A stretch of 64,000 nucleotides of DNA. Source: Desulfoferula mesophila. Its GTDB lineage: Bacteria > Desulfobacterota > Desulfarculia > Desulfarculales > Desulfarculaceae. Below are positions 1 to 64,000 of this stretch, piece after piece. A program made the position numbers and the translations under genes. Position 1 is the stretch's first letter. Every line of letters begins with the position of its first letter. The notes beneath the pieces were generated by a model, which saw nothing but the letters and a program-made list of their open reading frames with translations, did not search any database and was not told the DNA's origin. The stretch is from NCBI RefSeq assembly GCF_037076455.1, contig NZ_AP028679.1, positions 449,501 through 513,500 of the forward strand, written 5' to 3'.

Positions 1-134
1 TGGGACACTTCCACCAGGCCCATCTCGAGGTCATGAAGGGCCTGCGCGCCCTCATGGACGAGTGCATCGACAAGATGGAAGAAAAGCCCGCGGCCGAGGG
101 CGAGCCCCGGGTAACCAAGATAGAGGTGGAGTAG
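1..134 (+). CDS. C-terminal end of an unidentified protein (5' end outside window)
   Basis: An open frame enters from the left edge (codons in phase with position 3) and ends at a TAG at 132-134, giving about 43 residues. The tail is hydrophilic and charged, with an amphipathic helix rich in Met, Leu and Glu followed by a Pro/Ala/Glu-rich stretch ending TKIEVE. No motif in this fragment identifies a family. It stops 9 nt before the ruvB start, so it is probably the upstream member of a transcript with ruvB. RuvA or RuvC would be natural neighbours, but nothing visible here supports either. Confidence 0.6.
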   Translation, partial: GHFHQAHLEVMKGLRALMDECIDKMEEKPAAEGEPRVTKIEVE

Positions 135-143
135 GCATACGCG

Positions 144-1178
144 GTGAACAACCCCGAAGAGCTGCACGGCCGCCTGGTGGACGGGGCGCCCAGCGAGGAA
201 GACCAGTCCCTGGAGAGCCTTCGGCCCTCGTCGCTGGATGAGTACGTGGGCCAGGCCGAGGCCAAGGCCAACCTCAAGGTGTTCATCGCCGCCGCCCGCC
301 AGCGGGGCGAGGCCCTGGACCACGTCTTGCTGCACGGCCACCCCGGCCTGGGCAAGACCACCCTGGCCCACATCCTGGCCTCCGAGATGGAGGTGGGCAT
401 CACCGCCACCAGCGGCCCGGTTATGGAGCGGGCCGGGGACCTGGCGGCCATCCTGACCAACCTGGAAAGCCGCGACGTGTTGTTCGTGGACGAGATTCAC
501 CGCCTCAACCACGTGGTGGAAGAGGTGCTCTACCCGGCCATGGAGGACTTTCACCTGGACCTGGTGATCGGCGCCGGCCCCAGCGCCCGCACCGTCAAGC
601 TGGACCTGCCCCCCTTCACCTTGGTGGGGGCCACCACCCGGGTGGGCCTGCTCACCCCGCCCCTGCGCGACCGTTTCGGGGTGCAGCTTCGGGTGGACTT
701 CTACAACCCGGAGGAGTTGGCGTCCATCGTCACCCGCTCGGCCCGCATCCTGGGCCTGAGCATGGACGCCCACGGCGCGGCCGAGATCGCCCGGCGCAGC
801 CGCTCCACCCCCCGGGTGGCCAACCGGCTGCTCAAGCGGGTGCGCGATTTCGCCCAGGTGGAGGGCGGGGGCAAGGTGGACCGCGAGATGGCCGACTACG
901 CCCTGGGCCGCCTGGGGGTGGACACCAGCGGCTTGGACCGCCTGGACCGCGAGCTGCTCGACACCATCGCCACCAAGTTCGACGGCGGGCCGGTGGGGCT
1001 GAACACCCTGGCCGCGGCGGTGGGCGAGGAGGCCCATACCATTGAAGAGGTCTACGAGCCTTACCTGATCCAGCAGGGCTACATCAAGCGCACCCCGGCC
1101 GGGCGCGTGGCGACCCCCAGAGCCTACGAGCACCTGGGGCTCAGGCCTAGCAACAGCGCCCAAAAAAGACTGTTCTAG
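144..1178 (+). CDS. ruvB: Holliday junction branch migration ATPase RuvB
   Basis: RuvB is the hexameric AAA+ motor that, with RuvA, drives branch migration of Holliday junctions in recombinational repair. The 344-residue protein has the family length. Walker A is GHPGLGKT at residues 65-72, Walker B is DEIH at 116-119, the sensor I region GATTR is at 162-166, and an arginine-finger segment (PPLRDRFG) follows at about 172-179. The C-terminal winged helix ends in the usual Gly/Arg-rich region. The start is a GTG at 144 with GGAG about 13 nt upstream; the sequence from residue 25 onward is clearly conserved. ruvA and ruvC are not in the window downstream. Confidence 0.97.
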
Positions 1179-1183
1179 GCGGG

Positions 1184-1306
1184 CCGGCTTCGCCAGGCGG
1201 CGGCATACTGCGTTACCGGCAACGCTCCAGCCTCGGCGTAGTGCCCAGCTACGCCTCCGGCTGTCGCTCGCCGGATGCCTTGTCTGCCGCCCCCTGGCTG
1301 TGCCGG
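1184..1306 (+). repeat. Palindromic intergenic element, copy A
   Basis: This is a 123-bp imperfect palindrome beginning 5 nt after the ruvB stop. The left arm starts CCGGCTTCGCCAGG and the right arm ends CCCTGGCTGTGCCGG. They pair except for a symmetric TTC/TGT internal loop. The apical stem is GGCGTAG (1235-1241) with CTACGCC (1249-1255). Five related copies lie elsewhere in the window, all with the same polarity. It sits between two genes read on the same strand, so it could act as a 3' end structure for ruvB. Confidence 0.85.
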
Positions 1307-1386
1307 GGCTCGGGAGATATCCTTATCATTGACCGACCCAGGCGAGGCCCTGCCTACATGATGTTCACCCCGGCGGAAAAACCCGC

Positions 1387-2139
1387 ATGCTGACCAAGAC
1401 CTTCCTGCACATCCCCTCCGTGGGCCCCAAGCGCGAGCTGTCCCTGTGGCGGGCCGGACTGACCGATTGGCGCGACTTCCTGGAGCGCGGCGAATCCCTG
1501 GCCCCCCGCGCGGTGTACAACCTGGGCCGCCCGGTGATCGAGCGCAGCCTGGCCGCCCTGGAGCGCCCCGGCGGCCTGGCCGAGCTGGCCGAGGCCATCC
1601 CCCCGGCCGAGCACTGGCGCTTCTGGCCCAGCTATCATCGGGTGGCCTACCTGGACATCGAGACCGGCGGCGACCCCGAGGATTTCGGCGGCATAACCGT
1701 GGTGGGGGTCTACGACGGGGTGGAGGTAACCCAGTACGTGGCCGGGGTGAATCTGCACGAGGCGGCCCAGGCCCTGGCCGGCTACCAGGTGGTGGTGAGC
1801 TTCGCGGGCTCCAGCTTCGACGTGCCGGTGCTGAGAAGCGCGTTCGCCAACTTCATCGTGCCACCGGTGCACATCGACCTGCGCTGGGTGCTCAGGCGCC
1901 TGGGCTACAAGGGCGGGCTCAAGCGCATCGAAAAGCGCCTGGGCATCGGCCGCCCGGAGCAGGTGGGCGACATGAACGGCTACATGGCGGTGATGCTCTG
2001 GCAGGACCACCTGGCCGGCGACCCCGACGCCCTGACCACCCTTTTGCAATACAACGCCTGCGACATCGTGAACCTGGAGCCGCTACTCAACCTGGCGGTG
2101 GAAAAGCTGCGGGATCAGTTGCTGGGGAGGGTAGGGTAG
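1387..2139 (+). CDS. YprB-type RNase H-like exonuclease domain protein
   Basis: This is a predicted metal-dependent 3'-5' exonuclease of the RNase_H_2/YprB group (DEDD superfamily). The acidic residues are visible: D90 and E92 in YLDIETGG, D145 in SSFDVPVL, and D226 in YNACDIVNL. The 250-residue protein is close to the bare catalytic domain; B. subtilis YprB has extra TPR-like repeats that are missing here. The ATG at 1387 has only a weak GGCGG upstream. The substrate is unknown. It is separated from ruvB by palindromic element A, so co-transcription is uncertain. Confidence 0.8.
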   Translation: MLTKTFLHIPSVGPKRELSLWRAGLTDWRDFLERGESLAPRAVYNLGRPVIERSLAALERPGGLAELAEAIPPAEHWRFWPSYHRVAYLDIETGGDPEDFGGITVVGVYDGVEVTQYVAGVNLHEAAQALAGYQVVVSFAGSSFDVPVLRSAFANFIVPPVHIDLRWVLRRLGYKGGLKRIEKRLGIGRPEQVGDMNGYMAVMLWQDHLAGDPDALTTLLQYNACDIVNLEPLLNLAVEKLRDQLLGRVG

Positions 2140-2174
2140 AAACCCCGCCCCTACGCGGCTCATCCAGGGATAGC

Positions 2175-2205
2175 GTAGGTTGGGTAGAGCGCAGCGAAAC
2201 CCAAC
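2175..2205. repeat. GTTGGGT/ACCCAAC intergenic palindrome
   Basis: A short inverted repeat with arms GTTGGGT (2179-2185) and ACCCAAC (2199-2205) separated by a purine-rich loop. It resembles a motif that I recall as common in intergenic regions of many proteobacterial genomes. It lies just after the YprB-type gene. One copy is visible in this window. Confidence 0.5.
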
Positions 2206-2255
2206 AATTCCTCTGCTCCCGCTCACCAATCACTCGCAACAATCACCCCACCCAG

Positions 2256-2288
2256 GGCAACCCAGACAGCTGCGCTGTCTGGGTTGCC
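2256..2288. repeat. Perfect 15-bp hairpin, CCCAGACAGC family copy 1
   Basis: GGCAACCCAGACAGC (2256-2270) is followed by the triloop TGC and its exact complement (2274-2288). The core CCCAGACAGC/GCTGTCTGGG recurs 105 bp downstream at 2393-2419. No T-run follows, so it is not an ordinary terminator. Confidence 0.75.
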
Positions 2289-2392
2289 TAGCCCCGCGAG
2301 GCAACAGGAGGTCCAGCACAGTGCTACGCGCCGCTCAAACCGCTCTGATCCCTCCTTCTCCGACCTCTCGCCGCTCGGCCTGAAGGTCTCGC

Positions 2393-2419
2393 GGCCCAGA
2401 CAGCAGAGCTGTCTGGGCC
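2393..2419. repeat. Perfect 12-bp hairpin, CCCAGACAGC family copy 2
   Basis: GGCCCAGACAGC (2393-2404) pairs exactly with 2408-2419 around the loop AGA. It shares the CCCAGACAGC core with the hairpin at 2256-2288 but has a different outer stem and loop. The rest of the 350-bp gap (2140-2489) between the YprB-type gene and the convergent hydrolase gene holds no gene that I can support. Confidence 0.7.
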
Positions 2420-2435
2420 ACCCGAAACCACCTCA

Positions 2436-2468
2436 ATAAAAAGCGGCCGAGCAATCGCCCGACCGCTT
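2436..2468 (-). terminator. Rho-independent terminator of the hydrolase gene
   Basis: Read on the minus strand, AAGCGGTC at 2468-2461 pairs with GGCCGCTT at 2448-2441 (one G-T pair), and a TTTTT run follows. It lies about 20 nt past the stop of the minus-strand gene ending at 2490. Confidence 0.75.
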
Positions 2469-2489
2469 CGCATCGTCTAACTACTCAGC

Positions 2490-3578
2490 CTACTTGGCCA
2501 TGCCGGTCACATCCTGAAATAGCGGGCCGGTGTTGATGGGAAGGCGCTTGAGTTTGGCCGCCCCCAGGTCCAGCTTGTTCATGTCCACCACCTTGGGGGT
2601 CAGGTTGTCATAGGTGGCGAAGTAGAACTTGCGGTTCTTCAGGTCGCAGGCGTCCATCCACTCGGTTATGTCGTAAGACGCCTTGCCGTCTTTGTATGAG
2701 CGGGCCATGCCCTTGCTGATGAAAAAGGAGTTCAGCAGGCGCAGGGCGCTCATCACCGCCCCTTGACCATCCGGCTCGGGCAAGGCCGCCTTGGAGAAGG
2801 CCACCGCGCGAACCAGGCGAGAGGGCGGGGTCACGTCGCCGGGCAGGCCCAGCATGCCCGAGCCCTGGCCGGTGGGATAGAGGGTGATGTTCTGGAGCTT
2901 CAGGTCCGGCACGTTTTTGGCCGAGAGGTTTACGTAGTTGCGCAGGTTGGTCATGTGCCAATCAAAGGTGGGCGCGTTGGTGAGCACCCCCAGGGGGTCG
3001 TCGTACAGGTGCAGCTTGCCGCCCACGTACTCCACCACCAGGTTGTTGCCCTCCTTGTCGGTGACTATGTAATGCAGGCCCAGGGGCTCGGGGCTCACCT
3101 GGGTCAGGGCGGCGGGCCATACCGCAACCTTGGGCAGGGCCTCCTTAACCTGGTCCACGCTGCTGAAGTTGGTGAGTAGCCAGGCGATGAGCTCCCAAGG
3201 AGCCAGGCACTTGTCCTGGTCCGCCGGAGTGGCCTCGGGGTACTTGGCGAAACCCGCGAAGTAAAACAAGCCCGCGGCCAGGCCTTTTTCATTCATGCCG
3301 TCGACCAAGGCGGTCAAGCCAAAGCAGTCCATGCCCACGGCCGCGTATTTGGCCTTCCACTTCAAGCCCGGCTTGTTGTTGGGCCCGGTGGCGGTCATCG
3401 CGTAGCCGCGCGGAATGATGAGCACCTGGGATTGTAGGTCCACCCCGAACTCCAAGGTGCGGGCGTGTACCACCGCGCCGTCCTGGGCCTTGACCGTGAT
3501 GCCGGTGCAAGCGGCCGCCGGGACCGCCGCCAGGATGGCCACCGCCGCCACCCCCAATAGAAAACCAAAAAATTTCAT
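2490..3578 (-). CDS. Secreted choloylglycine hydrolase-family (linear amide C-N hydrolase) protein
   Basis: This is an Ntn-type cysteine amidase related to bile salt hydrolase and penicillin V acylase. A signal peptide of about 23 residues ends VPAAA, and cleavage would leave C24 as the N-terminal nucleophile (CTGITVKAQDG), the expected maturation for exported members. R40 (HARTLEFG) fits the conserved arginine after the nucleophile. At 362 residues the length is normal. The ATG at 3578 has GAGG 6 nt upstream. The physiological substrate cannot be told: related enzymes cleave conjugated bile acids, penicillin V or N-acyl homoserine lactones. It stands alone with its own terminator. Confidence 0.85.
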   Translation of the reverse strand: MKFFGFLLGVAAVAILAAVPAAACTGITVKAQDGAVVHARTLEFGVDLQSQVLIIPRGYAMTATGPNNKPGLKWKAKYAAVGMDCFGLTALVDGMNEKGLAAGLFYFAGFAKYPEATPADQDKCLAPWELIAWLLTNFSSVDQVKEALPKVAVWPAALTQVSPEPLGLHYIVTDKEGNNLVVEYVGGKLHLYDDPLGVLTNAPTFDWHMTNLRNYVNLSAKNVPDLKLQNITLYPTGQGSGMLGLPGDVTPPSRLVRAVAFSKAALPEPDGQGAVMSALRLLNSFFISKGMARSYKDGKASYDITEWMDACDLKNRKFYFATYDNLTPKVVDMNKLDLGAAKLKRLPINTGPLFQDVTGMAK

Positions 3579-3678
3579 GGAATACCTCTACGATCATTAA
3601 GGTGAGAACGGGCGGGAATGGCCCGCCGATTACCGGCCCTTATTTTTGCTCGATATTGCAGCGCTAGGCAAGAGGTCT

Positions 3679-4575
3679 TTATTCGTCGGCGCTATTTTGG
3701 CCGCTGACCAGCCACACGTGATAATGGGCATCTTTTTTCATGCCCACCCCCACCCCGCCCTTGTCCAAATACAGGGCCATGGCCCACTCGGGGTCGAAAC
3801 CGCTGGTGGTGGCCGACCAATATTGGGGTTGCAGGTTGCTAAAGGGCGCGGCCGGGTCCAGGGCCGGGAAGGCGTGGCCCGCGTGCACCATGAGCTCCAG
3901 CTCGGCGATGGCGGGCAGCCGCCAGCCGCCCAGCCCGCCCAGGCGCGCGGCATCGGCCTCCTTGGCCAGCTCCATGGCCCGGAACCAGCTCACCGGGCCG
4001 GGGCCCAGGTCGGCGCAGCGGCTCCAGGTCAGGCCGCCCATCAAGTCGCGCACCGTGTCGCCATGGGCCCGCCAGCGCGGGTCGGGCCAGGGCGTCCCGC
4101 TGGCAGTCTCCGGCCCGCCGGTCACCCACAAGGCCGGGCTGCGGCCCCGCACCGGCCATACGTAATAGGAACGGCCCTTGTCGCCATAGAACATGCGCCC
4201 GCCCTCGGTGTGCACGTACCAGGCATAGGCCGGGTTGGCCGCGTAGGGGGTGGCGGACCAATACCAGGCCAGCTCCACCTGGGTGAACGGGTGGCCCGGC
4301 GGCAGGGCCGGCCTGGCTTGGGCATAGTCCATCAACGAGAACAGCTCGCGCCGGTTGGGCAGGCGCCAGTCGCCGTGCCCCAGGTAGGCTTCCCGGTTTA
4401 GAGTGGCCACATACTCCCGGGCTTCATCCCAGAACAGGGGCCACCCCGCCGGGTTGGCCGAGCGGCTCCACACCAGCCCGGTGGCCCGGTCTTCCACGCT
4501 CTGGCCGTGTCGTATGAAACGCGCCGTATTGGTCATGCTCGCGTCCGATGGCTCCCGGAAGCTCCCTGTTTTCAT
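3679..4575 (-). CDS. DUF1566 (Lcl C-terminal domain) protein with two repeats
   Basis: The protein has two copies of the DUF1566 pattern. Each copy holds a TGLVWSR or GGLTWSR strand, a W/LP segment (GDWRLPNRRELFSLMDY and GGWRLPAIAELELMV) and a YWSAT strand. The first copy covers roughly residues 25-150 and the second roughly 170-290. DUF1566 domains occur in surface and secreted proteins such as collagen-like Lcl of Legionella, but no signal peptide is visible here. Two starts are possible: the ATG at 4575 and the ATG at 4536 (MTNTARF); neither has a well-spaced ribosome-binding site. It diverges from the plus-strand genes that follow. Function unknown. Confidence 0.75.
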   Translation of the reverse strand: MKTGSFREPSDASMTNTARFIRHGQSVEDRATGLVWSRSANPAGWPLFWDEAREYVATLNREAYLGHGDWRLPNRRELFSLMDYAQARPALPPGHPFTQVELAWYWSATPYAANPAYAWYVHTEGGRMFYGDKGRSYYVWPVRGRSPALWVTGGPETASGTPWPDPRWRAHGDTVRDLMGGLTWSRCADLGPGPVSWFRAMELAKEADAARLGGLGGWRLPAIAELELMVHAGHAFPALDPAAPFSNLQPQYWSATTSGFDPEWAMALYLDKGGVGVGMKKDAHYHVWLVSGQNSADE

Positions 4576-4654
4576 GCCTCGTAATAGGCTACAATAACGG
4601 ATGAATCTTATGTTAGCATTCGTAAGCTACCTTCATCCCGGAAGGAATCCGACC

Positions 4655-4792
4655 GTGCCCGCGAGATTGCAAATTATATCGGCCTGTATTTTGCCATTGG
4701 GCCCGGCCTGGGGCATGGGTTTGGGTTGCGGGTCGGAGCCGTCCCCCACGGTGAGCTCCCAGGCCGCCGCGTTTCGCGAGAAGATCCATTAA
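4655..4792 (+). other. 45-codon signal-peptide-like leader ORF ending in TAA directly before the next start
   Basis: The GTG at 4655 follows GGAAGGA with good spacing. It opens a frame encoding PARLQIISACILPLGPAWG, then MGLGCGSEPSP, which resembles an exported N-terminus although the lipobox is not canonical. The frame stops at TAA 4790-4792, and the ATG of the next frame follows at once in the same phase. The good ribosome-binding site is here rather than at 4793. The simplest reading is that this is the true N-terminus of the next gene, cut by a single nonsense change (TAA from CAA). Confidence 0.5.
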
Positions 4793-5227
4793 ATGCTCAT
4801 GGCGGCTGATGAAAACCTGGGCCCCTTGGCCACCCCCGAGCAGGAGCTCCAGTTGCGCCCGGTCATGAACGAACTGATCCAAAAGGCCGCGGCCAAGGGC
4901 ATGAACATGCCCTACGCCCTGGCGGTCGTAGGCCAAGGCGGCAAGACGCCGGCCGGCGCGATGGCCGACCCCCAGGCTGGGGGAGGGCCCAAGGTGGTGA
5001 AGACCACCAAGGACTATTCCAAGTACGAAAAGCTGCGGCAAGCCCTGAAAGGTGGGAGGGTGGCCCATTTCACCCTTTACACCGGTGAGGGTAAGGTTTA
5101 CATGGTATGTTCTCCCTTCAAGACCGGCGGGAACGGCGGCGCGGCCTGCCTGGCCTTTCAGGAAGGCACCCTGCCCGGCAACTTGAAGATCGATGAAAAA
5201 GAATTCGAATCCCTGAATTTCAACTGA
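4793..5227 (+). CDS. Small hypothetical protein, probably the body of a gene interrupted at 4790
   Basis: A 144-residue frame with a helical N-terminal half (ATPEQELQLRPVMNELIQKA) and a C-terminal half resembling a small alpha/beta sensor fold, including VAHFTLYTGEGKVYMVCSPF. I recognise no family. The ATG at 4793 has no convincing ribosome-binding site; a better one lies upstream at GTG 4655 in the same phase, behind an in-frame TAA. It may be a pseudogene of a secreted protein, or be translated by re-initiation at the TAAATG junction. It precedes the Mla operon by 35 nt and could belong to it. Confidence 0.55.
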   Translation: MLMAADENLGPLATPEQELQLRPVMNELIQKAAAKGMNMPYALAVVGQGGKTPAGAMADPQAGGGPKVVKTTKDYSKYEKLRQALKGGRVAHFTLYTGEGKVYMVCSPFKTGGNGGAACLAFQEGTLPGNLKIDEKEFESLNFN

Positions 5228-5262
5228 TACCGGCACAGGGGTTCAGTGAGTTCCGGCAAGGC

Positions 5263-6405
5263 ATGACCAGCAAAAAAACCACCATGGACTTCAAGGCCGA
5301 CCTGCAAGGTGACGGCGGAGCCAGAACCCTGGTGCTCTCCGGCCGCCTGGACGTCTACGCCACCGACCCACTGATCTCCCGTTTCGGCGCGGTGGTGGCC
5401 ACCAGCGGCCTGAAGAGCCTGACCGTGGACCTGGCCGGCGTGACCTATCTGGACACCGGCGGGGTGATGGCCCTCAATATGCTGCAGCAAAAAGCGGCCG
5501 GGGCCAAGGTGCAGGTGGGCCTGCAGGGGGTGAGCCCCCAGGCGCAGGGCATGATGGACCTCATCCAGATCGATGAGCTCAAGCCCCTGCCCCCCAAGCC
5601 CAAGCGCGCCCCCGGCGGCCTGGTGGCGGTGATCGGCAAGGGCACATTCGCCCTGATAGACGACCTAGTCGAGGTCATCGCTTTCGTGGGCACCCTGTTC
5701 AAGGCCTTGGTCATGGTGATCCGCCGGCCTCGCTCCCTGCGCTGGAAAGATACCGAGCTTTACATGGAGCAGGTGGGGGTGGACGGCCTGCCCATCGTGG
5801 GGCTCATCAGTTTTTTGCTGGGCCTGATCATGGCCTTCATGAGCGCCATCCAGCTCAGGAGCTTCGGGGCCAACATCTACGTGGCCGATCTGGTGGCCTT
5901 GGCCATGGTGCGCGAGTTGGGGCCCATCATGACCGCCGTCTTGGTGGCCGGGCGCTCCGGCAGCGCCTTTGCCGCCGAGATAGGCACCATGATCGTGCGC
6001 GAGGAGGTGGAGGCTTTGGAGGTGATGGGCTTCGATCCGCCCACCTTCCTGGCCCTGCCGCGCATTGTGGCCATGATTCTCATGATGCCTCTGTTGATCC
6101 TGTTCTCCGACCTGCTGGCCATCATTGGCGGCCTGGTCATCGGGGTCACCTACCTTGACCTCACCGTCTACGGCTACGTGCAGCAGACCATGAGTGCCTT
6201 GGCGGTGAGCGACATCCTGCTGGGGGCCGCAAAGGGGGCTGTCTTCGCCTTTTTGATCGGCGGCATCGGATGCCAGCGCGGCTTTACCGCGCGCGGCGGG
6301 GCCGAGGCCGTGGGGCGGGTCACCACTTCGGCGGTGGTGGCCGGCATTTTTCTCATAGTGGTGTGCGACAGCATCTTCGCGGTCGTGCAGTACTATGTCC
6401 TGTAG
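5263..6405 (+). CDS. mlaE: STAS-MlaE fusion, permease of Mla-type lipid ABC transporter
   Basis: This is the inner-membrane permease of a phospholipid/hydrophobic-compound ABC importer or exporter of the Mla/Ttg2 type. Residues 1-110 form a STAS domain (LVLSGRLDVYATDPL, then LTVDLAGVTYLDTGG). In E. coli the STAS partner is a separate protein, MlaB, so here MlaB and MlaE are joined. Residues about 130-380 hold the MlaE permease, with ELGPIMTAVLVAGRSGSAFAAEIGTM as the coupling region and several membrane segments. The 380-residue length suits the fused form. The next gene, the ATPase, starts 10 nt after its stop. The start at 5263 is somewhat uncertain; a second ATG lies at 5284. Confidence 0.9.
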   Translation: MTSKKTTMDFKADLQGDGGARTLVLSGRLDVYATDPLISRFGAVVATSGLKSLTVDLAGVTYLDTGGVMALNMLQQKAAGAKVQVGLQGVSPQAQGMMDLIQIDELKPLPPKPKRAPGGLVAVIGKGTFALIDDLVEVIAFVGTLFKALVMVIRRPRSLRWKDTELYMEQVGVDGLPIVGLISFLLGLIMAFMSAIQLRSFGANIYVADLVALAMVRELGPIMTAVLVAGRSGSAFAAEIGTMIVREEVEALEVMGFDPPTFLALPRIVAMILMMPLLILFSDLLAIIGGLVIGVTYLDLTVYGYVQQTMSALAVSDILLGAAKGAVFAFLIGGIGCQRGFTARGGAEAVGRVTTSAVVAGIFLIVVCDSIFAVVQYYVL

Positions 6406-6415
6406 GAGTTAGCGC

Positions 6416-7222
6416 GTGGAACCGGTGGTCGGCCAAAACCAACCCGTCCCGGCGCCAGAGCCGGCGCCCGCCCAGGTCAAGCCCATCGTGGTCAAGAACC
6501 TCTCGCTGGGCTATGGGCGCGCCCCCATCCTCAAGGACGTGAACCTCGAGGTGGACCCCGGCGAGATAGTGGTCGTCGCGGGGGGGAGCGGCTGCGGCAA
6601 ATCCACCCTGCTCAAAGGCCTGGTGGGCCTTTTGCCTCCCCTCCAGGGCCAGGTGTGGCTGGAGGGCCTGGAGGTCAGCGGGGCCAGCGAAAAGGTGCTC
6701 AGCCAGGTGCGCCGCAAAATCGGGGTGGCTTTTCAGGGCGGGGCCCTGTTCGGCTCCATGACCCTGGCCGAGAACGTGGAGCTGCCCCTGGCCGACACCG
6801 CCCGCTTGAGCAAGGCGGCCCGTCAGGTGATGGTGCGCCTCAAGCTGGCGGTGGTGGATTTGGACGGGTACGAGGAGTACCTGCCTTCGGAAATAAGCGG
6901 CGGCATGCAAAAGCGGGCCGGCCTGGCCCGGGCCATGGCCCTGGACCCCACCATCTTGTTCTTCGACGAGCCCAGCGCCGGCCTGGACCCCATCACCAGC
7001 GCCGAGCTGGACCAGACCATATTGAAGATCAACCGCGCCCTGGGCACCACCATGGTGGTGGTGACCCACGAGCTCGACTCCATTTACACCATCGCCCACC
7101 GGGTCATCATGCTGGATAAAAGCGAGAAGGGGATCATCGCCGAAGGACCGCCGGCAGAGTTGCGCGACACCTCGAGCGACCCCCGGGTAACCAATTTTTT
7201 CCACCGCAAACCCCGGAACTGA
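6416..7222 (+). CDS. mlaF: MlaF-type ABC transporter ATPase
   Basis: This is the cytoplasmic ATPase that powers the MlaE permease. Walker A is GGSGCGKST at residues 56-64, the ABC signature is SGGMQKRAGLARA from 161, and Walker B is LFFDEP at 181-186, with a THE switch histidine after it. The protein has 268 residues and a Pro/Ala/Gln-rich N-terminal extension of about 20 residues before the ABC fold. The start is GTG 6416, 10 nt after the mlaE stop and preceded by AGGAG. The SGGM form of the signature is typical of the Mla family. Confidence 0.93.
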   Translation: MEPVVGQNQPVPAPEPAPAQVKPIVVKNLSLGYGRAPILKDVNLEVDPGEIVVVAGGSGCGKSTLLKGLVGLLPPLQGQVWLEGLEVSGASEKVLSQVRRKIGVAFQGGALFGSMTLAENVELPLADTARLSKAARQVMVRLKLAVVDLDGYEEYLPSEISGGMQKRAGLARAMALDPTILFFDEPSAGLDPITSAELDQTILKINRALGTTMVVVTHELDSIYTIAHRVIMLDKSEKGIIAEGPPAELRDTSSDPRVTNFFHRKPRN

Positions 7223-7230
7223 GAGGAACC

Positions 7231-8196
7231 ATGTCCACCCACGCTTCCAACTTCAAGGTGGGTTTGTTCGTCATCCTGGGCCTGGGCTTGGGAATTGGGG
7301 CCATAGCCTGGCTGGGGACGTCCCAATACCTCAAGGGGGCCGAACAATACGTCACCTTTTTCAACGAGTCGGTGCAGGGGCTGCAAAACGACAGCACCGT
7401 GCGCTACCGGGGTGTGGACGTGGGCCGGGTCAAGGCCATCCGGGTGGCCCCGGACGCCCGGCTCATCGAGGTTCTCATGGAGATCGAGTTCCAAGGCGAT
7501 TTGTCCAAGGAACTGGTGGCCCAGCTTTCCACCGCGGGCATCACCGGCATAACCTTCATCGAGTTGGACCGCAAGAAGTCCGGCGAGCCCGACCTTTCGC
7601 CCAAGATCGACTTCGTGGCCGAGTATCCCATCATCCCCTCGCGGCCCTCGGAACTGCAGCGCATCGTGGGTACCCTGGACAAGGTCATGCAGCAGTTCAG
7701 CAACATCGACTTTGAGCTGATGGGCAAGCGCATGGACGCGGCCTTGGAGGGCATTCAGAACCTGGCCACCGACAAGCGCTTGCAGGAGATACTGGCCCGG
7801 GTGACCGACGCCTCGCTCCAGGTGGACGAACTGGTGGCCCGGGTCAACAAGGCCCTGGGCGAAAAGGCCGTCAAGGGCGTGGTGCAAGACACCCGGCGGA
7901 TATTGAGCGAGGCCGAGAAGGCCGTGGTGGCGGCCCGCTCCCTGGTGGACCAGCTCTCCGAAGACGTAAGGAAAATGGACTTGGGCAACACGGGCCAGCG
8001 GGCCGGGCGGCTTTTCGAGGGCTTGGAGCAGCGCAGCTACCAGTTGGCCATAGAGGCCCAGCTCACCATGCAAAACCTGCGGGAAGCCTCGGAAAGCCTC
8101 AAGGATCTGCTGCATAACCTGGAGCGCGATCCCAGCAGCGTCATATTCTCCAGCCCGCCGCCCACTTCGCCGCGCCAGGAAGGGAGCCAGCCATGA
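7231..8196 (+). CDS. mlaD: MlaD-type MCE-domain substrate carrier
   Basis: An MCE protein anchored in the inner membrane and hexameric in known cases, passing lipids across the periplasm. One N-terminal transmembrane helix (about residues 10-30, LFVILGLGLGIGAIAWLG) is followed by the MCE domain (about 38-115, with VQGLQNDSTVRYRGVDVG), then a long helical C-terminal part to residue 321. This is longer than E. coli MlaD and closer to the helical-barrel MCE type. It starts 8 nt after mlaF with GAGAGGA upstream, and its stop overlaps the next gene. Confidence 0.92.
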   Translation: MSTHASNFKVGLFVILGLGLGIGAIAWLGTSQYLKGAEQYVTFFNESVQGLQNDSTVRYRGVDVGRVKAIRVAPDARLIEVLMEIEFQGDLSKELVAQLSTAGITGITFIELDRKKSGEPDLSPKIDFVAEYPIIPSRPSELQRIVGTLDKVMQQFSNIDFELMGKRMDAALEGIQNLATDKRLQEILARVTDASLQVDELVARVNKALGEKAVKGVVQDTRRILSEAEKAVVAARSLVDQLSEDVRKMDLGNTGQRAGRLFEGLEQRSYQLAIEAQLTMQNLREASESLKDLLHNLERDPSSVIFSSPPPTSPRQEGSQP

Positions 8197-8876
8197 ACCG
8201 CAAGCCTAGTAGCATCTCATACCCCACGCTGGCAGCCGCGCTGCTGCTTGTGGCCGGCATGGCCCTGTTGGCCGCCTGCGGCGGCAAGCCCACGGCGTAT
8301 GTGCAAAACTACATCTTCGCCTATCCCCCCCCGGCGCCGCAAAAAATCGAGCGCCTGCCCGTGGGGATCAAGGTGCAGCGTTTCGAGGCCCTGCCCCAGT
8401 TCTCCTCCCAGCGCATGTTCTACATTCCCGGCAATTACCGGATGGACCACTACGTGGATCGCCGCTGGCAAGGCTATCCCTCGGACATGGTGGCCGGGCT
8501 TTTGGCCCGGGACATGGCCGCCTCCCACATGTTCGCGGCGGTGTTTGGCCCGGTATCGCCCCAGACGCCCCGTTTCGACCTGACCGGCGGCTTGGTGCAA
8601 TGCTGGGAAGACGACCGGGCCGGAGGGCCGGAGGCCGTTTTGGAAGTGGAGATCGCCTTGCTGGACATTCAGCAGGGGCAAACGATAAAAAGGGTGCTGT
8701 TCCAAAAGAGATACAAGGCCACCCAGAAAATGGCCGCCAAAACGGCCGAAAGCCTGGCCCAGGCCATGAGCCAGGCCGTGGCCCGGATATCTCCCCAGGT
8801 GAGCCTGGACGTTTATCAAGCGGTCCAGCAGCGTTTGCGCGAAGGCGAGCCGCCCCTAAAAAAACCCATGCGCTAG
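8193..8876 (+). CDS. ABC-type transport auxiliary lipoprotein (Mla operon)
   Basis: A predicted outer-membrane lipoprotein partner of the MCE transporter, of the ABC_trans_aux/PqiC-like type. A signal peptide ending LLAAC gives a lipobox cysteine at about residue 29. The body has the family pattern of a strand pair (LPVGIKVQRFEALPQF) and a Tyr/Arg-rich segment (RMFYIPGNYRMDHYVDRRW), followed by a long helix near the C-terminus. The length is 227 residues. It overlaps mlaD by four bases (ATGA), so its translation is coupled. The window shows no MlaA or MlaC, so this lipoprotein may play the outer-membrane role. Confidence 0.82.
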   Translation: MNRKPSSISYPTLAAALLLVAGMALLAACGGKPTAYVQNYIFAYPPPAPQKIERLPVGIKVQRFEALPQFSSQRMFYIPGNYRMDHYVDRRWQGYPSDMVAGLLARDMAASHMFAAVFGPVSPQTPRFDLTGGLVQCWEDDRAGGPEAVLEVEIALLDIQQGQTIKRVLFQKRYKATQKMAAKTAESLAQAMSQAVARISPQVSLDVYQAVQQRLREGEPPLKKPMR

Positions 8877-8897
8877 CCGGGTGGCGCCGCTTGGGCG

Positions 8898-8926
8898 TTG
8901 ACTTGTCGGGGCGTTTCGGCTAGCGT
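8898..8926 (+). promoter_or_regulatory. Candidate sigma-70 promoter of the universal stress gene
   Basis: TTGACT (8898-8903), a 17-nt spacer and TAGCGT (8921-8926). The -35 matches five of six consensus bases, the -10 three of six. It lies 41 nt before the chosen start codon at 8968. Confidence 0.5.
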
Positions 8927-8967
8927 GGCCCAAGCCAGGCACAAAGGAAGAGGAGATGGAGGTTCAT

Positions 8968-9420
8968 ATGGCCCATATAAACAATATCCTGTACCCGGTG
9001 GACTTCACCGAGCACCACGCCAAAATATTGCCCATGGTGATAGAGATGGTGCAAAAACTCGGGGCCACCCTGCACACCCTGCACGTGGTGGAAGACCTGG
9101 GTCATTATGCCAGCTTCTACATCCCCCATCCTTCCCTGGACAAGATGGAGACCGATCTCAAGTCCGGCGCCCAGCGCAAGATGGAAGAGTTCGTGGCCAA
9201 GCATCTGGAGCCCCTGTCCGGGGTGACCTCCGACGTGATGGACGGCGACCCGGCCAGCCAGGTCATCAAGTACGCCGAGGAGCACGACATCGACCTGATC
9301 ATCACCGCCACCCACGGCCGCAAGGGCCTGGAGCATGCCATCTTCGGCAGCGTGGCCGAGAACATCGTGCGTAACTCGCCCGTGCCGGTGATGACCATCA
9401 ACCCCTACAAGATGAAATAA
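8968..9420 (+). CDS. Universal stress protein (UspA family)
   Basis: A single-domain 150-residue Usp with the alpha/beta fold. The N-terminal strand is NNILYPVDFTEH and the C-terminal nucleotide-binding loop is ATHGRKGLEHAIFGSVAENIVRNSPVPVMTI, which matches the G-x2-G-x9-G-S/T pattern of ATP-binding members. I chose the ATG at 8968 over the one at 8956 because GGAGG at 8958-8962 sits 5 nt upstream of it. The gene is monocistronic, with its own promoter and a strong terminator, as is usual for stress-induced usp genes. Confidence 0.92.
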   Translation: MAHINNILYPVDFTEHHAKILPMVIEMVQKLGATLHTLHVVEDLGHYASFYIPHPSLDKMETDLKSGAQRKMEEFVAKHLEPLSGVTSDVMDGDPASQVIKYAEEHDIDLIITATHGRKGLEHAIFGSVAENIVRNSPVPVMTINPYKMK

Positions 9421-9445
9421 CCGCCCGCCTCTGGCTGGTTTCGCG

Positions 9446-9475
9446 GCCCCCGCCCCCGGGCGGGGGCTCGGTTTT
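9446..9475 (+). terminator. Rho-independent terminator after the usp gene
   Basis: A GC-only hairpin (GCCCCCGCC at 9446-9454 with GGCGGGGGC at 9459-9467) followed by TCGGTTTT. It lies 26 nt after the usp stop. Confidence 0.8.
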
Positions 9476-9537
9476 GCGTGGACGCGGGGCCGTGCCGCCC
9501 CGCGCGCCGGCGCATGGGTTTGTCCGGTGTTCCGGCT

Positions 9538-10809
9538 TTAGGATTTCGTCGAGTTGAGGGGAAGGTCGCGGGAGAGGGAAAAGCAGAAACAGGCCCCCTT
9601 GGGCTGGGAGGTTTCCAGCCAGGCCTTGCCGCCGTGGCGGCGGGCGATCTCGCGCACGATGGCCAGCCCCAGGCCGGTGCCCTCGGTGCCCTGGGAGGTG
9701 TCGGCCCGCTTGAACAGGGTGAAGCACTTTTCCACCAGGTCTTCGGTGACCCCCACCCCGTCGTCGCTGACCTGCAACACGTGGAACCCCTCGTCCTGAC
9801 GGTGCAACACCCGCACCTTGCTCAGGCCCGGGCCGCCGTATTTCAGGGCGTTGTCCACCAGGTTGGTGACGGCCCGGACCAGGGCCCCCTGGTCGACCTT
9901 GAGCACCACCTCCTCGGCGGGCAGTTCCAAGACCACCCCCTGTTTTTCCAGGCGCTCGGCCATCTCCCCGGCCACCTCGTCCAACACCTCTTTCAGGCTC
10001 ACCTCGCTGAGATTCAGGGGCGCTTCCTTTACCCGGATGTAGGCGTTGACCTCCTGGGCCAGGTCCTCGATGCGCTGGGCCGCCTTTTCGATCTGGGTGA
10101 TGATGGCCCGGCCCTTTTCGTCCAGGTTGTGGCCGGCCCGCTGGGCCAGCATGCGGGCCAGGCCGTGCACCCCGGTGGCCGGGCTTTTCATGTCGTGGCA
10201 GGCGGTGTAGGCGAAAAACTGCACCGCCTCCTTTTGCTCGGCCATCTGGCGGGCCTGCTCGCTGAGGGCCTGGGCCTGCAGCACGCTTTCGGCGGTGGTG
10301 GCCACCAGGTTGCCCATGACCATGACCAGGTCGATGGAGGCCATCTCCAGGGGGATGATATCCTCGGCGGACAGGTTCATCACCCCGATCACCTGGTCGC
10401 GGGTGATGAGCGGCAGGCAGATGACCAGCTTGAAGCCCTTGGAGGACAACAGGGCCACCCGGTCGGTGTCATCCAGGTCTTCCACCCGCATGGCCAAAAA
10501 GCTGCGGGTGCGGGCGGCCTTGCTGGTGAAACCCACCCCGGCGGGCACCGTTTCCAGGCCCTCGGGGCTTAGCCCCCGGTGCACCACCAGGTGATAGCAA
10601 TCCTCATCGGGCGCGGCCATGTAAAGCCGTCCCGCGTTCACCCCCAATTGCTCCATGACCAGTTCCAGGGCTCCGCCCAGGAGGTCTTCCAAGTTGGTCC
10701 GGGTGCTCAGGTAGTTGCTGAGCTGCAACAGCACCGACAGCGCCCGGTTGCGCTCCCTTAGCTGGTTCTGGTCCAGGGGGACGGTTATGAGGCGCTGGTT
10801 GCGCAGCAC
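9538..10809 (-). CDS. Cytoplasmic GAF-domain sensor histidine kinase
   Basis: A 423-residue soluble histidine kinase. A GAF domain spans about residues 36-175, then a coiled linker, then the HisKA helix with phospho-acceptor H205 (FAYTACHDMKSP). The HATPase domain has its N box at NLVDNALKYG (316-325), G1 at DDGVG (349-353) and G2 at GTGLGLA (377-383). No membrane segment is present, so the signal is probably a cytoplasmic ligand or redox state sensed by GAF. No response regulator gene is adjacent, so it is an orphan kinase. The apparent start is GTG 10809 with AAGGA too close to it; the true start may differ slightly. Confidence 0.9.
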   Translation of the reverse strand: MLRNQRLITVPLDQNQLRERNRALSVLLQLSNYLSTRTNLEDLLGGALELVMEQLGVNAGRLYMAAPDEDCYHLVVHRGLSPEGLETVPAGVGFTSKAARTRSFLAMRVEDLDDTDRVALLSSKGFKLVICLPLITRDQVIGVMNLSAEDIIPLEMASIDLVMVMGNLVATTAESVLQAQALSEQARQMAEQKEAVQFFAYTACHDMKSPATGVHGLARMLAQRAGHNLDEKGRAIITQIEKAAQRIEDLAQEVNAYIRVKEAPLNLSEVSLKEVLDEVAGEMAERLEKQGVVLELPAEEVVLKVDQGALVRAVTNLVDNALKYGGPGLSKVRVLHRQDEGFHVLQVSDDGVGVTEDLVEKCFTLFKRADTSQGTEGTGLGLAIVREIARRHGGKAWLETSQPKGACFCFSLSRDLPLNSTKS

Positions 10810-10832
10810 TCCTTAGGCTCCTGTAGGACCAT

Positions 10833-10861
10833 TGAAAAGGCCCCGGGGAAACCCCGGGGCC
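10833..10861 (-). terminator. Rho-independent terminator of the 82-residue gene
   Basis: GGCCCCGGGG (10839-10848) pairs with 10852-10861 around an AAA loop. On the minus strand a TTTT run follows at 10838-10835. It lies 30 nt past the stop at 10891. Confidence 0.85.
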
Positions 10862-10890
10862 GAAAACCATTGCCTCGGGTCTTTGGATGC

Positions 10891-11139
10891 TTAGGCGTAG
10901 TACTCGAAGTTCTTGACGAATTGGCCGATCTGCACTCCCAGGTACACGCACTGGGTGCCTTCGATGCAGGCCAGGGCGTCTTTTTGGTCCAACAGGGTGT
11001 GCATTAGGTGGTCACCCTTGGAAAGCTTGATCACCCAGTAGTCGTTCTCCGGCTTGAACTCCAGGTCCAGATCCAGCTTGTGCTCGTTGATCTCCGGATA
11101 CATCTCTTTGAGTTTGGCGGCCAGGTCGTCTTTTTTCAT
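10891..11139 (-). CDS. Small conserved-looking hypothetical protein (82 aa)
   Basis: An 82-residue acidic protein. An N-terminal helix (KKDDLAAKLKEMYPEI) is followed by alternating strands (LDLDLEFKPENDYWVIKLSKG), a central DALACIEG segment with one cysteine, and a C-terminal FVKNFEYYA. The gene has a strong GGAGG 7 nt upstream of its ATG, its own terminator and its own -10 sequence, so it is real and probably well expressed. The fold suggests a small cytoplasmic binding or regulatory protein, but I recognise no family. Confidence 0.75.
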   Translation of the reverse strand: MKKDDLAAKLKEMYPEINEHKLDLDLEFKPENDYWVIKLSKGDHLMHTLLDQKDALACIEGTQCVYLGVQIGQFVKNFEYYA

Positions 11140-11170
11140 CGGGTTCCTCCCAAGCTAGGGCCAGGATTGA

Positions 11171-11247
11171 ATTTTAATGTGTCCACCCATGCTAAAAGTA
11201 TCCCGCCGAGGTGTCAATACACTATGCGCGGGTCGGGACGTTATAAT
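11171..11247. promoter_or_regulatory. Divergent promoter region with TATAAT (+) and TAAAAT (-)
   Basis: A perfect -10 hexamer TATAAT lies at 11242-11247 on the plus strand, 35 nt before the lipoprotein start at 11282. A TAAAAT -10 lies on the minus strand at 11176-11171, 32 nt before the start of the 82-residue gene. Neither has a good -35 at 16-18 nt, so activator dependence is possible. Confidence 0.5.
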
Positions 11248-11281
11248 GGGGGCAGCCGATATCTTCAGCGGGAGGTGGCGC

Positions 11282-11803
11282 ATGACCGGTGGGTTCGTGA
11301 AAAGTTTGGGAGCGCTATTGGTGGTGGCCTGCCTGGCCGCCGGGTGTGGCGTGGGCTACGCCCCCTCCGGCCTGGACCCCGCCCGCCTGGAAATAGCGGC
11401 CCAGGGCAGCATCACCCAGGAAGACATCAACCGGGCGGTGTTTCAGCAGGTGGGCTCCCTGCAAGACCAGCCCACCCTGTATCATTGGCTGGGCAAGCCC
11501 ACCTGGCAAGTGGAGGCCTTCATGTTGGGCAGCGCGGACGCCATCTGGGCGCTCAAGCCCCTGGAAGGACTGGCCAAACCGCAGGTGGGCATGGAGGCCC
11601 GCGGCGTGGCCGCCTTTGAGGCGCCCAGCGGCAAAAACCACTACCGCATCACCTGGGCCTGCGTGGTCACCCACTATTGGGACGAGGGGGGCACCTGGCA
11701 GGAGCCGGTGTACGTCTACCTGCGGCAACAAGAAGTTACCCTGGAGTTGGCGCCAGGGCAGGTGCTCAGAATTTCGCCTTTTACCAACGAGAAGGGTAAG
11801 TGA
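11282..11803 (+). CDS. Hypothetical lipoprotein
   Basis: A 173-residue protein with a type II signal peptide (VVACLAAGC, lipobox cysteine near residue 21), so it should be anchored in the outer or inner membrane facing the periplasm. The mature part contains a helix and strand mix with LYHWLGKPTWQVEAFMLGS and a final strand-rich region. I recognise no family. I start at ATG 11282 because GGGAGG lies 7 nt before it and the signal peptide begins there. Its TGA overlaps the next gene's GTG by four bases, so the two lipoproteins are translationally coupled and may work together. Confidence 0.8.
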   Translation: MTGGFVKSLGALLVVACLAAGCGVGYAPSGLDPARLEIAAQGSITQEDINRAVFQQVGSLQDQPTLYHWLGKPTWQVEAFMLGSADAIWALKPLEGLAKPQVGMEARGVAAFEAPSGKNHYRITWACVVTHYWDEGGTWQEPVYVYLRQQEVTLELAPGQVLRISPFTNEKGK

Positions 11804-12600
11804 AAGCGGCCCTGGGGCTGGTTTTGCTGGGGTTTACTATGCTGGGTTGCGACAACTTCATAGACTGGCAGGTGTTTTTCCCGCAGCGCAAACACGAGGC
11901 CCAGCCGGCCGACTTCGGGCTGGCCTGCCGGGAGGTGAACGTCACCACCGCCGACGGGGTGAGCCTGCACGGCTGGCACCTGCCCGCGCCGGGGGCGGTG
12001 AACCTGCTGCTCTTTTGCCACGGCAACGCGGGTAACATCTCCCACCGCCTGGACAATCTGCAACGGCTGCACCGGGCGGGGATCGCGGTGTTCATCTTCG
12101 ATTACCGGGGGTTCGGGCGAAGCCAGGGCAAGCCCAGCGAAGCGGGCATGTACCAAGACGCCGAGGCGGCCTGGCTCTGGGCCCGGGAACAGGCCGAGAG
12201 CCAGGGCGGCCGGGTGGTGATCTTCGGCCGTTCCCTGGGCGGGGTGGCCGCGACCTATCTGGCCGCCGGGCATCAACCGGCCGGGCTGATCCTGGAGTCC
12301 ACCTTCACCAACCTGGGGGCCATGGCCAAGAGCCTCCTACCCCTGCCCGGCCTGGAGGGCTGGCTCAAGGGCCGCTACAACAACCTGGACCGGGCCCCCT
12401 CGGTGGGCTGCCCGGTGCTCATGCTGCACGGCGACCGCGACCGCACCGTGCCCTATCGCCTGGGGCAAAAGCTGTTCGAGGCCCTGCCCCAGCCCAAACG
12501 CTTCATAACCCTGCCTGGGGCGGGCCACGAAAACACCTATGTGGTCGGCGGACCGGCCTATTTCGACCGCTTGGCCCGGTTTGTAAACGAACCCGGCTAA
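11800..12600 (+). CDS. Lipoprotein-like alpha/beta hydrolase (BEM46/ABHD13 type)
   Basis: A serine hydrolase with the alpha/beta fold. The oxyanion HGNAGN motif is at residues 74-79, the nucleophile elbow is GRSLGG with S145, the acid is D212 or D214 in HGDRDRTVP, and the catalytic His is H243 in GAGHENTY. The N-terminus MKAALGLVLLGFTMLGC looks like a lipoprotein signal with C17, so the enzyme would be periplasmic and membrane-tethered. It begins with GTG 11800, overlapping the preceding lipoprotein stop. The pattern matches the BEM46-like family, whose substrates are mostly unknown. The gene converges on the isochorismatase gene with a 4-base overlap. Confidence 0.88.
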   Translation: MKAALGLVLLGFTMLGCDNFIDWQVFFPQRKHEAQPADFGLACREVNVTTADGVSLHGWHLPAPGAVNLLLFCHGNAGNISHRLDNLQRLHRAGIAVFIFDYRGFGRSQGKPSEAGMYQDAEAAWLWAREQAESQGGRVVIFGRSLGGVAATYLAAGHQPAGLILESTFTNLGAMAKSLLPLPGLEGWLKGRYNNLDRAPSVGCPVLMLHGDRDRTVPYRLGQKLFEALPQPKRFITLPGAGHENTYVVGGPAYFDRLARFVNEPG

Positions 12601-13169
12601 GGCTCTTCCTTGACCAGGGGTAGCACGGCCCGGAACTCCTCGGTGCCCGCCTGGCCCAGCAACTCGTACATGAACATCTCGGTGGAGCTGATCACCGCCC
12701 CGGCCTGCTCCAGCCGCCTAAGGGCCACCTCCCGGTTGGGCAGGTAGCGCGAGGCTACCGCGTCGGAGATGACGTGCACCTCGTGGCCCACCAGGGCGCT
12801 GAGGGCGGTCTGAGCCACGCAGATGTGGCTCTCGATGCCCGCGAAGACCAGCACCGGCTTTTGCTGCTCCCACAGCTTTTCCTGGAAGGGGCCGCAGGCG
12901 AAGCAGTCGAAGGTGATCTTTTCCACCGGGGTGGTGGCGTGGGGCAGCACCGAGGCGATCTCCTCGATGGTCGGGCCCAGGTTCTTCTGCTCGCTGACCA
13001 CCACCGGCAGGTTCATGATGCGCGCGAAGCGAGCCAGGCGCGACACGTTGGCCACCAGCCGCTCCTGGTCGTCCATCACCGGCACCAGCTTCTGCTGCAT
13101 GTCGATGATCACCAGCAGGCACTGCTCGGGCGTGAGCAGGGCGGGCGGTTTTCTCAAATCATGTTCCAT
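12597..13169 (-). CDS. Isochorismatase-family cysteine hydrolase
   Basis: A 190-residue hydrolase of the isochorismatase/nicotinamidase superfamily. The catalytic triad is visible: D23 in VIIDMQQKL, K84 in VEKITFDCF and C117 in GIESHICV, with a cis-peptide region just before the cysteine. Similar stand-alone proteins (YcaC-like) have unknown amide or ester substrates. I prefer the ATG at 13169 because GAGGG lies 9 nt upstream; an ATG at 13178 has no spacing from it. It is encoded downstream of the glutamate dehydrogenase gene, but 61 nt lie after it and the two are not coupled. Confidence 0.88.
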   Translation of the reverse strand: MEHDLRKPPALLTPEQCLLVIIDMQQKLVPVMDDQERLVANVSRLARFARIMNLPVVVSEQKNLGPTIEEIASVLPHATTPVEKITFDCFACGPFQEKLWEQQKPVLVFAGIESHICVAQTALSALVGHEVHVISDAVASRYLPNREVALRRLEQAGAVISSTEMFMYELLGQAGTEEFRAVLPLVKEEP

Positions 13170-13230
13170 GTCTTCCATCCCTCAATCTTTACTACGTCCC
13201 GTTGCCCTCGCTATCCGAATCCAAGCCCGG

Positions 13231-14496
13231 CTAGGGGTAGATGCCCCGGAGCTTGGTGGCCTCGGCCACCCGATTCACGCCCAGGATCATGGCCGCGGTG
13301 CGCAGGCTGACCTTCTTTTCCCCGGCGATGGCCAGCACCTCGTCCATGGCCTTGCCCATTATCTCTTCCAGGCGCTGGCCGATCTGCTCCTCGCTCCACA
13401 GGAGGTTTTGCAGGTTCTGCACCCACTCGAAGTAGCTGACCGTCACCCCCCCGGCGTTGGCCAGGATGTCGGGCACCACCAGCACCCCCTTGTCCGCGAG
13501 GATGGCGTCGGCCTCCGGGGTGGTGGGCCCGTTGGCCCCTTCCACCACCAACCCGGCCCGCACCTTGGCCGCGTTGGCCTCGGTGAGCACCCCTTCCATG
13601 GCGCAGGGTGCCAACAGGTCCACCTTTAGTTCCAACAGCTCCTCGTTGCTGATGTCCTCGGCGGCCACCTCGCGGCCCAGCAGGCAGGAGTACTGGTTCT
13701 TGCAGGCCAGGGCCTTGGCGCTGCTCACCCCCTGGGGATTGTAGACCCCGCCGCCAGAGTCGCTCATGGCCACCACCTTGGCTCCGGCCCTCTCGAAATA
13801 GCGGGCCGCCACCCCGCCCACGTTGCCCGAGCCCTGGATGGCCACGGTCATGTTCTCCAGCTCCCGGCCCAGATGGCGGGCCGCCCGCGCCGCGGCGATG
13901 ACCACCCCGCGGCCGGTGGCCTCGAAACGCCCCAAGCTGCCCCCCAGCTCCAGGGGCTTGCCGGTTACCACCCCCGGCGTGGTCTGGCCCTTGATCATGG
14001 AGTAGGTGTCCATGATCCAGGCCATCTCCTGGGGCCCGGTGTACACGTCCGGGGCCGGGATGTCGCGCTCCGGGCCGATGATGGAGGCGATGCTCCAGGT
14101 GAAGCGCCGGGTGAGCCGCTCCACCTCGCCGCGGGACATCTTTTTGGGGTTGCATTGCACCGAGCCCTTGGCCCCGCCAAAGGGGATGTTGACCACGGCG
14201 GCCTTCCAGGTCATCCACATGGCCAGGGCGCGCACCTCGCCCAGGTCGGTATCCGGGTGGTAGCGCAGGCCTCCCTTGAAGGGGCCGCGCACGTCGTTGT
14301 GCTGCACCCGATAGCCGGTGAACATTTTCAGGGTCCCATCGTCCATCTTCACCGGGAAGTTAACGGTGACCTCCCGTTCGGTCAGGCGCAGGCGCTCCAA
14401 CAAGCCGGGGTCGATGTCCAGGTGGGCGGCGGCGTCGTCCAGTTGGCGACAGGCCATGGCATAGGAATCCAGCGGTGTGCTTTGCGACGGGCTCAT
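13231..14496 (-). CDS. gdhA: Glutamate dehydrogenase (Glu/Leu/Phe/Val dehydrogenase family)
   Basis: An NAD(P)-dependent glutamate dehydrogenase interconverting glutamate and 2-oxoglutarate plus ammonia in the cytoplasm. The 421 residues match the hexameric short form. The substrate-binding region has KGGLRYHP (K74 onward) and the signature PFGGAKGSV with catalytic K110. The Rossmann dinucleotide loop is GSGNVG at 222-227. The start is ATG 14496 with AGGGAGAG upstream. A short inverted repeat overlapping a -10-like TATAAC lies 30 nt upstream and could carry regulation. Confidence 0.93.
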   Translation of the reverse strand: MSPSQSTPLDSYAMACRQLDDAAAHLDIDPGLLERLRLTEREVTVNFPVKMDDGTLKMFTGYRVQHNDVRGPFKGGLRYHPDTDLGEVRALAMWMTWKAAVVNIPFGGAKGSVQCNPKKMSRGEVERLTRRFTWSIASIIGPERDIPAPDVYTGPQEMAWIMDTYSMIKGQTTPGVVTGKPLELGGSLGRFEATGRGVVIAAARAARHLGRELENMTVAIQGSGNVGGVAARYFERAGAKVVAMSDSGGGVYNPQGVSSAKALACKNQYSCLLGREVAAEDISNEELLELKVDLLAPCAMEGVLTEANAAKVRAGLVVEGANGPTTPEADAILADKGVLVVPDILANAGGVTVSYFEWVQNLQNLLWSEEQIGQRLEEIMGKAMDEVLAIAGEKKVSLRTAAMILGVNRVAEATKLRGIYP

Positions 14497-14525
14497 GATG
14501 CTCTCCCTGAAAGGCAAGGTTGATC

Positions 14526-14538
14526 CTCGTTATACGAG
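14526..14538 (-). promoter_or_regulatory. Small palindrome overlapping the likely gdhA -10
   Basis: CTCGT-TAT-ACGAG (14526-14538) is a 5-bp inverted repeat. On the minus strand it contains TATAAC (14534-14529), a five-of-six -10 match. No good -35 is present. Confidence 0.35.
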
Positions 14539-14631
14539 TTTGATTTTAGCAGATGCGGGCCGGGAGCATTGCTACCCATGATTATCTGCTCTAAGGTGAT
14601 GGAGGGGGCCATATTTTGACCGGGAGAGGCG

Positions 14632-15273
14632 ATGCGGGCCGTGAATCTAAAGCCCAAGCGGCAGAACTGGGCCGCCCTGGGGGCCATGGCGGCCCTGGCC
14701 GCCCTGCTGTTCGCCTGGGCTTTCGGCTGGTCCGGCGGCAACTTCTGGCTCAAGATCACGGCCACGGCCCTGATCCTCACCATCGCCTCCCTGTTCCTGC
14801 GGCCCCCGGCGCCCGGCGGCCTAGCCTTCCGGCCGCGAGATGCGGCCTGGGGCCTCATCTCGGCCGCGGTCCTGTGGCTCATCTTCTGGCTGGCCAAGCT
14901 GGCCGTCGCTTGGCTGTTCCCCGCCCTGGCCGCCCAGGTGGGGGCCATCTACGCCAAGGCCCAGGGCACCCCCTCCTGGCTCATCGCCCTGCTGCTGTTT
15001 TTCATCATCGGGCCCTGCGAGGAACTGTTCTGGCGGCGCTACCTGCAGGGCGGGCTCATGGAGCGCCTGGGGCCGCTCAAGGGCTGGCTGGCCGCCACCG
15101 GGCTCTACACCCTGGTGCACCTGCCCTCGCTCAACCTGATGCTCATGGGCGCGGCCGCCGTGGCCGGGGGGTTCTGGGGCCTGCTCTATTGGCGCCTGGG
15201 GCGCATCCCGCCGGTGATCGTCTCCCACGCCGTGTGGACTACCACCGCCTTTGTCCTCTTGCCCATCCCCTAG
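14632..15273 (+). CDS. CPBP-family intramembrane metalloprotease
   Basis: A polytopic membrane protein of the CAAX-protease/bacteriocin-processing (CPBP, ABI) family. The catalytic motifs are EELFWRR (E130, E131, R135), a His in LVHLPSLN (H163) and a His in VSHAVW (H199). About five or six membrane helices span its 213 residues. The start ATG has GGGAGAGG upstream. Members process prenylated proteins, or peptides, or act in self-immunity to bacteriocins; which role applies here is unknown. A palindromic element (copy B) starts 4 nt after its stop. Confidence 0.85.
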   Translation: MRAVNLKPKRQNWAALGAMAALAALLFAWAFGWSGGNFWLKITATALILTIASLFLRPPAPGGLAFRPRDAAWGLISAAVLWLIFWLAKLAVAWLFPALAAQVGAIYAKAQGTPSWLIALLLFFIIGPCEELFWRRYLQGGLMERLGPLKGWLAATGLYTLVHLPSLNLMLMGAAAVAGGFWGLLYWRLGRIPPVIVSHAVWTTTAFVLLPIP

Positions 15274-15277
15274 CCTG

Positions 15278-15491
15278 CGGCTTCGCCAGGAAGCGCCATG
15301 CTGCGCCCACGGCATCGCTTAGACCTCGGCGTATTGGCAATACGCCTGCGGTCTGCGCTCGCCCGGCGTGCCTCCGGTGGCAAAGCGGGTCGGGCAGGCT
15401 GCTGCCTCCACCAAAGGTTGTGGCTCCCGTTGACACGCTTTGGCAGCCCAAGCCTTGGGACGCCTGGCCTGACCCTCCCTGGCTGTGCCGG
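15278..15491 (+). repeat. Palindromic intergenic element, copy B (with internal insertion)
   Basis: The left arm is CGGCTTCGCCAGG, the apical stem is GGCGTAT (15328-15334) with ATACGCC (15340-15346), and the right arm ends CCCTGGCTGTGCCGG. It is about 90 bp longer than the other copies. The extra sequence, about 15378-15465, lies in the 3' half and has its own weak inverted repeats, such as CAAAGCG (15381-15387) with CGCTTTG (15436-15442). The polarity is the same as the other copies. Confidence 0.8.
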
Positions 15492-15524
15492 TTAAGGGCG
15501 CGAGTCGCGCTTGGTTGATGCGGG

Positions 15525-15905
15525 CTAGCCCAGCAGGTCGTGGCCGTAGGAGTTGTCGATGACGCAGCGCCAGTCGCCCGCCGCGTCCTTTTTAAAGACA
15601 TAGGTGGCTTTGCGCTGGGCGGGGGGATGGCCCGGGGCGCGAACCAGGGTCTTGGCCAGCGCCAGGGCGGTGTCGCCCGTGGCCAGGACCTCCAGGCCCG
15701 CCTGCCTCACCTCCAGGCCGTGGCCGAAGTATTGGGCTATGGCCTCGAAGGCCTGGCGGATCCGCTCTTTGCCCACGGCGTTCCTGCCCGGTTGGACCAC
15801 CAAAACGGCGTCTTCGGCATAAAACTCCATCAGGGAATCGAAGTCTTCCCGGTTGATGGCCGCGTCCGCCTGGGCGATGAGCTTTTCCACCGGGTGAGGG
15901 GACAT
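15525..15905 (-). CDS. SnoaL/NTF2-like (DUF4440-type) protein
   Basis: A 126-residue single-domain protein with the cystatin-like NTF2 fold. The N-terminal helix pair is EKLIAQADAAINREDFDSLMEFYAEDAVLV, then GRNAVGKERIRQAFEAI, and the closing strands include DWRCVIDNSYG. This is the pattern of the DUF4440/SnoaL_3 ketosteroid-isomerase-like group, many of which are enzymes or ligand-binding proteins of unknown substrate. I start at ATG 15905 with GGGAG 8 nt upstream. The next minus-strand gene upstream (FmdB type) ends 56 nt away, so they may share a transcript. Confidence 0.8.
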   Translation of the reverse strand: MSPHPVEKLIAQADAAINREDFDSLMEFYAEDAVLVVQPGRNAVGKERIRQAFEAIAQYFGHGLEVRQAGLEVLATGDTALALAKTLVRAPGHPPAQRKATYVFKKDAAGDWRCVIDNSYGHDLLG

Positions 15906-15961
15906 GGGCCTGACTCCCAAACCTTATTTGGCGCAGGGCTGGAAAACGGTGGGTTCGGCGT

Positions 15962-16213
15962 CTAGTCGATGCCGGGGAGGGTGATGGTGCCGCAGTTGCC
16001 CGCGTTGGCGCAGGAGCGGTTCTCCACGGTGGGGCCGCTGGCGGAAGGGGCGTTCTTGGAACCGTGCACCACCGAGGCGCAGGTGCTCATAACCCGGCTG
16101 ATCTCCCCGCCGCCGCAAGAGGGGCATTTGATCTCCACCAGCTCACCGGAGGTCATGGCCAAGTGCTCGAAAACGCTCTGGCAGGATTCGCAACGAAACT
16201 CGTAAATGGGCAT
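15962..16213 (-). CDS. FmdB-family zinc-ribbon protein
   Basis: An 83-residue protein opening MPIYEFRCESCQSVFE, the hallmark of the FmdB/CxxC_CXXC_SSSS family. Two CxxC pairs (C8/C11 and C31/C34) form a zinc ribbon. A Ser/Ala-rich tail contains two more cysteines. FmdB was named from a proposed regulator of formamidase genes in Methylophilus; the general role is unknown, possibly nucleic-acid or protein binding. The start is ATG 16213. It diverges from the exonuclease gene, with the promoters sharing about 120 bp. Confidence 0.85.
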   Translation of the reverse strand: MPIYEFRCESCQSVFEHLAMTSGELVEIKCPSCGGGEISRVMSTCASVVHGSKNAPSASGPTVENRSCANAGNCGTITLPGID

Positions 16214-16337
16214 GCTCCACCTCTCCGGGGCCGGGATTCATCATGGGAACCACTAGTCTATACCGCCCGCCCGGGCCTGGCAAGGCGTGGCGGCCATGCT
16301 AAGATGGAGCCGTAACCCCCGCAAGGAGAAGCGCCGC

Positions 16338-17111
16338 ATGTCCTGGAGCCTGGCCACCTTCAACGTCAACGGAATCAGGGCCCGTTTGCCCCTGCTGTTG
16401 GACTGGCTTAAAAAAGCCTCGCCCGAGGTGGCCTGTCTGCAAGAGACCAAGGTGACCGACGAGGACTTCCCAACCGCCGCCCTGGAAGAGTTGGGTTATC
16501 ACGTTTACTTCCACGGCCAGAAGTCCTTCAACGGGGTGGCCATCCTGAGCAAGCAGGAGGCGTCCGAGGTGGTCTCAGGGCTGGAGCCCGGCGACGGGGG
16601 GCAGGCCCGGGTGCTGGCCGTTCGCCTGGCCACCGGCTGGGTGGTGAACCTCTACGTGCCCCAGGGGCGCGAGGTGGGCCACGAGGCCTGGCACTACAAG
16701 CTGGAGTTTCTGAAGCAGGTGGCGGCCATGCTGCCCCGGCGCTTTGATCCCCAGGAGCCGTTGGTGGTCACCGGCGACATGAACGTGGCCCCCACCGACC
16801 TGGACGTGTACGACCCCAAGCGCATGGCCGGCAAGGTAAGCTGCCACCCCGACGAGCGGGCCGCCTTGCAAAGCATCGAGGACTGGGGCCTCGCCGACCT
16901 GTTCCGCCAACACCACCCCGAGGACAAGCAGTTCACCTTCTGGGACTACCGCCTGCCCCAGTCCTTCAAGCGCGACCTGGGCTGGCGCATCGACCTGATC
17001 CTGGCCACCAAGCCCCTGAGCGCCGCCTGCACCGAGTGTTTGGTGGACACCGAGCCCCGGGGGCTGCCCAAGCCCAGCGACCACACCCCGGTGGTGGCCA
17101 GCTTCAAGTAG
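16338..17111 (+). CDS. xth: Exodeoxyribonuclease III / AP endonuclease
   Basis: A class II AP endonuclease and 3'-5' exonuclease in base-excision repair, of the ExoIII/EEP fold. Catalytic residues are visible: N9 and N11 in TFNVNGIRARL, E36 in CLQETKV, D146 and N148 in TGDMNVAPTDLDV, and D248-H249 in PSDHTPVV. The length of 257 residues is typical. I start at ATG 16338 because AAGGAG lies 8 nt upstream and the fold begins there. A plausible promoter (TGGCAA, 16-nt spacer, TAAGAT) overlaps 16278-16305. Confidence 0.95.
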   Translation: MSWSLATFNVNGIRARLPLLLDWLKKASPEVACLQETKVTDEDFPTAALEELGYHVYFHGQKSFNGVAILSKQEASEVVSGLEPGDGGQARVLAVRLATGWVVNLYVPQGREVGHEAWHYKLEFLKQVAAMLPRRFDPQEPLVVTGDMNVAPTDLDVYDPKRMAGKVSCHPDERAALQSIEDWGLADLFRQHHPEDKQFTFWDYRLPQSFKRDLGWRIDLILATKPLSAACTECLVDTEPRGLPKPSDHTPVVASFK

Positions 17112-17130
17112 GGCGGTGCCGCCGCGAGCC

Positions 17131-17160
17131 TTGCCCTTTTCCCATCGGCGATGCTATGGT
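17131..17160 (+). promoter_or_regulatory. Candidate promoter of the 37-residue membrane protein
   Basis: TTGCCC (17131-17136), an 18-nt spacer and TATGGT (17155-17160). It lies 43 nt before the ATG at 17203. Confidence 0.45.
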
Positions 17161-17202
17161 TTAGAGGTCTCACACCCCAAAGCGCCCAGGGAGGATGCGG
17201 CC

Positions 17203-17316
17203 ATGAACTGGCAATTTTATTTGATCGTGGGGGGCTCCATCGCCTTGGCCCTGTTCATCACCTGGCTGGGCCGTTGCCAAGATAAAAAGGACGAGGCCGC
17301 TTCCTCCAAGGGATAG
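17203..17316 (+). CDS. 37-residue single-pass membrane small protein
   Basis: The frame from ATG 17203 encodes MNWQFYLIVGGSIALALFIT, then WLGRCQDKKDEAASSKG. One hydrophobic helix (residues 4-21) is followed by a charged, Lys- and Asp-rich cytoplasmic tail with one cysteine. GGGAGG sits 7 nt upstream and a promoter-like pair lies in front of it, which favours a real gene over chance. No family recognised. Such proteins often modulate a larger membrane complex, but nothing here names a partner. Confidence 0.6.
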   Translation: MNWQFYLIVGGSIALALFITWLGRCQDKKDEAASSKG

Positions 17317-17374
17317 CCGTCGCGCTTTACCTCCCAACAATCTCGCCGCCGGCCGCCAGGGCCGAGCGCCGCGC

Positions 17375-17863
17375 TCAGGCTATCAGGTCTTCCTGCCAGG
17401 TGTAGTCGAACTGACAGAGTTCGTCGCCCTGGCCGATGAAGGTGGGGCGCTCCAGGTGCAGCTTGGGCGAATAACCCCGGGCAAAGGCGAAGTCACGGCA
17501 GCAGGAGAGCACCGGCAACAGCTCCGGGGCCAGGCCCATCTTTTCATACAGCTTCAGATAGCCGCAGCCGGTCACCGTCAGGCTCATGCGGTCCCGCCCC
17601 AGTTCGTAGCCTTCGGTCTCCAGGGAGCCGGGCACGGCCATGAGCCGGTCCCAGATGGTGGCGAAATGCTCCAGGCTGGGCCCGGTCTTGGACTCGGCGG
17701 CAAAGGCCTTGCCCGCCTCCTCGGCGGTGTGCTCCACCATCTGGGTCATGGCCGCCAGGGCCTCTTCCTGACCCAGGCGCTTTTTGAGCACCTCGTATAC
17801 CTGGGCCAACACCGTGGCCTCGATCTCCCGGCGCACCAACAGGGGAACCTGGTTGACGTTCAT
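17375..17863 (-). CDS. Probable L-2-amino-thiazoline-4-carboxylic acid hydrolase family protein
   Basis: A 162-residue protein resembling the ATC-hydrolase family. It has an N-terminal helical region, a central GRDRMSLTVTGCGYLKLYEKMGL segment, the cysteine pair LSCCRDFAFARGY, and a terminal FIGQGDELCQFDYTW. In that family a conserved cysteine near the C-terminus acts in hydrolysis, or the fold serves as a sensor. I start at ATG 17863 with GGGAG 7 nt upstream. It lies downstream of the thiolase operon but is separated from it by a strong terminator, so it is probably expressed independently. The family call rests on remembered pattern, not on a search. Confidence 0.6.
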   Translation of the reverse strand: MNVNQVPLLVRREIEATVLAQVYEVLKKRLGQEEALAAMTQMVEHTAEEAGKAFAAESKTGPSLEHFATIWDRLMAVPGSLETEGYELGRDRMSLTVTGCGYLKLYEKMGLAPELLPVLSCCRDFAFARGYSPKLHLERPTFIGQGDELCQFDYTWQEDLIA

Positions 17864-17940
17864 GCCTTTACTCCCGGCAAGGGTGTGATGTAGGGGCTTG
17901 GTCCAGCTTGCCCCATCGAGCGCGCGGGGCGCAACGGGCA

Positions 17941-17975
17941 AAAAATCGCCGCCCGGCCGGGGCCGGGCGGCGATG
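17941..17975 (-). terminator. Strong rho-independent terminator of the acyl-CoA operon
   Basis: A 14-bp perfect stem (17946-17959 with 17962-17975) followed on the minus strand by a run of six T (17946-17941). It lies 44 nt after the thiolase stop and marks the end of the operon beginning at 22974. Confidence 0.92.
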
Positions 17976-18018
17976 CGTCAGACAAGGGTTATGGCCGGCG
18001 GAGCAGGCCCGCCTTGGC

Positions 18019-19212
18019 TCAGGAAACCTTGAACACCACCGAAGCGGCGGTGTCGCCGGCGGCGCAGCCCGCGAACAGGCCGTAGCCGCCGCCCTTCATG
18101 ACCAGCTCTTCGATAAGTTCCACCATGCAGCGGGAGCCGGTGGGGCCCTGGGGGTGGCCGAAGATCATGGAGGAGCCGTAGTTGTTGAATATCTCGTCGG
18201 GGATGTTCATCAGGCGGCCCATGACGATGTCGTTGATGGTGAAGGGGTTGTGGGTCTTCACCGCGGCCAGGTCCTTGACCTCCAGCCCGGCGTTTTTCAG
18301 AGCCATCTGGGCCGAGGGGGTCACCGCCGCGGCCATGCGGGCCTTGGCCGCCCGGGCGTAGCCGTAGGAGAGAATCTGGATGGTCACGCTCTTGTCGGCG
18401 CTTAGCTCCTGGGCCTTTTCCTGGGTGGTGACGATGAGCCCGGCGTTGCCGTCGGCCGGGTGGGTCTGGGCCCCGAAGGTCAGGGCGCCGTCGGGCAGGA
18501 TGGGCTTCAGGGAGGCCAGCCCCTCGGCGGTGGTGGGCATGATGCCCTCGTCGGCCTCCACGGTGATGGTCTTCTTTTTGCTGACCTTCACGTCCACCGG
18601 GATCATGTAGCCCTTTTGGAAGGCCCGGTCGTCGGCCAAGGCCATCTCGTACTGCTCATAGCGCCTGAGCGCCATGGCGTCGGACTCTTCCTTGCTTACC
18701 CCGCCGTTGTCCTGGCCCACCAGCTCGGCGGTCATGAACATGGCCTTGCCGCCGTAGGGGTCCTTGTTGAAGTTGTCCATCATCCAGTTTTCGCTGATCA
18801 CCTCGGCGCCGGGGCCCTTGGGGTTGGGCCACACGGTGTGGGGGCCGTTGGAGCAGCGGTCGGTGGTGGCCACCAGGTTGCACTCGTAGGCGCCGCACTC
18901 CAGGCCGGCGGCCGCGGTGTAGAGCGCGGTGGCGCTGGTGGCGCAGGCCTGGCTCACGGTGGAGCCGGAGATGCGGTCGTTGCCCATGAGGGCGCAGTAC
19001 CAGGGGTTGGCATAGAACCAGGAAGGCATGCCGATGGTCATGCCGAAGGTGCAACCGTCGAACACGGCCGGGTCGATGCCTCTGAGCTCCAGGAACTTCT
19101 TGGTGGTGTCTGCCGCAAGCTTGATGGGATGCTCGTTTTGGAACGATCCCTGCCAACGGGAAAAGGGCGAGGACCAGTATCCTTTGTAGGGAACGAAGGC
19201 TTTGCTAAACAT
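18019..19212 (-). CDS. Thiolase-family protein (acetyl-CoA acetyltransferase-like)
   Basis: A 397-residue thiolase-fold protein, last gene of the acyl-CoA operon. The nucleophile is C90 in VSQACATSATAL, the active-site His lies in GHPQGPTG near residue 355, and the second cysteine is in FAGCAAGD near 384; NPFT (NEAF-like position) is also present. Classical degradative thiolases have GHPIGATG and a CxGGG motif, so this member is divergent and may use an unusual acyl-CoA. GGAG lies before the ATG. Together with the CoA ligase, activase and dehydratase it suggests activation, dehydration or reduction, and thiolytic cleavage of a carboxylic acid. Confidence 0.82.
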   Translation of the reverse strand: MFSKAFVPYKGYWSSPFSRWQGSFQNEHPIKLAADTTKKFLELRGIDPAVFDGCTFGMTIGMPSWFYANPWYCALMGNDRISGSTVSQACATSATALYTAAAGLECGAYECNLVATTDRCSNGPHTVWPNPKGPGAEVISENWMMDNFNKDPYGGKAMFMTAELVGQDNGGVSKEESDAMALRRYEQYEMALADDRAFQKGYMIPVDVKVSKKKTITVEADEGIMPTTAEGLASLKPILPDGALTFGAQTHPADGNAGLIVTTQEKAQELSADKSVTIQILSYGYARAAKARMAAAVTPSAQMALKNAGLEVKDLAAVKTHNPFTINDIVMGRLMNIPDEIFNNYGSSMIFGHPQGPTGSRCMVELIEELVMKGGGYGLFAGCAAGDTAASVVFKVS

Positions 19213-19293
19213 GGTCTGCTCCGTATCGGTTAAACGGTGGTAGCCACAATGGCAGCCCGTGATTTACTGGTGTTGCTTCCTGGATGTTGCGTC

Positions 19294-20871
19294 CTATTTG
19301 TCCGACCAGTGTCCGTAGCGGTCCCTTAGCACCCGGTGCAATATCTTGCCGGTGCCGGTGCGGGGCATCTCCTCTTCGGCCACGAAATAGATGTTCTTGG
19401 GGCGCTTGAAGCCGGCGATCTTGCCCTTGGTGAACTCCGAGAGCTCCTTGGCCAGCTCTTCGCCGGGCTCGTAGCCCTGGTGGGTGATGACCACGGCGGT
19501 GACGCTCTCGCCCCACTTGTCGTCGGGCACCCCGATCACCGCCACGTCCTTGACCGCCGAGTGGCCGCCCAGGCAGTCCTCCACCTCGCTGGGGTAGACG
19601 TTCTCCCCGCCGGTGATGATCATGTTCTTCTTGCGGTCCACCAGGTAGTAGTAGCCCTCGTCGTCCATGTAGGCCATGTCGCCGGCGCTGAAGAAGTCGC
19701 CCACGAAGGCGTCCTTGGTCACCTCGGGCAGCTTCCAGTATTCGCTGAACATGGCCGGGCCCCGGGAGTAGAGCTCGCCCACCTCGCCCACGGGCACCTC
19801 TTTTTTGTCCTCGTCCAACAGTTTGATGACATCGGTGCCGGGGATCTCGCGGCCGATGGAGCCCAGCTTGTCGAATTGCTCCGAGGGCAGCAGCAGGGTG
19901 ACCAGGCCGGCCTCGGTGGAGCCGTAGGCCTCGTAGAGCTGGCTGTTGACGAAGTAGTCCATGATGGACAGCTTGAGATCGCGCCGGGCCGGGGCCGAGG
20001 AGATCAAAAGCTTTTTCACGCAATCCACGTTGTATTTGGCCTTAACCTCCTCAGGCAGGGCCAGCATCATGATGTAGTGGGTGGGCACCAGGGAGGTGAA
20101 GGTGATGCCGAACTCGCTCAGGGTCTTGATCATGTGCTCGGGGTCGAAGGACACCGAGTTGTACACCAGCGCCGTGGCCCCCAGGCAGGTGAACACGAAG
20201 GAGTAGAACACGCTGTTGATGTGGCACATGGGCATGACCAACAGGCCGCGGTCGTCGCGGTCGTAGCCCATGGCCGCGATGTTGGTCCAATACTTGCCCG
20301 CCAGCGACTCGTGGGTGCGCACCACGCCCTTGGGGCGGCCGGTGGTGCCGGAGGTGTACATGATGATCCAGGTGTCCTCGTCGTAGACCTTGGTGGCCGG
20401 CTCCTCGGGCGAACCGGCGGCCATCAGCTCCTCCAGGTGGGTGTAGCCCGCCGGGGCGTCGCCCTCGCCCATGTAGATGTAGCCCTTGTCCTTGATGGTC
20501 TCGAAATCTGGCTTGGCGTCGGTCACGTCGGCGGCGAAGGGCTTCTCCACGATGATGGCGCTGACTTCGGCGTTGTTGAGGATGTAGGTGTATTCGACAG
20601 GGGTCAGGCGGAACATGATGGGCACGGCCACGAAGCCGCCCTTGGCGCAGGCCCCGTAGAACTCCATCCACTCCAGGCAGTTGTAGGCCAACATGGCGAT
20701 GCGGTCGCCTTTTTTGAGCCCCAGGTCGCCCAGGGCGTTGGCCAGGCGGCAGCAGCGCTCGTTGTACTCCTTGAAGGTCAAGGATCGGTTCAGATCCGCC
20801 ACCCCCTCCTTGTCCGGAAACTTGATGGCGTTTACCCGAAGAATATCGGCCACGGTGAGCCAGCGGTTCAT
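19294..20871 (-). CDS. AMP-dependent acyl-CoA ligase
   Basis: A 525-residue member of the ANL adenylating superfamily that activates a carboxylate to its CoA thioester with ATP. The P-loop is YTSGTTGRPKG from residue 172; YGSTEAGL and the GDMAYMDDEGYYYLVDRKKNMI hinge block (split here only in description) follow, then the C-terminal lid with PRTGTGKILHR. It resembles medium-chain or aromatic acid ligases, but the substrate cannot be read from sequence alone. It lies between the activase and the thiolase in the same operon, separated from the activase by a GC hairpin. Confidence 0.9.
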   Translation of the reverse strand: MNRWLTVADILRVNAIKFPDKEGVADLNRSLTFKEYNERCCRLANALGDLGLKKGDRIAMLAYNCLEWMEFYGACAKGGFVAVPIMFRLTPVEYTYILNNAEVSAIIVEKPFAADVTDAKPDFETIKDKGYIYMGEGDAPAGYTHLEELMAAGSPEEPATKVYDEDTWIIMYTSGTTGRPKGVVRTHESLAGKYWTNIAAMGYDRDDRGLLVMPMCHINSVFYSFVFTCLGATALVYNSVSFDPEHMIKTLSEFGITFTSLVPTHYIMMLALPEEVKAKYNVDCVKKLLISSAPARRDLKLSIMDYFVNSQLYEAYGSTEAGLVTLLLPSEQFDKLGSIGREIPGTDVIKLLDEDKKEVPVGEVGELYSRGPAMFSEYWKLPEVTKDAFVGDFFSAGDMAYMDDEGYYYLVDRKKNMIITGGENVYPSEVEDCLGGHSAVKDVAVIGVPDDKWGESVTAVVITHQGYEPGEELAKELSEFTKGKIAGFKRPKNIYFVAEEEMPRTGTGKILHRVLRDRYGHWSDK

Positions 20872-20907
20872 AACTACATCCTCTCCCGTTAGGGTTAAAC
20901 CCCTTTT

Positions 20908-20938
20908 GGCCGGGGGGTCCCCTCAAACCGCCCCGGCC
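20908..20938 (-). other. Intercistronic GC hairpin in the acyl-CoA operon
   Basis: GGCCGGGG (20908-20915) pairs with CCCCGGCC (20931-20938) around a 15-nt loop, between the activase stop and the ligase start. On the minus strand it is followed by AAAAGGGG rather than T, so it is not a good terminator. It might set relative expression or mRNA stability. Confidence 0.4.
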
Positions 20939-20950
20939 GTGGGGCCTTGG

Positions 20951-21739
20951 CTACTCGCGCGCCAGTTGCCGGGCTCTGAAGTCCCGGGCCAGGATGGCCG
21001 CCCCCCAGGCGCCGTTGAGCTGGGGGCGGGGAGGCAGGAGCACTTGGCGTCCCAACTCCTCGCTCAGCATCTGGGCCAGATAGGGGTTGTGCGCGGCCAC
21101 TCCGCCGGTCATGACTACCGTGCCTTCGAGGATGTCCATTTCCATGACCCGCTTGACCACCGAGCGGAACAGGCCCTTGACCAGGGCCTCGACCTTGACG
21201 CCGTCGCGTATCTTGGACAGCACTTCGGTGGCGGTGAATACGGTGCAATAAGCGCCCAGGGTGGCCTCTTCTTGGGCGTCCCGGGCCAGTTGGTCGAGGC
21301 TCTCCAGGGGCAGATCCAGGCGCAGGGCCATTTCTTCCAGAAAGGCTCCGGTGCCCGCCGCGCACTTGCGGTTCATCTTGAAAGAGGTGCGCATACCCTT
21401 GGCGTTGAGCTTGATGATCTTGTTGTCTTGGCCTCCTATGTCCACCACGGTGAGCGCCTGGGGAAAATGATGATAGGCCCCGGCGGCGTGGCAAGCTATC
21501 TCGGTACGGGTCTCCTGGGCCATGGTGGCGTTCTTGCGGCCATAGCCGCAGGAGAAAATCCCGACGATGTCTTTCTGGTCCACCCCGGCCTGCTTGGCGG
21601 CCTCTTCCAAGGCCAGGTTGGCGCTGGCGGTGAAATCCACCCCCGAGCGCCGCACCGCGCTGCCCAAGAGGGCGCCGGAGTCGTCTATCAACGCCGCCTT
21701 GGTGGCGGTGGAGCCGATGTCTATGCCGCCGAAGACCAT
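20951..21739 (-). CDS. Acyl-CoA dehydratase activase (BadF/BcrA/HgdC ATPase family)
   Basis: An ASKHA-fold ATPase that reduces its partner [4Fe-4S] dehydratase or reductase by ATP-driven one-electron transfer. The 262 residues match HgdC-type activators. Motifs are GGIDIGSTATK at the N-terminus, GGQDNK at 102-107, and KCAAGTGAFLEEM with the cluster-ligand cysteine C126; a second conserved cysteine is in FSCGYGRKN. The usual homodimer shares one [4Fe-4S] cluster. Its start codon shares one base with the stop of the dehydratase gene (TGATG), so the two are translationally coupled and probably a cognate pair. Confidence 0.93.
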   Translation of the reverse strand: MVFGGIDIGSTATKAALIDDSGALLGSAVRRSGVDFTASANLALEEAAKQAGVDQKDIVGIFSCGYGRKNATMAQETRTEIACHAAGAYHHFPQALTVVDIGGQDNKIIKLNAKGMRTSFKMNRKCAAGTGAFLEEMALRLDLPLESLDQLARDAQEEATLGAYCTVFTATEVLSKIRDGVKVEALVKGLFRSVVKRVMEMDILEGTVVMTGGVAAHNPYLAQMLSEELGRQVLLPPRPQLNGAWGAAILARDFRARQLARE

Positions 21740-22974
21740 CAGGCGGCCATTTCCTCGATCTGCTCCACAAAGGCCTCGATATTGGTCTTGGCCTGCTCGT
21801 CGCTGAAGCAGCGCAGGTCGTTGAGGTCGCCGTTGATGACCAACGAGGGCACCCCGTGCACCTCGGCGAAGCGCTGGGGCAGGCCGTAGCGGCTGTTGGA
21901 GTTGTTGGGGCAGGTCTTGGCGTCGTGGAAGATGATGCCCTGGCAGCCGTAGCGCTCTACGTGCTCGAGCATGTAGGCCTCCTTGTAGGCCTCGTCGCGC
22001 ACGATGAACAGTTCGGTGTAGGCCCGGGCCATGGACTCAAAGGGATCGGCCGCGTCAAAAGCGCCGAAGATCCAGGAGTTGCAGTAGGTGGAGCAGACGA
22101 TGGCCGCCTTGAGCTCGTTCATCAGCTCGGCCAGCATGCGCAACCGGCCCCAAACGGGCATGCCGTCCCAATACAGGCGCAGGCGCTCGCCGGGCACGGC
22201 GGAGTAGCCCGCCTTTTCGCGCTCCACCAGCTCGGCCAACAGGGTGTTGTAATACTCGATGGCCTCGGGACGGCCCCTGAGCACCACCGCCGGAGCCATG
22301 TGGATGGTGTGGTCGAAGAAGTTCATCTGGGCGGGCACCCGGGCGCCGTATTCCAATACCGCGCGCCACTGCTCGGTGCACTGCTTGGATAGGCCCACCA
22401 CCTCGCGCAGGCGGTCGATGTCGAACTTGTTGCCGCTGACCTTTTCCAGGGTGGGGATGAGATCCTTGATCTGCTGGGCCACGTCGGCCACCATGTACTC
22501 GCGCACTTCGCCCACGCCCCGGTGGGTGCGCACCCCGATGGCCGGCACGTTGAAGTGGCGGCCGTACCACTCGAACCAGTCCTGCACGTCGCGGCACTGG
22601 TTGGTGTTGAACACCAACACGTCGGGCTTGGGCACGCCCTTGATGCCGTAGGCCTTGGTCAGGGGGGTGATGCCCTTGAGGAAGGCGCCGACGTCGGCGG
22701 TGAGGTAGGAACAGATGTCCGGGCTGTAGCCGATGGCGTTGGCCACGGGTATGGTATCGGTGGCGATGCGCGAGGCGCCCAAAAGGGCCCCGTGGTTCTC
22801 GGGGTAGTAGACCTCGAAACCCATGGCGATGAGCAGTTCGGCAGGACCCACGCTGGTGCACCAGGCCACCTTGGGGCTGCCCTCGGCCGCGGCGCGGTCC
22901 AGGGCCAGGAAGTGGTCGGCCATCAGCTTTTTCATCATCTTGGTTGCTTGAATCGGCGGTGTTTTTTCAGACAT
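21739..22974 (-). CDS. Single-subunit 2-hydroxyacyl-CoA dehydratase/benzoyl-CoA reductase-type protein
   Basis: A 411-residue member of the HgdB/FldB/BcrB/BcrC family, first gene of the acyl-CoA operon. Conserved cysteines that should bind an iron-sulfur cluster are C39 (WCTSVGPAELL), C88 (YSPDICSYL) and C127 (TNQCRD). Further cysteines follow later (VCSTYCNSW, KTCPNNSN). Known 2-hydroxyacyl-CoA dehydratases need two different subunits, and class I benzoyl-CoA reductase needs four, yet only one family member is encoded here. It could be a homodimer, as in double-cubane cluster proteins. An operator-like palindrome lies 90 bp upstream. The substrate is unresolved. Confidence 0.85.
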   Translation of the reverse strand: MSEKTPPIQATKMMKKLMADHFLALDRAAAEGSPKVAWCTSVGPAELLIAMGFEVYYPENHGALLGASRIATDTIPVANAIGYSPDICSYLTADVGAFLKGITPLTKAYGIKGVPKPDVLVFNTNQCRDVQDWFEWYGRHFNVPAIGVRTHRGVGEVREYMVADVAQQIKDLIPTLEKVSGNKFDIDRLREVVGLSKQCTEQWRAVLEYGARVPAQMNFFDHTIHMAPAVVLRGRPEAIEYYNTLLAELVEREKAGYSAVPGERLRLYWDGMPVWGRLRMLAELMNELKAAIVCSTYCNSWIFGAFDAADPFESMARAYTELFIVRDEAYKEAYMLEHVERYGCQGIIFHDAKTCPNNSNSRYGLPQRFAEVHGVPSLVINGDLNDLRCFSDEQAKTNIEAFVEQIEEMAA

Positions 22975-23062
22975 GACATCGTCTCCGGCCTATGCGACAC
23001 TTTGCCGCCGTGCAAGGCCGGAAACACGGCAAAGCGGGCCAAAAATGGTAGACACATGGTTA

Positions 23063-23089
23063 CAAGTTAGCTACAATCTAGCTAACTTG
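23063..23089. promoter_or_regulatory. Perfect 10-bp inverted repeat, candidate operator between divergent operons
   Basis: CAAGTTAGCT (23063-23072), 7 nt, then AGCTAACTTG (23080-23089). It is AT-rich in a GC-rich setting. It sits between the minus-strand acyl-CoA operon (start 22974) and the plus-strand Hdr operon, and overlaps the region upstream of a plus-strand -10 candidate TATAGG (23093-23098). The geometry suits a dimeric TetR- or GntR-type regulator; no regulator gene is adjacent. Confidence 0.7.
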
Positions 23090-23097
23090 CACTATAG

Positions 23098-23186
23098 GCA
23101 GGCCCGTCAGGCTTGTCAAGCGCTAATTTCCGGAGCTTAATCCGGCGCTTAGGGCCTTTTGCCCCCCCCTTGCGGGGGCGGTTTTT
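23098..23186 (+). promoter_or_regulatory. Structured 5' leader with intrinsic terminator before the Hdr operon
   Basis: Nested stems are visible: AGGCCC at about 23100 with GGGCCT near 23153, AAGCGC (23118-23123) with GCGCTT (23145-23150), and CCGGA (23130-23134) with TCCGG (23141-23145). They are followed at once by a C-rich/G-rich hairpin (CCCCC 23165-23169 with GGGGG 23174-23178) and TTTTT (23182-23186). The hdrA-like start is 40 nt further on. A structured domain followed by a terminator ahead of an operon is the arrangement of an attenuator or riboswitch. Confidence 0.5.
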
Positions 23187-23226
23187 CGGGCCGGCAGATA
23201 AAGCTCTTATAACAGTTGAGGAAGCT

Positions 23227-24300
23227 TTGACCAACGCCCAATTGGACACGCCGGTGCTGATCCTGGGAGGCGGTGTTGCCGGGTTGGCCGCGGCGGTGGA
23301 CCTGGGCCGCCGGGGGGTGGCCGCCACCTTGATCGAGCGGGAACCCCGCCTGGGAGGCAGGGCCTCCGGGTTTTGCTGCAAGGCCACAGAGGCCTGCGCC
23401 CGTTGCGGGGCCTGCCGCCTGGGCGAGCTGCTGGCCCAGGCGGCCAAGTTGCCCCAGCTGAGTATCTACACCGCCGCCTTGGCCGTGGCGACCCAGCCCC
23501 GGGGCGAGGGATGGCTGGTGGAGCTGGCCCCCCAGCCCGGCGGCGAGGCCGGGCCCGGTCCGGGCCGCCCCCTTGAGGAGCGGACCACGGTGGCCGCCCA
23601 GGCGGTGATCCTGGCGGTGGGGGCCGAGGCCTTCGATCCGGCGGGCAAGACCCGTTTCGGCCACGGCCGGGTGGACGGGGTGTTCAGCGCCCTGGAGCTG
23701 GAGGCCATGCTGGCCCAGGGGGCCCTGGGGCCCCAGGCCCTGGCCCCGGCCAAGGTGGCCTTCATCCAATGCGTGGGCAGCCGCGACGCCTCCCTGGGCC
23801 GTCTGTGGTGCTCCCGGGTCTGTTGCGGCTACGCCCTGCGCATGGCCCGGGTCATCCGGGGCCTGTTGCCGGAAAGCGAAATCACCTTCTTCCACATGGA
23901 CGTGCAGGACTACGGCCGGGCCTGGGAGTCCGAGCTGGCCGAGCTGCGCCAAGACATGCGCTTCGTGCGGGCCATGCCCGGCGAGGTCACCGCCGGGCCT
24001 GAGGGCCCCCTGGTGAACTACGCCCTGGCCGGGGAGCCGCCGCTCAGGGAGGGTTTCGACCTGGTGGTGCTCTCGGTGGGCCTGGGCCCGCCCGCCGGGG
24101 CGACCGCCCTGGGCGAGCTGTTCGGCGCGGGCGTGGACGGCGACGGTTTCCTGGCCAGCCAGGACGGTCCGGCCGGGGTGTTCGTGGCCGGGGCGGCGGC
24201 CGGTCCCCGCTCCCTTAACGAATCCATCGTGCACGGCTCCCTGGCCGCCTCGTGGGCGGCCGGGCGGGTGGCCGCCCTGGCGGAGGCGCGCCATGGCTAA
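23227..24300 (+). CDS. HdrA-like FAD/iron-sulfur flavoprotein (short form)
   Basis: A 357-residue flavoprotein resembling the core of HdrA/QmoA. The FAD Rossmann motif is LILGGGVAGL (11-20), ending in an acidic residue in LIEREPRLGG. A cysteine cluster follows at residues 50-63 (CCKATEACARCGAC), the position where HdrA has its extra Cys-rich motif. A second region, KVAFIQCVGSRD, then CSRVCCGYALRMA, is typical of HdrA-type proteins. It lacks C-terminal ferredoxin domains. I start at TTG 23227 because GAGG lies 5 nt upstream. It is the first gene of a tightly overlapping Hdr operon, so it probably channels electrons among flavin and the Hdr clusters. Confidence 0.8.
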   Translation: MTNAQLDTPVLILGGGVAGLAAAVDLGRRGVAATLIEREPRLGGRASGFCCKATEACARCGACRLGELLAQAAKLPQLSIYTAALAVATQPRGEGWLVELAPQPGGEAGPGPGRPLEERTTVAAQAVILAVGAEAFDPAGKTRFGHGRVDGVFSALELEAMLAQGALGPQALAPAKVAFIQCVGSRDASLGRLWCSRVCCGYALRMARVIRGLLPESEITFFHMDVQDYGRAWESELAELRQDMRFVRAMPGEVTAGPEGPLVNYALAGEPPLREGFDLVVLSVGLGPPAGATALGELFGAGVDGDGFLASQDGPAGVFVAGAAAGPRSLNESIVHGSLAASWAAGRVAALAEARHG

Positions 24301-26146
24301 GGTAAGTCTGGTTTGGGTGGCGACGCCGGGCCTCGAAGAGTTGGACCCGGCCCAGGTGGCCCAGTCCGCCGGCATGGTCCTGGATAAAGGCGGCCTCTTG
24401 GAGGCGGCGGTGGTGACCACCAGCCGGGAGCAGGCCCCCCGCCAGGTGTTGCAACGGCTGGTGGGCTTGCCGGTGACCTGGCTGGAGCTGGCGGCCGAGG
24501 TGGGCGGCGGGCCCCAGCCCCATCGCCTGGCCCGGGCGGCGGCGGCGGTTTCCCGCGCCGCCGGGCGGGCGGCCAAGGCCACCCTGCCCCCGGTGTACGC
24601 CCCCCAGCCCGCCCAGAGCGTGCTGGTGGCCGGCGCGGGCCTGAGCGCGGTGGCCGCGGCCTGGGAGGCGGCGGCCCTGGGCCATCCGGTCACCCTGGCC
24701 ACCCCCTGGGAGGCGGCCCACCAGGCCGGGGAAGACGACGACCCCGAGGCGGTGAGCCTCTTGGCCGCCCAGCTCCCGGCCCAGGTTGAGACCCTGCCCG
24801 GTTGCGAGCTGACCCGCCTCACCGGCGGGGCGGGCGGTTTCCAGGCCTGGCTTTCGGCCGCGGGCGAGACGCCCCAAACCTTTGGCGCGGTGTTTTTGGC
24901 CCCGCCCGGCGAGCTCACGGTGGGCTGCGAGGTGGCCGGCCTGGACCCGGAGCTGTGCCGCCCGGTGAGCGAGCTGAACCCCGAGGAGTACGAGGGGCCA
25001 ACGGACGGCTGGCTGCACGTGGCCGTCATGGCCGGCACGGCCCAAGCGGTGCCTTCCTACAGTTTCAGCGCCGCCCTGGAGGCGGCCCTGGCCCTGGCCC
25101 GGCGGCCCCGGGTGCAGGTGACCCTGTTGTTCAGCGAGGCCCGGGTGGCGACGCCCGGCGGAGAGCGGCTCTTCCGCGACTGCCGCGAGGCCGGGGTGCT
25201 CCTGGCCCGGGTGGCGCCCGGCGGGCTCACGGTGCGCGAGAGCGGCCGTGAGCTGGCCTGGCTCGATCCCCTGTTGGGCGAGGAGCTGGCGCTGGCCCCG
25301 GCGGCGATGATTTTGGCTCAACAGGCCACGGCCCCGCGTCCCGCCTGGCTGGACAACGAGCTGATCGTCAAGCCCTGGGAGGAACTGGTGCCCGAGAACC
25401 CCCGTCTGGCCGGGGGGCGCACCAGCCGCACCGGGTTCTACCTAACCGGCGCCCTGCGGGGCACCGCGCCCGGCCCCGAGCGCCGGGACGAGGCCGCCTC
25501 GGCCGCCGCCGCCATGCAGGAGGTGCTGGGCGGCAGGGTGGTGCCCATGCCCGCGGTGCGCGACGCCTACTGCGCCAGTTGCCTCACCTGCGTGCGCACC
25601 TGTCCCCACGGCGTGCCGCGCTACGTGGAAGACCATATCCGCTGCGCCCCGGCCGCCTGCGTGGCCTGCGGGGCCTGCGCGGCCGAGTGCCCGGCCGAGG
25701 CCATCGCCCCGCCGAGCTGGGGCAACCCGGAGATGTTCTCCGGCCTGGAGTGGGGCCTCGGGCTGGCGCCGGAGCCCAAGATGGTGCTCTTCGCCTGCTC
25801 CGCCTCGGGCATGCCCGCCGTGGGTTCCCTGTCGGCCGAGGGACACCAGTGGCCCGCCGGGCTGCTGATATACCCCCTGGTCTGCGCCGCCCGCATGAGC
25901 CAGGTGTTGTTGCTCAAGGCCCTGGAACTGGGGGCCAAGCGGGTGTTGGTGGCCGGCTGCCATCCGGGCAACTGCCGCTCGGTGAGCGGCAACCACAAGG
26001 CCATGGCCAAGATCGCCGCCCTGCAAGGCGACCTGGCCGCGCTGGGCCTGCCCACCGACGCGGTGCGTTTCCTGCCCCTGGCCGCCAACCAGACCAGGGA
26101 GCTGGCCCAAGAGGTGGCCCGGATGGCCAAGGAGGCCCAGGAATGA
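24293..26146 (+). CDS. HdrA-like protein with ferredoxin and MvhD domains
   Basis: A 617-residue fusion. The N-terminal 400 residues look like a degenerate HdrA flavin fold: a glycine motif VLVAGAGLSAVAAAWEA is present near 105-120, but the strand end lacks the usual acidic residue. Two [4Fe-4S] motifs follow at about 426-468 (CASCLTCVRTCP and CVACGACAAECP). The last 120 residues are an MvhD/FlpD domain (FACSASG, then GCHPGNCRSVSGN), which in methanogens links hydrogenase or formate dehydrogenase to HdrA by a [2Fe-2S] cluster. It overlaps the previous gene by 8 bases and the next by 4. This is the likely electron hub of the complex. Confidence 0.82.
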   Translation: MAKVSLVWVATPGLEELDPAQVAQSAGMVLDKGGLLEAAVVTTSREQAPRQVLQRLVGLPVTWLELAAEVGGGPQPHRLARAAAAVSRAAGRAAKATLPPVYAPQPAQSVLVAGAGLSAVAAAWEAAALGHPVTLATPWEAAHQAGEDDDPEAVSLLAAQLPAQVETLPGCELTRLTGGAGGFQAWLSAAGETPQTFGAVFLAPPGELTVGCEVAGLDPELCRPVSELNPEEYEGPTDGWLHVAVMAGTAQAVPSYSFSAALEAALALARRPRVQVTLLFSEARVATPGGERLFRDCREAGVLLARVAPGGLTVRESGRELAWLDPLLGEELALAPAAMILAQQATAPRPAWLDNELIVKPWEELVPENPRLAGGRTSRTGFYLTGALRGTAPGPERRDEAASAAAAMQEVLGGRVVPMPAVRDAYCASCLTCVRTCPHGVPRYVEDHIRCAPAACVACGACAAECPAEAIAPPSWGNPEMFSGLEWGLGLAPEPKMVLFACSASGMPAVGSLSAEGHQWPAGLLIYPLVCAARMSQVLLLKALELGAKRVLVAGCHPGNCRSVSGNHKAMAKIAALQGDLAALGLPTDAVRFLPLAANQTRELAQEVARMAKEAQE

Positions 26147-26646
26147 GCGTGCGCCTCAACGATTGCGATCCCGGCTTCAAGCACGAGGTGGCCGCCGAGC
26201 CCGGCAGCGAGGGCATCCGCGCCTGTTTCGCCTGCGCCGCCTGCAGCGCCCGCTGCCCGGTGGGGGCCAACCGGCCGGACTACGACCCCCGCCGCCTCAT
26301 CCGCCTGACCCTGTTGGGCCGGCGCGAGGAGGTCCTGGCCTCGCCGCTCATCTGGCTGTGCTCCTCCTGCTATTCCTGCGGCGAGGTCTGCCCCCAGCAG
26401 GTGCGCTTCACCGAGGTGCTCACGGCCATCAAGAACATCGCCGCCCGGGAGGGGCACGCCCCGCCCTCGGCCAAGGTGACCGCCGAGCTGTTGGCCAAGC
26501 AGGGACGCCTGCTGGAGATCACCGAGTTCGAAAACCAAAAACGCGCCGACCTGGGGCTGCCCCCGGTGGAACAGCGCCCCGGCGACTTCCAGGCCATCCT
26601 GGGGATAGAGCCAGACCAGGGCGAGGCCGGAGAGGAGCCGCGATGA
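26143..26646 (+). CDS. hdrC: Heterodisulfide reductase subunit C-like iron-sulfur protein
   Basis: A 167-residue soluble HdrC with two [4Fe-4S] sites: C28/C31/C34/C38 (CFACAACSARCP) and C73/C76/C79/C83 (CSSCYSCGEVCP). In known HdrABC complexes it passes electrons from HdrA to the HdrB active site. It overlaps its neighbours on both sides by ATGA, so it is stoichiometrically coupled. The length is slightly shorter than methanogen HdrC but normal for bacterial versions. Confidence 0.92.
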   Translation: MSVRLNDCDPGFKHEVAAEPGSEGIRACFACAACSARCPVGANRPDYDPRRLIRLTLLGRREEVLASPLIWLCSSCYSCGEVCPQQVRFTEVLTAIKNIAAREGHAPPSAKVTAELLAKQGRLLEITEFENQKRADLGLPPVEQRPGDFQAILGIEPDQGEAGEEPR

Positions 26647-27518
26647 AGGCGCTGTTGTTCTTGGGCTGCACCGTGCCGGTGCGCAATCTCAACTACGAGG
26701 TGAGCGCCCGCAAGGTGTGCGAGGCCCTGGGGGTGGAGCTGGTGGACGACGCGGCCCTGGCCTGTTGCGGCTACCCCCTCAAGGGCACCGACCAGGCCCA
26801 CGCCCTGACCATCGCCGCCCGGGCCCTGGCCCAGGCCAGGGGCCACGATTTGCCCCTGGTGGCCCTGTGCTCGGCCTGCGCGGGCACCCTGGCCGAGGCC
26901 GAGCATCGTCTAAGCCACAACCCAGAGGAAGTGGCGCGGGTCAACGCCGAGCTGGCTCCCCTGGGCCTGGAGTACGCCCCCGGAGTGCGGGTGACCCACC
27001 TGGTGCGCTATCTGCTGGAGGAGGTGGGCCTGGAGGCCATCAAGGCCAAGATGACCCGTGACCTGAGCGAGTTCACCTTCGCCCCCCACTACGGCTGCCA
27101 CTACCTGAAGCCCTCGGAGACCATCGGCGGCCTGGACGACCCCGAGGCCCCCACCAGCATGGGGGCGCTCATCGAGGCCACCGGGGCCAAGGTGGACAAT
27201 TACCCCCGGCTCAAGGACTGCTGCGGGGGCGGGGTGTTGGGGGCCGACGAGGAGCTGGCCGGGGCGCTGGCCGGGGCCAAGCTGGCCGAGCTCGACGCCC
27301 GCCAGGTGACCGCCATGGCCCTGGTGTGCCCCTTTTGCAACGTGATGTACGAGGGCCAGCAAAAAGCCATCGCCAAGCGCATGGACACCAAGTTCAAGGT
27401 GCCGGTGGTCTACCTTACCCAAATTCTGGGCCTGGGCCTGGGAATGACGCCCGATGAGCTGGGTTTCAAGCTCAACCGTTCCAAGCCCAAGGAGCTGTTG
27501 GCCGCCTTTAAGGAGTAG
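26643..27518 (+). CDS. hdrB: Heterodisulfide reductase subunit B-like CCG-domain protein
   Basis: A 291-residue protein with two CCG domains. The first has GCTVPVRN, ACCGYPLKG and CSACAGT; the second has GCHYLKP, DCCGGGVLG and CPFCNVMY. In HdrB these ligate two noncubane [4Fe-4S] clusters that cleave a disulfide. Both motifs look intact, so a disulfide or other thiol-level substrate reduction is plausible; sulfate reducers have no CoM-S-S-CoB, so the natural partner may be DsrC-like or another small thiol carrier. The next gene encodes a lipoyl carrier, which is a candidate substrate. Confidence 0.93.
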   Translation: MKALLFLGCTVPVRNLNYEVSARKVCEALGVELVDDAALACCGYPLKGTDQAHALTIAARALAQARGHDLPLVALCSACAGTLAEAEHRLSHNPEEVARVNAELAPLGLEYAPGVRVTHLVRYLLEEVGLEAIKAKMTRDLSEFTFAPHYGCHYLKPSETIGGLDDPEAPTSMGALIEATGAKVDNYPRLKDCCGGGVLGADEELAGALAGAKLAELDARQVTAMALVCPFCNVMYEGQQKAIAKRMDTKFKVPVVYLTQILGLGLGMTPDELGFKLNRSKPKELLAAFKE

Positions 27519-27628
27519 GAGGGTGGCGGCGGCGGGGGCGATGCTATAAGAAAAAGCTTTGGCCGGGTTGTCGGCGTTCGGATTGTATTAAGACGCCCCC
27601 ACGGGGGCTGGCCAGGAGGAAGGCGTCC

Positions 27629-28057
27629 ATGGAAGTAGGCGGCTATAATTTTCCCGACGATCTCTACTATGACCAGAACCATTACTGGGCCAAGGTGGAG
27701 GGCGGCGTGGTGATAATGGGCACCACCGACCTCACCCAAAAACTGGCCGGCGAGATCACCTTCGTGGACGTGCCCGAGGAGGGCGACGAGGTGACCCAGG
27801 GCAAGCCCTTCGGCTCCATCGAGAGCGGCAAATGGGTGGGCCGGGTCTACGCCGTGGTCTCCGGCGAGGTGGCCGAGGGCAACGAGGAGTTGGAGGACGA
27901 GCCCGAGCTGATCAACTCCGACTGCTACGGCGATGGCTGGATCTGCAAGATCACCCCCGGCGATCTTGCCGGCGACCTGTCCAAGCTGATGCAGGGCGAG
28001 GCCTACAAGGAGTGGGTGGCCGCCGAGATCGCAAAGATGGAAAAGGACCAGGCCTAG
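27629..28057 (+). CDS. GcvH-like lipoyl carrier protein
   Basis: A 142-residue protein of the glycine cleavage H family. The barrel and lipoyl hairpin are seen in YWAKVEGGVVIMGTTDLTQKLAGEITFVD (given as landmarks YWAKVEGG and FVDVPEEGDEV), and the lipoylated lysine lies in IESGKWVG, where the usual form is ESVKA. AGGAGG sits 9 nt before the ATG. No glycine cleavage P or T gene is nearby; its neighbours are hdrB and the GlcD-GlcF fusion. In sulfur oxidizers a related lipoate-binding protein works with the sHdr complex. By analogy this carrier may exchange electrons or sulfur groups with the Hdr proteins here. Confidence 0.88.
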   Translation: MEVGGYNFPDDLYYDQNHYWAKVEGGVVIMGTTDLTQKLAGEITFVDVPEEGDEVTQGKPFGSIESGKWVGRVYAVVSGEVAEGNEELEDEPELINSDCYGDGWICKITPGDLAGDLSKLMQGEAYKEWVAAEIAKMEKDQA

Positions 28058-28153
28058 GCGTGCTGGCCGTGCGTCAACATCGATATTTGTGCGCAGCCGT
28101 GGGGAGCCGGGGCCTTTGGCCCCGCACCTATGGCCTGCGATAGGATCGCTTGA

Positions 28154-28186
28154 GGCGGGGAGGGGACCCACACCCTCCCCGCCCGC
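28154..28186 (+). terminator. GC-rich terminator after the lipoyl carrier gene
   Basis: An 11-bp perfect stem (28154-28164 with 28173-28183), followed by CGCTGTTTAG. The T-run is short. It would separate the Hdr/lipoyl transcript from the GlcD-GlcF gene, at least partly. Confidence 0.65.
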
Positions 28187-28433
28187 TGTTTAGCGCCGGT
28201 CCCGTCTGTTGAACGGGCCGGAGGCTTGTCGACCGGTAATTTAGGATTCACGCGGCCCCCGCCGGACAAGCGCCGGCGCATCAGGGGCGGGGTTGCCCCG
28301 CAGGCCCCGGCCCCGCCGGGCCGCCGCGAAACTGGGCCCGAAGGCCCAGCCCCAGCCACGTCGAGACCCGAGCATTGCCCGCCGTTTCGGAGAGGAGGCC
28401 GAAGCGGCAAGGCGCGCCGGGACAGGAGGAGTC
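28187..28433 (+). ncRNA. Candidate structured 5' leader of the GlcD-GlcF gene (unassigned)
   Basis: This 250-nt noncoding stretch holds several compact hairpins in order. CCCGT pairs with ACGGG near 28201-28217. GCCGG (28261-28265) pairs with CCGGC (28273-28277). CGGGG-TTG-CCCCG (28288-28300) is nested in GGGG/CCCC. CTGGGCC-CGAA-GGCCCAG (28332-28349) is enclosed by CGAAAC (28327-28332) and GTTTCG (28384-28389), sharing one base. It ends in AGGAGG before the start codon. The density of perfect stems and the tetraloop suggests a structured RNA, but I cannot match a known riboswitch class. Confidence 0.4.
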
Positions 28434-31022
28434 ATGGAGATCAACCAGAAGCTTGTGGAGATCGTGGGGGAGGAGAACGTAGTCACCAACCCGGCCGACT
28501 GCCAGGCCTACAGCCGGGACATGTCGGTGCACATGGCCCCGCCCCAGGTGATGGTATTCGCCGAGACCACCGAGCAGGTGAGCGCCATCCTGGCCGCCTG
28601 TAACGAGGCCGGGGTGCCGGTGATCGCCCGGGGCGGCGGCACCAGCGTGACCGGCGCGGCCCTGGCCCCCAAGGGCGGGGTGCTCTTGAACCTCATCCGC
28701 ATGAACAAGATCCTGGAGATCAACCTGCCCGACCACTACGCCAGGGTGCAGTGCGGCGTGGTCTGCGGGGCGCTTAACGCGGCGGTGGCCGAAAAGGGCT
28801 TCTTCTTCCCGCCCGATCCGGGCAGCGCGGGCATCGCCACCATCGGCGGCATGATCAACACCAACGCCAGCGGCATCCGGGCGGTGAAGTACGGCACCAC
28901 CAAGGATTACGTCATGGCGCTCAAGGTGGTGCTGGCCGACGGGCGCGTTCTGGACACCGGGTCCAAGGCGCCCAAGACTTCCAGCGGCTACAACCTGTCC
29001 CAGCTCTTCTGCGCCTCGGAGGGCACCCTGGGGGTGATCACCGAGGCTACCATGAAGATCCTGCCCGCTCCGGCCTACGCCATCAGCGCCCGCCTGGAGT
29101 TCCCGGACATCCAGACCGCCGGCGACGCGGTGACCGAGATGCTCACCTCCGGGGTGCCCATCGCCACCTGCGAGATTTTGGACAACGTGTCCATCGCGGT
29201 GTTGGCCAAGGCCATCGACCTCAAGGTGGCCGAGGGCGTGGGCTGCATGATCATGCTGGAGTTGGACGGCCACCGCGCGGCGGTGGAGGACTACGTCAAG
29301 CAGGTAGACGACATCGCGGGCAAGCACAGCCTGATCGGCGCCAAGTGGACCGACGACCCGGTGGAAAAGGCCCCCCTGTGGGAGGCCCGCCACCGCCTGG
29401 TGCCGGCCATGAGCCGCCTCAAGCCCGGCTATCGCCTGGTGCCTTTGATGGAAGACTTCGGGGTGCCCATGACCAAGATCCCCGAGACCATCCGCCAGAT
29501 CCAGGCCATCGGTGAAAAGCACGGCTTCCCCATCGCCACCTTCGGCCACATCGGCGACGGCAACCTGCACGCCACCTTCATCATGGACGTGAAAAAGTCC
29601 GACGAGTGGGAGGCGGTCAAGAAGATCGTCTTGGAGTTCGTGGAGCTCACCGCGGCCATGGAAGGCACCATGAGCGCCGAGCACGGCCTGGGCATGGCCA
29701 AAGCCCCGGTGATCGTCAAGGAGCTGGGGGCCACCGGCCTGGAGGTGATGCAGACCATCAAGGACGCCATGGACCCCAAGGGGGTGCTCAACCCCGGCAA
29801 GCTGGGCCTGAGGGGCTCCATCGAGGATGTCTACGACACCAGCGGCTTCGAACCCCTGCGCCTGCAAACGGGCGAGGTCAACACCTTCGGCGAGGTGGAC
29901 AACGAGATCGTGGCCTGCATCCAGTGCGGCTTCTGCCGCCTGGGCTGCCCCACCTACGCCCAGACCGACCTGGAGTCCATGAACGCCAAGGGGCGCATCA
30001 CCCTGGCCTTCAGCCTGCTGGCCGGGCACATGCAGCCCTCGGTGGAGATGGCAGACCGTTTGTACAAGTGCATGCTCTGCCTGAACTGCAAATACACCTG
30101 CCCGGCCCAGATCAACCTGGCCGCCGTGGTGCAGGCCGCCCGCAAGCGCCTGGTGGAAACCGGCTACCTGCCCGAGATATTCGTCAAGCTCATGAGCGAC
30201 ATGGTGGAGGCGGGCAACCCCTTCAGCATGCCCCGCGACACCCGCACCGACTCCTACCCCGTGGGCTATGAGCCCAAGCCGGGCGCCGACACCCTGCTGC
30301 ACCTGGGCTGCGTGGCCTCTTACCAGGACGTGAAGATCATCCCCGCGGTGATGAAGATCCTGGACGCGGCGGGTATAGAGTTCACTACCCTGGGCAAGGA
30401 AGAAAACTGCTGCGGCTACCTGGCCTATTTGGTGGGGGACATGGAAACCTTCCACACCGTGGCCGCGGCCAATGACAAGATTTTCAAGGAGCAGGGGGTG
30501 AACACCCTGCTCACCACCTGCGCGGGCTGCTACAAGACCTTCGAGGACGTCTATCCCCACCAGGGCCACGGCGACGGCTACAAGCCCGAGCACGTGGTGT
30601 TCCTGCTGGAAAGGCTCATCAACGAGGGCAAGCTGAGCTTCGAGCCCGACGGCAAGCCCATGAAGGCCATCTACCACGACCCCTGCGACCTGGGCCGCCA
30701 CCTGGGGGTGTACGAACCGCCCCGCGAGGTGATCAAGGCCCTGCCGGGGGTGGAGCTCTTGGAGTTCCCCCAGAACCGCACCCTGGCCAAGTGCTGCGGC
30801 GGCGGCGGCGGGGTCAAGGCCTTTGCCAACGAGTTGGGCGGCGACATCGCCTTCGAGCGCATCAAGGTGGCCATCGCCCAGGGAGCGGACACCGTGGTCA
30901 GCGCCTGTCCCTCCTGCAAGAACTCCCTGAACCAGGCTGCGGCCCGGGCCCGCAAGGAAAAGCTGGGCAAGATAAAGGTGATGGACATCACCGAGCTGGT
31001 GGCTTCGCGCCTGGCCAAATAG
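28434..31022 (+). CDS. Fused GlcD-GlcF-type FAD/Fe-S 2-hydroxyacid (lactate/glycolate) dehydrogenase
   Basis: An 862-residue fusion. Residues about 35-215 form the PCMH-type FAD domain (PVIARGGGTSVTGAALAPKGG), followed by the FAD-oxidase C-terminal domain to about 460 (HIGDGNLHATF). Two [4Fe-4S] motifs lie near 495-556 (CIQCGFCRLGCP and CMLCLNCKYTCP). Two CCG domains end the protein (ENCCGY near 657, KCCGGGGG near 786, each with a later CxxC), as in GlpC/HdrD. Such fusions oxidise D-lactate, glycolate or another 2-hydroxyacid. The CCG half resembles HdrB, and the gene follows the Hdr/lipoyl operon, so it may feed electrons to it. Confidence 0.9.
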   Translation: MEINQKLVEIVGEENVVTNPADCQAYSRDMSVHMAPPQVMVFAETTEQVSAILAACNEAGVPVIARGGGTSVTGAALAPKGGVLLNLIRMNKILEINLPDHYARVQCGVVCGALNAAVAEKGFFFPPDPGSAGIATIGGMINTNASGIRAVKYGTTKDYVMALKVVLADGRVLDTGSKAPKTSSGYNLSQLFCASEGTLGVITEATMKILPAPAYAISARLEFPDIQTAGDAVTEMLTSGVPIATCEILDNVSIAVLAKAIDLKVAEGVGCMIMLELDGHRAAVEDYVKQVDDIAGKHSLIGAKWTDDPVEKAPLWEARHRLVPAMSRLKPGYRLVPLMEDFGVPMTKIPETIRQIQAIGEKHGFPIATFGHIGDGNLHATFIMDVKKSDEWEAVKKIVLEFVELTAAMEGTMSAEHGLGMAKAPVIVKELGATGLEVMQTIKDAMDPKGVLNPGKLGLRGSIEDVYDTSGFEPLRLQTGEVNTFGEVDNEIVACIQCGFCRLGCPTYAQTDLESMNAKGRITLAFSLLAGHMQPSVEMADRLYKCMLCLNCKYTCPAQINLAAVVQAARKRLVETGYLPEIFVKLMSDMVEAGNPFSMPRDTRTDSYPVGYEPKPGADTLLHLGCVASYQDVKIIPAVMKILDAAGIEFTTLGKEENCCGYLAYLVGDMETFHTVAAANDKIFKEQGVNTLLTTCAGCYKTFEDVYPHQGHGDGYKPEHVVFLLERLINEGKLSFEPDGKPMKAIYHDPCDLGRHLGVYEPPREVIKALPGVELLEFPQNRTLAKCCGGGGGVKAFANELGGDIAFERIKVAIAQGADTVVSACPSCKNSLNQAAARARKEKLGKIKVMDITELVASRLAK

Positions 31023-31046
31023 ACCCTAGACCTAGCCCTTGCCTGG

Positions 31047-31082
31047 GGCCGCCTCGCGTTTGGCGCGGGGCGGCCTCTTTTT
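31047..31082 (+). terminator. Rho-independent terminator after the GlcD-GlcF gene
   Basis: A 12-bp stem (31047-31058 with 31064-31075, one G-T pair) and a T-rich tail CTTTTT. It lies 25 nt after the stop codon. Confidence 0.92.
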
Positions 31083-31110
31083 AACTTCAGCCTGGATACG
31101 GACCTTGCCC

Positions 31111-31162
31111 CCGGCTTCGCCAGGCGGCGCCATGCTGCGTTGCGGGCGTCGCTCGACTCCCC
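31111..31162 (+). repeat. Palindromic intergenic element, copy C (left half only)
   Basis: It begins CCGGCTTCGCCAGGCGGC and continues with CTGCGTTGCGGGCGTCGCT, as in copies A and E, then diverges before the apical stem. No right arm follows within 200 bp. It is therefore a truncated copy. It lies downstream of the GlcD-GlcF terminator, with the same polarity as the others. The remaining gap to 31347 shows nothing else I can name. Confidence 0.75.
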
Positions 31163-31347
31163 AGGCATATGGAGCGAGAATCGTCGGCGATACGGTAACC
31201 TGCCCCGGCCTTTCGGTATCATTGCTCCAGGTTTCTTCGGCCCCGAGAAACCAACCCTCTGAATTACATAGCGTTTGTAAGTAAAAGCCGCTAGGCGACG
31301 CTTTTGCATGTTCCTGGCTGCCCACAGGAAGGGCAGGGGGAACACCG

Positions 31348-31755
31348 TTGAGTCGAATGATGGCGGCATGCTTGCTTTTGGGGCTGGAATTGGCCATGGG
31401 GTGCCTTGGTAGGGCGGTTAACCGGCCGCCCGGCCAGGGGACCTTTTTGGCCCCCGCCCCCGGTCCGCTTGCTGTTTGGGATTGGGTCTGGTTGTGGGTC
31501 TTGGCCGCGGGGGTGGCCCTGGGGCTGGCGCTGGCCGTGGGCCTGCGCCGGCGGCGGGTTCGGCGGGCCCGCCAGGCCGGGGCGGGCGGCCTCAGCCTGC
31601 GCGGCCTGGAGTCCCTGCAAGGGGCCCTGGCCCTGGTGGAGCAGGTGTTCACCGGCTGCCAGCAACGCATGAAGGTGGTGGATTTCGACGCCTGGGTGGC
31701 CAGGCGCCGCAAAAAGCGGGCGCAGCGGCAGGGGCCGCCGGAAGCCCAAGACTGA
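31348..31755 (+). CDS. Hypothetical two-helix membrane protein
   Basis: A 135-residue frame starting at TTG 31348 with AGGGGG 7 nt upstream. A hydrophobic N-terminal helix (about residues 4-18) and a second helix (VWLWVLAAGVALGLALAVGL, about 47-66) are followed by an Arg-rich stretch and a basic C-terminal helix (VARRRKKRAQR). The topology would put the basic tail in the cytoplasm. I recognise no family. It converges on the MFS transporter gene with 12 nt between. The alternative start is ATG 31357. Confidence 0.5.
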   Translation: MSRMMAACLLLGLELAMGCLGRAVNRPPGQGTFLAPAPGPLAVWDWVWLWVLAAGVALGLALAVGLRRRRVRRARQAGAGGLSLRGLESLQGALALVEQVFTGCQQRMKVVDFDAWVARRRKKRAQRQGPPEAQD

Positions 31756-31767
31756 AAATGCCGCCCG

Positions 31768-33150
31768 CTACTTCTTGTCCTTGGGCAACTCCCCCCGGCT
31801 GAGCGAGGCGAAGATGCCGGCCACGCACAACAGGCAGCAGATGAGGAAGGTGACCTTTAGGCTGGTGACCAGGGCGGGATAGGCGGCCGGGGTTATCTGC
31901 ACCGGTCCCACGAACATGGCCAACACCGAGGCGGCGATGCCCATGGAGACCATCTGGCCCATCAGGCGCATGGCGGCCACGGTGCCCGAGGCGATGCCGT
32001 AATAGCGCGGGGCCACCGAAGACATGATGGCGTTCATGTTGGGCGAGGAGAACACCCCGAAGCCGATGCCGTTGAGCATCAGGCAGCCCACCACGTAGGC
32101 CACCGGGCTGTCGGCGCGCAGCAGGGCCAGCCCGGCCAGGCCCAGGGCGGTGAGCCCCATGCCCAGCGAGGCCACCAGGCGCGGCTGCACCCGGTCGGAG
32201 AGGCGCCCGGCCATGGGCGAGAGAATGGCCTGCATCACCGGCTGGGCCACCAGGATCAGCCCGGCCAGCGAAGCGCTGAAGCCCTTGACCTGCTGCAGAT
32301 ACAAGCTGAGCAAAAAGGTGACCGCGAACACCGCGGCGTAGTTGATCAGCGCGGCCAGGCTGGAAAAGGCGAAGGGTCGGTTGGTCTTGATCAGGCGCAC
32401 CGGAAACACAGGGGCCGGGCTGCGGCCCTCCCACCAGCCGAAGACGAGCAAAAAGGCCAGGCCCGCCAGGGCCAGCCCTCCGCCGCCCCAGGAGGGCAGG
32501 CGGGTCAGGCCCAGGATGAGGCCCACCAGGGCCAGGGCGTAGAACAGCGAGCCCAACAGGTCGAAGTGCTCGCCCTTGGCCTCGGCCCACTCCGCGTCCA
32601 GCTTGTACACGGCCACCCACAGCGCCAGGGCGCTGGGGGGCACCACCAGGGCGAAGACGCTGCGCCAGGTGAGGTAGCTGGTCATCAGGCCGCCCAGCAG
32701 GGGGCCCAGGGACAGGCCAATGTAGATGGCCGCCACGTTGATGCCCAGGGCCCGGCCCCGCTGGCCGGGGGGGTAGGCCTCCGAGAGGATGGCCATGCCC
32801 GTGCCGAAGACCATGGAGCTGCCCACCCCCTGGGCCACCCGGGCCGCGAGCACCACCACGATGTTGGGGGCCAGGCAGGCCAGCAGCGAGGCCAGGGCGA
32901 AGCAGCTCATGCCCCAGATAAAGACCCGCTTACGCCCCAGGATGTCGCCCAGCCGCCCCGAGGGCACCACGCACACCGCGGTGGTCAGAATATAGGCGGT
33001 CTGCACCCAGGAGAGGGTCACCGCGTCCAGGGCCATGCGCCGGCCCAGGTCGGGCAGGGCCAGGTTGACCGCCGAGGCCATGACCGGGGTCACGAAGGAA
33101 CTGATGACCGCCAGGGTGAGGGCGGCGCGCTGCAGGGTGGTGTCGGTCAT
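31768..33150 (-). CDS. MFS transporter, DHA2-type drug:proton antiporter
   Basis: A 460-residue polytopic membrane protein with the MFS motif A in the first intracellular loop (GRLGDILGRKRVF) and motif C-like sequence GLSLGPLLGGLMTSYLTWRSVF in the fifth helix region (first 20 residues are the conserved part). The length and the WRSVF segment suit 14-helix DHA2 exporters such as EmrB/QacA. A role in export of a toxic compound by proton antiport is inferred from family. No MarR/TetR gene or membrane-fusion partner is adjacent, so any regulator lies elsewhere. It diverges from the small secreted protein gene. Confidence 0.88.
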   Translation of the reverse strand: MTDTTLQRAALTLAVISSFVTPVMASAVNLALPDLGRRMALDAVTLSWVQTAYILTTAVCVVPSGRLGDILGRKRVFIWGMSCFALASLLACLAPNIVVVLAARVAQGVGSSMVFGTGMAILSEAYPPGQRGRALGINVAAIYIGLSLGPLLGGLMTSYLTWRSVFALVVPPSALALWVAVYKLDAEWAEAKGEHFDLLGSLFYALALVGLILGLTRLPSWGGGGLALAGLAFLLVFGWWEGRSPAPVFPVRLIKTNRPFAFSSLAALINYAAVFAVTFLLSLYLQQVKGFSASLAGLILVAQPVMQAILSPMAGRLSDRVQPRLVASLGMGLTALGLAGLALLRADSPVAYVVGCLMLNGIGFGVFSSPNMNAIMSSVAPRYYGIASGTVAAMRLMGQMVSMGIAASVLAMFVGPVQITPAAYPALVTSLKVTFLICCLLCVAGIFASLSRGELPKDKK

Positions 33151-33171
33151 AAATTACCCGGGCCGTTCATT

Positions 33172-33201
33172 TTGGGTTCAAACTCGCGACAACATAATAA
33201 T
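33172..33201 (+). promoter_or_regulatory. AT-rich candidate promoter in the divergent region
   Basis: TTGGGT (33172-33177), an 18-nt spacer and AATAAT (33196-33201), a five-of-six -10 match. It reads toward the secreted protein gene at 33357. The region is clearly richer in A and T than its surroundings and may also serve the MFS gene on the other strand. Confidence 0.35.
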
Positions 33202-33356
33202 TTACTACGTTCGGCCGGGCACGGCTAATCCCCGGGTAGTGTGGATCATTGGCGCCGCCCTGTGTTCTGCTGGCCCCGCCGCCCCTCCCGCCGCCTCGAG
33301 GAAAGAGGCGGCATTGCCTTGTCAGCCTACGGCGCGGATGAAAGAGGGAAAAATTT

Positions 33357-33752
33357 ATGCTGAAACATGCCTCGGTATTTGGCCTGCTCATGGTGCTGAT
33401 GCTGGCCGCCCTCCCGGCCTGGGCCGGGGATAGTGTCACCGGCTATTGGGACGGCTCTTGGACCTGCACCAGCGGAACCTGCGATAAGGCCCACGGCGGC
33501 TTTATGAGCGCCTCTTTGCAGCAGGACGATAATCACAACGTGACCGGCGATTTCGCGATGCATGACACGGTCAAGGGCATCCTGCGCTGCAAGGTGAAAA
33601 AAGCCGTGGTGGCCAGCGACTATGAATTCGCCGGCACCATAATGTGCGGCTCTTACAGCGTGGGTCTGGCCGGCAAGTTCAACGGAGACCATTTCGAGGG
33701 CCAATACGACGGCGGCTCGCTGGGCATGGGCACCTTCGTAATGAATCGCTGA
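33357..33752 (+). CDS. Small secreted protein of unknown family
   Basis: A 131-residue protein with a cleavable signal peptide (MLKHASVFGLLMVLMLAALP, then AWA before GDSVTG). The mature part is Gly- and Asp-rich with four cysteines (two in TCTSGTC, then C in LRCK and C in IMCG), enough for two disulfides. It has alternating strands ending GGSLGMGTFVMNR, suggestive of a small lipocalin-like or beta-barrel domain. I recognise no family. Its periplasmic or extracellular location is the firm part of the call. Confidence 0.7.
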   Translation: MLKHASVFGLLMVLMLAALPAWAGDSVTGYWDGSWTCTSGTCDKAHGGFMSASLQQDDNHNVTGDFAMHDTVKGILRCKVKKAVVASDYEFAGTIMCGSYSVGLAGKFNGDHFEGQYDGGSLGMGTFVMNR

Positions 33753-33850
33753 GCCCGGCTCAAAGCGCGGTTGGCGCGGCGGCGTGAGCCCGTTGTCCGC
33801 ATAATTCCGGGGCCTGGGCGCTTGCCGTCCGGGCCGTCTTTTTGGGGGGA

Positions 33851-34987
33851 TCAGGCGAACAGGGCGGCCGCCGCGTCGGCCATGTTGAGCCCGGCCCGGG
33901 TGGGGATGATGCGGCCCTGGGCGATGCGTCCCCAGCCTTGCCGGTGCAGCTCGGCCAGGGCCCTGGCGTAGACCCGGCGGGGGTTGGCCCCCAAAAGCAC
34001 CGCCAGGGGGGCCAGCTCCACCCCGCGCACCGTGCGCAGCCCCAGGAGGATCAGCTCCAGGGCCCGCTGCTCGGGGCTCAGTTCCTCGCGCATGGCCAGC
34101 GGTTCCTCGCCCGCCTCCACCAAGCGGCAATACTCCGAGGGGTCGGCCACCCAGGCCCAGCGCACCCCGGCCAGATGGCCGTGGGCCCCCGGCCCCAGGG
34201 ACAGGTAATCACCCCCCTGCCAGGTGGCCTGGTTGTGGCGGCATTCGAGTCCCGGCCGGGCGTAGTTGCTCACCTCGTAGCGCCTGAGCCCAACGGCCTC
34301 CAGCAACCGCTCGGCCCGCTCCTCCATCTGAACGATCTCCTCGTCGCCGGGCAGGGGAGGGCGGCCGGGGCGAAAGTGGCGGCCAAAGGGGGTGCCGGGC
34401 GACAGGGTCAGTTCGTAGAGGGACAGGTGCTCCGGCTCCAGGGCCAGGGCGGCCTCCAGGTCGGCCGCGGCCAGGGCCGGGCTCTGGCCGGGCAGGCCGT
34501 AGATGAGGTCCAGGTTCAGGTTGGCGAAACCAGCCCTGCGGGCGGCGGCCACCGCCCGGCGGGTGCTCTCCGGCGAGTGGCGGCGGCCCAGGGCCTTCAG
34601 CAGGGAGGGGTCGAAGCTCTGGGCTCCCAGGGACAGGCGGTTGAAACCGGCGGCGCGCAGGGCCGTCAGCTTGAGCGGGGAGAGGGCCCCGGGGTTGGCC
34701 TCCAGGGAGATTTCCGCCGTGGGTTCCAGGCCCGGGGCCTCGCTTATTTGGGCCAACAGGGAGGCCAGGACGGCGGCGGGCAGCATGGCCGGGGTGCCGC
34801 CGCCGAAGTAGACGGTGGCCAGGCGGCGCCCCCCGGCCAGGGACGCGATGCGGCCCAAATGAACGGCGAGGCCCGCCAGAAGGCGGCGGGCCTCGCCGTG
34901 GTCGTAGGTCTTGGCGTTGAAGTCGCAATAGGGGCAGCGGGCCGGGCAAAAGGGCAGATGCAGATATAGGCCCAGCCCTGGCGGCAT
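33851..34987 (-). CDS. hemW: Radical SAM protein HemW
   Basis: A 378-residue radical SAM protein related to oxygen-independent coproporphyrinogen oxidase. The cluster motif CPARCPYC (C14, C18, C21) is followed by DFNA, the SAM-binding GGGTP is at 62-66, and the HemW C-terminal domain is present (RHNQATWQGGDYLSLGPGAHG, with landmarks RHNQ and GPGAHG). HemW lacks the extra N-terminal residues needed by HemN and acts as a heme chaperone in studied cases. Its ATG overlaps the stop of the upstream acyl-CoA ligase gene by one base (TGATG), so they are co-translated, though no functional link is obvious. Confidence 0.92.
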   Translation of the reverse strand: MPPGLGLYLHLPFCPARCPYCDFNAKTYDHGEARRLLAGLAVHLGRIASLAGGRRLATVYFGGGTPAMLPAAVLASLLAQISEAPGLEPTAEISLEANPGALSPLKLTALRAAGFNRLSLGAQSFDPSLLKALGRRHSPESTRRAVAAARRAGFANLNLDLIYGLPGQSPALAAADLEAALALEPEHLSLYELTLSPGTPFGRHFRPGRPPLPGDEEIVQMEERAERLLEAVGLRRYEVSNYARPGLECRHNQATWQGGDYLSLGPGAHGHLAGVRWAWVADPSEYCRLVEAGEEPLAMREELSPEQRALELILLGLRTVRGVELAPLAVLLGANPRRVYARALAELHRQGWGRIAQGRIIPTRAGLNMADAAAALFA

Positions 34988-36705
34988 CAGACCTTCTTGG
35001 CGGCTTCCTCCTCCTTGAGCACCCGCCTGAGCACCTTGCCCACCATGGTCTTGGGCAGCTCGTCGCGGAACTCAACGATGGAGGGGACCTTGTAATGGGT
35101 CATGTTCTCCTTGCACCAGGCGATGATGTCATCCTCGCTCACCTGGCCCACCTTGTCCGGCTGCAGCACCACGAAGGCCTTGAGGATCTCACCCACCTTG
35201 GGATGAGGCAGGCCGATCACCGCCACCTCCAGGATGTCCGGGTGGCTGAACATGTAGTCCTCCACCTCCTTGGGGAAGACGCTGAAGCCCTTGAACTTCA
35301 CCAGGTCCTTGGCCCGGTCCATGATGAAGATGTAGCCGTTATCAGCCATGTAGGCGATGTCGCCGGTGTAGAGCCAGCCGTCGCGCAGGGTGCGGGCGGT
35401 CTCGTCGGGACGGTTGAGGTAGCCCTTCATCACCTGGGGGCCCTTCACGCACAGCTCGCCCACCTGGTCCGGCCCGTAGCCCAGCTGGTTGTCGCCGGTC
35501 TCCAGGTCCATGATCTTGCAGTCGGTGTTGGGGAAGGGGATGCCGATGGAGCCCATGACCCGTTCATGGCCCTCGGGGATGACAAAGGGGTTGGCCGTGA
35601 CCACCGGGGAGGACTCGCTGAGCCCGTAGCCCTCCACCACCTTGGCCCCGATCTTTTCCTCGAACTTCATCTGCACGTCGCGGGGCAGGGGGCCCGCCCC
35701 GGAGAGGCAGGCGGTAAGGGGGCTGAGGTCGTAGGCCTCCAGGCCCTTGGTGTTGTTGATCTTGTTGAACAGCACCGCCACCCCGGCCATGCACAGCTGG
35801 GTGCCCTTGCCCCACTTCTGGATCTGCTCGGCCCACTCCAGCATGGTATCGGGCGGCTTGGGGAACAGCAGCATGAAGCCGCCGGAGGCGATGGCCGAGT
35901 TCATGCAGCAGGTCATGGCGAAGACGTGGAACAGGGGCAGAACCCCCACCCAGCCCGCATCCCGGGGGAAGTTGACGCCGATCCAGGCCTTGCCGCTCAG
36001 GGCGTTGCTCACCAGGTTGTAGGAGGTGAGCATGGCCCCCTTGGGGGTGCCGGTGGTGCCGCCGGTGTACTGCAGGGCCGCGATGTCGTTTACCGGGTCG
36101 ATCTCCACCGAGGGCGGGTTGGGCGCGGTGGCGAGCAGCTGCTTGTAGCTCAGGGTCCCCTGAGGCATCTGGCCGGTGGGAATCTTGCCCAGCTTCTTGC
36201 CCAGCCATTTCTTGAGCCCGCTCATCTTGACCAGGTCGGTGATGTTGGTGCCGATGAGGTGCTTGACCTGGGTCTGGTCCAGGATGCGCCCGGCCTCGGC
36301 GTACACCGAGTCCAGCACCACCAGGGCCTTGGCCCCGGAGTCATTCAGGTGGTGTTTGATCTCCAACGCCTTGTAGGTGGGGTTGATGGCCGTGGCGGTC
36401 ATGCCCAGGCGCTGACAGGCGTAGAAGGTGATGACGAACTGGAAGGAGTTGGGCAGCATCAGGGCCAATACGTCGCCCTTTTTGAGCCCCAGGTTGGCCA
36501 GGGCGGTGGCGAAGCGGTCCACCGCGTCGTCCAGCTCCCGATAGGTCATCACCGAGTCCAAGAACACAATGGCCTTGTCCTCAGGATAAGAGGCGGCGGA
36601 CTCCCGCAGCATGTCGCTAAGGCTTATCTTGGGGAAATCGATCCATTTGGGGACGTTCTGCGGCCAGTCGCCGTACCAGGGGCGGTCGCCAAGGTCCTGG
36701 GCCAT
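34987..36705 (-). CDS. Long-chain fatty acid-CoA ligase
   Basis: A 572-residue ANL-superfamily ligase that activates fatty acids with ATP and CoA. The P-loop is TGGTTGTPKG at 214-223, the second motif is YGLSESSP, and the hinge is in DRAKDLVKFKGFSVFP with the catalytic lysine in the C-terminal PKTMVGKVLRR. The N-terminal block WPQNVPKWIDFP is typical of FadD-like enzymes in this phylum. I start at ATG 36705 because AGGAGG lies 6 nt upstream. A TTGACA -35 lies about 85 nt upstream on the minus strand. It is followed by hemW with overlapping codons. Confidence 0.9.
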   Translation of the reverse strand: MAQDLGDRPWYGDWPQNVPKWIDFPKISLSDMLRESAASYPEDKAIVFLDSVMTYRELDDAVDRFATALANLGLKKGDVLALMLPNSFQFVITFYACQRLGMTATAINPTYKALEIKHHLNDSGAKALVVLDSVYAEAGRILDQTQVKHLIGTNITDLVKMSGLKKWLGKKLGKIPTGQMPQGTLSYKQLLATAPNPPSVEIDPVNDIAALQYTGGTTGTPKGAMLTSYNLVSNALSGKAWIGVNFPRDAGWVGVLPLFHVFAMTCCMNSAIASGGFMLLFPKPPDTMLEWAEQIQKWGKGTQLCMAGVAVLFNKINNTKGLEAYDLSPLTACLSGAGPLPRDVQMKFEEKIGAKVVEGYGLSESSPVVTANPFVIPEGHERVMGSIGIPFPNTDCKIMDLETGDNQLGYGPDQVGELCVKGPQVMKGYLNRPDETARTLRDGWLYTGDIAYMADNGYIFIMDRAKDLVKFKGFSVFPKEVEDYMFSHPDILEVAVIGLPHPKVGEILKAFVVLQPDKVGQVSEDDIIAWCKENMTHYKVPSIVEFRDELPKTMVGKVLRRVLKEEEAAKKV

Positions 36706-36765
36706 GGTTATCCTCCTGGGGCCGGTGAGGCCCCGCCTGATTGTGCGGTGGCGGGCGCAAATGCA

Positions 36766-36794
36766 AAGTAACGCACTGGCCATCGGGCTGTCAA
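36766..36794 (-). promoter_or_regulatory. Candidate promoter of the FadD-like/hemW operon
   Basis: On the minus strand, TTGACA (36794-36789, perfect -35) is followed by a 16-17 nt spacer and GTTACT/TTACTT as a weak -10. The start codon at 36705 is about 60 nt downstream. Confidence 0.5.
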
Positions 36795-36901
36795 TGATAA
36801 GCGGGGGCGGCCGCGAAGCCGGCCTTCATGGAGGCGGAGGTTCCGGCCCGTGGAAAAAGACCTTGACCGGCGGGGGGGGCTGTGGGTAGCTTTTCTACCC
36901 C

Positions 36902-38020
36902 ATGGAAGGAAAAACACGAGCCCAGGGCTCCCAGGAGCTCTTGGATTGGCTGGGGCTGAAGCTCATTCCCGGCGTGGGAAGCGTCACCTTCGCCCGCCTG
37001 GTGGAGGCCTTCGGCAGCCCCGGCGCGGCCTTGGGCGCTCCCCTGGCCGCCCTGGAGGCCCTGCCCCGCCTCAGGCCCCAGGTGGCCCGGGCGGTGCACC
37101 GCCAAGCCTGGGAGTCCGACCCCCAGGAGCAGCTCGAGCGCCTCGACAAGCTGGGCGGCCGACTGCTCATCCAAAGCGATCCCGACTACCCGCCCTTTTT
37201 GGCGGGCATCCACGCCCCGCCTCCCTTGCTCTACCTGCTGGGCGATCTGGCCCCCTGCCATGAGGGGGGCGTCGCGGTGGTGGGCAGCCGGGCCATGAGC
37301 CCCTACGGCCGCCGCCTGGCCGCGGAACTGGGCCGCGACGTGGCCCGCCACGGGGTGAGCCTGGTCTCGGGCCTGGCCCGGGGGGTGGACGCCGTGGCCC
37401 ACGCCGGGGCCCTGGAGGCGGGGGGCCACAGCGTGGGGGTGTTGGGCTGCGGCCTGGACGTGGTCTATCCCCGCGAGAACCGCGAGCTCATCGCCCGCAT
37501 GGCCGCCCAGGGCGCGGTGGTGAGCGAATTTCCCCTGGGCGCCCAGCCCGTGGCGGCCAACTTCCCGGTGCGTAACCGGGTGATCAGCGGGCTGAGCCGG
37601 GCCGTGGTGGTGGTGGAGGCGGGCCTCAAGAGCGGATCGTTGATCACCGCCCGCCACGCCCTGGAACAGGGTCGCGAGGTGTTCGCGGTGCCCGGCCCGG
37701 TGGGCTCGGCCACTAGCGCGGGCAGCAATCAACTGATAAAGGAAGGGGCCCGGCTGCTCACAAGCAGCCGCGATCTTTTCGAGCCCGGCGCCCTGCCGCC
37801 GGGGCCGGGGCCGGGAGCCCCGCGGCCCATGGAGCCCGGCGAGCTGAGCCCGGCCGAGGCCGAACTTTTGGAGCTGGTGGGGCCCGAGCCCCAGCACATA
37901 GACCAGATAGGCCGGGCCAGCGGCCTGGCCCCCGGCGAGTTGGCCACCCTTTTGCTCAACCTGGTGTTGGCCGAGAGGGTGGTGGAGTTGCCGGGCAAGC
38001 TTTATGTGCTTAACCTGTAG
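36902..38020 (+). CDS. dprA: DNA-processing protein DprA
   Basis: DprA binds incoming single-stranded DNA and loads RecA during transformation. The 372-residue protein has an N-terminal SAM-like region, the Rossmann fold with GSRAMSPYG, SGLARGVDAVAHAGAL and GCGLDVVYPRENREL, and a C-terminal winged helix of the DprA_WH type. The ATG at 36902 has no good ribosome-binding site. It is followed 35 nt later by topA, a pairing widely conserved in bacteria. The presence of dprA alone does not prove competence. Confidence 0.94.
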   Translation: MEGKTRAQGSQELLDWLGLKLIPGVGSVTFARLVEAFGSPGAALGAPLAALEALPRLRPQVARAVHRQAWESDPQEQLERLDKLGGRLLIQSDPDYPPFLAGIHAPPPLLYLLGDLAPCHEGGVAVVGSRAMSPYGRRLAAELGRDVARHGVSLVSGLARGVDAVAHAGALEAGGHSVGVLGCGLDVVYPRENRELIARMAAQGAVVSEFPLGAQPVAANFPVRNRVISGLSRAVVVVEAGLKSGSLITARHALEQGREVFAVPGPVGSATSAGSNQLIKEGARLLTSSRDLFEPGALPPGPGPGAPRPMEPGELSPAEAELLELVGPEPQHIDQIGRASGLAPGELATLLLNLVLAERVVELPGKLYVLNL

Positions 38021-38055
38021 GTAACCCGCAACGGAGATAAACGCTTTTTACCGTT

Positions 38056-40428
<2,373 letters not shown>

Positions 40429-40548
40429 CGGCTTCGCCAGCCACCGCATGGCGGCGTTGTCAACTTCGCTCGGTCCTCGGGGTAGGTTTGGCTACCCCTG
40501 CGTTCCTCGCTCGTTTCCGCCTTGCCCTGCGGCGGCTGGCTGTGCCGC
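40429..40548 (+). repeat. Palindromic intergenic element, copy D
   Basis: It starts at the base after the topA stop. The left arm is CGGCTTCGCCAGCC and the right arm GGCTGGCTGTGCCG, so the change from AGG to AGCC on the left is matched by GGCT on the right. The apical stem is GGGGTAG (40479-40485) with CTACCCC (40492-40498). The topA and SBP genes converge here, but the polarity still follows topA. Confidence 0.85.
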
Positions 40549-40587
40549 TGTGAGGGAGCTTTTTCCGGCCAGATCATGATTAAAGAC

Positions 40588-40619
40588 AAGAAAAGCCCCG
40601 CCCGAAACCGGGCGGGGCT
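40588..40619 (-). terminator. Rho-independent terminator of the solute-binding protein gene
   Basis: An 11-bp perfect stem (40594-40604 with 40609-40619) with AAAC loop, followed on the minus strand by TTTTCTT. It lies 24 nt after the stop at 40643. Confidence 0.9.
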
Positions 40620-40642
40620 CGCTATTTAAGCTGGTCGCGGGG

Positions 40643-41449
40643 CTAGCGGGGCAGTTTCTTGATCCAGCCGGACTGCTTGAACCAGCGCGCCTTCAGCTCG
40701 GTCAGGCCGCCGCCGGCGGTCAGGGTGCCCAGGTAGTTGTCCACCATGTTTTGCAGCAGGGAGTCGTTGGCCGGCACCGCCACTCCCAGGGGCTCGAAGG
40801 TGAAGGGCTTTTGCAGGGCGGCCAGGTTGTCGGCCTTGTACTGGAAGCTGGCCAGCACGCAGTAGGGGAAGTCGGCCACCATGACCTGGGCCTTGCCGGC
40901 CAGCAAGGCCTTGAGGGCGTCTTCGTTATCCTTGTACGCCACGATTTTGGCCTTGGGCAACAGCTGCTTGACGGTGGTCTCGCCGGTGGTGCCCTTGTTA
41001 ACCGCCACGGTGTATTCAGGCTTGTTGAAGTCGGTGAGGTCGCGAATCTTCTGCATCATGTCGCCCTTCATCAGGGCCCCCTGGCCGGTGACGAAGTAAG
41101 GCCCGGCGAAATAGGCCTTGGTGTTGCGCTCGGGAGTCATGGTCATGCCCGAGATCACCAGATCCACCTTGCCCGCGTTGAGCGCCTCCAAGAGTTTGGG
41201 GAAGGGGATGACCTCGATCTTCAGCTTGACCTTGATGGCCTGGGCCAAGATTTTGGCCAGGTCCACGTCCAGGCCCATGATGGTGCCGTCGTTGGCCTTG
41301 AAGTTGAAGGGGGGGTAGTCGGTCGCGGTGCCCACCACCAGCTCGCCTTTTTTGACGATACGGTCCATCACCGGGCCGGCCAGGGCGGCCGAGGCCAGGG
41401 CCAGGGTCATAAAAGCCACCAGGGCGATGACGATTCCAGTCTTGCGCAT
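40643..41449 (-). CDS. Periplasmic solute-binding protein (SBP_bac_3), paralogue 1
   Basis: A 268-residue family 3 extracellular solute-binding protein, usually the receptor for amino acids in ABC import. The signal peptide is about 24 residues (ALASAALA end). Landmarks are GELVVGTATDYPPFNF, GLDVDLAKILAQ, GKVDLVISGMTMTPER and the C-terminal hinge strand. It is preceded by AAGGAGAG at its ATG and by a separate promoter, and is a clear paralogue of the next gene. No permease or ATPase is adjacent, so it must use transporter parts encoded elsewhere, or act in sensing. Confidence 0.9.
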   Translation of the reverse strand: MRKTGIVIALVAFMTLALASAALAGPVMDRIVKKGELVVGTATDYPPFNFKANDGTIMGLDVDLAKILAQAIKVKLKIEVIPFPKLLEALNAGKVDLVISGMTMTPERNTKAYFAGPYFVTGQGALMKGDMMQKIRDLTDFNKPEYTVAVNKGTTGETTVKQLLPKAKIVAYKDNEDALKALLAGKAQVMVADFPYCVLASFQYKADNLAALQKPFTFEPLGVAVPANDSLLQNMVDNYLGTLTAGGGLTELKARWFKQSGWIKKLPR

Positions 41450-41499
41450 GAAACTCTCCTTAAAATAAGATCGCGAAAATGATGGTTATCATGGCCACA

Positions 41500-41528
41500 T
41501 ATATGGCCCCGTGACAAGCGTTATTCAA
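41500..41528 (-). promoter_or_regulatory. Candidate promoter of SBP paralogue 1
   Basis: On the minus strand TTGAAT (41528-41523), a 17-nt spacer and CATATA (41505-41500). It lies downstream of the terminator of the paralogue 2 gene, so paralogue 1 can be expressed alone. Confidence 0.4.
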
Positions 41529-41548
41529 CTGAAAACCATCGGAACCGC

Positions 41549-41577
41549 AAAAAAGCCGGGGCCCTGGCCCCGGCTTT
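41549..41577 (-). terminator. Rho-independent terminator of SBP paralogue 2
   Basis: AAAGCCGGGGCC pairs with GGCCCCGGCTTT around a two-base loop and is followed on the minus strand by a T-run. It separates the two paralogues. Confidence 0.88.
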
Positions 41578-41617
41578 GCTTACGATATCGCCGCCCGCCC
41601 CAGCGGGGCCGGGCGGG

Positions 41618-42418
41618 TTAGGGCAATAGCCGCATCCAGGCGGGGTTTTTGAGCCAACGGTTTTTGAGGAAATTCAGTTTGCCGCCGCCTTCCATGTTGA
41701 ACAAAAAGTTGGTCACCAGGTTGTCCCATTGGGGATCGCCGGGGGGCAAGGCGATGCCCAGGGGCTCGAAGGTGAAGGGCTTTTCCAGGGTGCCCAGCTT
41801 GGCCTCGGGGTTGCGGAAGGCCGCCACCGCGCAGTAGGGGTAGTCGGCCACCATGGCCTTGACCTGGCCGTTCAACAGCAGCTCCAGGGCCTGGTCCAGG
41901 GTGTCCGCCACGACGATCTTGGCCTTGCTCATCACCTGGCGGACGGCCTGCTCGCTGGTGGTGCCCTTGGCCACGGAGACGCTGAAGCCGGGCTGGTTCA
42001 CGCTGTCCAGACCCTTGATGCCCGCGCCCACCTTCTGGGTGGCCAACAGGGTCTGACCGGAGATGAAGTAGGGCCCGGCGAAGTAGACCTTGGCGTTGCG
42101 CTGGGGGGTCACGCCTATGCCCCCGATGGCCAGGTCCACCTCCCCGGCCGCGGCGGCCGGCACCAGGCGCTCGAAGGGCATCCGCTTCAGCGTGAGGCGC
42201 ACCCCCAGCGACTGGGCCAGATCCTTGACGATGTCCACGTCCAGCCCGATCAATTCCCCGTCCTTGCTCACGGCGGTGAGGGGAGGGTAGGCCCCGGAGG
42301 TGGCCACCACCAGCTCCTTTTTGGCGAACACGCGATCTATCACCGCCCCGGCCTGGGCCGGAGCGGCGGCCAGGGTCAGGGCAACGAGGGCCGCAAGGGC
42401 CAGGTACCACCTTTTCAT
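41618..42418 (-). CDS. Periplasmic solute-binding protein (SBP_bac_3), paralogue 2
   Basis: A 266-residue solute-binding protein of the same family as the preceding gene. It has a signal peptide of about 23 residues and matching landmarks: KKELVVATSGAYPPLT, GLDVDIVKDLAQSLG, GEVDLAIGGIGVTPQR, AMVADYPYCAVAAF, FTFEPLGIALPP. Paralogue 1 shares the rare FPYC/YPYC segment, so the pair arose by duplication. Its start lies 19 nt from the M20 peptidase stop, making a two-gene transcript. Peptide or N-acyl amino acid uptake would fit with the peptidase but is inferred. Confidence 0.9.
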   Translation of the reverse strand: MKRWYLALAALVALTLAAAPAQAGAVIDRVFAKKELVVATSGAYPPLTAVSKDGELIGLDVDIVKDLAQSLGVRLTLKRMPFERLVPAAAAGEVDLAIGGIGVTPQRNAKVYFAGPYFISGQTLLATQKVGAGIKGLDSVNQPGFSVSVAKGTTSEQAVRQVMSKAKIVVADTLDQALELLLNGQVKAMVADYPYCAVAAFRNPEAKLGTLEKPFTFEPLGIALPPGDPQWDNLVTNFLFNMEGGGKLNFLKNRWLKNPAWMRLLP

Positions 42419-42437
42419 GCTTGCTCCTTCCCTGGGC

Positions 42438-43667
42438 TCAGGCCAGCCCGGCGTAGATGAGGGCCATCACCTGGGCGTCGGCGATCATGGAAGAGATCCG
42501 GGCGAACTCGTCGGGCTGGTGCACCGAGGGTTCGCAGGAGTACCACACCGCCACCGGCAGGCCGGCCTTGCGGAAAAAGGCGGCCACCGTGCCGCCGCCC
42601 ACCCCGCCCACCTTGGGCTCCAGGCCGCGCACCCGCTTTACCCCCCGGGTCAGGGCTTGCACCACCGGAGACTGGGGGTCGGTGGCCGGGGCGGCCTGCA
42701 TGCGGTTGACCACCTCCAACTCCACCGTGGCCCCCTCCCGGGCGGCGATGGCCTCGAAGCGTTCGGTGAAAACGGCCAGCACTTCTTCCAGGGTGATCCC
42801 CGGCAAAATGCGGCAGTCCACGTAGAACACGTCGCGGCCGGGCACCGTGTTGATGTTGGACACCCCCGCTTCCTTGCGGGTGGGCTCGCAGGTGCTCACC
42901 ATGGGGTCGAACAGGGGGTCGGCGGCCCCGAAGCCCTGGGCCAGCTCCCGGGTGGCCACCATCATCTTGGCCGCGGCGTACAGGGCGTTGACCCCCTTGT
43001 GGGGGGTGGAGCCGTGCACCTGCTTGCCCTGCACCGTGACCTTGAGCCAGAGCATGGATTTTTCCGCCACTTCGATGAAGCTGCCGTCCGGCTCGCCCGC
43101 GTCGGGCACCAGGATAAGGTCGTCCGGCGAAAACAACTCCGGCCGCTTTTTTAGCAGGTGCTCCAGGCCGTAGGCCGAGCCGGTCTCCTCGTCGGACACG
43201 GCGATGAGCCCCACCGGCCCGGCCGGGGCGATGCCCTCGTCTTGTAGAGCCTGCAGGGCGAAGTAGCTCGAGACCAGGGCGGCGTGGTCGTCCATGACCC
43301 CCCGGCCGTAGATGAGGTCGCCGTCCACCTTGAGCTCCCAGGGATCGCTGGACCACAGGGAGCGGTCGCCCTCGGGCACCACGTCCAGATGGCCCAGGAC
43401 CCACACCGGGGGGCCGTCGCCGCCGGGCATCACCCCCCACAGGTTGGGCCGCACCCCGCCGGGCACCCGCTCGTCCGGGGCGTCCTCGTGCTCCGTCTCC
43501 AGGCCCAACTCCTTGAGCCAACGCTCGAATATGGCGGCCTTTTCGCCCTCGCCCTCGCCGCCGTTGGTGGGCCCCAGGGAGGGGACGGCCACCAGCTCGC
43601 GCTGGGCCTCGATCATCCGCTCGCCGTAGGTCCCTATCCTTTGCAACAACCTCTGCGCCTGGTCCAT
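42438..43667 (-). CDS. M20-family metallopeptidase (ArgE/DapE/CPG2 type)
   Basis: A 409-residue di-zinc amidohydrolase that would remove acyl groups or cleave short peptides. Metal ligands are seen at H93 and D95 in GHLDVVPEGD, D126 in YGRGVMDDHA, and E160-E161 in VSDEETGS (general base and ligand). The dimerisation lobe lies in the middle. No signal peptide is present, so it is cytoplasmic. I start at ATG 43667 with GGGAG 6 nt upstream. The gene leads a transcript with a solute-binding protein, which suggests use of an imported peptide or acyl-amino acid. Exact substrate unknown. Confidence 0.88.
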   Translation of the reverse strand: MDQAQRLLQRIGTYGERMIEAQRELVAVPSLGPTNGGEGEGEKAAIFERWLKELGLETEHEDAPDERVPGGVRPNLWGVMPGGDGPPVWVLGHLDVVPEGDRSLWSSDPWELKVDGDLIYGRGVMDDHAALVSSYFALQALQDEGIAPAGPVGLIAVSDEETGSAYGLEHLLKKRPELFSPDDLILVPDAGEPDGSFIEVAEKSMLWLKVTVQGKQVHGSTPHKGVNALYAAAKMMVATRELAQGFGAADPLFDPMVSTCEPTRKEAGVSNINTVPGRDVFYVDCRILPGITLEEVLAVFTERFEAIAAREGATVELEVVNRMQAAPATDPQSPVVQALTRGVKRVRGLEPKVGGVGGGTVAAFFRKAGLPVAVWYSCEPSVHQPDEFARISSMIADAQVMALIYAGLA

Positions 43668-43713
43668 GTCCGCTCCCTGTTGAATGCCGGTTCGAGCCCA
43701 AGGGCCTGAGAGT

Positions 43714-43742
43714 AGGCTAGCCTGACGGCCGCCGGGGGTCAA
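43714..43742 (-). promoter_or_regulatory. Promoter of the M20 peptidase/SBP operon
   Basis: On the minus strand TTGACC (43742-43737), a 17-nt spacer and TAGCCT (43719-43714). The start codon is 46 nt downstream. Its -35 lies 6 nt from the -35 of the divergent promoter. Confidence 0.55.
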
Positions 43743-43748
43743 GGCGCA

Positions 43749-43777
43749 TTGACACTTGCAATTCAAGGGGTTAACAT
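43749..43777 (+). promoter_or_regulatory. Promoter of the 1539-residue protein gene
   Basis: TTGACA (43749-43754), a 17-nt spacer and TAACAT (43772-43777). The -35 is perfect and the -10 matches four of six. The start codon is 74 nt past the -10. Confidence 0.65.
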
Positions 43778-43808
43778 TCCTGAACCTTGCTGGTCCGCCC
43801 GGGAGCGG

Positions 43809-43824
43809 GGGGTGAGCTCACCCC
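43809..43824. promoter_or_regulatory. Perfect 16-bp palindrome in the 5' UTR of the large gene
   Basis: GGGGTGAGCTCACCCC is a complete palindrome, between the promoter (43749-43777) and the ribosome-binding site AAAGGAG (43840-43846). With no loop it is better suited to a dimeric DNA-binding protein than to an RNA hairpin. Confidence 0.45.
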
Positions 43825-43850
43825 AGTCCCCCCCGGGCCAAAGGAGTACC

Positions 43851-46800
43851 GTGCCCGACGTCGTCGCCAAGGCGGCTCTGCCCCCGGAAGTCAGAAGATT
43901 TTCGGGGCTATACCGCTTTATTGACCCCGAGCGCTTTGCCGAGTTGGGCATCGACCCGGAGGACGTGCCCCTGGGCACCTACCCCGCCGAGGACCACCCT
44001 CCCTTTTTGCCCGACCGCCTGGGGGGCAACGCCTACGGCCTGGGCCTTTTCGAGCAGGCCACCCTGCCGCCGGAGCAGGCCAGCCTGGTGGAGGGCCTGG
44101 ACCTGGCCGATTCCGAGGCGGTGGCCGCCAACCACCGCCAGCTCAACGACATCTTCAAGCGCCTGGGCCTGCTGATTCGCTACACCAGCCAGGGCGCGCC
44201 CTTTTTCCTCATCCCCCGCCAATTCGTGGCCCACTTCCTGGTGGAGGTGCGCGCCCGGGCCGACGAGATCATCGCCTTTTTGAGCGGGCTGATGGTGCGC
44301 CGCCTGCGCGAAACCATGCGGGTGGGGCTGCTCTCGGCCGAGAGCGAGCTGCTCTTGCCCGAGCTGGCCAGCCGCATGCCCCACCTGGAATTCGTGGTGC
44401 TGGAAAGTCTGGAGCAGGTGGCCGCCAACCGGGAGCCCCTGGAGGCGGTGGTGCTGGTGGAGGATCCCTGGGAGTTTTTCGCCGAGCGCCTGCGCCGGGC
44501 GGGCTGGGACACCCCCAACGACCGCCGGGGCCGCGAGGATCTGGGCTATTTCGCGGCCGGGCGGCTCTACGACCTGTTGGCCGAGGGCGGCGAGCTCATG
44601 ATCCTGGCCGACCGGCCCCTGGCCAGCACCAACGACACCATGCAGGTGAGCTTCAAGAACCAATTGGAGTTCAAGCGCTTCCTCATGTTCAGCCACGTCT
44701 ACCGCACCAGGCGGCGCTACCAGAGCGGGGCGGGCATGAGCCTGGAGGTCAATCGCTTCGACTTCTACTCCTTCCTCTCGGGCCTGGGGGTGTACCACGA
44801 AACGGTGGAGGGGCTTTTGGAGGGCCGCAGCCTGGCCTATTTGGAGCCCCAAGAGATAGACGGCCTGACCCACCAGGACCTGCCCCTGCCCCGGGGCAGC
44901 GACGAGCGCCTGCTCAACTCCTGGAGCCGCTGGTTCGGGGCCTTTTTCAGCCAGCAGCACCTGGGCACCGCCCTGCCCGAGGCCCAGGAACGGGCCTGGG
45001 CCGCCCAGTACGTCTTGGAGGGCAGCTTTCCGGAGACCCTGTGCACCTTCCAAGGGGCGCGGCGCCAGCCGCCGGAGACCCTGGCGGCCATCGCCAGCCG
45101 GGTGAGGCGCAAGCGCATCGCCGGTTGCGACCGGGAGCTGTTGGCCGCCTACAAGGATTCCTTCGCCTATGTGCTCAGGGTGTTGGACATCCTGGAGCGG
45201 GTGCGCCAGGGGACCTACACCGAGCTGCCGGGCCTGGAGCTCAGCCGCCTGCGCAAGCCCTTCGAGACCGTGGTGCACCAGAGCCAGCTCAAGGACGTGC
45301 GCCGCCTCATGGAGCTGGCCCCCCGCCTGGCCCGCCTGGAGCAGCGCCTCAACCCCGGCAAGCTCTTGGGGCCGCGCACCCCGGTCTTGGACAACCTGGA
45401 GAAGCTTTCCCTGATGGGGGTGGAGGCCGCCCCCTTGTTGCAGCTGTACCTCATGGTTCTGGGCCACAGCACCATGACCCGCGTCACCTTTGGCAAGCTG
45501 CCGGAAAACTCCCTGGGGCCCCTCACCGATCTGAGCGGCTACCAGGACCTGGCGGAGGCGGTGGAGGTGGTGCGCCTGTACCGCCTGCTCTCGGTGGCCG
45601 AGGCGGCGGCGGCCAATCCGGGCGCCCTGAGCCGGGGCCAGGCCTGGGAGATGTTCACCCTCTACGACAAGTGCATCCGGGTGCTCACCGAACCGGAGCT
45701 TACCTGGGACGACATCCTGGACGAGCAGATAAGCCAGGTGGGCGGGGTGCAGGCCAAGGCCACCCGCAAGCTGCTCAAGCTCTTCGGGCTGTTCGAGCAC
45801 CTGGAGGACTGGCAGCGCCTGGAGATGGCCGGGCCGCGCGAGAAGGAGGCCCTGGCCGGCTTCGACCAGCTCAGGCTGGAGCGGGTCAACCAGGTCATCG
45901 AGTTGGTGCAACAGCTGCGCCGCTTCGTGGAGCACTTCTACGCCGGCGATTCCTCGGTGCGCCCTTATTTCTTCCGGGCCCTATTGGTCAGCGAGCTGCA
46001 CGGCAGCGGGCGGCTTCTGCCCAGCCTCGGCACGGCGGCCAGCTTCACCCTGCTGTGGATCTGCGTGCATCTGAGCGAAAAGCACCTGATCAACTTCAAC
46101 CCCCTGCTGGCCAACGGCGACGAGGACGAGCTGGCCGGACGCCTGGCCAAGCTGCGCCGGGCCCTCTTGGCCTTCTCGCCCCAAGACCTGCCCCCGGACC
46201 ACCTGGCCCGCCTGCGCCGCAGCCTGGCCACCGGGGGCGAGGCCTACCTGGGCGACTCGGGCATCTACTTCAGCCTGGACCCGGCCACCGTGGCCCTGAT
46301 GCCCCACTTCATGGACCCCCACCAGGAGCTTTCCCGGCTGGGCCAGCTGGTCAGCCACACCCAGAGCCAAGCCCTGGCCGAGGTGCCGGCCCGCCGTCTG
46401 GCGGAGATGGACCGCTGTTGCCACGAGCTGGAGTGTTTTCTTAGGGCGCAGCCCCAACCCCAGCCCGGCGAGTTGGCCCAGATGTCCGAGGAACTGCGGC
46501 GCCTGCGGACCCGCCTGGAGCGCCATCTCCTGGACGAACTCTTGGTGCTCCCGCGCTTTTCCTTGAACCTGGGCCGCCTGCTGCGGCGATGTCCCCGGAT
46601 CATGGAGCGGCTGCTGCCCCAAGACGCCCAGCACCCCATGACCCGTCGCCGTCTGGCCGCCGCGGCCAAGCTGAGCGCCATGGGCCTGCGCCGCCTGGAG
46701 GGCTTCCAGGACATGCAGCTCAGCCACGAGATGGCCCGCCAGGAGTTCGGGGCCGCCGCGGCGGGCATCGTGGGGGCCACCCCTCTGCAGTTTCAGCGCC

Positions 46801-48470
46801 TCACCGCCAGCCTGGCCCAGCTATTGGACGTGCAGCCCTATCTGGGTCGCCTGATGATGCTGGCGGTGCTGCTCTACGAAGAGGGCGAGCCGCCCGCGCC
46901 CGAGTCCCTGGAAGACTCGGTCATGCTGGCCCACCTGGACCTGACCACGGTCCAGCACCAGGATTTGGCCTTTTTGCTGGAGCACCAGGGGCTGTTCCGC
47001 CAGATCATCTTCGGCGAGGCCTGCCTGGTGGGCCTGCAGCCGCTTTTGGAAAACAACGATCCGCCCATGGTGGAGGTGTTGTTCATCATGGCCGTGGTGT
47101 GCGGGGCGGCCCGGCGGGAGGGCTATCTCACCGAGGATCTCCTGGAGCGCTACTTCGCCCTGCTGGATCTGGTGCGCCGCCTGAGCCGCAAGCGAACCCC
47201 GGCCCGGCAGGCGCAGGACGACCTGGTGGCCGACAACGCCCGGCGCCGCCTGGCCCTGGAGCGCTATCTGGAGGTGCAGACCGACGGCTCCCCGGCCACC
47301 AGCCTGCGCTATCTTATGGAAAACACCCGCCTGCCCGACGAGGGGCGCGAGAGTTGGCTGGCCCAGGGGCGGGTGCTTACGGGCATCAACCGCCTGTTGC
47401 AGCTCCGGGGCCTGGTGCTGGTGGACTGCCAGGACCTGTTCATGCTCTACAACGAAGTGCCGCTAAAATACATCTATCGCCTCAAGGCCCTGCGCTCGGT
47501 GGGGGTCACCCACTTCGAGCGCGACCTTTACGAGGGCCGCCGGGTGCTCCGGGGCCTGGAGCAGGTCCGCCCCGAGGTGCAGGAGTTTCTGCTGCAGGCC
47601 CTGAGCGACAGCGCCCAGGCGGTGCGCCTGGCATATTTCGCCCCGGCGGCCGAACGCCTGACCTATCTCAACCAGGTACGCCTTTTGGTGCTGGGCCTGG
47701 CCGCGGCGGGCCTGGTCTCCCAGGGAGACGGGCGGCCGGTGACCGTGAGCTTCGCGCCCCTGGCGCGGGTGATGGGCCGCAAGTTCGAGATGGTCAACGA
47801 GCTGGTCAGTTCCCTGGACGCCAAGGCCCTGGTGCAAAACCCCGAGGATCTAAAGCGCCTGGTAGGGGCCAAGGAGGGCCTGTCGCTCATTCTGGCCGCC
47901 CGGGGGAACAAGGTGAGCCTGGCCGCCGAAGACTCCCTGCGCCTGGACCGCAAGATCGAGGCGGTGCGCCGGGCCTCCAGCCCGGGCAAGCTCAAGCGCC
48001 TGTATCACGACGAGCTCAAGAAGCTCAGCCTCACCGCCCACCGCAACGTGGACTACCAGCAGCGCCTGGAAGAGGCCTTCCAGGCCAGCCTGGAGCGTCT
48101 GGGTTCTGCGATGCTGGAGCGGGTGGGCCAGACCATGGCCGCGGTGGAAGACCTGGCCCGGTTGGAGGAGGTGTTCAAGCTCGCCTGGGAGCAGGGCCAG
48201 GAGCTGCCCCTGGGGCCGGACCGCCAGGGCAGCCTGCGCGACTTGTTCGAAATGAACGCCGAGCGCCTCAGGGCCCAACTGTTGGAACGCCTCACCGCCC
48301 GCCTGGAGCGGGTGGGCAGCTTCCAGGAACTGGACGAGCTGTGGCAGCGGGCCAAAAATAAGCTGGCCGAGCAGAGCCGCTACGTGGGCCAGCCCTTCCA
48401 TCTGGAGGTGGCCCGCCGTTTTGATAGAAGAGCGCAAGAGTTGAGGGGACGCGCCCGTCCCACCCTCTAG
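43851..48470 (+). CDS. Very large (1539 aa) protein of unknown family
   Basis: A single frame of 1539 residues from GTG 43851, with AAAGGAG 5 nt upstream and a good promoter. I find no Walker, nuclease, protease, kinase or transmembrane motif. The composition is rich in Leu, Arg, Glu and Ala, with many long amphipathic helices throughout, especially the last 250 residues. An early section (about 150-300) has alternating strands and helices that include VGLLSAESELLLPEL, LEFVVLES and VVLVEDPWEFF, resembling a Rossmann-like fold. No signal peptide is present, so it is cytoplasmic. It is alone on its transcript, followed by two palindromic elements. Scaffold or nucleotide-binding roles are guesses. 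Confidence 0.8.
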   Translation: MPDVVAKAALPPEVRRFSGLYRFIDPERFAELGIDPEDVPLGTYPAEDHPPFLPDRLGGNAYGLGLFEQATLPPEQASLVEGLDLADSEAVAANHRQLNDIFKRLGLLIRYTSQGAPFFLIPRQFVAHFLVEVRARADEIIAFLSGLMVRRLRETMRVGLLSAESELLLPELASRMPHLEFVVLESLEQVAANREPLEAVVLVEDPWEFFAERLRRAGWDTPNDRRGREDLGYFAAGRLYDLLAEGGELMILADRPLASTNDTMQVSFKNQLEFKRFLMFSHVYRTRRRYQSGAGMSLEVNRFDFYSFLSGLGVYHETVEGLLEGRSLAYLEPQEIDGLTHQDLPLPRGSDERLLNSWSRWFGAFFSQQHLGTALPEAQERAWAAQYVLEGSFPETLCTFQGARRQPPETLAAIASRVRRKRIAGCDRELLAAYKDSFAYVLRVLDILERVRQGTYTELPGLELSRLRKPFETVVHQSQLKDVRRLMELAPRLARLEQRLNPGKLLGPRTPVLDNLEKLSLMGVEAAPLLQLYLMVLGHSTMTRVTFGKLPENSLGPLTDLSGYQDLAEAVEVVRLYRLLSVAEAAAANPGALSRGQAWEMFTLYDKCIRVLTEPELTWDDILDEQISQVGGVQAKATRKLLKLFGLFEHLEDWQRLEMAGPREKEALAGFDQLRLERVNQVIELVQQLRRFVEHFYAGDSSVRPYFFRALLVSELHGSGRLLPSLGTAASFTLLWICVHLSEKHLINFNPLLANGDEDELAGRLAKLRRALLAFSPQDLPPDHLARLRRSLATGGEAYLGDSGIYFSLDPATVALMPHFMDPHQELSRLGQLVSHTQSQALAEVPARRLAEMDRCCHELECFLRAQPQPQPGELAQMSEELRRLRTRLERHLLDELLVLPRFSLNLGRLLRRCPRIMERLLPQDAQHPMTRRRLAAAAKLSAMGLRRLEGFQDMQLSHEMARQEFGAAAAGIVGATPLQFQRLTASLAQLLDVQPYLGRLMMLAVLLYEEGEPPAPESLEDSVMLAHLDLTTVQHQDLAFLLEHQGLFRQIIFGEACLVGLQPLLENNDPPMVEVLFIMAVVCGAARREGYLTEDLLERYFALLDLVRRLSRKRTPARQAQDDLVADNARRRLALERYLEVQTDGSPATSLRYLMENTRLPDEGRESWLAQGRVLTGINRLLQLRGLVLVDCQDLFMLYNEVPLKYIYRLKALRSVGVTHFERDLYEGRRVLRGLEQVRPEVQEFLLQALSDSAQAVRLAYFAPAAERLTYLNQVRLLVLGLAAAGLVSQGDGRPVTVSFAPLARVMGRKFEMVNELVSSLDAKALVQNPEDLKRLVGAKEGLSLILAARGNKVSLAAEDSLRLDRKIEAVRRASSPGKLKRLYHDELKKLSLTAHRNVDYQQRLEEAFQASLERLGSAMLERVGQTMAAVEDLARLEEVFKLAWEQGQELPLGPDRQGSLRDLFEMNAERLRAQLLERLTARLERVGSFQELDELWQRAKNKLAEQSRYVGQPFHLEVARRFDRRAQELRGRARPTL

Positions 48471-48471
48471 G

Positions 48472-48594
48472 CGGCTTCGCCAGGCGGCACCAGGCTGCGT
48501 TGCGGGCGGCGCTCGCCTCCTCGGCGTATTGGCATATACGCCTGCGGGTCTCGCTGGCCCGGCGCCTTGCCTGGCATCCCCTGGCTGTGCCGCT
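48472..48594 (+). repeat. Palindromic intergenic element, copy E
   Basis: It starts 1 nt after the stop of the 1539-residue gene. The left arm is CGGCTTCGCCAGGCGGC, the apical stem GGCGTAT (48523-48529) with ATACGCC (48536-48542), and the right arm CCCCTGGCTGTGCCG. It is the first of a tandem pair with copy F, 8 nt apart. Confidence 0.88.
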
Positions 48595-48602
48595 GGGGGG
48601 AG

Positions 48603-48724
48603 CGGCTTCGCCAGGTGGCCGATAGCTGCGTTGCCGGCTTAGCTCAAGGCTCGATGTAGGCTCTGCTACATCCGCGCCATTCGCTGGCCGGACGCCTTGC
48701 TCTCGCCCGCCTAGCTGTGCCGCT
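48603..48724 (+). repeat. Palindromic intergenic element, copy F
   Basis: The left arm is CGGCTTCGCCAGGTGG and the right arm CCGCCTAGCTGTGCCG. The apical stem is GATGTAG (48653-48659) with CTACATC (48666-48672), so all changes relative to copy E are compensated across the stem. It directly follows copy E in the same orientation, between convergent genes. Confidence 0.85.
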
Positions 48725-48751
48725 GGGCGTGGTGATTTTAAGAAAGAACTG

Positions 48752-48786
48752 AAAAATAACCGTAGCCTGCCGGGTGCGGGTTATTT
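48752..48786 (-). terminator. Terminator overlapping the nitroreductase stop
   Basis: AAATAACC (48754-48761) pairs with GGTTATTT (48779-48786). On the minus strand it ends in TTTTT. The nitroreductase stop codon at 48783-48781 lies within the stem. Confidence 0.55.
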
Positions 48787-49386
48787 GCCGCCGTGGCGCT
48801 TCCAATGCAGCATGTTGCCCAGGGCCCGCTTGGGCACCACCTGGCGGCCGTGGTCGTCGCGCCAGTAGCGGATGACCTCCTTGCCCACCTGCTCCGGGGA
48901 CAGGTCCACGGTGGTGGGCTCCTCGGCCGGGCGGCCCAGGGCGATCACCGAATCCAGCTTGAGTTCCGGGGGCAGGCCCAGCAGCTTGGAGGCCCTGGGC
49001 CCGTTGATGCTGTGGATCCAGCAGGTGCCCACTCCCTGGTCCTGGGCCAACAGCAGCATGGCCATCACCGCCGCGCCCAGGTCGTAGTCGCTGCCCACCG
49101 ACGGCAGATACTCCTGGCGCACGGCCACCGCGACATAGGCGGTGGGGCGATGGGCCTCGTCGGGGGTGCCCACCGGCGCGGTGTAGGCGGCCCACTTGAG
49201 GCAGCCGAAGATTTCTTCGCAGAGCTCCGGCTGGGTTACCACCACGTATTCCAGGGGTTGCAGGTTGGCCGCCGCCGGGGACAGGCGGGCCACGGCCACC
49301 AGATCCTCCAAGAAGCCGCGCTCCAAGGGCTCCTGGGAAAAGCTGCGCACCGAGCGCCGCGCCAGGATGGCTTGCCTAGTTTCCAT
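48781..49386 (-). CDS. Nitroreductase-family FMN flavoprotein
   Basis: A 201-residue NADH/NADPH-dependent flavin enzyme. The N-terminal FMN-phosphate motif is ARRSVRSFSQEPL, with PAAANLQPLEYVVV as the substrate and FMN segment, and GVGTCWIHSI and IALGRPAEEP near the C-terminus are typical. The fold is a domain-swapped homodimer. Members reduce nitro compounds, quinones or flavins, or modify other substrates. It lies 21 nt downstream of the IspH-UbiA gene on the same strand, so they are likely co-transcribed, but a specific link is not visible. Confidence 0.88.
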   Translation of the reverse strand: METRQAILARRSVRSFSQEPLERGFLEDLVAVARLSPAAANLQPLEYVVVTQPELCEEIFGCLKWAAYTAPVGTPDEAHRPTAYVAVAVRQEYLPSVGSDYDLGAAVMAMLLLAQDQGVGTCWIHSINGPRASKLLGLPPELKLDSVIALGRPAEEPTTVDLSPEQVGKEVIRYWRDDHGRQVVPKRALGNMLHWKRHGGK

Positions 49387-49407
49387 GATTTCCTCTTCGC
49401 GTACCGT

Positions 49408-51150
49408 CTAGAAAACCCACCAGGCCAGGGCCAGGACTCCGGCCAGCCAGAAATTGCCGTCCACCAGGGCCTCGCCCATGGTGCCGGGCAAAAGGTCGCC
49501 CCGGCTGAGCACCCGCTGCATCGTCGCCAGCCCGGCCACGGGCAAAAGCAGCAACCAGCACAGCCCCGCCGGCAGCCCGGCCAGGGGGGCCAGGAGCATA
49601 AGAAGGGCCAGGGCGGCCAGCAGCCAGGAGACCAGGCGCAAGGTGCCCTTTTCGCCCAGCATGATGGGTATGGTCTCCTTGCCCACCACCAGGTCGCCCT
49701 GCACGTCCAGCACGTCGAACACCGCGCAGCGGCAAAACACCAGCACCGTGGTGTAGACAAAGGCCAACAGCAGGGCCGCGGGGTTCCACACCCCCAGGGT
49801 CACGGCGGGCAGGGCCGCCACCACCACCGCCCAGGCCCCGGCGGCGCTCACCGTCTTGGAGCCGGGGATGTCCTTGAGGCTGGCGAACTTCAGTCGCCGG
49901 CTCAGGGCGGCGGGCACCACGGGCACCGAGTAGAGGATGCCCAGCAGGCTGATGAGGCTGACGATGACAAAGGGCCAGGGCCCCAGCACAAGGCACAGCG
50001 CCAGGGCGGCGGCCGCGCTGAAGATTCCCGAGCCGATCAAGAAGACCCGGTGCTTGATCAGAAATTGGGCCCGGTCCGGGTCGTTGTATTGGCCCGCTTC
50101 CTTGTCCAGGAAGTGGTTGAGGATGTGCATGGCGTAGATGTAGAAGAAGGCGGTGGCCGCCAGGGAGAGGTGGGGCCGCATCCCCTGGAGCAGGCTGGCC
50201 GCGCAGGTCATCAACGCCGCGCCCAGGGCCACCAGCAGCTGGCTGCGCACGAAGAAGCGGAACACCCGCCGCAGCAAATAGGAGCCGTGCCCCTCGCCCT
50301 CGCTGCGCAGGGTGCCCAGTTCCCGGAGCACCCGCTTGATGAGCCAGTTGGGGGTGGAAGCCCCGGCGGTGACCCCCACCGTGTCCAGGCGGGCCAGCTT
50401 CTCCCGGGGCAGCTCCTCGGCGGTCTCCACCGCGAACACCGGTTTGCCCAGATCGGCGGCCACCTGGGCCAGGCGCTGGGTGTTGCCGCTGCTGCGACCG
50501 CCCACCACCACCACCGCGTCCACCTCTCCGGCCAGGTTCTTGACCTCGTCCTGGCGGCGGTGGGTGGCCTCGCAGATGGTCTGGTGCACCTCCACCGCGC
50601 CGAAGCGCTTTTCCAGGGCCGCCACGATGGCCGCGAGGTTCTCGCCGGTCTGGGTGGTCTGGGCCGCCACCACCACGTCGCTGAGCGGCGGTAGCTGGGC
50701 CACCTCCTCGGGCCTGGACACCACCCGGCCCCGCCCCTGGGAGTGGCCCATGAGGCCCACCACCTCGGGGTGGCTGGCGTCGCCCACGATGATCACGTCC
50801 GCCCCCCGCCTGGCCGCCCGGGCGATGATGGCCTGCACCCGGATGACCCGGGGGCAGGTGCCCTCCACGACGCGGCTGAAGCCCGCCGCCTTCAGGCGCT
50901 GTTTGTCCTGGGGCGGCACCCCGTGGGCCCTGATGATCACCGTGCCGCCGTCCACGCTGCCCGGCGGGGGTATTTCGCTCAGCACCCGGATGCCCTTGCT
51001 CTCCAACAGATCGAGCACTTGGGGGTTGTGGATCAGGGGGCCGTAGGTGAACACCGGGCCCTGGGCATGGTGGGCCTGGGTAAGGGCCAGCTCCATGGCC
51101 CGGCGCACCCCCATGCAAAAACCGGCGTAGCGGGCCAGCCGAACCTTCAT
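49408..51150 (-). CDS. ispH: IspH-UbiA fusion: HMBPP reductase joined to a prenyltransferase
   Basis: A 580-residue two-domain protein. Residues 1-285 are IspH, which makes IPP and DMAPP from HMBPP: C12, C99 and C193 ligate the [4Fe-4S] cluster, with H41, H76 and H127 in place and the SGNTQRL segment. Residues about 300-580 form a UbiA-type membrane prenyltransferase with the first Asp-rich region NHFLDKEAGQYND (345-357) and second motif DVLDVQGD (479-486), and about eight helices. The fusion would couple precursor synthesis to prenylation of an aromatic or similar acceptor. It overlaps the dus gene by 4 bases. The acceptor is unknown; menaquinone synthesis is one option. Confidence 0.93.
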   Translation of the reverse strand: MKVRLARYAGFCMGVRRAMELALTQAHHAQGPVFTYGPLIHNPQVLDLLESKGIRVLSEIPPPGSVDGGTVIIRAHGVPPQDKQRLKAAGFSRVVEGTCPRVIRVQAIIARAARRGADVIIVGDASHPEVVGLMGHSQGRGRVVSRPEEVAQLPPLSDVVVAAQTTQTGENLAAIVAALEKRFGAVEVHQTICEATHRRQDEVKNLAGEVDAVVVVGGRSSGNTQRLAQVAADLGKPVFAVETAEELPREKLARLDTVGVTAGASTPNWLIKRVLRELGTLRSEGEGHGSYLLRRVFRFFVRSQLLVALGAALMTCAASLLQGMRPHLSLAATAFFYIYAMHILNHFLDKEAGQYNDPDRAQFLIKHRVFLIGSGIFSAAAALALCLVLGPWPFVIVSLISLLGILYSVPVVPAALSRRLKFASLKDIPGSKTVSAAGAWAVVVAALPAVTLGVWNPAALLLAFVYTTVLVFCRCAVFDVLDVQGDLVVGKETIPIMLGEKGTLRLVSWLLAALALLMLLAPLAGLPAGLCWLLLLPVAGLATMQRVLSRGDLLPGTMGEALVDGNFWLAGVLALAWWVF

Positions 51151-52136
51151 GCCGCCTGCTCCGGTTGTTGGGGTTCAGCGGGCCCCGGCTCCAGGAAAAA
51201 TTGGTCGCACAGGGCCCACAACTCGCCTAACTCCCGGCAGGGCCCGGCCGCGCGGCGAAACTGGGAGGCTCCGGGCAGGCCCCGGGAATACCACATCATG
51301 AATTGCCGCACGAAATGCAGGGCATGGCCCTCGCCGCCCAATTGCTTGGCCAGCTCCAGGTGCTCGGCCAGGGCGCGGCGCTTCATGGCCGGGGTCACCG
51401 CCGAGGGCTCGCGGCCCTCCAGGCGGGCCAGGGCGCGGGTGAAGATCCAAGGATCGCCCATGGCCCCCCGGCCGATCATCACCGCCGCGCAGCCGGTCTC
51501 GGCCAGCATGCGCACCGCGTCGCGCCCGCTGGTCACGTCGCCGTTGCCGATAACCGGCACGGGGCACCAGGCGGCCAGGCGCCGGATGGCCCCCCAATCG
51601 GCCCGCCCTCCGAAGCCCTGGCGGGTGGTGCGGGCGTGCAGGGTTATGGCCTGGGCTCCCGCCTTCACCAGGCGGGGCACCAGGTCTTCGGTGATGTCGC
51701 GGCTGGGCCCCAGGCGAATCTTGGCGCTAACCGGCAGGCGGGAGTTCTCGGCCACCGCGGCCATGATCTCGGCGGCGCGGACCGGGTCTTCCAACAGGGC
51801 GCTGCCCGCGCCGGGGCGGCGCACCTTTTTGGCCGGGCAGCCCATGTTCACGTCCAGGGCGTCGGCCTCCAGGTCGCCGGCCAAAGCCGCGGCCCGGCCC
51901 ATCTGATCGGGATCGGCCCCGAACAGCTGCAACACCAGGGGCCGCTCGCCGGGCAGGCTGCGGGCCAGGCGCAGGGTCTGGGGCTGGCGGCGCAACAGGC
52001 CGGGGGCGCTGATCATTTCGCTGTAGACCATGGCCGCGCCGGCCCGGCGGGCCATGAGGCGAAAGGCGGGGCCCGACACCCCGGCCATGGGCGCGGCCAC
52101 AAACGGCGATTGCAGTGTAAGCCCCAGTAGTTGCAT
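51147..52136 (-). CDS. tRNA-dihydrouridine synthase
   Basis: A 329-residue FMN enzyme that reduces uridines in the D-loop of tRNA. The TIM-barrel N-terminus has LQSPFVAAPMAGVSGPAFR, the catalytic cysteine is C100 in DVNMGCPAKKV, and phosphate-binding NGDVTSG and GRGAMGDPWIF follow, then the small helical domain. I start at ATG 52136 (MQLLGL), where the conserved domain begins; a GTG at 52181 is an alternative, and neither has a strong ribosome-binding site. The stop overlaps the ispH-ubiA start. The subfamily is closest to DusB in the visible motifs, but I do not fix it. Confidence 0.9.
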   Translation of the reverse strand: MQLLGLTLQSPFVAAPMAGVSGPAFRLMARRAGAAMVYSEMISAPGLLRRQPQTLRLARSLPGERPLVLQLFGADPDQMGRAAALAGDLEADALDVNMGCPAKKVRRPGAGSALLEDPVRAAEIMAAVAENSRLPVSAKIRLGPSRDITEDLVPRLVKAGAQAITLHARTTRQGFGGRADWGAIRRLAAWCPVPVIGNGDVTSGRDAVRMLAETGCAAVMIGRGAMGDPWIFTRALARLEGREPSAVTPAMKRRALAEHLELAKQLGGEGHALHFVRQFMMWYSRGLPGASQFRRAAGPCRELGELWALCDQFFLEPGPAEPQQPEQAA

Positions 52137-52181
52137 GGGGTTGAGTCTACCTGAGCCCCGAGGGGCTGTAAACCTGCTCAC

Positions 52182-52210
52182 TTGACATGGGGGCGGTCAG
52201 GTACGAACAT
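52182..52210 (+). promoter_or_regulatory. Candidate promoter of the radical SAM gene
   Basis: A perfect TTGACA (52182-52187), a 17-nt spacer and GAACAT (52205-52210). It lies 40 nt before the start codon at 52251. Confidence 0.55.
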
Positions 52211-52250
52211 TTAGGGGCGTCGCCTTTCCGCAAGCTGGAGGGAGTTAAGC

Positions 52251-53189
52251 GTGAGCGGTTCCGACGGCCAGCAGGCCGTGTTCGGGCCGGTGCCCAGCCG
52301 GAGGCTGGGCCGGAGTTTGGGGGTGGACTTGGTCTACCCCAAGACCTGCCCATTGGATTGCATCTACTGCGAACTGGGCCGCACCACGGTGCACACCGCC
52401 CAGCGCGGCCGCTTTCGCGACGCGGACCAGGTGTTGGCCCAAGTGGCCCGGCGCCTGTCCGAGATGGACACCCCGCCGGATTTCGTGACCCTGGCCGGCA
52501 GCGGCGAGCCCACCCTGCACCTGGAGCTGGGCCGGGTCATCGCCGAGCTTAAACGCCTCAGCCCCTGCCGGGTGGCGGTGCTCACCAACGGGGTGCTGTT
52601 GCCCGACCCCCAGGTGCGCCGCGATTTGGCTTTGGCCGACGTGGTGATCCCCAGCCTGGACGCGGTGGACCAACAGATATTTGAACGCATCAACCGGCCC
52701 GTGCCTGGGCTTATAATAGACGACGTTGTCGAAGGCCTGAAGGCCTTTGCCCGCGAGTTCGACGGCAAGCTGTGGCTGGAGATTCTCCTGGCCTCGGGCA
52801 TCAACGACTCTCCCGAGCACTTGGTCGCCCTGGCGGCCGCGGCCCGGGAGATCGGCCCGGAGCTGGTGCAGCTCAACACGGTGATCCGCCCTCCGGCGGT
52901 GCCCGGAGTGGGCGCCCTGTCCCTGGAGCGCCTGGAGGAGATCGCCACCGGCTTCGGCCTGCCCTGCACGGTGAGCGCCCCTCCCCGGCCCGCGGCCGGC
53001 GGCGAGCGGGGCGACCTGGAGCTCCAGGTGTGCGAGATGACCCGGCGCCGGCCCTGCACCGTCTCCGACGTGGCCGCCATGGCCGGGGTGCAGCCGGAGC
53101 GGGCCGAGCGGCTTTTGCACGAGCTGGCCCGCAAGGGCCTGGTGCGGCCGGAAGATTTCGGGGGCGAGATTTTTTATCGCGGTTTGTAG
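52251..53189 (+). CDS. Radical SAM protein of unassigned function
   Basis: A 312-residue radical SAM enzyme. The cluster motif is CPLDCIYC (C33, C37, C40), preceded by GPVPSRRLGRSLGVD and followed by LAGSGEPTLH, the SAM-binding glycine motif. The C-terminal 60 residues look like a winged helix (RRRPCTVSDVAAMAGVQPE). This layout matches a COG0731-like group, whose members include wyosine-related enzymes in archaea and uncharacterised bacterial proteins. The start is GTG 52251 after GGAGGGAG. It is followed 21 nt later by the large activase gene, so both are likely on one transcript. Confidence 0.85.
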   Translation: MSGSDGQQAVFGPVPSRRLGRSLGVDLVYPKTCPLDCIYCELGRTTVHTAQRGRFRDADQVLAQVARRLSEMDTPPDFVTLAGSGEPTLHLELGRVIAELKRLSPCRVAVLTNGVLLPDPQVRRDLALADVVIPSLDAVDQQIFERINRPVPGLIIDDVVEGLKAFAREFDGKLWLEILLASGINDSPEHLVALAAAAREIGPELVQLNTVIRPPAVPGVGALSLERLEEIATGFGLPCTVSAPPRPAAGGERGDLELQVCEMTRRRPCTVSDVAAMAGVQPERAERLLHELARKGLVRPEDFGGEIFYRGL

Positions 53190-53210
53190 GTTCATCCGGA
53201 AAGGTGCGGC

Positions 53211-56200
53211 ATGAGCGAATCCTCCGTTGGCGACAAGGTGACGGATAAAGGCAAACTCTACCTGGGCCTGGACGTGGGCTCGGTCAGCCTGGACACGGTG
53301 GTCCTGGACGGCGAAGGCCAGATTCTCCTGGCCGACTACACCCGCACCAAGGGACGGCCCCTGGCCGTGGCCGCCGAGGTGTTGGGTGGGGTGGTGGAGC
53401 GCTTCGGCCGCGAGTCCTTCGCGGCGGTGGCGGTTACCGGCAGCGGCGCCCCCACCTTGACCCCCCTGTTGGGCGGCGAGGTGGTCAACGAGATCATCGC
53501 CGCGGCCCGGGGGGTGCAGCGCTTGTGTCCCCAGGCCCGCACCGTCATCGACATGGGCGGCGAGGACGCCAAGCTGATCCTGGTCAGCCCCGGCCCGGAC
53601 GGCGGGCTGCGCATCGAAGACTTCGCCATGAACACCATGTGCGCGGCGGGCACCGGCTCCTTTTTGGACCAGCAGTCCCACCGGTTGCAGCTGACCATCG
53701 AGCAGTTCTCGGAGATCGCCCTGAACAGCGCCAACCCGCCGCGGCTGGCCGGGCGCTGCAGCGTGTTCGCCAAGAGCGACATGATCCACCTGCAACAGGA
53801 AGCCACCCCGGACTACGACATCGTGGCCGGGCTGTGCTTCGCCATGGCCCGCAACCTCAAGTCCAACATCGCCAAGGGCAAGAAGGTGGTGCCGCCGGTG
53901 GCTTTCATCGGCGGGGTGGCCGCCAACCAGGGGGTGCACCGGGCCCTCAAGGAAATCTTGAAGCTGGCCGATGACGAGCTTTTGGTGCCCCCTGACTTCG
54001 GCTGCGTGGGGGCCCTGGGCGCGGCCCTGTTCGCCCAGGACAAGGGCCTGGTGGCCCCCCTGACCGATCTGGCGGACCTGGAGCGGCGGGCGGCCGAGGT
54101 GGCCGGGGAAACCAAGCGCCTGCCCAAGCTCATGCTGGGCGAGCACCACGGCAAAAACCTGCAGGAAATCAAGGTGCCCGAAGGGCAGCTGACCGGCTAC
54201 CTGGGGGTGGACGTGGGTTCCATTTCCACCAACGTGGTGGTCATCGACCCAGAGGGCAACGTGCTCTCCAAGCAGTACCTGCTCACCGCCGGGCGGCCCC
54301 TGGAGGCGGTCAAGGAGGGCCTGCGCCTGGCCGGGGCCGAGATCGGCGACCGGGTGACCATCCTGGGCGCGGGCACCACCGGCTCGGGCCGCTACCTCAC
54401 CGCCGACTTCATCGGGGCGGACATCGTGCGCAACGAGATCACCGCCCAGGCCACCGCCGCGGCCCACATCGACCCCGAGGTGGACACCATCTTCGAGATC
54501 GGGGGCCAGGACTCCAAGTACATCTCCTTGGAGAACGGGGCCATCGTGGACTTCATGATGAACAAGGTCTGCGCGGCGGGCACCGGCAGCTTTCTGGAGG
54601 AGCAGGCCGAGAAGCTGGGCATCCAGATCAAGGGCGAGTTCGGCTCCAAGGCCCTGGCCGCGCCCAACCCGGTGCGCATGGGCGAGCGCTGCACCGTGTT
54701 CATGGAATCGGACCTGGTGTCCCACCAGGCCGCCGGGGCCGAGATCGACGACCTGGTGGCCGGGCTCAGCTATTCCATCGTGCACAACTACCTGAACAAG
54801 GTGGTGGAAGACCGCAAGATCGGGGGGCGTATCTTCTACCAGGGGGCCACCGCCGCCAACCAGGGCATCGTGGCCGCCTTCGAGGCGGTGACCGGACGCC
54901 CCATCATCGTGCCCCCCCACCACGACGTGACCGGGGCCATCGGCGCGGCCCTTTTGGCCATGCGCGAGCGCACCTGGAAAGAAAGCTCCTTCAAGGGCTT
55001 CCAGATCAGCGAGACCGGCTACGAGATCACCACCTTCGAGTGCTCGGGCTGCCCCAACACCTGCTCCATCCGCAAGGTCAAGGTGGAGGGCCTGGACAAG
55101 CCGCTGTTCTACGGCTCGCGTTGCGAAAAATACGACGTGGACCGCGACGCCCAGGTGCGCGAGGACATCCCCGACCTGTTCGCCGAGCGCGAGGAAATGT
55201 TGCTTTCCTACGCGGGACCGGTGGACCCTGGGCGCAAAAAAGGCGTGATCGGCATTCCCCGCACCATGTTCTTCCGGGAATGGCTGCCCTTTTTCAGCGC
55301 CTTCTTGAACGCCCTGGGCTTCGAGGTGCAGATCTCCGGGCCCAGCACCAAGCGCCTGATCCACAAGGGCGTGGAGGCGGTGGTCAACGAGCCCTGCTTC
55401 CCGGTGAAGGTGGCCCACGGCCACCTGGCCGAGCTCATCGAGGCCGGGGTGGAGAAAATTTTACTGCCCTCGCTGGTCAACCTGCCCGCGCCGGGCAACG
55501 AGCTGACCTACGGCCAGGTGTGCCCCTATGCCCAGACCCTGTGCTACACCGCCCCGGCGGCCCTGGACTTTGGCAAGAGCGAGCTAATCGACAGCCCGCT
55601 GCGCTTTGGCTACGACGGGGCCACCATGCGCAAGGACCTCAAGGCCCTGGCCAAACGGCTGGGCGCCGGGACCCGGGGGCTCGGCCAGGCCATCGCCGCC
55701 GGCTGGGAGGCCCAGCACGACTTCAGCCGCCGCCTGGTGGAGCGGGGCAGGGAGGTCTTGGCCTCCATGAAGCCGGACGACCGGGCCATGGTGGTGATCA
55801 GCCGCCCCTACAACGGGGCCGACCCCGGCCTCAACCTGGGCCTGCCCCAGAAGATGCGCCATCTGGGGGTCTACTCCATCCCCATGGATTTCCTCGACTT
55901 GGACCAGCACATGGGCCATCCCGAGCTGTCCGAGATGTACTGGCGCTACGGCCAGAAGATTTTGGCCTCGGCCCTTCAGGTGCGCCAAGACCCTCGCCTG
56001 CACGCGGTGTACATCACCAACTTCGGCTGCGGGCCCGACAGCTTCATCGGCCATTTCTTTAGACGCATCATGGAGGGCAAGCCCTTCCTGGAGATCGAGA
56101 TCGACGAGCACTCGGCCGACGTGGGGGCCATCACCCGCCTGGAGGCCTTCCTGGACTCCCTGGGCAACGTGACCACCGCCCCGCCCAAGGCCACCACCAC

Positions 56201-57419
56201 CCGGCGGCGCAACATCCAGCCCGGCGAGCGCACCATCTACATTCCACCCATGACCGACCACTCGGTGGCCGTGGCCGCGGCCTTCGCCGCCTGCGGGGGG
56301 CATGCCGAAGTGTTGCCCGAGAGCGACCAGCGCACCCTGGAACTGGGCCGCCGCTATACCTCGGGCAAGGAGTGCTACCCCTGCGCCCTGACCACCGGCG
56401 ACCTCTTGAAGCTGCTGATGGATGAAAAGGTGCCCGCCGACCAGGTGGCCTTTTTCATGCCCGGCGGCACCGGCCCCTGCCGCTTCGGCCAATACCACCG
56501 CTACCACCGCCTGATCCTGGACGAGCTGGGCTTTAACCAGGCCCGCATCTACTCGCCGGACCAGTCGGAGGTTTTCTACAAGGAACTCGGCATGGTGGGC
56601 GGCAGCGACTTCGTGCGCCTGGGCTGGCAGGGCCTGGTGGCCGTGGATCTGCTCAAAAAGGCCCTGCACGAAACTCGGCCCTACGAGGACCACCCCGGCG
56701 ATTGCGACGAGGTGTACCACCACATGCTGGACCGGGTCTCCGAGGTGATCCGGGCCAAGGGCGACCTCAAGCCGGTGATGGCCGAGGCCCGCCACGAGTT
56801 CGCGGCGGTGAGGCGCTCCGGCCAAAACCATAGGCCCCTGGTGGGAGTGGTGGGCGAGATCTACACCCGGGCCAACAGCTTTGCCAACGAGGACGTCGTG
56901 CGCACCATCGAGGCCCTGGGCGGCGAGGCCTGGACCCCCACCATCGGCGAGTGGGTGCTCTACACCAACTTCACCTCCGCGGTGCGGGCCAAGATGCTCA
57001 AAAAGCGCCGCGACCTCATCGGCACCCTGTTGGAGAACTACTTCCAGCACAAGGACGAGCGCAACCTGGCCAAGCCCTGGGCCGGGGCCCTCAAGAGCCT
57101 GCACGAGCCGGACGTCAAGGAAGTGCTCAAGATGGCCCACCCCTATCTGGAGCCCAGCTTCGAGGGCGAGGCCATCCTCTCCCTGGGCAAGAGCCGGGAC
57201 ATGTTCAGCCGGGGGGCCTCGGGGGTGGTCAACGTGATCCCCTTCACCTGCATGCCCGGCACCATCGTCAACGCCCTGATGAAGCGCTTCCGGGAAGACC
57301 ACGGCAACCTGCCCTTTTTGCCCATGGCCATGGACGGCCAGGAGCAGACCGGCAGCCGCATCCGCCTGGAGGCCTTCATGCACCAGGTGCGCCAGTTCCA
57401 GCAGGCCCGCGAAAACTGA
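53211..57419 (+). CDS. Large acyl-CoA dehydratase activase with two ASKHA domains and DUF2229
   Basis: A 1402-residue cytoplasmic ATPase and iron-sulfur protein. The first BadF/BcrA-type domain covers about residues 15-300 (GLDVGSVSLD; cluster cysteine C144 in NTMCAAGTGSF). The second covers about 325-600 (GVDVGSISTN; GGQDSK; C454 in NKVCAAGTGSF). A DUF2229/COG3580 domain follows (SGCPNTCSIRKVKVEG; YGSRCEKYDVDRD), then a COG3581-like HgdB-related C-terminus (SGKECYPCALTTGD; PGGTGPCRFGQY). It thus holds two activator lobes and a dehydratase-like part in one chain. The partner and substrate are unknown for this family. It has its own terminator. Confidence 0.92.
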   Translation: MSESSVGDKVTDKGKLYLGLDVGSVSLDTVVLDGEGQILLADYTRTKGRPLAVAAEVLGGVVERFGRESFAAVAVTGSGAPTLTPLLGGEVVNEIIAAARGVQRLCPQARTVIDMGGEDAKLILVSPGPDGGLRIEDFAMNTMCAAGTGSFLDQQSHRLQLTIEQFSEIALNSANPPRLAGRCSVFAKSDMIHLQQEATPDYDIVAGLCFAMARNLKSNIAKGKKVVPPVAFIGGVAANQGVHRALKEILKLADDELLVPPDFGCVGALGAALFAQDKGLVAPLTDLADLERRAAEVAGETKRLPKLMLGEHHGKNLQEIKVPEGQLTGYLGVDVGSISTNVVVIDPEGNVLSKQYLLTAGRPLEAVKEGLRLAGAEIGDRVTILGAGTTGSGRYLTADFIGADIVRNEITAQATAAAHIDPEVDTIFEIGGQDSKYISLENGAIVDFMMNKVCAAGTGSFLEEQAEKLGIQIKGEFGSKALAAPNPVRMGERCTVFMESDLVSHQAAGAEIDDLVAGLSYSIVHNYLNKVVEDRKIGGRIFYQGATAANQGIVAAFEAVTGRPIIVPPHHDVTGAIGAALLAMRERTWKESSFKGFQISETGYEITTFECSGCPNTCSIRKVKVEGLDKPLFYGSRCEKYDVDRDAQVREDIPDLFAEREEMLLSYAGPVDPGRKKGVIGIPRTMFFREWLPFFSAFLNALGFEVQISGPSTKRLIHKGVEAVVNEPCFPVKVAHGHLAELIEAGVEKILLPSLVNLPAPGNELTYGQVCPYAQTLCYTAPAALDFGKSELIDSPLRFGYDGATMRKDLKALAKRLGAGTRGLGQAIAAGWEAQHDFSRRLVERGREVLASMKPDDRAMVVISRPYNGADPGLNLGLPQKMRHLGVYSIPMDFLDLDQHMGHPELSEMYWRYGQKILASALQVRQDPRLHAVYITNFGCGPDSFIGHFFRRIMEGKPFLEIEIDEHSADVGAITRLEAFLDSLGNVTTAPPKATTTRRRNIQPGERTIYIPPMTDHSVAVAAAFAACGGHAEVLPESDQRTLELGRRYTSGKECYPCALTTGDLLKLLMDEKVPADQVAFFMPGGTGPCRFGQYHRYHRLILDELGFNQARIYSPDQSEVFYKELGMVGGSDFVRLGWQGLVAVDLLKKALHETRPYEDHPGDCDEVYHHMLDRVSEVIRAKGDLKPVMAEARHEFAAVRRSGQNHRPLVGVVGEIYTRANSFANEDVVRTIEALGGEAWTPTIGEWVLYTNFTSAVRAKMLKKRRDLIGTLLENYFQHKDERNLAKPWAGALKSLHEPDVKEVLKMAHPYLEPSFEGEAILSLGKSRDMFSRGASGVVNVIPFTCMPGTIVNALMKRFREDHGNLPFLPMAMDGQEQTGSRIRLEAFMHQVRQFQQAREN

Positions 57420-57435
57420 TTTGCCAGCAAAAACA

Positions 57436-57475
57436 AGCGGTCCCCTTTCGGCTAGGCCGGAGGGGGACCGTTTTG
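57436..57475 (+). terminator. Rho-independent terminator after the large activase gene
   Basis: CGGTCCCC (57438-57445) pairs with GGGGACCG (57463-57470), followed by TTTT. It lies 20 nt after the stop codon. Confidence 0.88.
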
Positions 57476-57550
57476 CCCCAAGCGGGCCCCACTAAAAACT
57501 TTCCCACGACTCCGTAGCAAAAATTCAAGGATTCAGGTAAGCTGGCCTAC

Positions 57551-59488
57551 ATGTCACGCAAAATGCTCATAAACGCCACCGGGGTGGAGGAACTCAGGGT
57601 GGCGGTGGTCGAGGAGGGCCGGTTGGAGGCCTTTTACGTGGAGACCGCCGCCCAAGCCCAGACCCGGGGCAACATCTACAAGGGGGTGGTGGCCAACGTG
57701 GAGCCCAGTCTCCAGGCCGCCTTCATCGATTACGGCCGCGCCAAGCACGGCTTTTTGCAGATATCGGATCTGCGCAACGATCTTTGGGGCGAACACCAGA
57801 CCCCGGCCAAGGGCCTGCCGCCCTTGCAGGACGTGCTCAAAAAGGGCCGTCAGCTTCTGGTGCAGGTGGTCAAGGAGGAGACCGGCAACAAGGGCGCGGC
57901 CCTGACCACCCATCTGTCCATTCCCGGCCAATACCTGGTGGTCACCCCCGGCCATTCCCACGTGGGGGTTTCCCGCCAGATCGCCGACGACAAGGAGCGC
58001 AGCCGCATCAAAGAGGTGCTGGACTCCCTGGAGCGGCCCGAGGGCCTGGGGGTGATCGCCCGCACCGCGGCCGAGGGGCGCTCCAAGCGCGATATCACCA
58101 CCAACCTGAAGCAGCTCATCCGCCTGTGGGAGGATATCGAAAAGCGGGGCAAGGAAGCCAAGCCCCGCACCCTGATCCACAAGGAGGAGGAACTGGCGGT
58201 GCGCACGGTGCGCGACCTGTTCACCTCCGACCTGGGCGAGATATTGGTGGACGACCCTGTGGTGTTCCAGCGGGTGAGCACCTTCGTGGGCACGGTGAAC
58301 CCTCGGCGCAAGAAGATCGTCAAGCTCTACCAGCAGCAGCGGCCCATCTTCGCCAAGTACGCTCTGGAAGAGCAGATATCGAGCGTTTACCAGCCGGCGG
58401 TGCGCCTGCCTTCCGGGGGCGGCATCGTCATCAGCCCCACCGAGGCCCTGGTGGCGGTGGATGTCAACTCCGGCAAGACCGCCGGGGGCAGGCAACTGGA
58501 GGACACCGCCCTGGCCGTGAACCTGGAGGCGGCGGCCGAGATAGCCCGCCAGTTGCGCCTGCGAGACCTGGGCGGGCTGATCGTAATAGATTTCATAGAC
58601 ATGCGCGACCGCTCCAACCAGCGCAAGGTGCGCAAGGCCCTGGGCGACGCGCTAAAGGGCGACAAGGCCAAGACCACGGTGGGCCATATCAGCCGCTTCG
58701 GGCTGTTGGAGATGAGCCGCCAGCGCATCCGCCCGGCCATAGACTTCGGGGCCACCCGCACCTGTCCGGTGTGCCAGGGCCGGGGCCTGCTGCTCACCAG
58801 CGAGGCCCTGGGGCGCAAGGTGCTCAGGGACCTGGAGCTCAAGCTCCGGGGCTACGGCGGCAAGGGGCTCAAGGTGCGTCTGGCCCCGGAAACCGCCCAC
58901 CACCTGCAAAACGTCAAACGGGTGGAACTGGCCCGCCTGGAGTCGGTCAGCGGGGTGTGCCTGGAGCTGGTGGCCGACCACAGCGTGGACCTGGACGACT
59001 GCAAGACCGAGGCCTGCGGCGAACCCTGGGCCGTGACCCCTGTGCCCAAGGAGCCGGAGCCGGTGGCTCCGCCGCCGGCCGCCGCGCCGCCCAAACCGGT
59101 GGCTCCGGCCCCGGCCAAGCCGGCCCCCGCCGAGGAGGGCCGGGCCGAGGCCGCCCCGGCCAAGCCGGCCGCGCGCAAGCGCCGCCGCAGCCGCAAGAAA
59201 CCGGCCCCCGAGGCCAAGGCGGACGCCGGCGAAGCCTCCCAGGCCCCAGCCCCTCCGGTTTCGCCCCCGGAGCCGGCCCCCCAAGCGGCTCCCCAGAGTG
59301 CGGAACCGGCCGCCAACGGCCAAACCCCGCCCGAGGAAACCGCGCCCGCGGCCAAGAAGCGCCGCCGCCGCCGTCCCTCCGGGGCCCAGCGCCGGGCCCG
59401 GGCCAAGGCCAAGGCCCGGGAAGAATCCCAGAACGGGGCTGCGCCGGACGCCGGGAACCAGGGAGCGGACGCCGCGGCCGAGGGCTAG
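57551..59488 (+). CDS. rng: Ribonuclease G/E family endoribonuclease
   Basis: A 645-residue single-strand endoribonuclease for rRNA processing and mRNA decay. The S1 domain spans about residues 38-125 (GNIYKGVVANVEPSLQAAFI), the catalytic DNase I-like region has the Mg-binding aspartates (ALVAVDVNSGK, then VIDFIDMRDRSNQRKV), and the zinc-link CxxC is in RTCPVCQGRG. The 500-residue core resembles RNase G. The last 130 residues are Pro/Ala-rich with basic clusters (RKRRRSRKKP, KKRRRRRPSG), a low-complexity tail that could bind RNA or partner proteins as in RNase E. It converges on the CoA-transferase gene with 1 nt between. Confidence 0.92.
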   Translation: MSRKMLINATGVEELRVAVVEEGRLEAFYVETAAQAQTRGNIYKGVVANVEPSLQAAFIDYGRAKHGFLQISDLRNDLWGEHQTPAKGLPPLQDVLKKGRQLLVQVVKEETGNKGAALTTHLSIPGQYLVVTPGHSHVGVSRQIADDKERSRIKEVLDSLERPEGLGVIARTAAEGRSKRDITTNLKQLIRLWEDIEKRGKEAKPRTLIHKEEELAVRTVRDLFTSDLGEILVDDPVVFQRVSTFVGTVNPRRKKIVKLYQQQRPIFAKYALEEQISSVYQPAVRLPSGGGIVISPTEALVAVDVNSGKTAGGRQLEDTALAVNLEAAAEIARQLRLRDLGGLIVIDFIDMRDRSNQRKVRKALGDALKGDKAKTTVGHISRFGLLEMSRQRIRPAIDFGATRTCPVCQGRGLLLTSEALGRKVLRDLELKLRGYGGKGLKVRLAPETAHHLQNVKRVELARLESVSGVCLELVADHSVDLDDCKTEACGEPWAVTPVPKEPEPVAPPPAAAPPKPVAPAPAKPAPAEEGRAEAAPAKPAARKRRRSRKKPAPEAKADAGEASQAPAPPVSPPEPAPQAAPQSAEPAANGQTPPEETAPAAKKRRRRRPSGAQRRARAKAKAREESQNGAAPDAGNQGADAAAEG

Positions 59489-59489
59489 G

Positions 59490-60650
59490 CTAGGCCAGCT
59501 TTACCACTCCCCGGCCGGCCAGTTCCTGCATCTGGTCTTGGTTGAGGCCCAGCCCGGCCAACACCCGGGCGCTGTCCTGGCCCAGGGCCGGGGGCGGATC
59601 GGTGGCGGCCAGGGGCGACCCCGACATCTTCAGGGGGCAGGCCAACTGCACCCCGTCCTCCAGGGGCTCGGCCAGGCCCCGCTCCCCGGCCAGGGGCGAG
59701 GCCACCGCCTCGGGCAGCGAGAGCACCGGCTCGCAACAAGCGTCGTGGGCCGCCCAAAACTCGCTCCACTGCTCGCGGGTGCGCCCGGCGAAGATGGCGG
59801 CCACCTCCTGAACGGCCTCCGGCCCGGCGAACTGCTTGTCCACCAGGTCGGGGCGCTCCACCGCCCGGCAAAACGTCCGCCAAAACTTGGGCTCCAGGGC
59901 CCCCAGGGAGAACCAGCCCCCGTCCTTGGTGCGGTAGAGGTTGTAGCAGGGGTAGGCCCCGTTGAGGGTCATGCCCTTGGGGCGGGGGGCGTCCAGGCCG
60001 GCCTGCACCCCGGCCCAGATCATGGTGGCCAGGGACATGGAGCCGTCGAACATGGCCGTGTCCACGTGCTGGCCCCGGCCGGTGCGCTCCCGCTGGTACA
60101 GGGCGGCCAATACTCCGGTCAGGCCCAGCAGCGCCCCTCCGGCCAGGTCGGCCATCTGCACCCCGGGAATGGCCAGGTTTTCCTCGTGGCCGCCGGTGAG
60201 GCTCAACACCCCGGCCAGGGCCAGGTAGTTGATGTCGTGCCCCGCCTTGTGGGCCAGGGAGCCCTGCTGGCCGTAGCCGGAGATGGACACCTGGATCAGG
60301 CGGGGTTGCCGAGCGCTCAGGGTGGGGAACTCCAGGCCCAGGCGGCTCATGACCCCCGGCCGGAACCCCTCCACCAGCACGTCGTAATCCTGTGCCAGGC
60401 GCAACAGGAGGTCGCGCCCCGCCGGGTCCTTGAGGTTCAGAGCCAGGCTTTTCTTGCCCCGGTTCAGGGCCGCGAAATAGGGGGAGTCCTCTTCTTCGCC
60501 GCCGGTGACGCTGCGGCTGTAGTCGCCGCCCACCGGGTTTTCCACCTTGAGCACCTCGGCCCCTAGGCAGGCCATGAGCCAGCTCAGGTAGAGGCCGGGC
60601 AGGTTGAGGCAAAGATCCAGCACCTTGATTCCGCTTAGGGCATGGGGCAC
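59490..60650 (-). CDS. Family III CoA-transferase (CaiB/BaiF)
   Basis: A 386-residue CoA-transferase that moves CoA between carboxylic acids through an aspartyl intermediate. Landmarks are LGAEVLKVENPVGGDYSR at the N-terminus, NRGKKSLALNLKDPAGRD, SGYGQQGSLAHKAGHDINYLA with the catalytic Asp candidate D in GHDINYL, and a C-terminal PLLG-like segment. It forms an interlocked dimer in known cases. I start at GTG 60650 because GGAGG lies 5 nt upstream; GTG 60668 is a possible longer start. It may act on succinyl-, formyl- or aromatic acyl-CoA. No genetic partner lies beside it. Confidence 0.9.
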   Translation of the reverse strand: MPHALSGIKVLDLCLNLPGLYLSWLMACLGAEVLKVENPVGGDYSRSVTGGEEEDSPYFAALNRGKKSLALNLKDPAGRDLLLRLAQDYDVLVEGFRPGVMSRLGLEFPTLSARQPRLIQVSISGYGQQGSLAHKAGHDINYLALAGVLSLTGGHEENLAIPGVQMADLAGGALLGLTGVLAALYQRERTGRGQHVDTAMFDGSMSLATMIWAGVQAGLDAPRPKGMTLNGAYPCYNLYRTKDGGWFSLGALEPKFWRTFCRAVERPDLVDKQFAGPEAVQEVAAIFAGRTREQWSEFWAAHDACCEPVLSLPEAVASPLAGERGLAEPLEDGVQLACPLKMSGSPLAATDPPPALGQDSARVLAGLGLNQDQMQELAGRGVVKLA

Positions 60651-61058
60651 ACGCACCTCCCTGGCCACGCATTTCGGGCCCCTTGGGGCCAGATTGGGGT
60701 CTAGCGGCTTATCATGCTGAAATCAAAGATGGTCTATCGGCGAGTTCTCCGGTTGCCAGCCTTTTCGAATCATTGGGGCGCCAAGCATTTTGGGAGGCGC
60801 ACCGGCCTCCCGGCCATGGCGCCGGTTCCCTAGATTATTATCCCACCAAAACCCTAAATAACATAAAACAAGTGGTGTTTGCTCGCGCTTTGCGGCCGGA
60901 TTCCGGGCCGCCGGAGCCTCGCTGGGCGGCGCCTGGTGGAAAAAAGGCCCGGCAAGGCGAAAGGCGCCGGGGTTCGCGAAAATGCCGGCTACCCTATCCC
61001 TCTGGAAATCGTTCTGAATTGGCCTGATCCGGACTTTGTGACGAATAACACATTTTTC

Positions 61059-61087
61059 TTGACATCAAAGATAACTCTACGTTAGAA
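61059..61087 (+). promoter_or_regulatory. Upstream aprBA promoter candidate (P1)
   Basis: TTGACA (61059-61064), a 17-nt spacer and TTAGAA (61082-61087). The -35 is perfect; the -10 is weak. The motif TTGACAT also starts P2 118 nt downstream. Confidence 0.4.
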
Positions 61088-61176
61088 AAGGCCGACCCCA
61101 TGGAAAAAGTAGGCCGAATCCTCTGTGGCGCCTGGTCGCCCGAGACCAAAAGGCTGCGAGGGAATGGCGAAATTGC

Positions 61177-61204
61177 TTGACATGGGGGGTAAGTGCGGGA
61201 TAGT
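61177..61204 (+). promoter_or_regulatory. Main aprBA promoter candidate (P2)
   Basis: TTGACA (61177-61182), a 16-nt spacer and GATAGT (61199-61204), a four-of-six -10. It would give an aprB 5' UTR of about 210 nt containing the CGTCCCC/GGGGACG stem. Confidence 0.6.
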
Positions 61205-61422
61205 TTGTTCCCATACGCACAATCGATGGTTTTCGTCCCCAGGTTCGGTTCGGGGACGTGTCCATAAAAGTGAGGTAGAGACCAAACTCGAGTAAAAAGC
61301 TCGAAGGAGGCGTGAGGGAAATTAGGGACGTGAACTGGCCCCGCCTAGGGAGGTTGGGCTCATTTGGTAGTCGTTTAGGCAGGTTGCAAAAGGCCAACCC
61401 GTCAACACTACGGAGGAACTGA

Positions 61423-61878
61423 ATGCCAAGTTTTGTCATTGTTGAAAAGTGCGATGGCTGCAAGGGTCAGGATAAGACCGCTTGTATGTACATCTGCCCC
61501 AACGACCTTATGCTCCTGGACAAGGACGGGTCGCTTGGCTACGGCGAGATGAAGGCCTTCAACCGCGACCCCGCCATGTGCTGGGAGTGCTACAACTGCG
61601 TCAAGATCTGCCCCCAGCAGGCCATTGACGTTCGCGGTTATGCCGACTTCGTGCCCATGGGCGCCAGCTGCGTACCGCTGCGCGGCTCGGACAACATTAT
61701 GTGGACCGTCAAGTTCCGTGACGGCGCGGTCAAACGCTTCAAGTTCCCCATCCGGACCACTGGTGAGGGCGCGGCTGCTCCCTTGGGTGGCTTTGATGAG
61801 GGCAGTGGCGACATCAACAGCATCGACCTGATGACCGAGCCGGCCTCCACGGGCCAGGACAAGACGCCCACCCTGTAG
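61423..61878 (+). CDS. aprB: Adenylylsulfate reductase beta subunit
   Basis: The electron-transfer subunit of APS reductase, which reduces adenosine 5'-phosphosulfate to sulfite and AMP in the cytoplasm. The 151 residues hold two [4Fe-4S] motifs: CDGCKGQDKTACMYICP (C10 onward) with the insertion typical of AprB, and CWECYNCVKICP. The C-terminal tail (from about 110) wraps around AprA in known structures. GGAGGA lies 6 nt before the ATG. aprA follows after 29 nt. It contains more CGT, GGT and GTT codons than most genes here, as expected for a highly expressed gene. Confidence 0.97.
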   Translation: MPSFVIVEKCDGCKGQDKTACMYICPNDLMLLDKDGSLGYGEMKAFNRDPAMCWECYNCVKICPQQAIDVRGYADFVPMGASCVPLRGSDNIMWTVKFRDGAVKRFKFPIRTTGEGAAAPLGGFDEGSGDINSIDLMTEPASTGQDKTPTL

Positions 61879-61907
61879 GGGCGCGAAGGTTTAGGAGGTA
61901 AGGAACT

Positions 61908-63773
61908 ATGGCGAATTTTGAGACTGTGGAGGTCACCACTGACCTTCTGATCTGTGGTGGCGGCATGGCCGCGGCCGGCGCGGCCGTCGAGGCTGCCTAC
62001 TGGGCCAAGAAAAACGGCCTGAAGGTGACCTTGGTCGACAAGGCCGCTTTTGACCGCTCCGGCGCCGTGGCCATGGGCCTGAGCGCCATCAACGAGTACA
62101 TCGGCTACGCTGCCGGCGACAACAGCCTCGCCGACTACGTGAACTACGTCAAGCAGGACCTGATGGGCATCGCCCGTGACGACTTGGTGTACAACATCGC
62201 CCGTCACGTCGACAGCTCCGTGCACCTGTTTGAAAAATGGGGTCTGCCCATCTGGACCGACGAGAACGGCAAGTACGTTCGCGAGGGTCGTTGGCAGATC
62301 ATGATCAACGGCGAGTCCTACAAGGTCATCGTGGCCGAGGCCGCCAAAAACGCCATGAACGAGGCCGGCTTCGAGATTCTCGAGCGCGTGTTCATCGTGG
62401 GCCCGATCATGGACGGCGAGCGCGTGGCTGGCGCCTACGGCTTCAGCACCCGCGAGAACAAGTTCTACGTGTTCAAGGCCAAGGCCGTCTGCGCCATGAT
62501 GGGCGGCGCCGTGCACGTGTTCCGTCCCCGGAGCGTCGGCGAAGGTCTGGGCCGTTCCTGGTATCCGCCCTTCAACAGCGGTTCCAGCGCCTACTTCACC
62601 ATCCAGGCGGGCGCCGAGATGACCTGCCAGGAGATCCGCTTCATCCCCGTGCGCTTCAAGGACGCCTATGGTCCTGTGGGCGCCTGGTTCCTGCTCTTCA
62701 AGAGCCGTGCGACCAGCGCGACCGGCGGCGAGTACATGGTGGAGCGCAAGGCCGAGCTGCAGAACTGGGCTCCCTATGGCCTGGTGAAGCCGATCCCGGC
62801 CAACCTGCGTAACTACCTGGGCATGCTCGACACCGACGCCGGCCTGGGTCCGTTGTACATGGAGACCGCCGAGGCCATCCAGAAGCTGGCCGCCGCGGCT
62901 CCCGACGAGAAGGCCTTCAAGAAGAAGATGAAGTCTCTGGAGGCCGAGGCTTGGGAGGACTTCCTGGACATGACCGTGAGCCAGGCTATCCTCTGGGCCG
63001 CCAGCAACATCTACCCTGAGAAGAGCCGCTCCGAGATCGCCGCTTGCGAGCCCTACTTCATCGGTTCCCACTCCGGTGGCTCCGGTGCCTGGGTTTCCGG
63101 CCCCGAAGATCTCGAGACCCCCTACAAGTGGGGCTACGGCAACATGACCACGGTGCAGGGCCTGTTCTCCGCCGGTGACGGCACGGGCGCCAGCAGCCAC
63201 AAGTTCTCCAGCGGTTCTCACGCCGAGGGCCGTTACGCCGCCAAGCAGGCCGTCCGGTTCATCCTGGACAACAACAGCCAGCCCAGCGTGGGCGACGTGG
63301 ATGCCCTCAAGGCCAAGTGCATGGCTCCCATGGACCGCTTCGAGCAGTTCAAGGGCATGACCACCGACCCGGAGATCAACCCCAACTACATCCGTCCCAT
63401 GAGCTTCATGTTCCGTTTGCAGAAGATCATGGACGAGTACGCTGGTGGCGTGGTCAGCGCGTTCAAGACCTCCAAGGCCCTGTTGGAGCGCGGCATCGAG
63501 CTGCTCGACATGCTGAAGGAAGACGCCGAGAAACTGGCGGCCGAGGACAGCTACGAGCTGGAGCGCTGCTGGGAGAACACCCACCGCATGTGGCAGGCTG
63601 AGGCCCACGTGCGCACCATCCTCTTCCGCGAGGAGACCCGTTGGCCCGGCTACTACTTCCGCGCCGACACTCCCAAGATGGACGAGGCCAATTGGAAGTG
63701 CTTCGTGAACTGCACTTTCAAGGACGGTGAGTGGAAGTTCGAGAAGAAGGAAGTCGTCGACCTGCTCGGCTAA
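61908..63773 (+). CDS. aprA: Adenylylsulfate reductase alpha subunit
   Basis: The catalytic FAD subunit of APS reductase, 621 residues. The FAD Rossmann motif is LLICGGGMAAAGAAVEA near residues 11-27, and later motifs SGAVAMGLSAINEY, MGGAVHVFRPRS and FSAGDGTGASSHKFSSGSHAEGR (landmark SAGDGTGAS) are those of the succinate dehydrogenase/AprA flavoprotein family. It forms an alpha-beta heterodimer with AprB. AGGAGG is well placed before the ATG. Codon use differs from its neighbours, with many CGT and GGT codons. A strong terminator follows, so aprBA is a two-gene transcript; qmoABC is the usual next operon in this phylum. Confidence 0.98.
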   Translation: MANFETVEVTTDLLICGGGMAAAGAAVEAAYWAKKNGLKVTLVDKAAFDRSGAVAMGLSAINEYIGYAAGDNSLADYVNYVKQDLMGIARDDLVYNIARHVDSSVHLFEKWGLPIWTDENGKYVREGRWQIMINGESYKVIVAEAAKNAMNEAGFEILERVFIVGPIMDGERVAGAYGFSTRENKFYVFKAKAVCAMMGGAVHVFRPRSVGEGLGRSWYPPFNSGSSAYFTIQAGAEMTCQEIRFIPVRFKDAYGPVGAWFLLFKSRATSATGGEYMVERKAELQNWAPYGLVKPIPANLRNYLGMLDTDAGLGPLYMETAEAIQKLAAAAPDEKAFKKKMKSLEAEAWEDFLDMTVSQAILWAASNIYPEKSRSEIAACEPYFIGSHSGGSGAWVSGPEDLETPYKWGYGNMTTVQGLFSAGDGTGASSHKFSSGSHAEGRYAAKQAVRFILDNNSQPSVGDVDALKAKCMAPMDRFEQFKGMTTDPEINPNYIRPMSFMFRLQKIMDEYAGGVVSAFKTSKALLERGIELLDMLKEDAEKLAAEDSYELERCWENTHRMWQAEAHVRTILFREETRWPGYYFRADTPKMDEANWKCFVNCTFKDGEWKFEKKEVVDLLG

Positions 63774-63796
63774 CTTCCATGTTTTGACCTGATAGC

Positions 63797-63834
63797 AACT
63801 CCAGGCGCCGCCCATGGGCGCCTGGAGTTTTTTG
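63797..63834 (+). terminator. Rho-independent terminator of aprBA
   Basis: A 13-bp perfect stem (63797-63809 with 63817-63829) and TTTTTT. It lies 24 nt after the aprA stop. Confidence 0.95.
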
Positions 63835-63958
63835 CCCGTATCGGGCCCCGGAGGCCCGAAACGGACAAAAGACCCCGCTCGGCGAGGCCCTGGCCCCGCC
63901 GCCGGGAAGTTGCCGTGCTGATTGGCCAAAATGACTTCCGTTCAGGGAAGAGTTTTTC

Positions 63959-63988
63959 TGGACTGGGGCGGCGCGGCCATAGTATATT
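63959..63988 (+). promoter_or_regulatory. Candidate promoter for a gene beyond the right edge
   Basis: TGGACT (63959-63964), an 18-nt spacer and TATATT (63983-63988), a five-of-six -10. It reads rightward out of the window. Nothing else is recognised from 63835 to 64000. Confidence 0.45.
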
Positions 63989-64000
63989 CGGTGATCGATT

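Follow-up and report, generated by a model that had tools for sequence, protein, structure and literature searches.

Tandem TAGCTA boxes over divergent HGD-D and Hdr promoters in Desulfoferula mesophila: a probable operator of anaerobic aromatic catabolism with DUF2080 as candidate regulator

Results

Divergent HGD-D and Hdr operons flank a perfect inverted repeat

The site described here lies between two divergent operons in a 64-kb stretch of the Desulfoferula mesophila genome (the window; Table 1). The left, acyl-CoA operon opens with a gene for a 2-hydroxyacyl-CoA dehydratase D-component/benzoyl-CoA reductase-like protein (HGD-D), whose solved relatives are the 2-hydroxyisocaproyl-CoA dehydratase alpha subunit (3o3m), MbdO and BzdO. 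It continues through genes for an activase, an acyl-CoA ligase and a thiolase-family protein to what may be its last gene. The right operon begins with an HdrA-like flavoprotein gene, with a probable TTG start after GAGGAAGC, and runs on through HdrA-FlpD-, HdrC- and HdrB-like genes. These are followed by genes for GcvH-like (27629-28057) and GlcD/FeS-like (28428-31022) proteins, both named by inspection. The order from Hdr through GcvH-like to GlcD/FeS-like genes is kept in two loci (L035 and L037), and together these genes possibly form one electron-transfer cluster.

Table 1. Genes, boxes and promoter elements at the site (window positions)
Feature	Position	Strand	Basis or remarks
ATC_hydrolase-family protein, possible last gene of left operon	17375..17941	-	PF14196
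Thiolase-family protein	18019..19212	-	PF00108/PF02803
AMP-forming acyl-CoA ligase	19294..20871	-	PF00501
BadF/BcrA-type activase	20951..21739	-	PF01869; TIGR00241 above cut-off
HGD-D, first gene of left operon	21739..22974	-	PF06050, 2.8e-65
-35 element TAGACA, promoter to Hdr operon	23049..23054	+	TGGACA in 13/17 genomes
Box A, TGGTTA (TAACCA on - strand)	23057..23062	-	Alignment; outside inverted repeat
Inverted repeat 11-5-11 (boxes B, C and flanks)	23063..23089	.	
Box B, TAGCTA	23068..23073	.	Alignment
-10 element TACAAT, Hdr promoter	23072..23077	+	Conserved, asymmetric loop of palindrome
Box C, TAGCTA, 11 bp from box B	23079..23084	.	Alignment; CAGCTA in G019
-10 element TATAGT, HGD-D promoter	23091..23096	-	17/17 genomes; TATGAT, TATATT in relatives
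-35 element TTGACA, promoter to HGD-D operon	23114..23119	-	17/17 genomes
HdrA-like flavoprotein, first gene of right operon	23227..24300	+	HdrA name by inspection and context
HdrA-FlpD (MvhD)-like protein	24293..26146	+	PF02662, Fer4
HdrC- and HdrB-like genes	26143..27518	+	Two genes
HdrC-like	26143-26646	+	Fer4_8
HdrB-like	about 26643-27518	+	Named from sequence, by inspection

Between the operons, CAAGTTAGCTACAATCTAGCTAACTTG matches exactly and forms a perfect inverted repeat, with 11-bp arms around a 5-bp loop. A preliminary description of this DNA had reported a long, perfect, AT-rich repeat in GC-rich surroundings, and the repeat is real (36% G+C in the arms versus 66.6% for the whole window); the seven-nucleotide spacer given there has to be replaced by the 11-5-11 geometry. 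The pattern has no match at up to three mismatches in 100 dinucleotide shuffles of the window. In the 4,479,191-bp genome, a 25-bp version with 9-bp arms has no second match at up to two mismatches and one further match at three. Longer perfect inverted repeats occur elsewhere in the window, of 15 bp at 2256 and 34863 and of 12–14 bp at other places, and these have a higher G+C content.

The site is conserved upstream of orthologous operons, the point on which the preliminary description had staked its proposal. At E 1e-100 or better, an HGD-D relative is present in 19 of the 21 genomes of the order, and in 17 of these 19 the site, recognized by its core and a CAAT loop, lies upstream of the gene. 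The two exceptions are a gene cut by a contig end (G010) and a genome from another family (G020). Beyond the site, HdrA is divergent in all 15 genomes examined for it. HGD-D paralogs and more distant relatives (L011-L016, L018, L039, L040) are without the site. The perfect 11-bp symmetry is limited to D. mesophila and one close relative: the contiguous arm across the 17 orthologous sites is 11 bp in 2, 7–8 bp in 13, 6 bp in 1, and 0 in 1. In these 17 sites the flanks of the palindrome show no conservation as arms. Its loop, dispensable in a simple dimer operator, is conserved.

Tandem 6-bp boxes make up the conserved element

What recurs is a row of tandem 6-bp boxes set 11 bp apart, comprising two TAGCTA boxes (B and C) and a third, TGGTTA-like unit (box A) that reads TGGTTA, TGATTA or TGACTA in relatives. 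Read on the minus strand, the site is a series of direct repeats, TAGCTAGATTG-TAGCTAACTTG-TAACCA, and boxes B and C look like an inverted repeat because TAGCTA is its own reverse complement. The pair starting at box B is the only TAGCTA-like pair at an 11-bp offset in the window; some weaker genome matches are likewise paired at this offset (2153791/2153802 and 3912720/3912731).

Across the 21 genomes of the order, the direct-repeat pattern TTGTAGCTANNTTGTARCTA gives 200 hits at up to three mismatches (100 per strand) versus 17 for the reversed control, totals that are summed from per-genome tables and count overlapping registers of one array separately. The palindrome pattern at up to two mismatches gives 100 places versus 48 in the control. 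Offsets between boxes, measured upstream of DUF2080 genes (see below), peak at 11 and 22, three-unit arrays exist, and a box A-type third unit is present in other sites of the regulon. Given the pairs at 11-bp offset, the excess of direct repeats over control and the unconserved outer arms, we dropped the palindrome as the recognition unit.

Two overlapping promoters run through the array

Alignment of 15 intergenic regions places a sigma-70-like promoter on each strand, with -35 and -10 elements spaced by 17–18 bp. Both promoters are kept in 17 of 17 genomes, a set selected by the core, which includes the ACAAT of the Hdr -10 element. Within 22900-23300 of the D. mesophila window, promoter-like pairs number exactly these two, against 0.2 expected in shuffles. 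The array contains the -10 element of the Hdr promoter and starts directly after that of the HGD-D promoter; the palindrome loop is conserved because it is the Hdr -10 element. Transcripts are predicted to start near 23084 for both promoters, which would therefore be mutually exclusive and share the site.

The site thus looks like a regulatory site common to the HGD-D and Hdr operons. That a single regulator could govern both operons and so link them, as originally suggested, gains support from the overlap with both promoters and from the divergent HdrA.

Downstream of the Hdr promoter, the hdrA leader contains a terminator-like hairpin with a T-run at 23159-23181. A simple pattern for this hairpin matches in D. 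mesophila only, among 15 genomes compared, and it is a possible attenuator or a chance occurrence.

The array accompanies a DUF2080-GNAT gene pair

The array also precedes a gene for a 66-aa protein that is followed by a GNAT gene (L165 and counterparts). The 66-aa protein is a DUF2080 member, with 29.0 bits to PF09853 (cut-off 21.5) and 74.2 to NF033496 (cut-off 22), and carries the NCBI name "transposase-associated protein"; a second array-bearing copy in the genome scores 20.2 bits, under the Pfam cut-off. A MazE/AbrB-like (SpoVT-AbrB) DNA-binding fold is tentative: DUF2080 matches MazE (PF04014) weakly and below cut-off (E 0.014) and has no sequence relative among PDB entries. Its AlphaFold2 model (mean pLDDT 58.6) was too poor for a structure search. 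The preliminary description had envisaged a TetR or GntR gene with a copy of the site at its own promoter: a candidate with such a copy exists, but it belongs to neither family.

A DUF2080 match at E 0.01 or better is found in 20 of the 21 genomes of the order, G018 being the exception. Among the 20 best loci, 10 have the three-mismatch pattern upstream of DUF2080. Seventeen family promoters of DUF2080 (all but those of G008, G017 and G020) were aligned: every one has TTGACA, followed by recognizable, partly diverged boxes, and the aligned loci that miss the pattern carry diverged arrays. The best match in G017 is a paralog of 56% identity without the site, and the paralogs at L207, L209, L210 and L214 are also without it; G008 and G020 have DUF2080 and few pattern hits (4 and 1, versus 1 and 1 in the control). 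A matrix built from 13 of the aligned promoters, with no window DNA included, scores 32.1 bits at 23058-23093; overlapping registers come next, and the next unrelated place in the 64 kb scores -2.0. On the reversed window the matrix reaches at most -1.6 bits. A shorter DUF2080 matrix gives the site 23.1 bits, versus 2.2 for the next unrelated place and 3.6 for the reversed window.

Across the phylum, a DUF2080 relative is present in 40 of 297 genomes. We scored 25 further DUF2080 loci with the matrix (23 newly retrieved, plus G008 and G020). An array above 12 bits lies upstream of DUF2080 in 17 of the 25 (16 of the 24 outside the family), and 8 have no array; elsewhere in the same loci, scores above 12 bits occur in 2 of 25. 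The array thus stands at the promoter of DUF2080 itself both in the family alignment and in most of these loci, 23 of which contain GNAT and 14 aldehyde:ferredoxin oxidoreductase (AOR). Where DUF2080 genes were chosen by protein homology alone, offsets of upstream TAGCTA-like pairs stand out at 11 and 22. Pairs at offset 11 number 11 in 15 family promoters and 19 in 23 others (one of them G008), against a shuffle mean of at most 0.2 and a maximum of 2; control stretches gave 0 of 37. Considered together, these sequence data make DUF2080 most likely an autoregulated regulator of the array. Array linkage alone does not prove binding by DUF2080, which might itself be a regulon member controlled by another protein.

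A phylum-wide profile was dropped as evidence. At least one pattern hit is present in 35 of 40 DUF2080-bearing genomes and in 128 of 257 others (Fisher p 4.6e-6), but both relatedness and base composition confound this comparison. Summed over the 33 genomes with DUF2080 outside the family, there is no excess (124 hits versus 161 in the reversed control). Upstream of DUF2080 in G008 (L203) is a three-box variant, TGGCTA-TATAA-TAGTTA-TATTA-TAGCCA, which is nearly palindromic overall.

The array recurs upstream of aromatic catabolism genes

At the loci chosen for retrieval, a selection from all pattern hits, the array lies upstream of ior in 11 genomes, of paaK in 12, of an SDR-had cluster in 12 (with oah seen in three of those loci), of AOR in 7 (not all the same paralog) and of an acyl-CoA dehydrogenase/glutaryl-CoA dehydrogenase operon in 4. 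In a few genomes it precedes sodium:solute symporter, DUF3795 or TRAP-transporter-like genes, identified by inspection. Genes were named by translated comparison with D. mesophila proteins, by Pfam/NCBIfam or from translated reading frames; family models are above cut-off for oah (TIGR03200), had (TIGR03201), IOR_alpha (TIGR03336) and glutaryl-CoA dehydrogenase (NF045552), and PaaK is below its family cut-off (555.6 versus 646.3). Behind the array stand pathway genes of aromatic catabolism, from its benzoyl-CoA and phenylacetate/aryl-pyruvate side. The genome search for the motif that had been proposed at the outset returns a strict palindrome that is unique at up to two mismatches, together with related arrays before other aromatic genes.

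The convincing members in D. mesophila are the window site, ior (L162), had/oah (L163), AOR (L167), paaK (L084) and the two DUF2080-GNAT copies (L165). Promoter-like pairs adjoin the arrays at ior, at had/oah and at the two DUF2080 genes; alongside the AOR and paaK arrays there is no promoter pair at threshold. Orientation relative to the genes varies, that of paaK being opposite to HGD-D, and many regulon sites are non-palindromic yet keep the 11-bp direct repeats. Scores of 13–14.5 bits are reached by a site close to TRAP-like genes (L164) and by a 199-bp element that occurs twice in the genome at 94% identity (L082:3893-4091 and L083:3954-4152) and carries an array-like box pair.

Other matches were dropped. 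A second ior-like operon (G000:C1:1205370, L069) has a 1-mismatch palindrome match upstream and scores 0.3 bits by matrix; the best scores in the L070 and L085 loci are 2.6 and 6.6 bits; and L166 scores -0.2 bits, its direct-repeat hit falling where an ABC-transporter gene starts. In two genomes of other families, G174 and G306, direct-repeat hits number 22 versus 2 and 11 versus 1 in the control, which suggests large regulons outside Desulfarculaceae.

Discussion

How sulfate reducers and syntrophs regulate the anaerobic degradation of aromatic compounds is, to our knowledge, poorly known. The present analysis offers an operator open to experimental test, a group of target operons and, annotated as transposase-associated, a gene for the candidate regulator. 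We favor, with a probability of roughly 0.7, a model in which the site is an operator of an anaerobic aromatic (benzoyl-CoA-type) catabolism regulon, with a tandem TAGCTA array over overlapping promoters and DUF2080 as its likely autoregulated regulator. The array, its 11-bp period, its conservation, its overlap with promoters, the membership of the regulon and the cross-family linkage to the regulator gene emerge directly from the computation; from these we infer binding by DUF2080, repression and a relieving signal. Each self-complementary box would be read by one DUF2080 dimer, and since 11 bp is about one helical turn, proteins on successive boxes would share one face of the DNA. Protein bound to the array would keep polymerase off both overlapping promoters, such that the acyl-CoA and Hdr electron-transfer operons would be switched together. 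DUF2080 would also block the promoter of its own DUF2080-GNAT pair. For GNAT, the fold prompts the guess that it may sense an acyl group or transfer one.

A bolder version of this model is tentative and, on balance, doubtful. DUF2080-GNAT may be an unrecognized, phylum-wide master switch of anaerobic aromatic metabolism, possibly a domesticated toxin-antitoxin-like pair. DUF2080 dimers on one face of TAGCTA arrays would shut overlapping promoters, and GNAT, which has an acyl-CoA-binding fold, would sense aryl-CoA or acylate DUF2080, whereupon the regulon opens.

An OmpR/PhoB-type response regulator could instead read the array as monomers on 11-bp direct repeats, a spacing that suits this class, and DUF2080-GNAT would then be just a target. 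Array-like sites lie upstream of a kinase and an NtrC-type regulator in G012, G013 and G014, which makes a two-component regulator of the array possible, and a receiver and hybrid kinase are divergent to ior. We nevertheless consider an OmpR/PhoB-type reader unlikely. The palindromic TAGCTA box suits a 2-fold dimer on each box, DUF2080 keeps the array in other families, where it is the sole target traced, and the receiver next to ior lacks a DNA-binding domain. No OmpR-type gene beside an array was noticed among the retrieved loci. NtrC-type proteins normally act with sigma-54, whereas the array promoters look sigma-70. The sensor kinase/NtrC pair, with its array-like site upstream in three genomes (L067, L097, L101), was rejected as the regulator: none of 19 kinase/NtrC-type loci (L102-L116, L123-L126) has a palindrome match at up to three mismatches, reaching 1.5 kb out, and NtrC-type orthology is loose because each genome has 4 to 18 relatives.

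Odd-spaced palindromes are usual for the TetR, GntR and MarR families, and the perfect 11-5-11 dyad of D. mesophila would accommodate such a dimer. This was the type of operator that the preliminary description had in mind, and it is now very unlikely: arms exceed 8 bp in only 2 of the 17 orthologous sites, the recurring element is the direct-repeat array, also at sites that are not palindromes, and at the retrieved loci no regulator of these families recurs or was noticed with the site at its own promoter; one GntR-like gene there (by inspection) lies ∼2 kb from the G012 site. Another reading, for which the two overlapping promoters running through the array speak, is that it is conserved only as promoter elements and start sites, with no regulator; boxes spaced by 11 bp before other genes, far over control, make this extremely improbable. 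We give scarcely any credence to the idea that the palindrome works in RNA, as a 5′-terminal hairpin of the HGD-D mRNA with a role in stability or attenuation, and not as a DNA operator. The predicted transcript begins within the palindrome, its first 19 nt fold as a 7-bp stem, and the whole leader has a z of -2.18, with 4 of 200 shuffles folding equally well. Against this, the array faces its genes in either orientation and also takes non-palindromic forms, the Hdr -10 element accounts for the conserved loop, and there is no Rfam match.

Among known systems, OmpR/PhoB-type sites such as that of WalR (TGTWAH-N5-TGTWAH) are also 11-bp direct repeats; in contrast, the TAGCTA box is self-complementary, and none of the retrieved loci links such a regulator to it. 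MraZ, of the AbrB superfamily, regulates its own dcw operon. As described in the accessible parts of the papers cited here, the MraZ site in Mollicutes consists of AAAGTG[T/G] direct repeats in its own promoter (PMC8475190), an arrangement that, like ours, joins a small regulator to a row of direct repeats at that regulator's promoter. The likeness drawn here is one of layout: the repeat sequence differs, and DUF2080 consists of a single short domain, is partnered by GNAT and has its candidate targets in aromatic catabolism. The AbrB protein of Geotalea daltonii is an AbrB-type regulator linked to anaerobic benzene/toluene degradation, and its binding site, of TGGNA type, lies in the promoter of the rpoN operon; neither a TAGCTA array nor a GNAT partner figures in the accessible part of its description (PMC11497800). 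SpnP2/DUF2080 is listed among antitoxins of nuclease toxins in two-gene modules (PMC10440598). That family shares the domain name and the two-gene layout, but here DUF2080 adjoins GNAT and its arrays are common to catabolic genes. In the literature searched, mostly outside subscription journals and in its accessible parts, we found no description of a TAGCTA array or of DUF2080 as its regulator, and the available text of PMC6129605 mentions no regulator.

In a methanogenic consortium, the benzene-activation "Magic" cluster of ORM2 places genes for a GNAT and for a "transposase-associated protein" next to bamQ, a gene of the benzoyl-CoA pathway (PMC13101534). Going by the NCBI name, this is probably the same kind of gene pair as DUF2080-GNAT. 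The ORM2 pair was not detected in the proteome, and in the accessible text the authors leave it without a role, suggesting that benzene degradation may not involve it (PMC13101534). For D. mesophila, the array ties both the HGD-D/activase/ligase operon and the Hdr-FlpD complex to aromatic metabolism, and therefore offers a hint at their function. In composition, the left operon, with a single HGD-D subunit gene and a single activase gene, differs from the two-subunit dehydratases and from the four-subunit benzoyl-CoA reductases.

Follow-up and report, generated by a model that had tools for sequence, protein, structure and literature searches.

Palindromic elements abutting stop codons in Desulfoferula mesophila: occupancy varies among sister species and orientation follows both the gene and the replication fork

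Directly behind the topA stop codon of Desulfoferula mesophila (790-aa CDS at 38056..40428, + strand; stop TGA at 40426-40428) a full palindromic element occupies positions 40429..40547 of the + strand, 0 nt after the stop, and the locus raises the question of whether such an element belongs to the 3' end of the gene or is a mobile sequence that came to rest there. Five further copies, all on the + strand, lie in the window, by which we mean the whole 64,000-nt stretch of DNA that was analyzed: a full element at 1185..1305 past the ruvB stop (1178), an element with a ~90 nt internal insertion at 15278..15490 past the stop of a CPBP gene (15273), a truncated 5' half-copy (copy C) at 31112..31160, which is 89 nt past a stop at 31022, and a doublet of full elements at 48472..48592 and 48603..48722 past the stop of a 1539-aa gene (48470). 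A first-pass annotation had placed the TTC arm first in one common direction, and the + strand indeed carries every one of the six CGGCTTCGCCAG arms of the window. Its spacings of 4, 0, and 1 nt for the CPBP gene, topA, and the 1539-aa gene are correct, but that for ruvB is 6 nt rather than 5, and copy C is not the sole distant copy, as the annotation had it, because the second member of the doublet, behind the first, is 132 nt past its stop. In the 15278 element the palindrome is split by a ~65 nt sequence, GGGTCG...GCTCCCGTTGA...GCCCAAG (window 15387-15460), which recurs near palindromes in sister genomes (also L110, L326, and L232) and is a nested second repeat.

The element is an imperfect palindrome of ~120 nt whose conserved core, CTGCGTTG–TACGCC–CGCCTTGC, is asymmetric, and the alignment gives it terminal inverted repeats made up of CGGC/GCCG ends and inner arms. 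Its pairing is maintained to a degree that none of 500 shuffles equaled: 93% of the cells are paired, 27 of the 35 pairs have changed on both sides, and sliding the pairing partners abolishes the covariation. A compensatory change (C13-G107 to G-C) separates the topA copy of this genome from that of the sister genome G007. Half-changes to G-U (97) and to A-C (93) are about equal overall, so that there is no clear sense-RNA signature, although the middle stems favor G-U and the outer stems A-C. Hairpin-templated repair could be an alternative source of such covariation. No Rfam family matched in the window at the gathering score, and none matched nearby with lax settings.

In the 4.48 Mb genome from which the window comes (G000, a label that we also use for its copies), a covariance model, built after a consensus from 22 copies, found at least 105 copies once the best 150 candidates had been scored and opposite-strand duplicates removed, a search that may have missed faint copies. 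All copies were mapped with their flanks, and the surrounding genes were predicted with a codon-usage gene finder. With tandem copies grouped and one copy inside a predicted gene left out, 104 copies form 87 clusters, of which 55 occupy convergent gaps, 1 a divergent gap, and the others tandem gaps, 21 as sense and 10 as antisense clusters. A co-oriented gene lies upstream of 76 of the 87 clusters (sense clusters), and the median distance of these past the stop is 5 nt, with 51 within 10 nt, 65 within 15 nt, and 73 within 30 nt. The enrichment within 10 nt of stops that the first-pass annotation had proposed to look for genome-wide is thus present, as uniform placement in the same gaps predicts 7.8 clusters at that distance (maximum 19 in 20000 draws). 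In a convergent gap there is a co-oriented gene 5' of an element in any orientation, which makes polarity alone uninformative there and leaves the spacing as the informative quantity; the distance between the 5' (TTC) arm and its stop is shorter than that between the other arm and the opposite stop in 54 of the 55 (p ~3e-15). The annotation's view that random insertion would not yield such spacing and polarity is therefore fully upheld. The single polarity that it expected describes most clusters but has 11 exceptions, and in the tandem gaps alone (21 sense versus 10 antisense, p = 0.07) gene-relative polarity is not absolute. Within the peak, spacing is scattered across 0-15 nt with no one fixed target, and the flank composition reveals no short, invariant target motif on the 5' side of the element. 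Along the chromosome, 73 of the 105 copies lie in the origin-proximal half (p 8e-5), the covariance search found none between 1.92 and 2.45 Mb, and at L088 4501-4895 (G000:C1:3616033-3616427) two full copies face each other as an inverted pair ~160 nt apart.

The element is mobile, as orthologous stops in sister species are either empty or carry another subfamily. The topA stop is empty in G001, G002, G003, and G010, is followed by one common subfamily in G000, G006, and G007, and is adjoined by a different subfamily in G004 and G005, the latter also retaining a remnant of the older copy behind it. A GC-rich hairpin, AAAGCCCCGCCCGAAACCGGGCGGGGCT, that lies 3' of the topA element in the window (40591..40621, + strand) has its match 18 nt past the topA stop at the empty site of G001. 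At the stop of the 1539-aa gene, G001 carries an unrelated subfamily and G006 lacks the copy, and at five further genes (a-e) the presence of a copy varies as well. The protein ends are usually unaffected: the TopA C-terminus is the same in filled and empty close orthologues, and those of genes a-e agree within a few residues among members of the genus. As the C-termini are unchanged whether the site is filled or empty, the stop predates the insertion, and new copies settle in the first nucleotides after stops with the TTC arm on the stop side and usually leave the protein unaltered.

This order of events bears on whether the element might be a double-strand-transposing MITE that carries a stop trinucleotide, TAG/TAA or TGA, at the ends of its terminal inverted repeats and thereby restores any stop in or at which it inserts. 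Such ends do exist: those of the G150 elements read TA[AG]CAGG...CCTG[CT]TA, a widespread variant starts with TGACGGCTTCG, and in G000 five copies, one of them sense, are enclosed by a larger composite bounded by the inverted repeats TAGCCCGCATATTTCATGA...TCATGAAATATGCGGGCTA (also written TAGCCCGCATATTTCATGA...GCGGGCTA), whose right-end CTA (= TAG) serves in four of the five as the opposite gene's stop codon. These four comprise three antisense exceptions and the sense copy at 1822994, so at least three of the antisense exceptions adjoin a stop as well, by way of their other end. TGA is also rarer at element-adjacent stops (6/72) than at those of other genes with at least 100 nt after them (49/187; p = 0.001). 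The simple G000 copies, however, end in CGGC/GCCG at variable spacing from stops that were already there and have neither a TA nor any other duplication, and we consider insertion by stop regeneration unlikely. Exact repeats of 2-5 nt at the flanks are no commoner than in shuffled pairs, a loose 3-nt flank repeat reaches p = 0.047 uncorrected, and palindromic extension of the flanks is not significant past 1-2 nt.

What is new here is that orientation tracks the replication fork besides the gene. With dnaA at 317 and the terminus set at 2.2 Mb, 75 of the 87 clusters point with the fork (p 3e-12), against a baseline of 356 co-directional genes out of 656 in the sampled regions of G000. The convergent gaps always offer one gene of each kind, and in 47 of the 55 it is the fork-co-directional gene that is abutted (p 8e-8). 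In tandem gaps, co-directional operons carry 19 sense and 2 antisense clusters, and head-on operons show the reverse, with 9 antisense against 2 sense. Ten of the 12 counter-fork copies are nonetheless sense after a stop, and gene and fork polarity are hence separate constraints. Orientation thus follows both fork travel and gene, and stem pairing is kept while the sequence diverges. It should be noted that the fork effect in G000 is not general across the other genomes tested: in G150 the bias past the gene bias is marginal (54/69, p = 0.054; convergent 12/15, p = 0.035), in G211 it is accounted for by gene bias, and in G174 and G087, in both of which the origin position is uncertain, no bias past the gene bias was found.

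Fork polarity, the preference for convergent gaps, and the overall strand symmetry of the wobble counts would all suit a DNA-level architectural site, for gyrase, a nucleoid protein, or fork/transcription conflict, selected at the 3' ends of fork-co-directional genes. We regard this as very unlikely in view of the fast turnover among sister species and the patchy occurrence in the phylum, and no bound protein is known. The first-pass annotation favored a role at the 3' end, and the corresponding reading is that of a functional 3'-UTR RNA, acting in termination, 3' decay, RNase processing, or on the terminating ribosome, with selection holding sense copies within ~15 nt of stops. The 65 sense clusters within 15 nt lie at the distance at which, according to a passage in PMC12306157 that cites earlier work, E. 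coli REPs affect translation (<16 nt from the stop, not otherwise). The compensatory pairing and the excess of G-U over A-C in the middle stems are also in line with an RNA, as are the fewer terminator-like sites downstream of element genes (14/67 versus 36/83 at other convergent ends, p = 0.005). The data are therefore compatible with a 3'-end role, but such a role does not predict the fork choice in convergent gaps, and it fits poorly with copies missing at the same gene in sister species, with G211 copies inside tight operons, with the equality of G-U and A-C overall, and with the elements themselves, none of 68 of which resembles an intrinsic terminator (a GC hairpin followed by a T-run). 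We consider it a possible but not a probable account of the placement. Polarity relative to genes can thus go together with a signature of replication, which is a reason not to infer 3'-UTR function from where an element sits.

We now put forward a hypothetical mechanism, to which we would give an even chance, in which the element is a non-autonomous, mobile REP/MITE-like palindrome that is inserted in trans by a putative fork-linked, probably single-strand, enzyme and is kept where it abuts stops. The putative enzyme would transfer the hairpin in single-stranded form to the lagging-strand template, to which it might alternatively be guided by the sliding clamp. In fork-co-directional genes this template is the coding strand (in the right replichore, the + strand), and a single strand inserted TTC-first into it would give exactly the paired polarities observed. 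Purifying selection would then remove copies from genes and promoters, leaving those that abut stops. Selection on gaps alone would predict a broader peak than the one at 0-15 nt, and we speculate in addition that the coding strand is perhaps exposed just behind terminating ribosomes. Once settled, the hairpin would open the 3' UTR, with a possible or even probable effect on translation termination or mRNA 3'-end decay. Targeted or filtered insertion of this kind fits the data better than either option of the first-pass annotation, random insertion or function. Counted against the fork-linked mechanism are the spread of spacings over 0-15 nt, the weak or missing fork bias elsewhere, and the origin-proximal enrichment (73/105), whereas IS608 reportedly prefers termination sites (PMC5371812); a further point is the distribution of Y1_Tnp, discussed below. 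If the mechanism is true, gene ends serve as the safe harbor of a cross-phylum palindromic family with two independent polarities, the spread and 3'-end siting of REP-like repeats become directly testable, and one can look for a natural insertion system that acts close to stop codons.

A fork-linked mechanism is in line with the literature. An orientation tied to replication is reported to mark single-strand transposition of IS200/IS605, whose orientation recapitulates the direction of replication, as well as clamp-guided transposases, other IS families having a clamp-linked orientation bias (PMC5371812). The elements described here share with IS200/IS605 imperfect hairpins, the expectation of no duplication, and an orientation that tracks replication (PMC5371812), but they have no internal or linked tnpA and no fixed target motif. 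A classical REP spread by a RAYT (Y1 HUH) transposase would likewise be palindromic, extragenic, stop-proximal, and multi-copy. Y1_Tnp (PF01797), however, is absent from the copy-rich genomes G000, G001, G004, G007, and G010 and present in copy-free ones, flank composition gives no conserved GTAG/GGAG-type tetranucleotide beside the hairpin, and the element is 120 nt long, so that we hold spread by a RAYT to be highly improbable. For G000 it is contradicted, as PF01797 does not track the copies, and Y1_Tnp is excluded as a general partner enzyme. In the broad sense, as a multi-copy extragenic imperfect palindrome, the element does resemble a REP, and it shares with the stop-proximal subset of E. 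coli REPs a structured palindrome less than 16 nt from a stop. Of the E. coli REPs in RepRanger, ~11% fall into this 15-nt range (PMC12306157), compared with 65 of 76 sense clusters here, and E. coli REPs differ further in being shorter and in the RAYT and the strong fork polarity, the former lacking and the latter present here. ERIC, a palindromic intergenic repeat of ~127 bp, can alter mRNA decay when a copy lies at a 3' end (PMC10969869), and by analogy with ERIC and the E. coli REPs an effect on translation or decay is plausible. Similar length and an intergenic palindromic character are shared with ERIC, and terminal inverted repeats and presence/absence polymorphism at orthologous sites with MITEs, but typical MITEs have a fixed TIR and direct repeats whereas simple copies here lack duplications and in G211 many have a private outermost stem. 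Integron attC sites are imperfect palindromes of similar length that directly follow a stop, are oriented with the gene, and recombine as single strands. The copies described here are dispersed instead of lying in cassette arrays, and the attC R'/R'' boxes (GTTRRRY / RYYYAAC) are absent from the aligned element ends, which are CGGC/GCCG.

Members of the family were probably seen earlier. Passages of a 2009 paper on G. metallireducens describe 24 "predicted short RNA elements", intergenic and multi-copy, with the central palindrome GRCGTAG...CTACGCC, and report them also from other Geobacter and from Desulfotalea (PMC2700814). As these have the same central palindrome, they probably belong to the same family, a comparison made by the central consensus only. 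Those passages mention neither stop codons nor fork polarity nor mobility (PMC2700814), the literature searched contained no report of stop abutment combined with fork polarity, and a literature search by sequence motif returned nothing relevant.

The element is patchy but widespread. Of 296 genomes of the phylum, 117 contain it according to a wider model, and matches to the core pattern, among those listed, come from Desulfobacterota, Nitrospirota, Methylomirabilota, Gemmatimonadetes, Myxococcales, and others. In other lineages it is ~125-150 nt long, and across loci from other genomes and phyla sense upstream stops are most frequent 22-34 nt ahead of the core, which is the foot of the outer arm. 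A position next to stops is also seen in distant genera. Seventeen of the 18 copies in G211 are sense, most lying -6 to +2 nt from the stop, and many (L301-L316) have a private, self-complementary outermost stem that starts right after the stop codon. In G150, 38 of 69 copies are sense, 27 of these lying within -13 to +11 nt of the stop, and the right end of the antisense copies is often at a fixed 26 nt from the stop of the other gene. A bolder proposal, which we consider doubtful, is that the machinery which inserts this widespread mobile hairpin recognizes where translated genes end at their 3' side, so that insertion is directed to stop codons genome-wide and polarized by the fork, as a "safe-site" strategy; what is sensed might, for example, be the single-stranded coding strand behind a terminating ribosome at a passing fork.

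Two other repeated sequences were noticed. A second REP-like repeat, GTAGGTTGGGT(T/A)GAGCG...CCCAAC, sits 3' of many palindromes (e.g. L048 near 4775 and L051 near 4760), on the same strand as the palindrome in 22 of 25 cases and fork-aligned in 27 of 34. An ORF of 263-268 aa that partially matches a DnaA-like ATPase is present on G000:C1 in about two dozen copies (e.g. at 245710, 376212, and 2036444), and these copies, which fall into three identical-score groups, are probably the helper ATPase of a high-copy insertion sequence.
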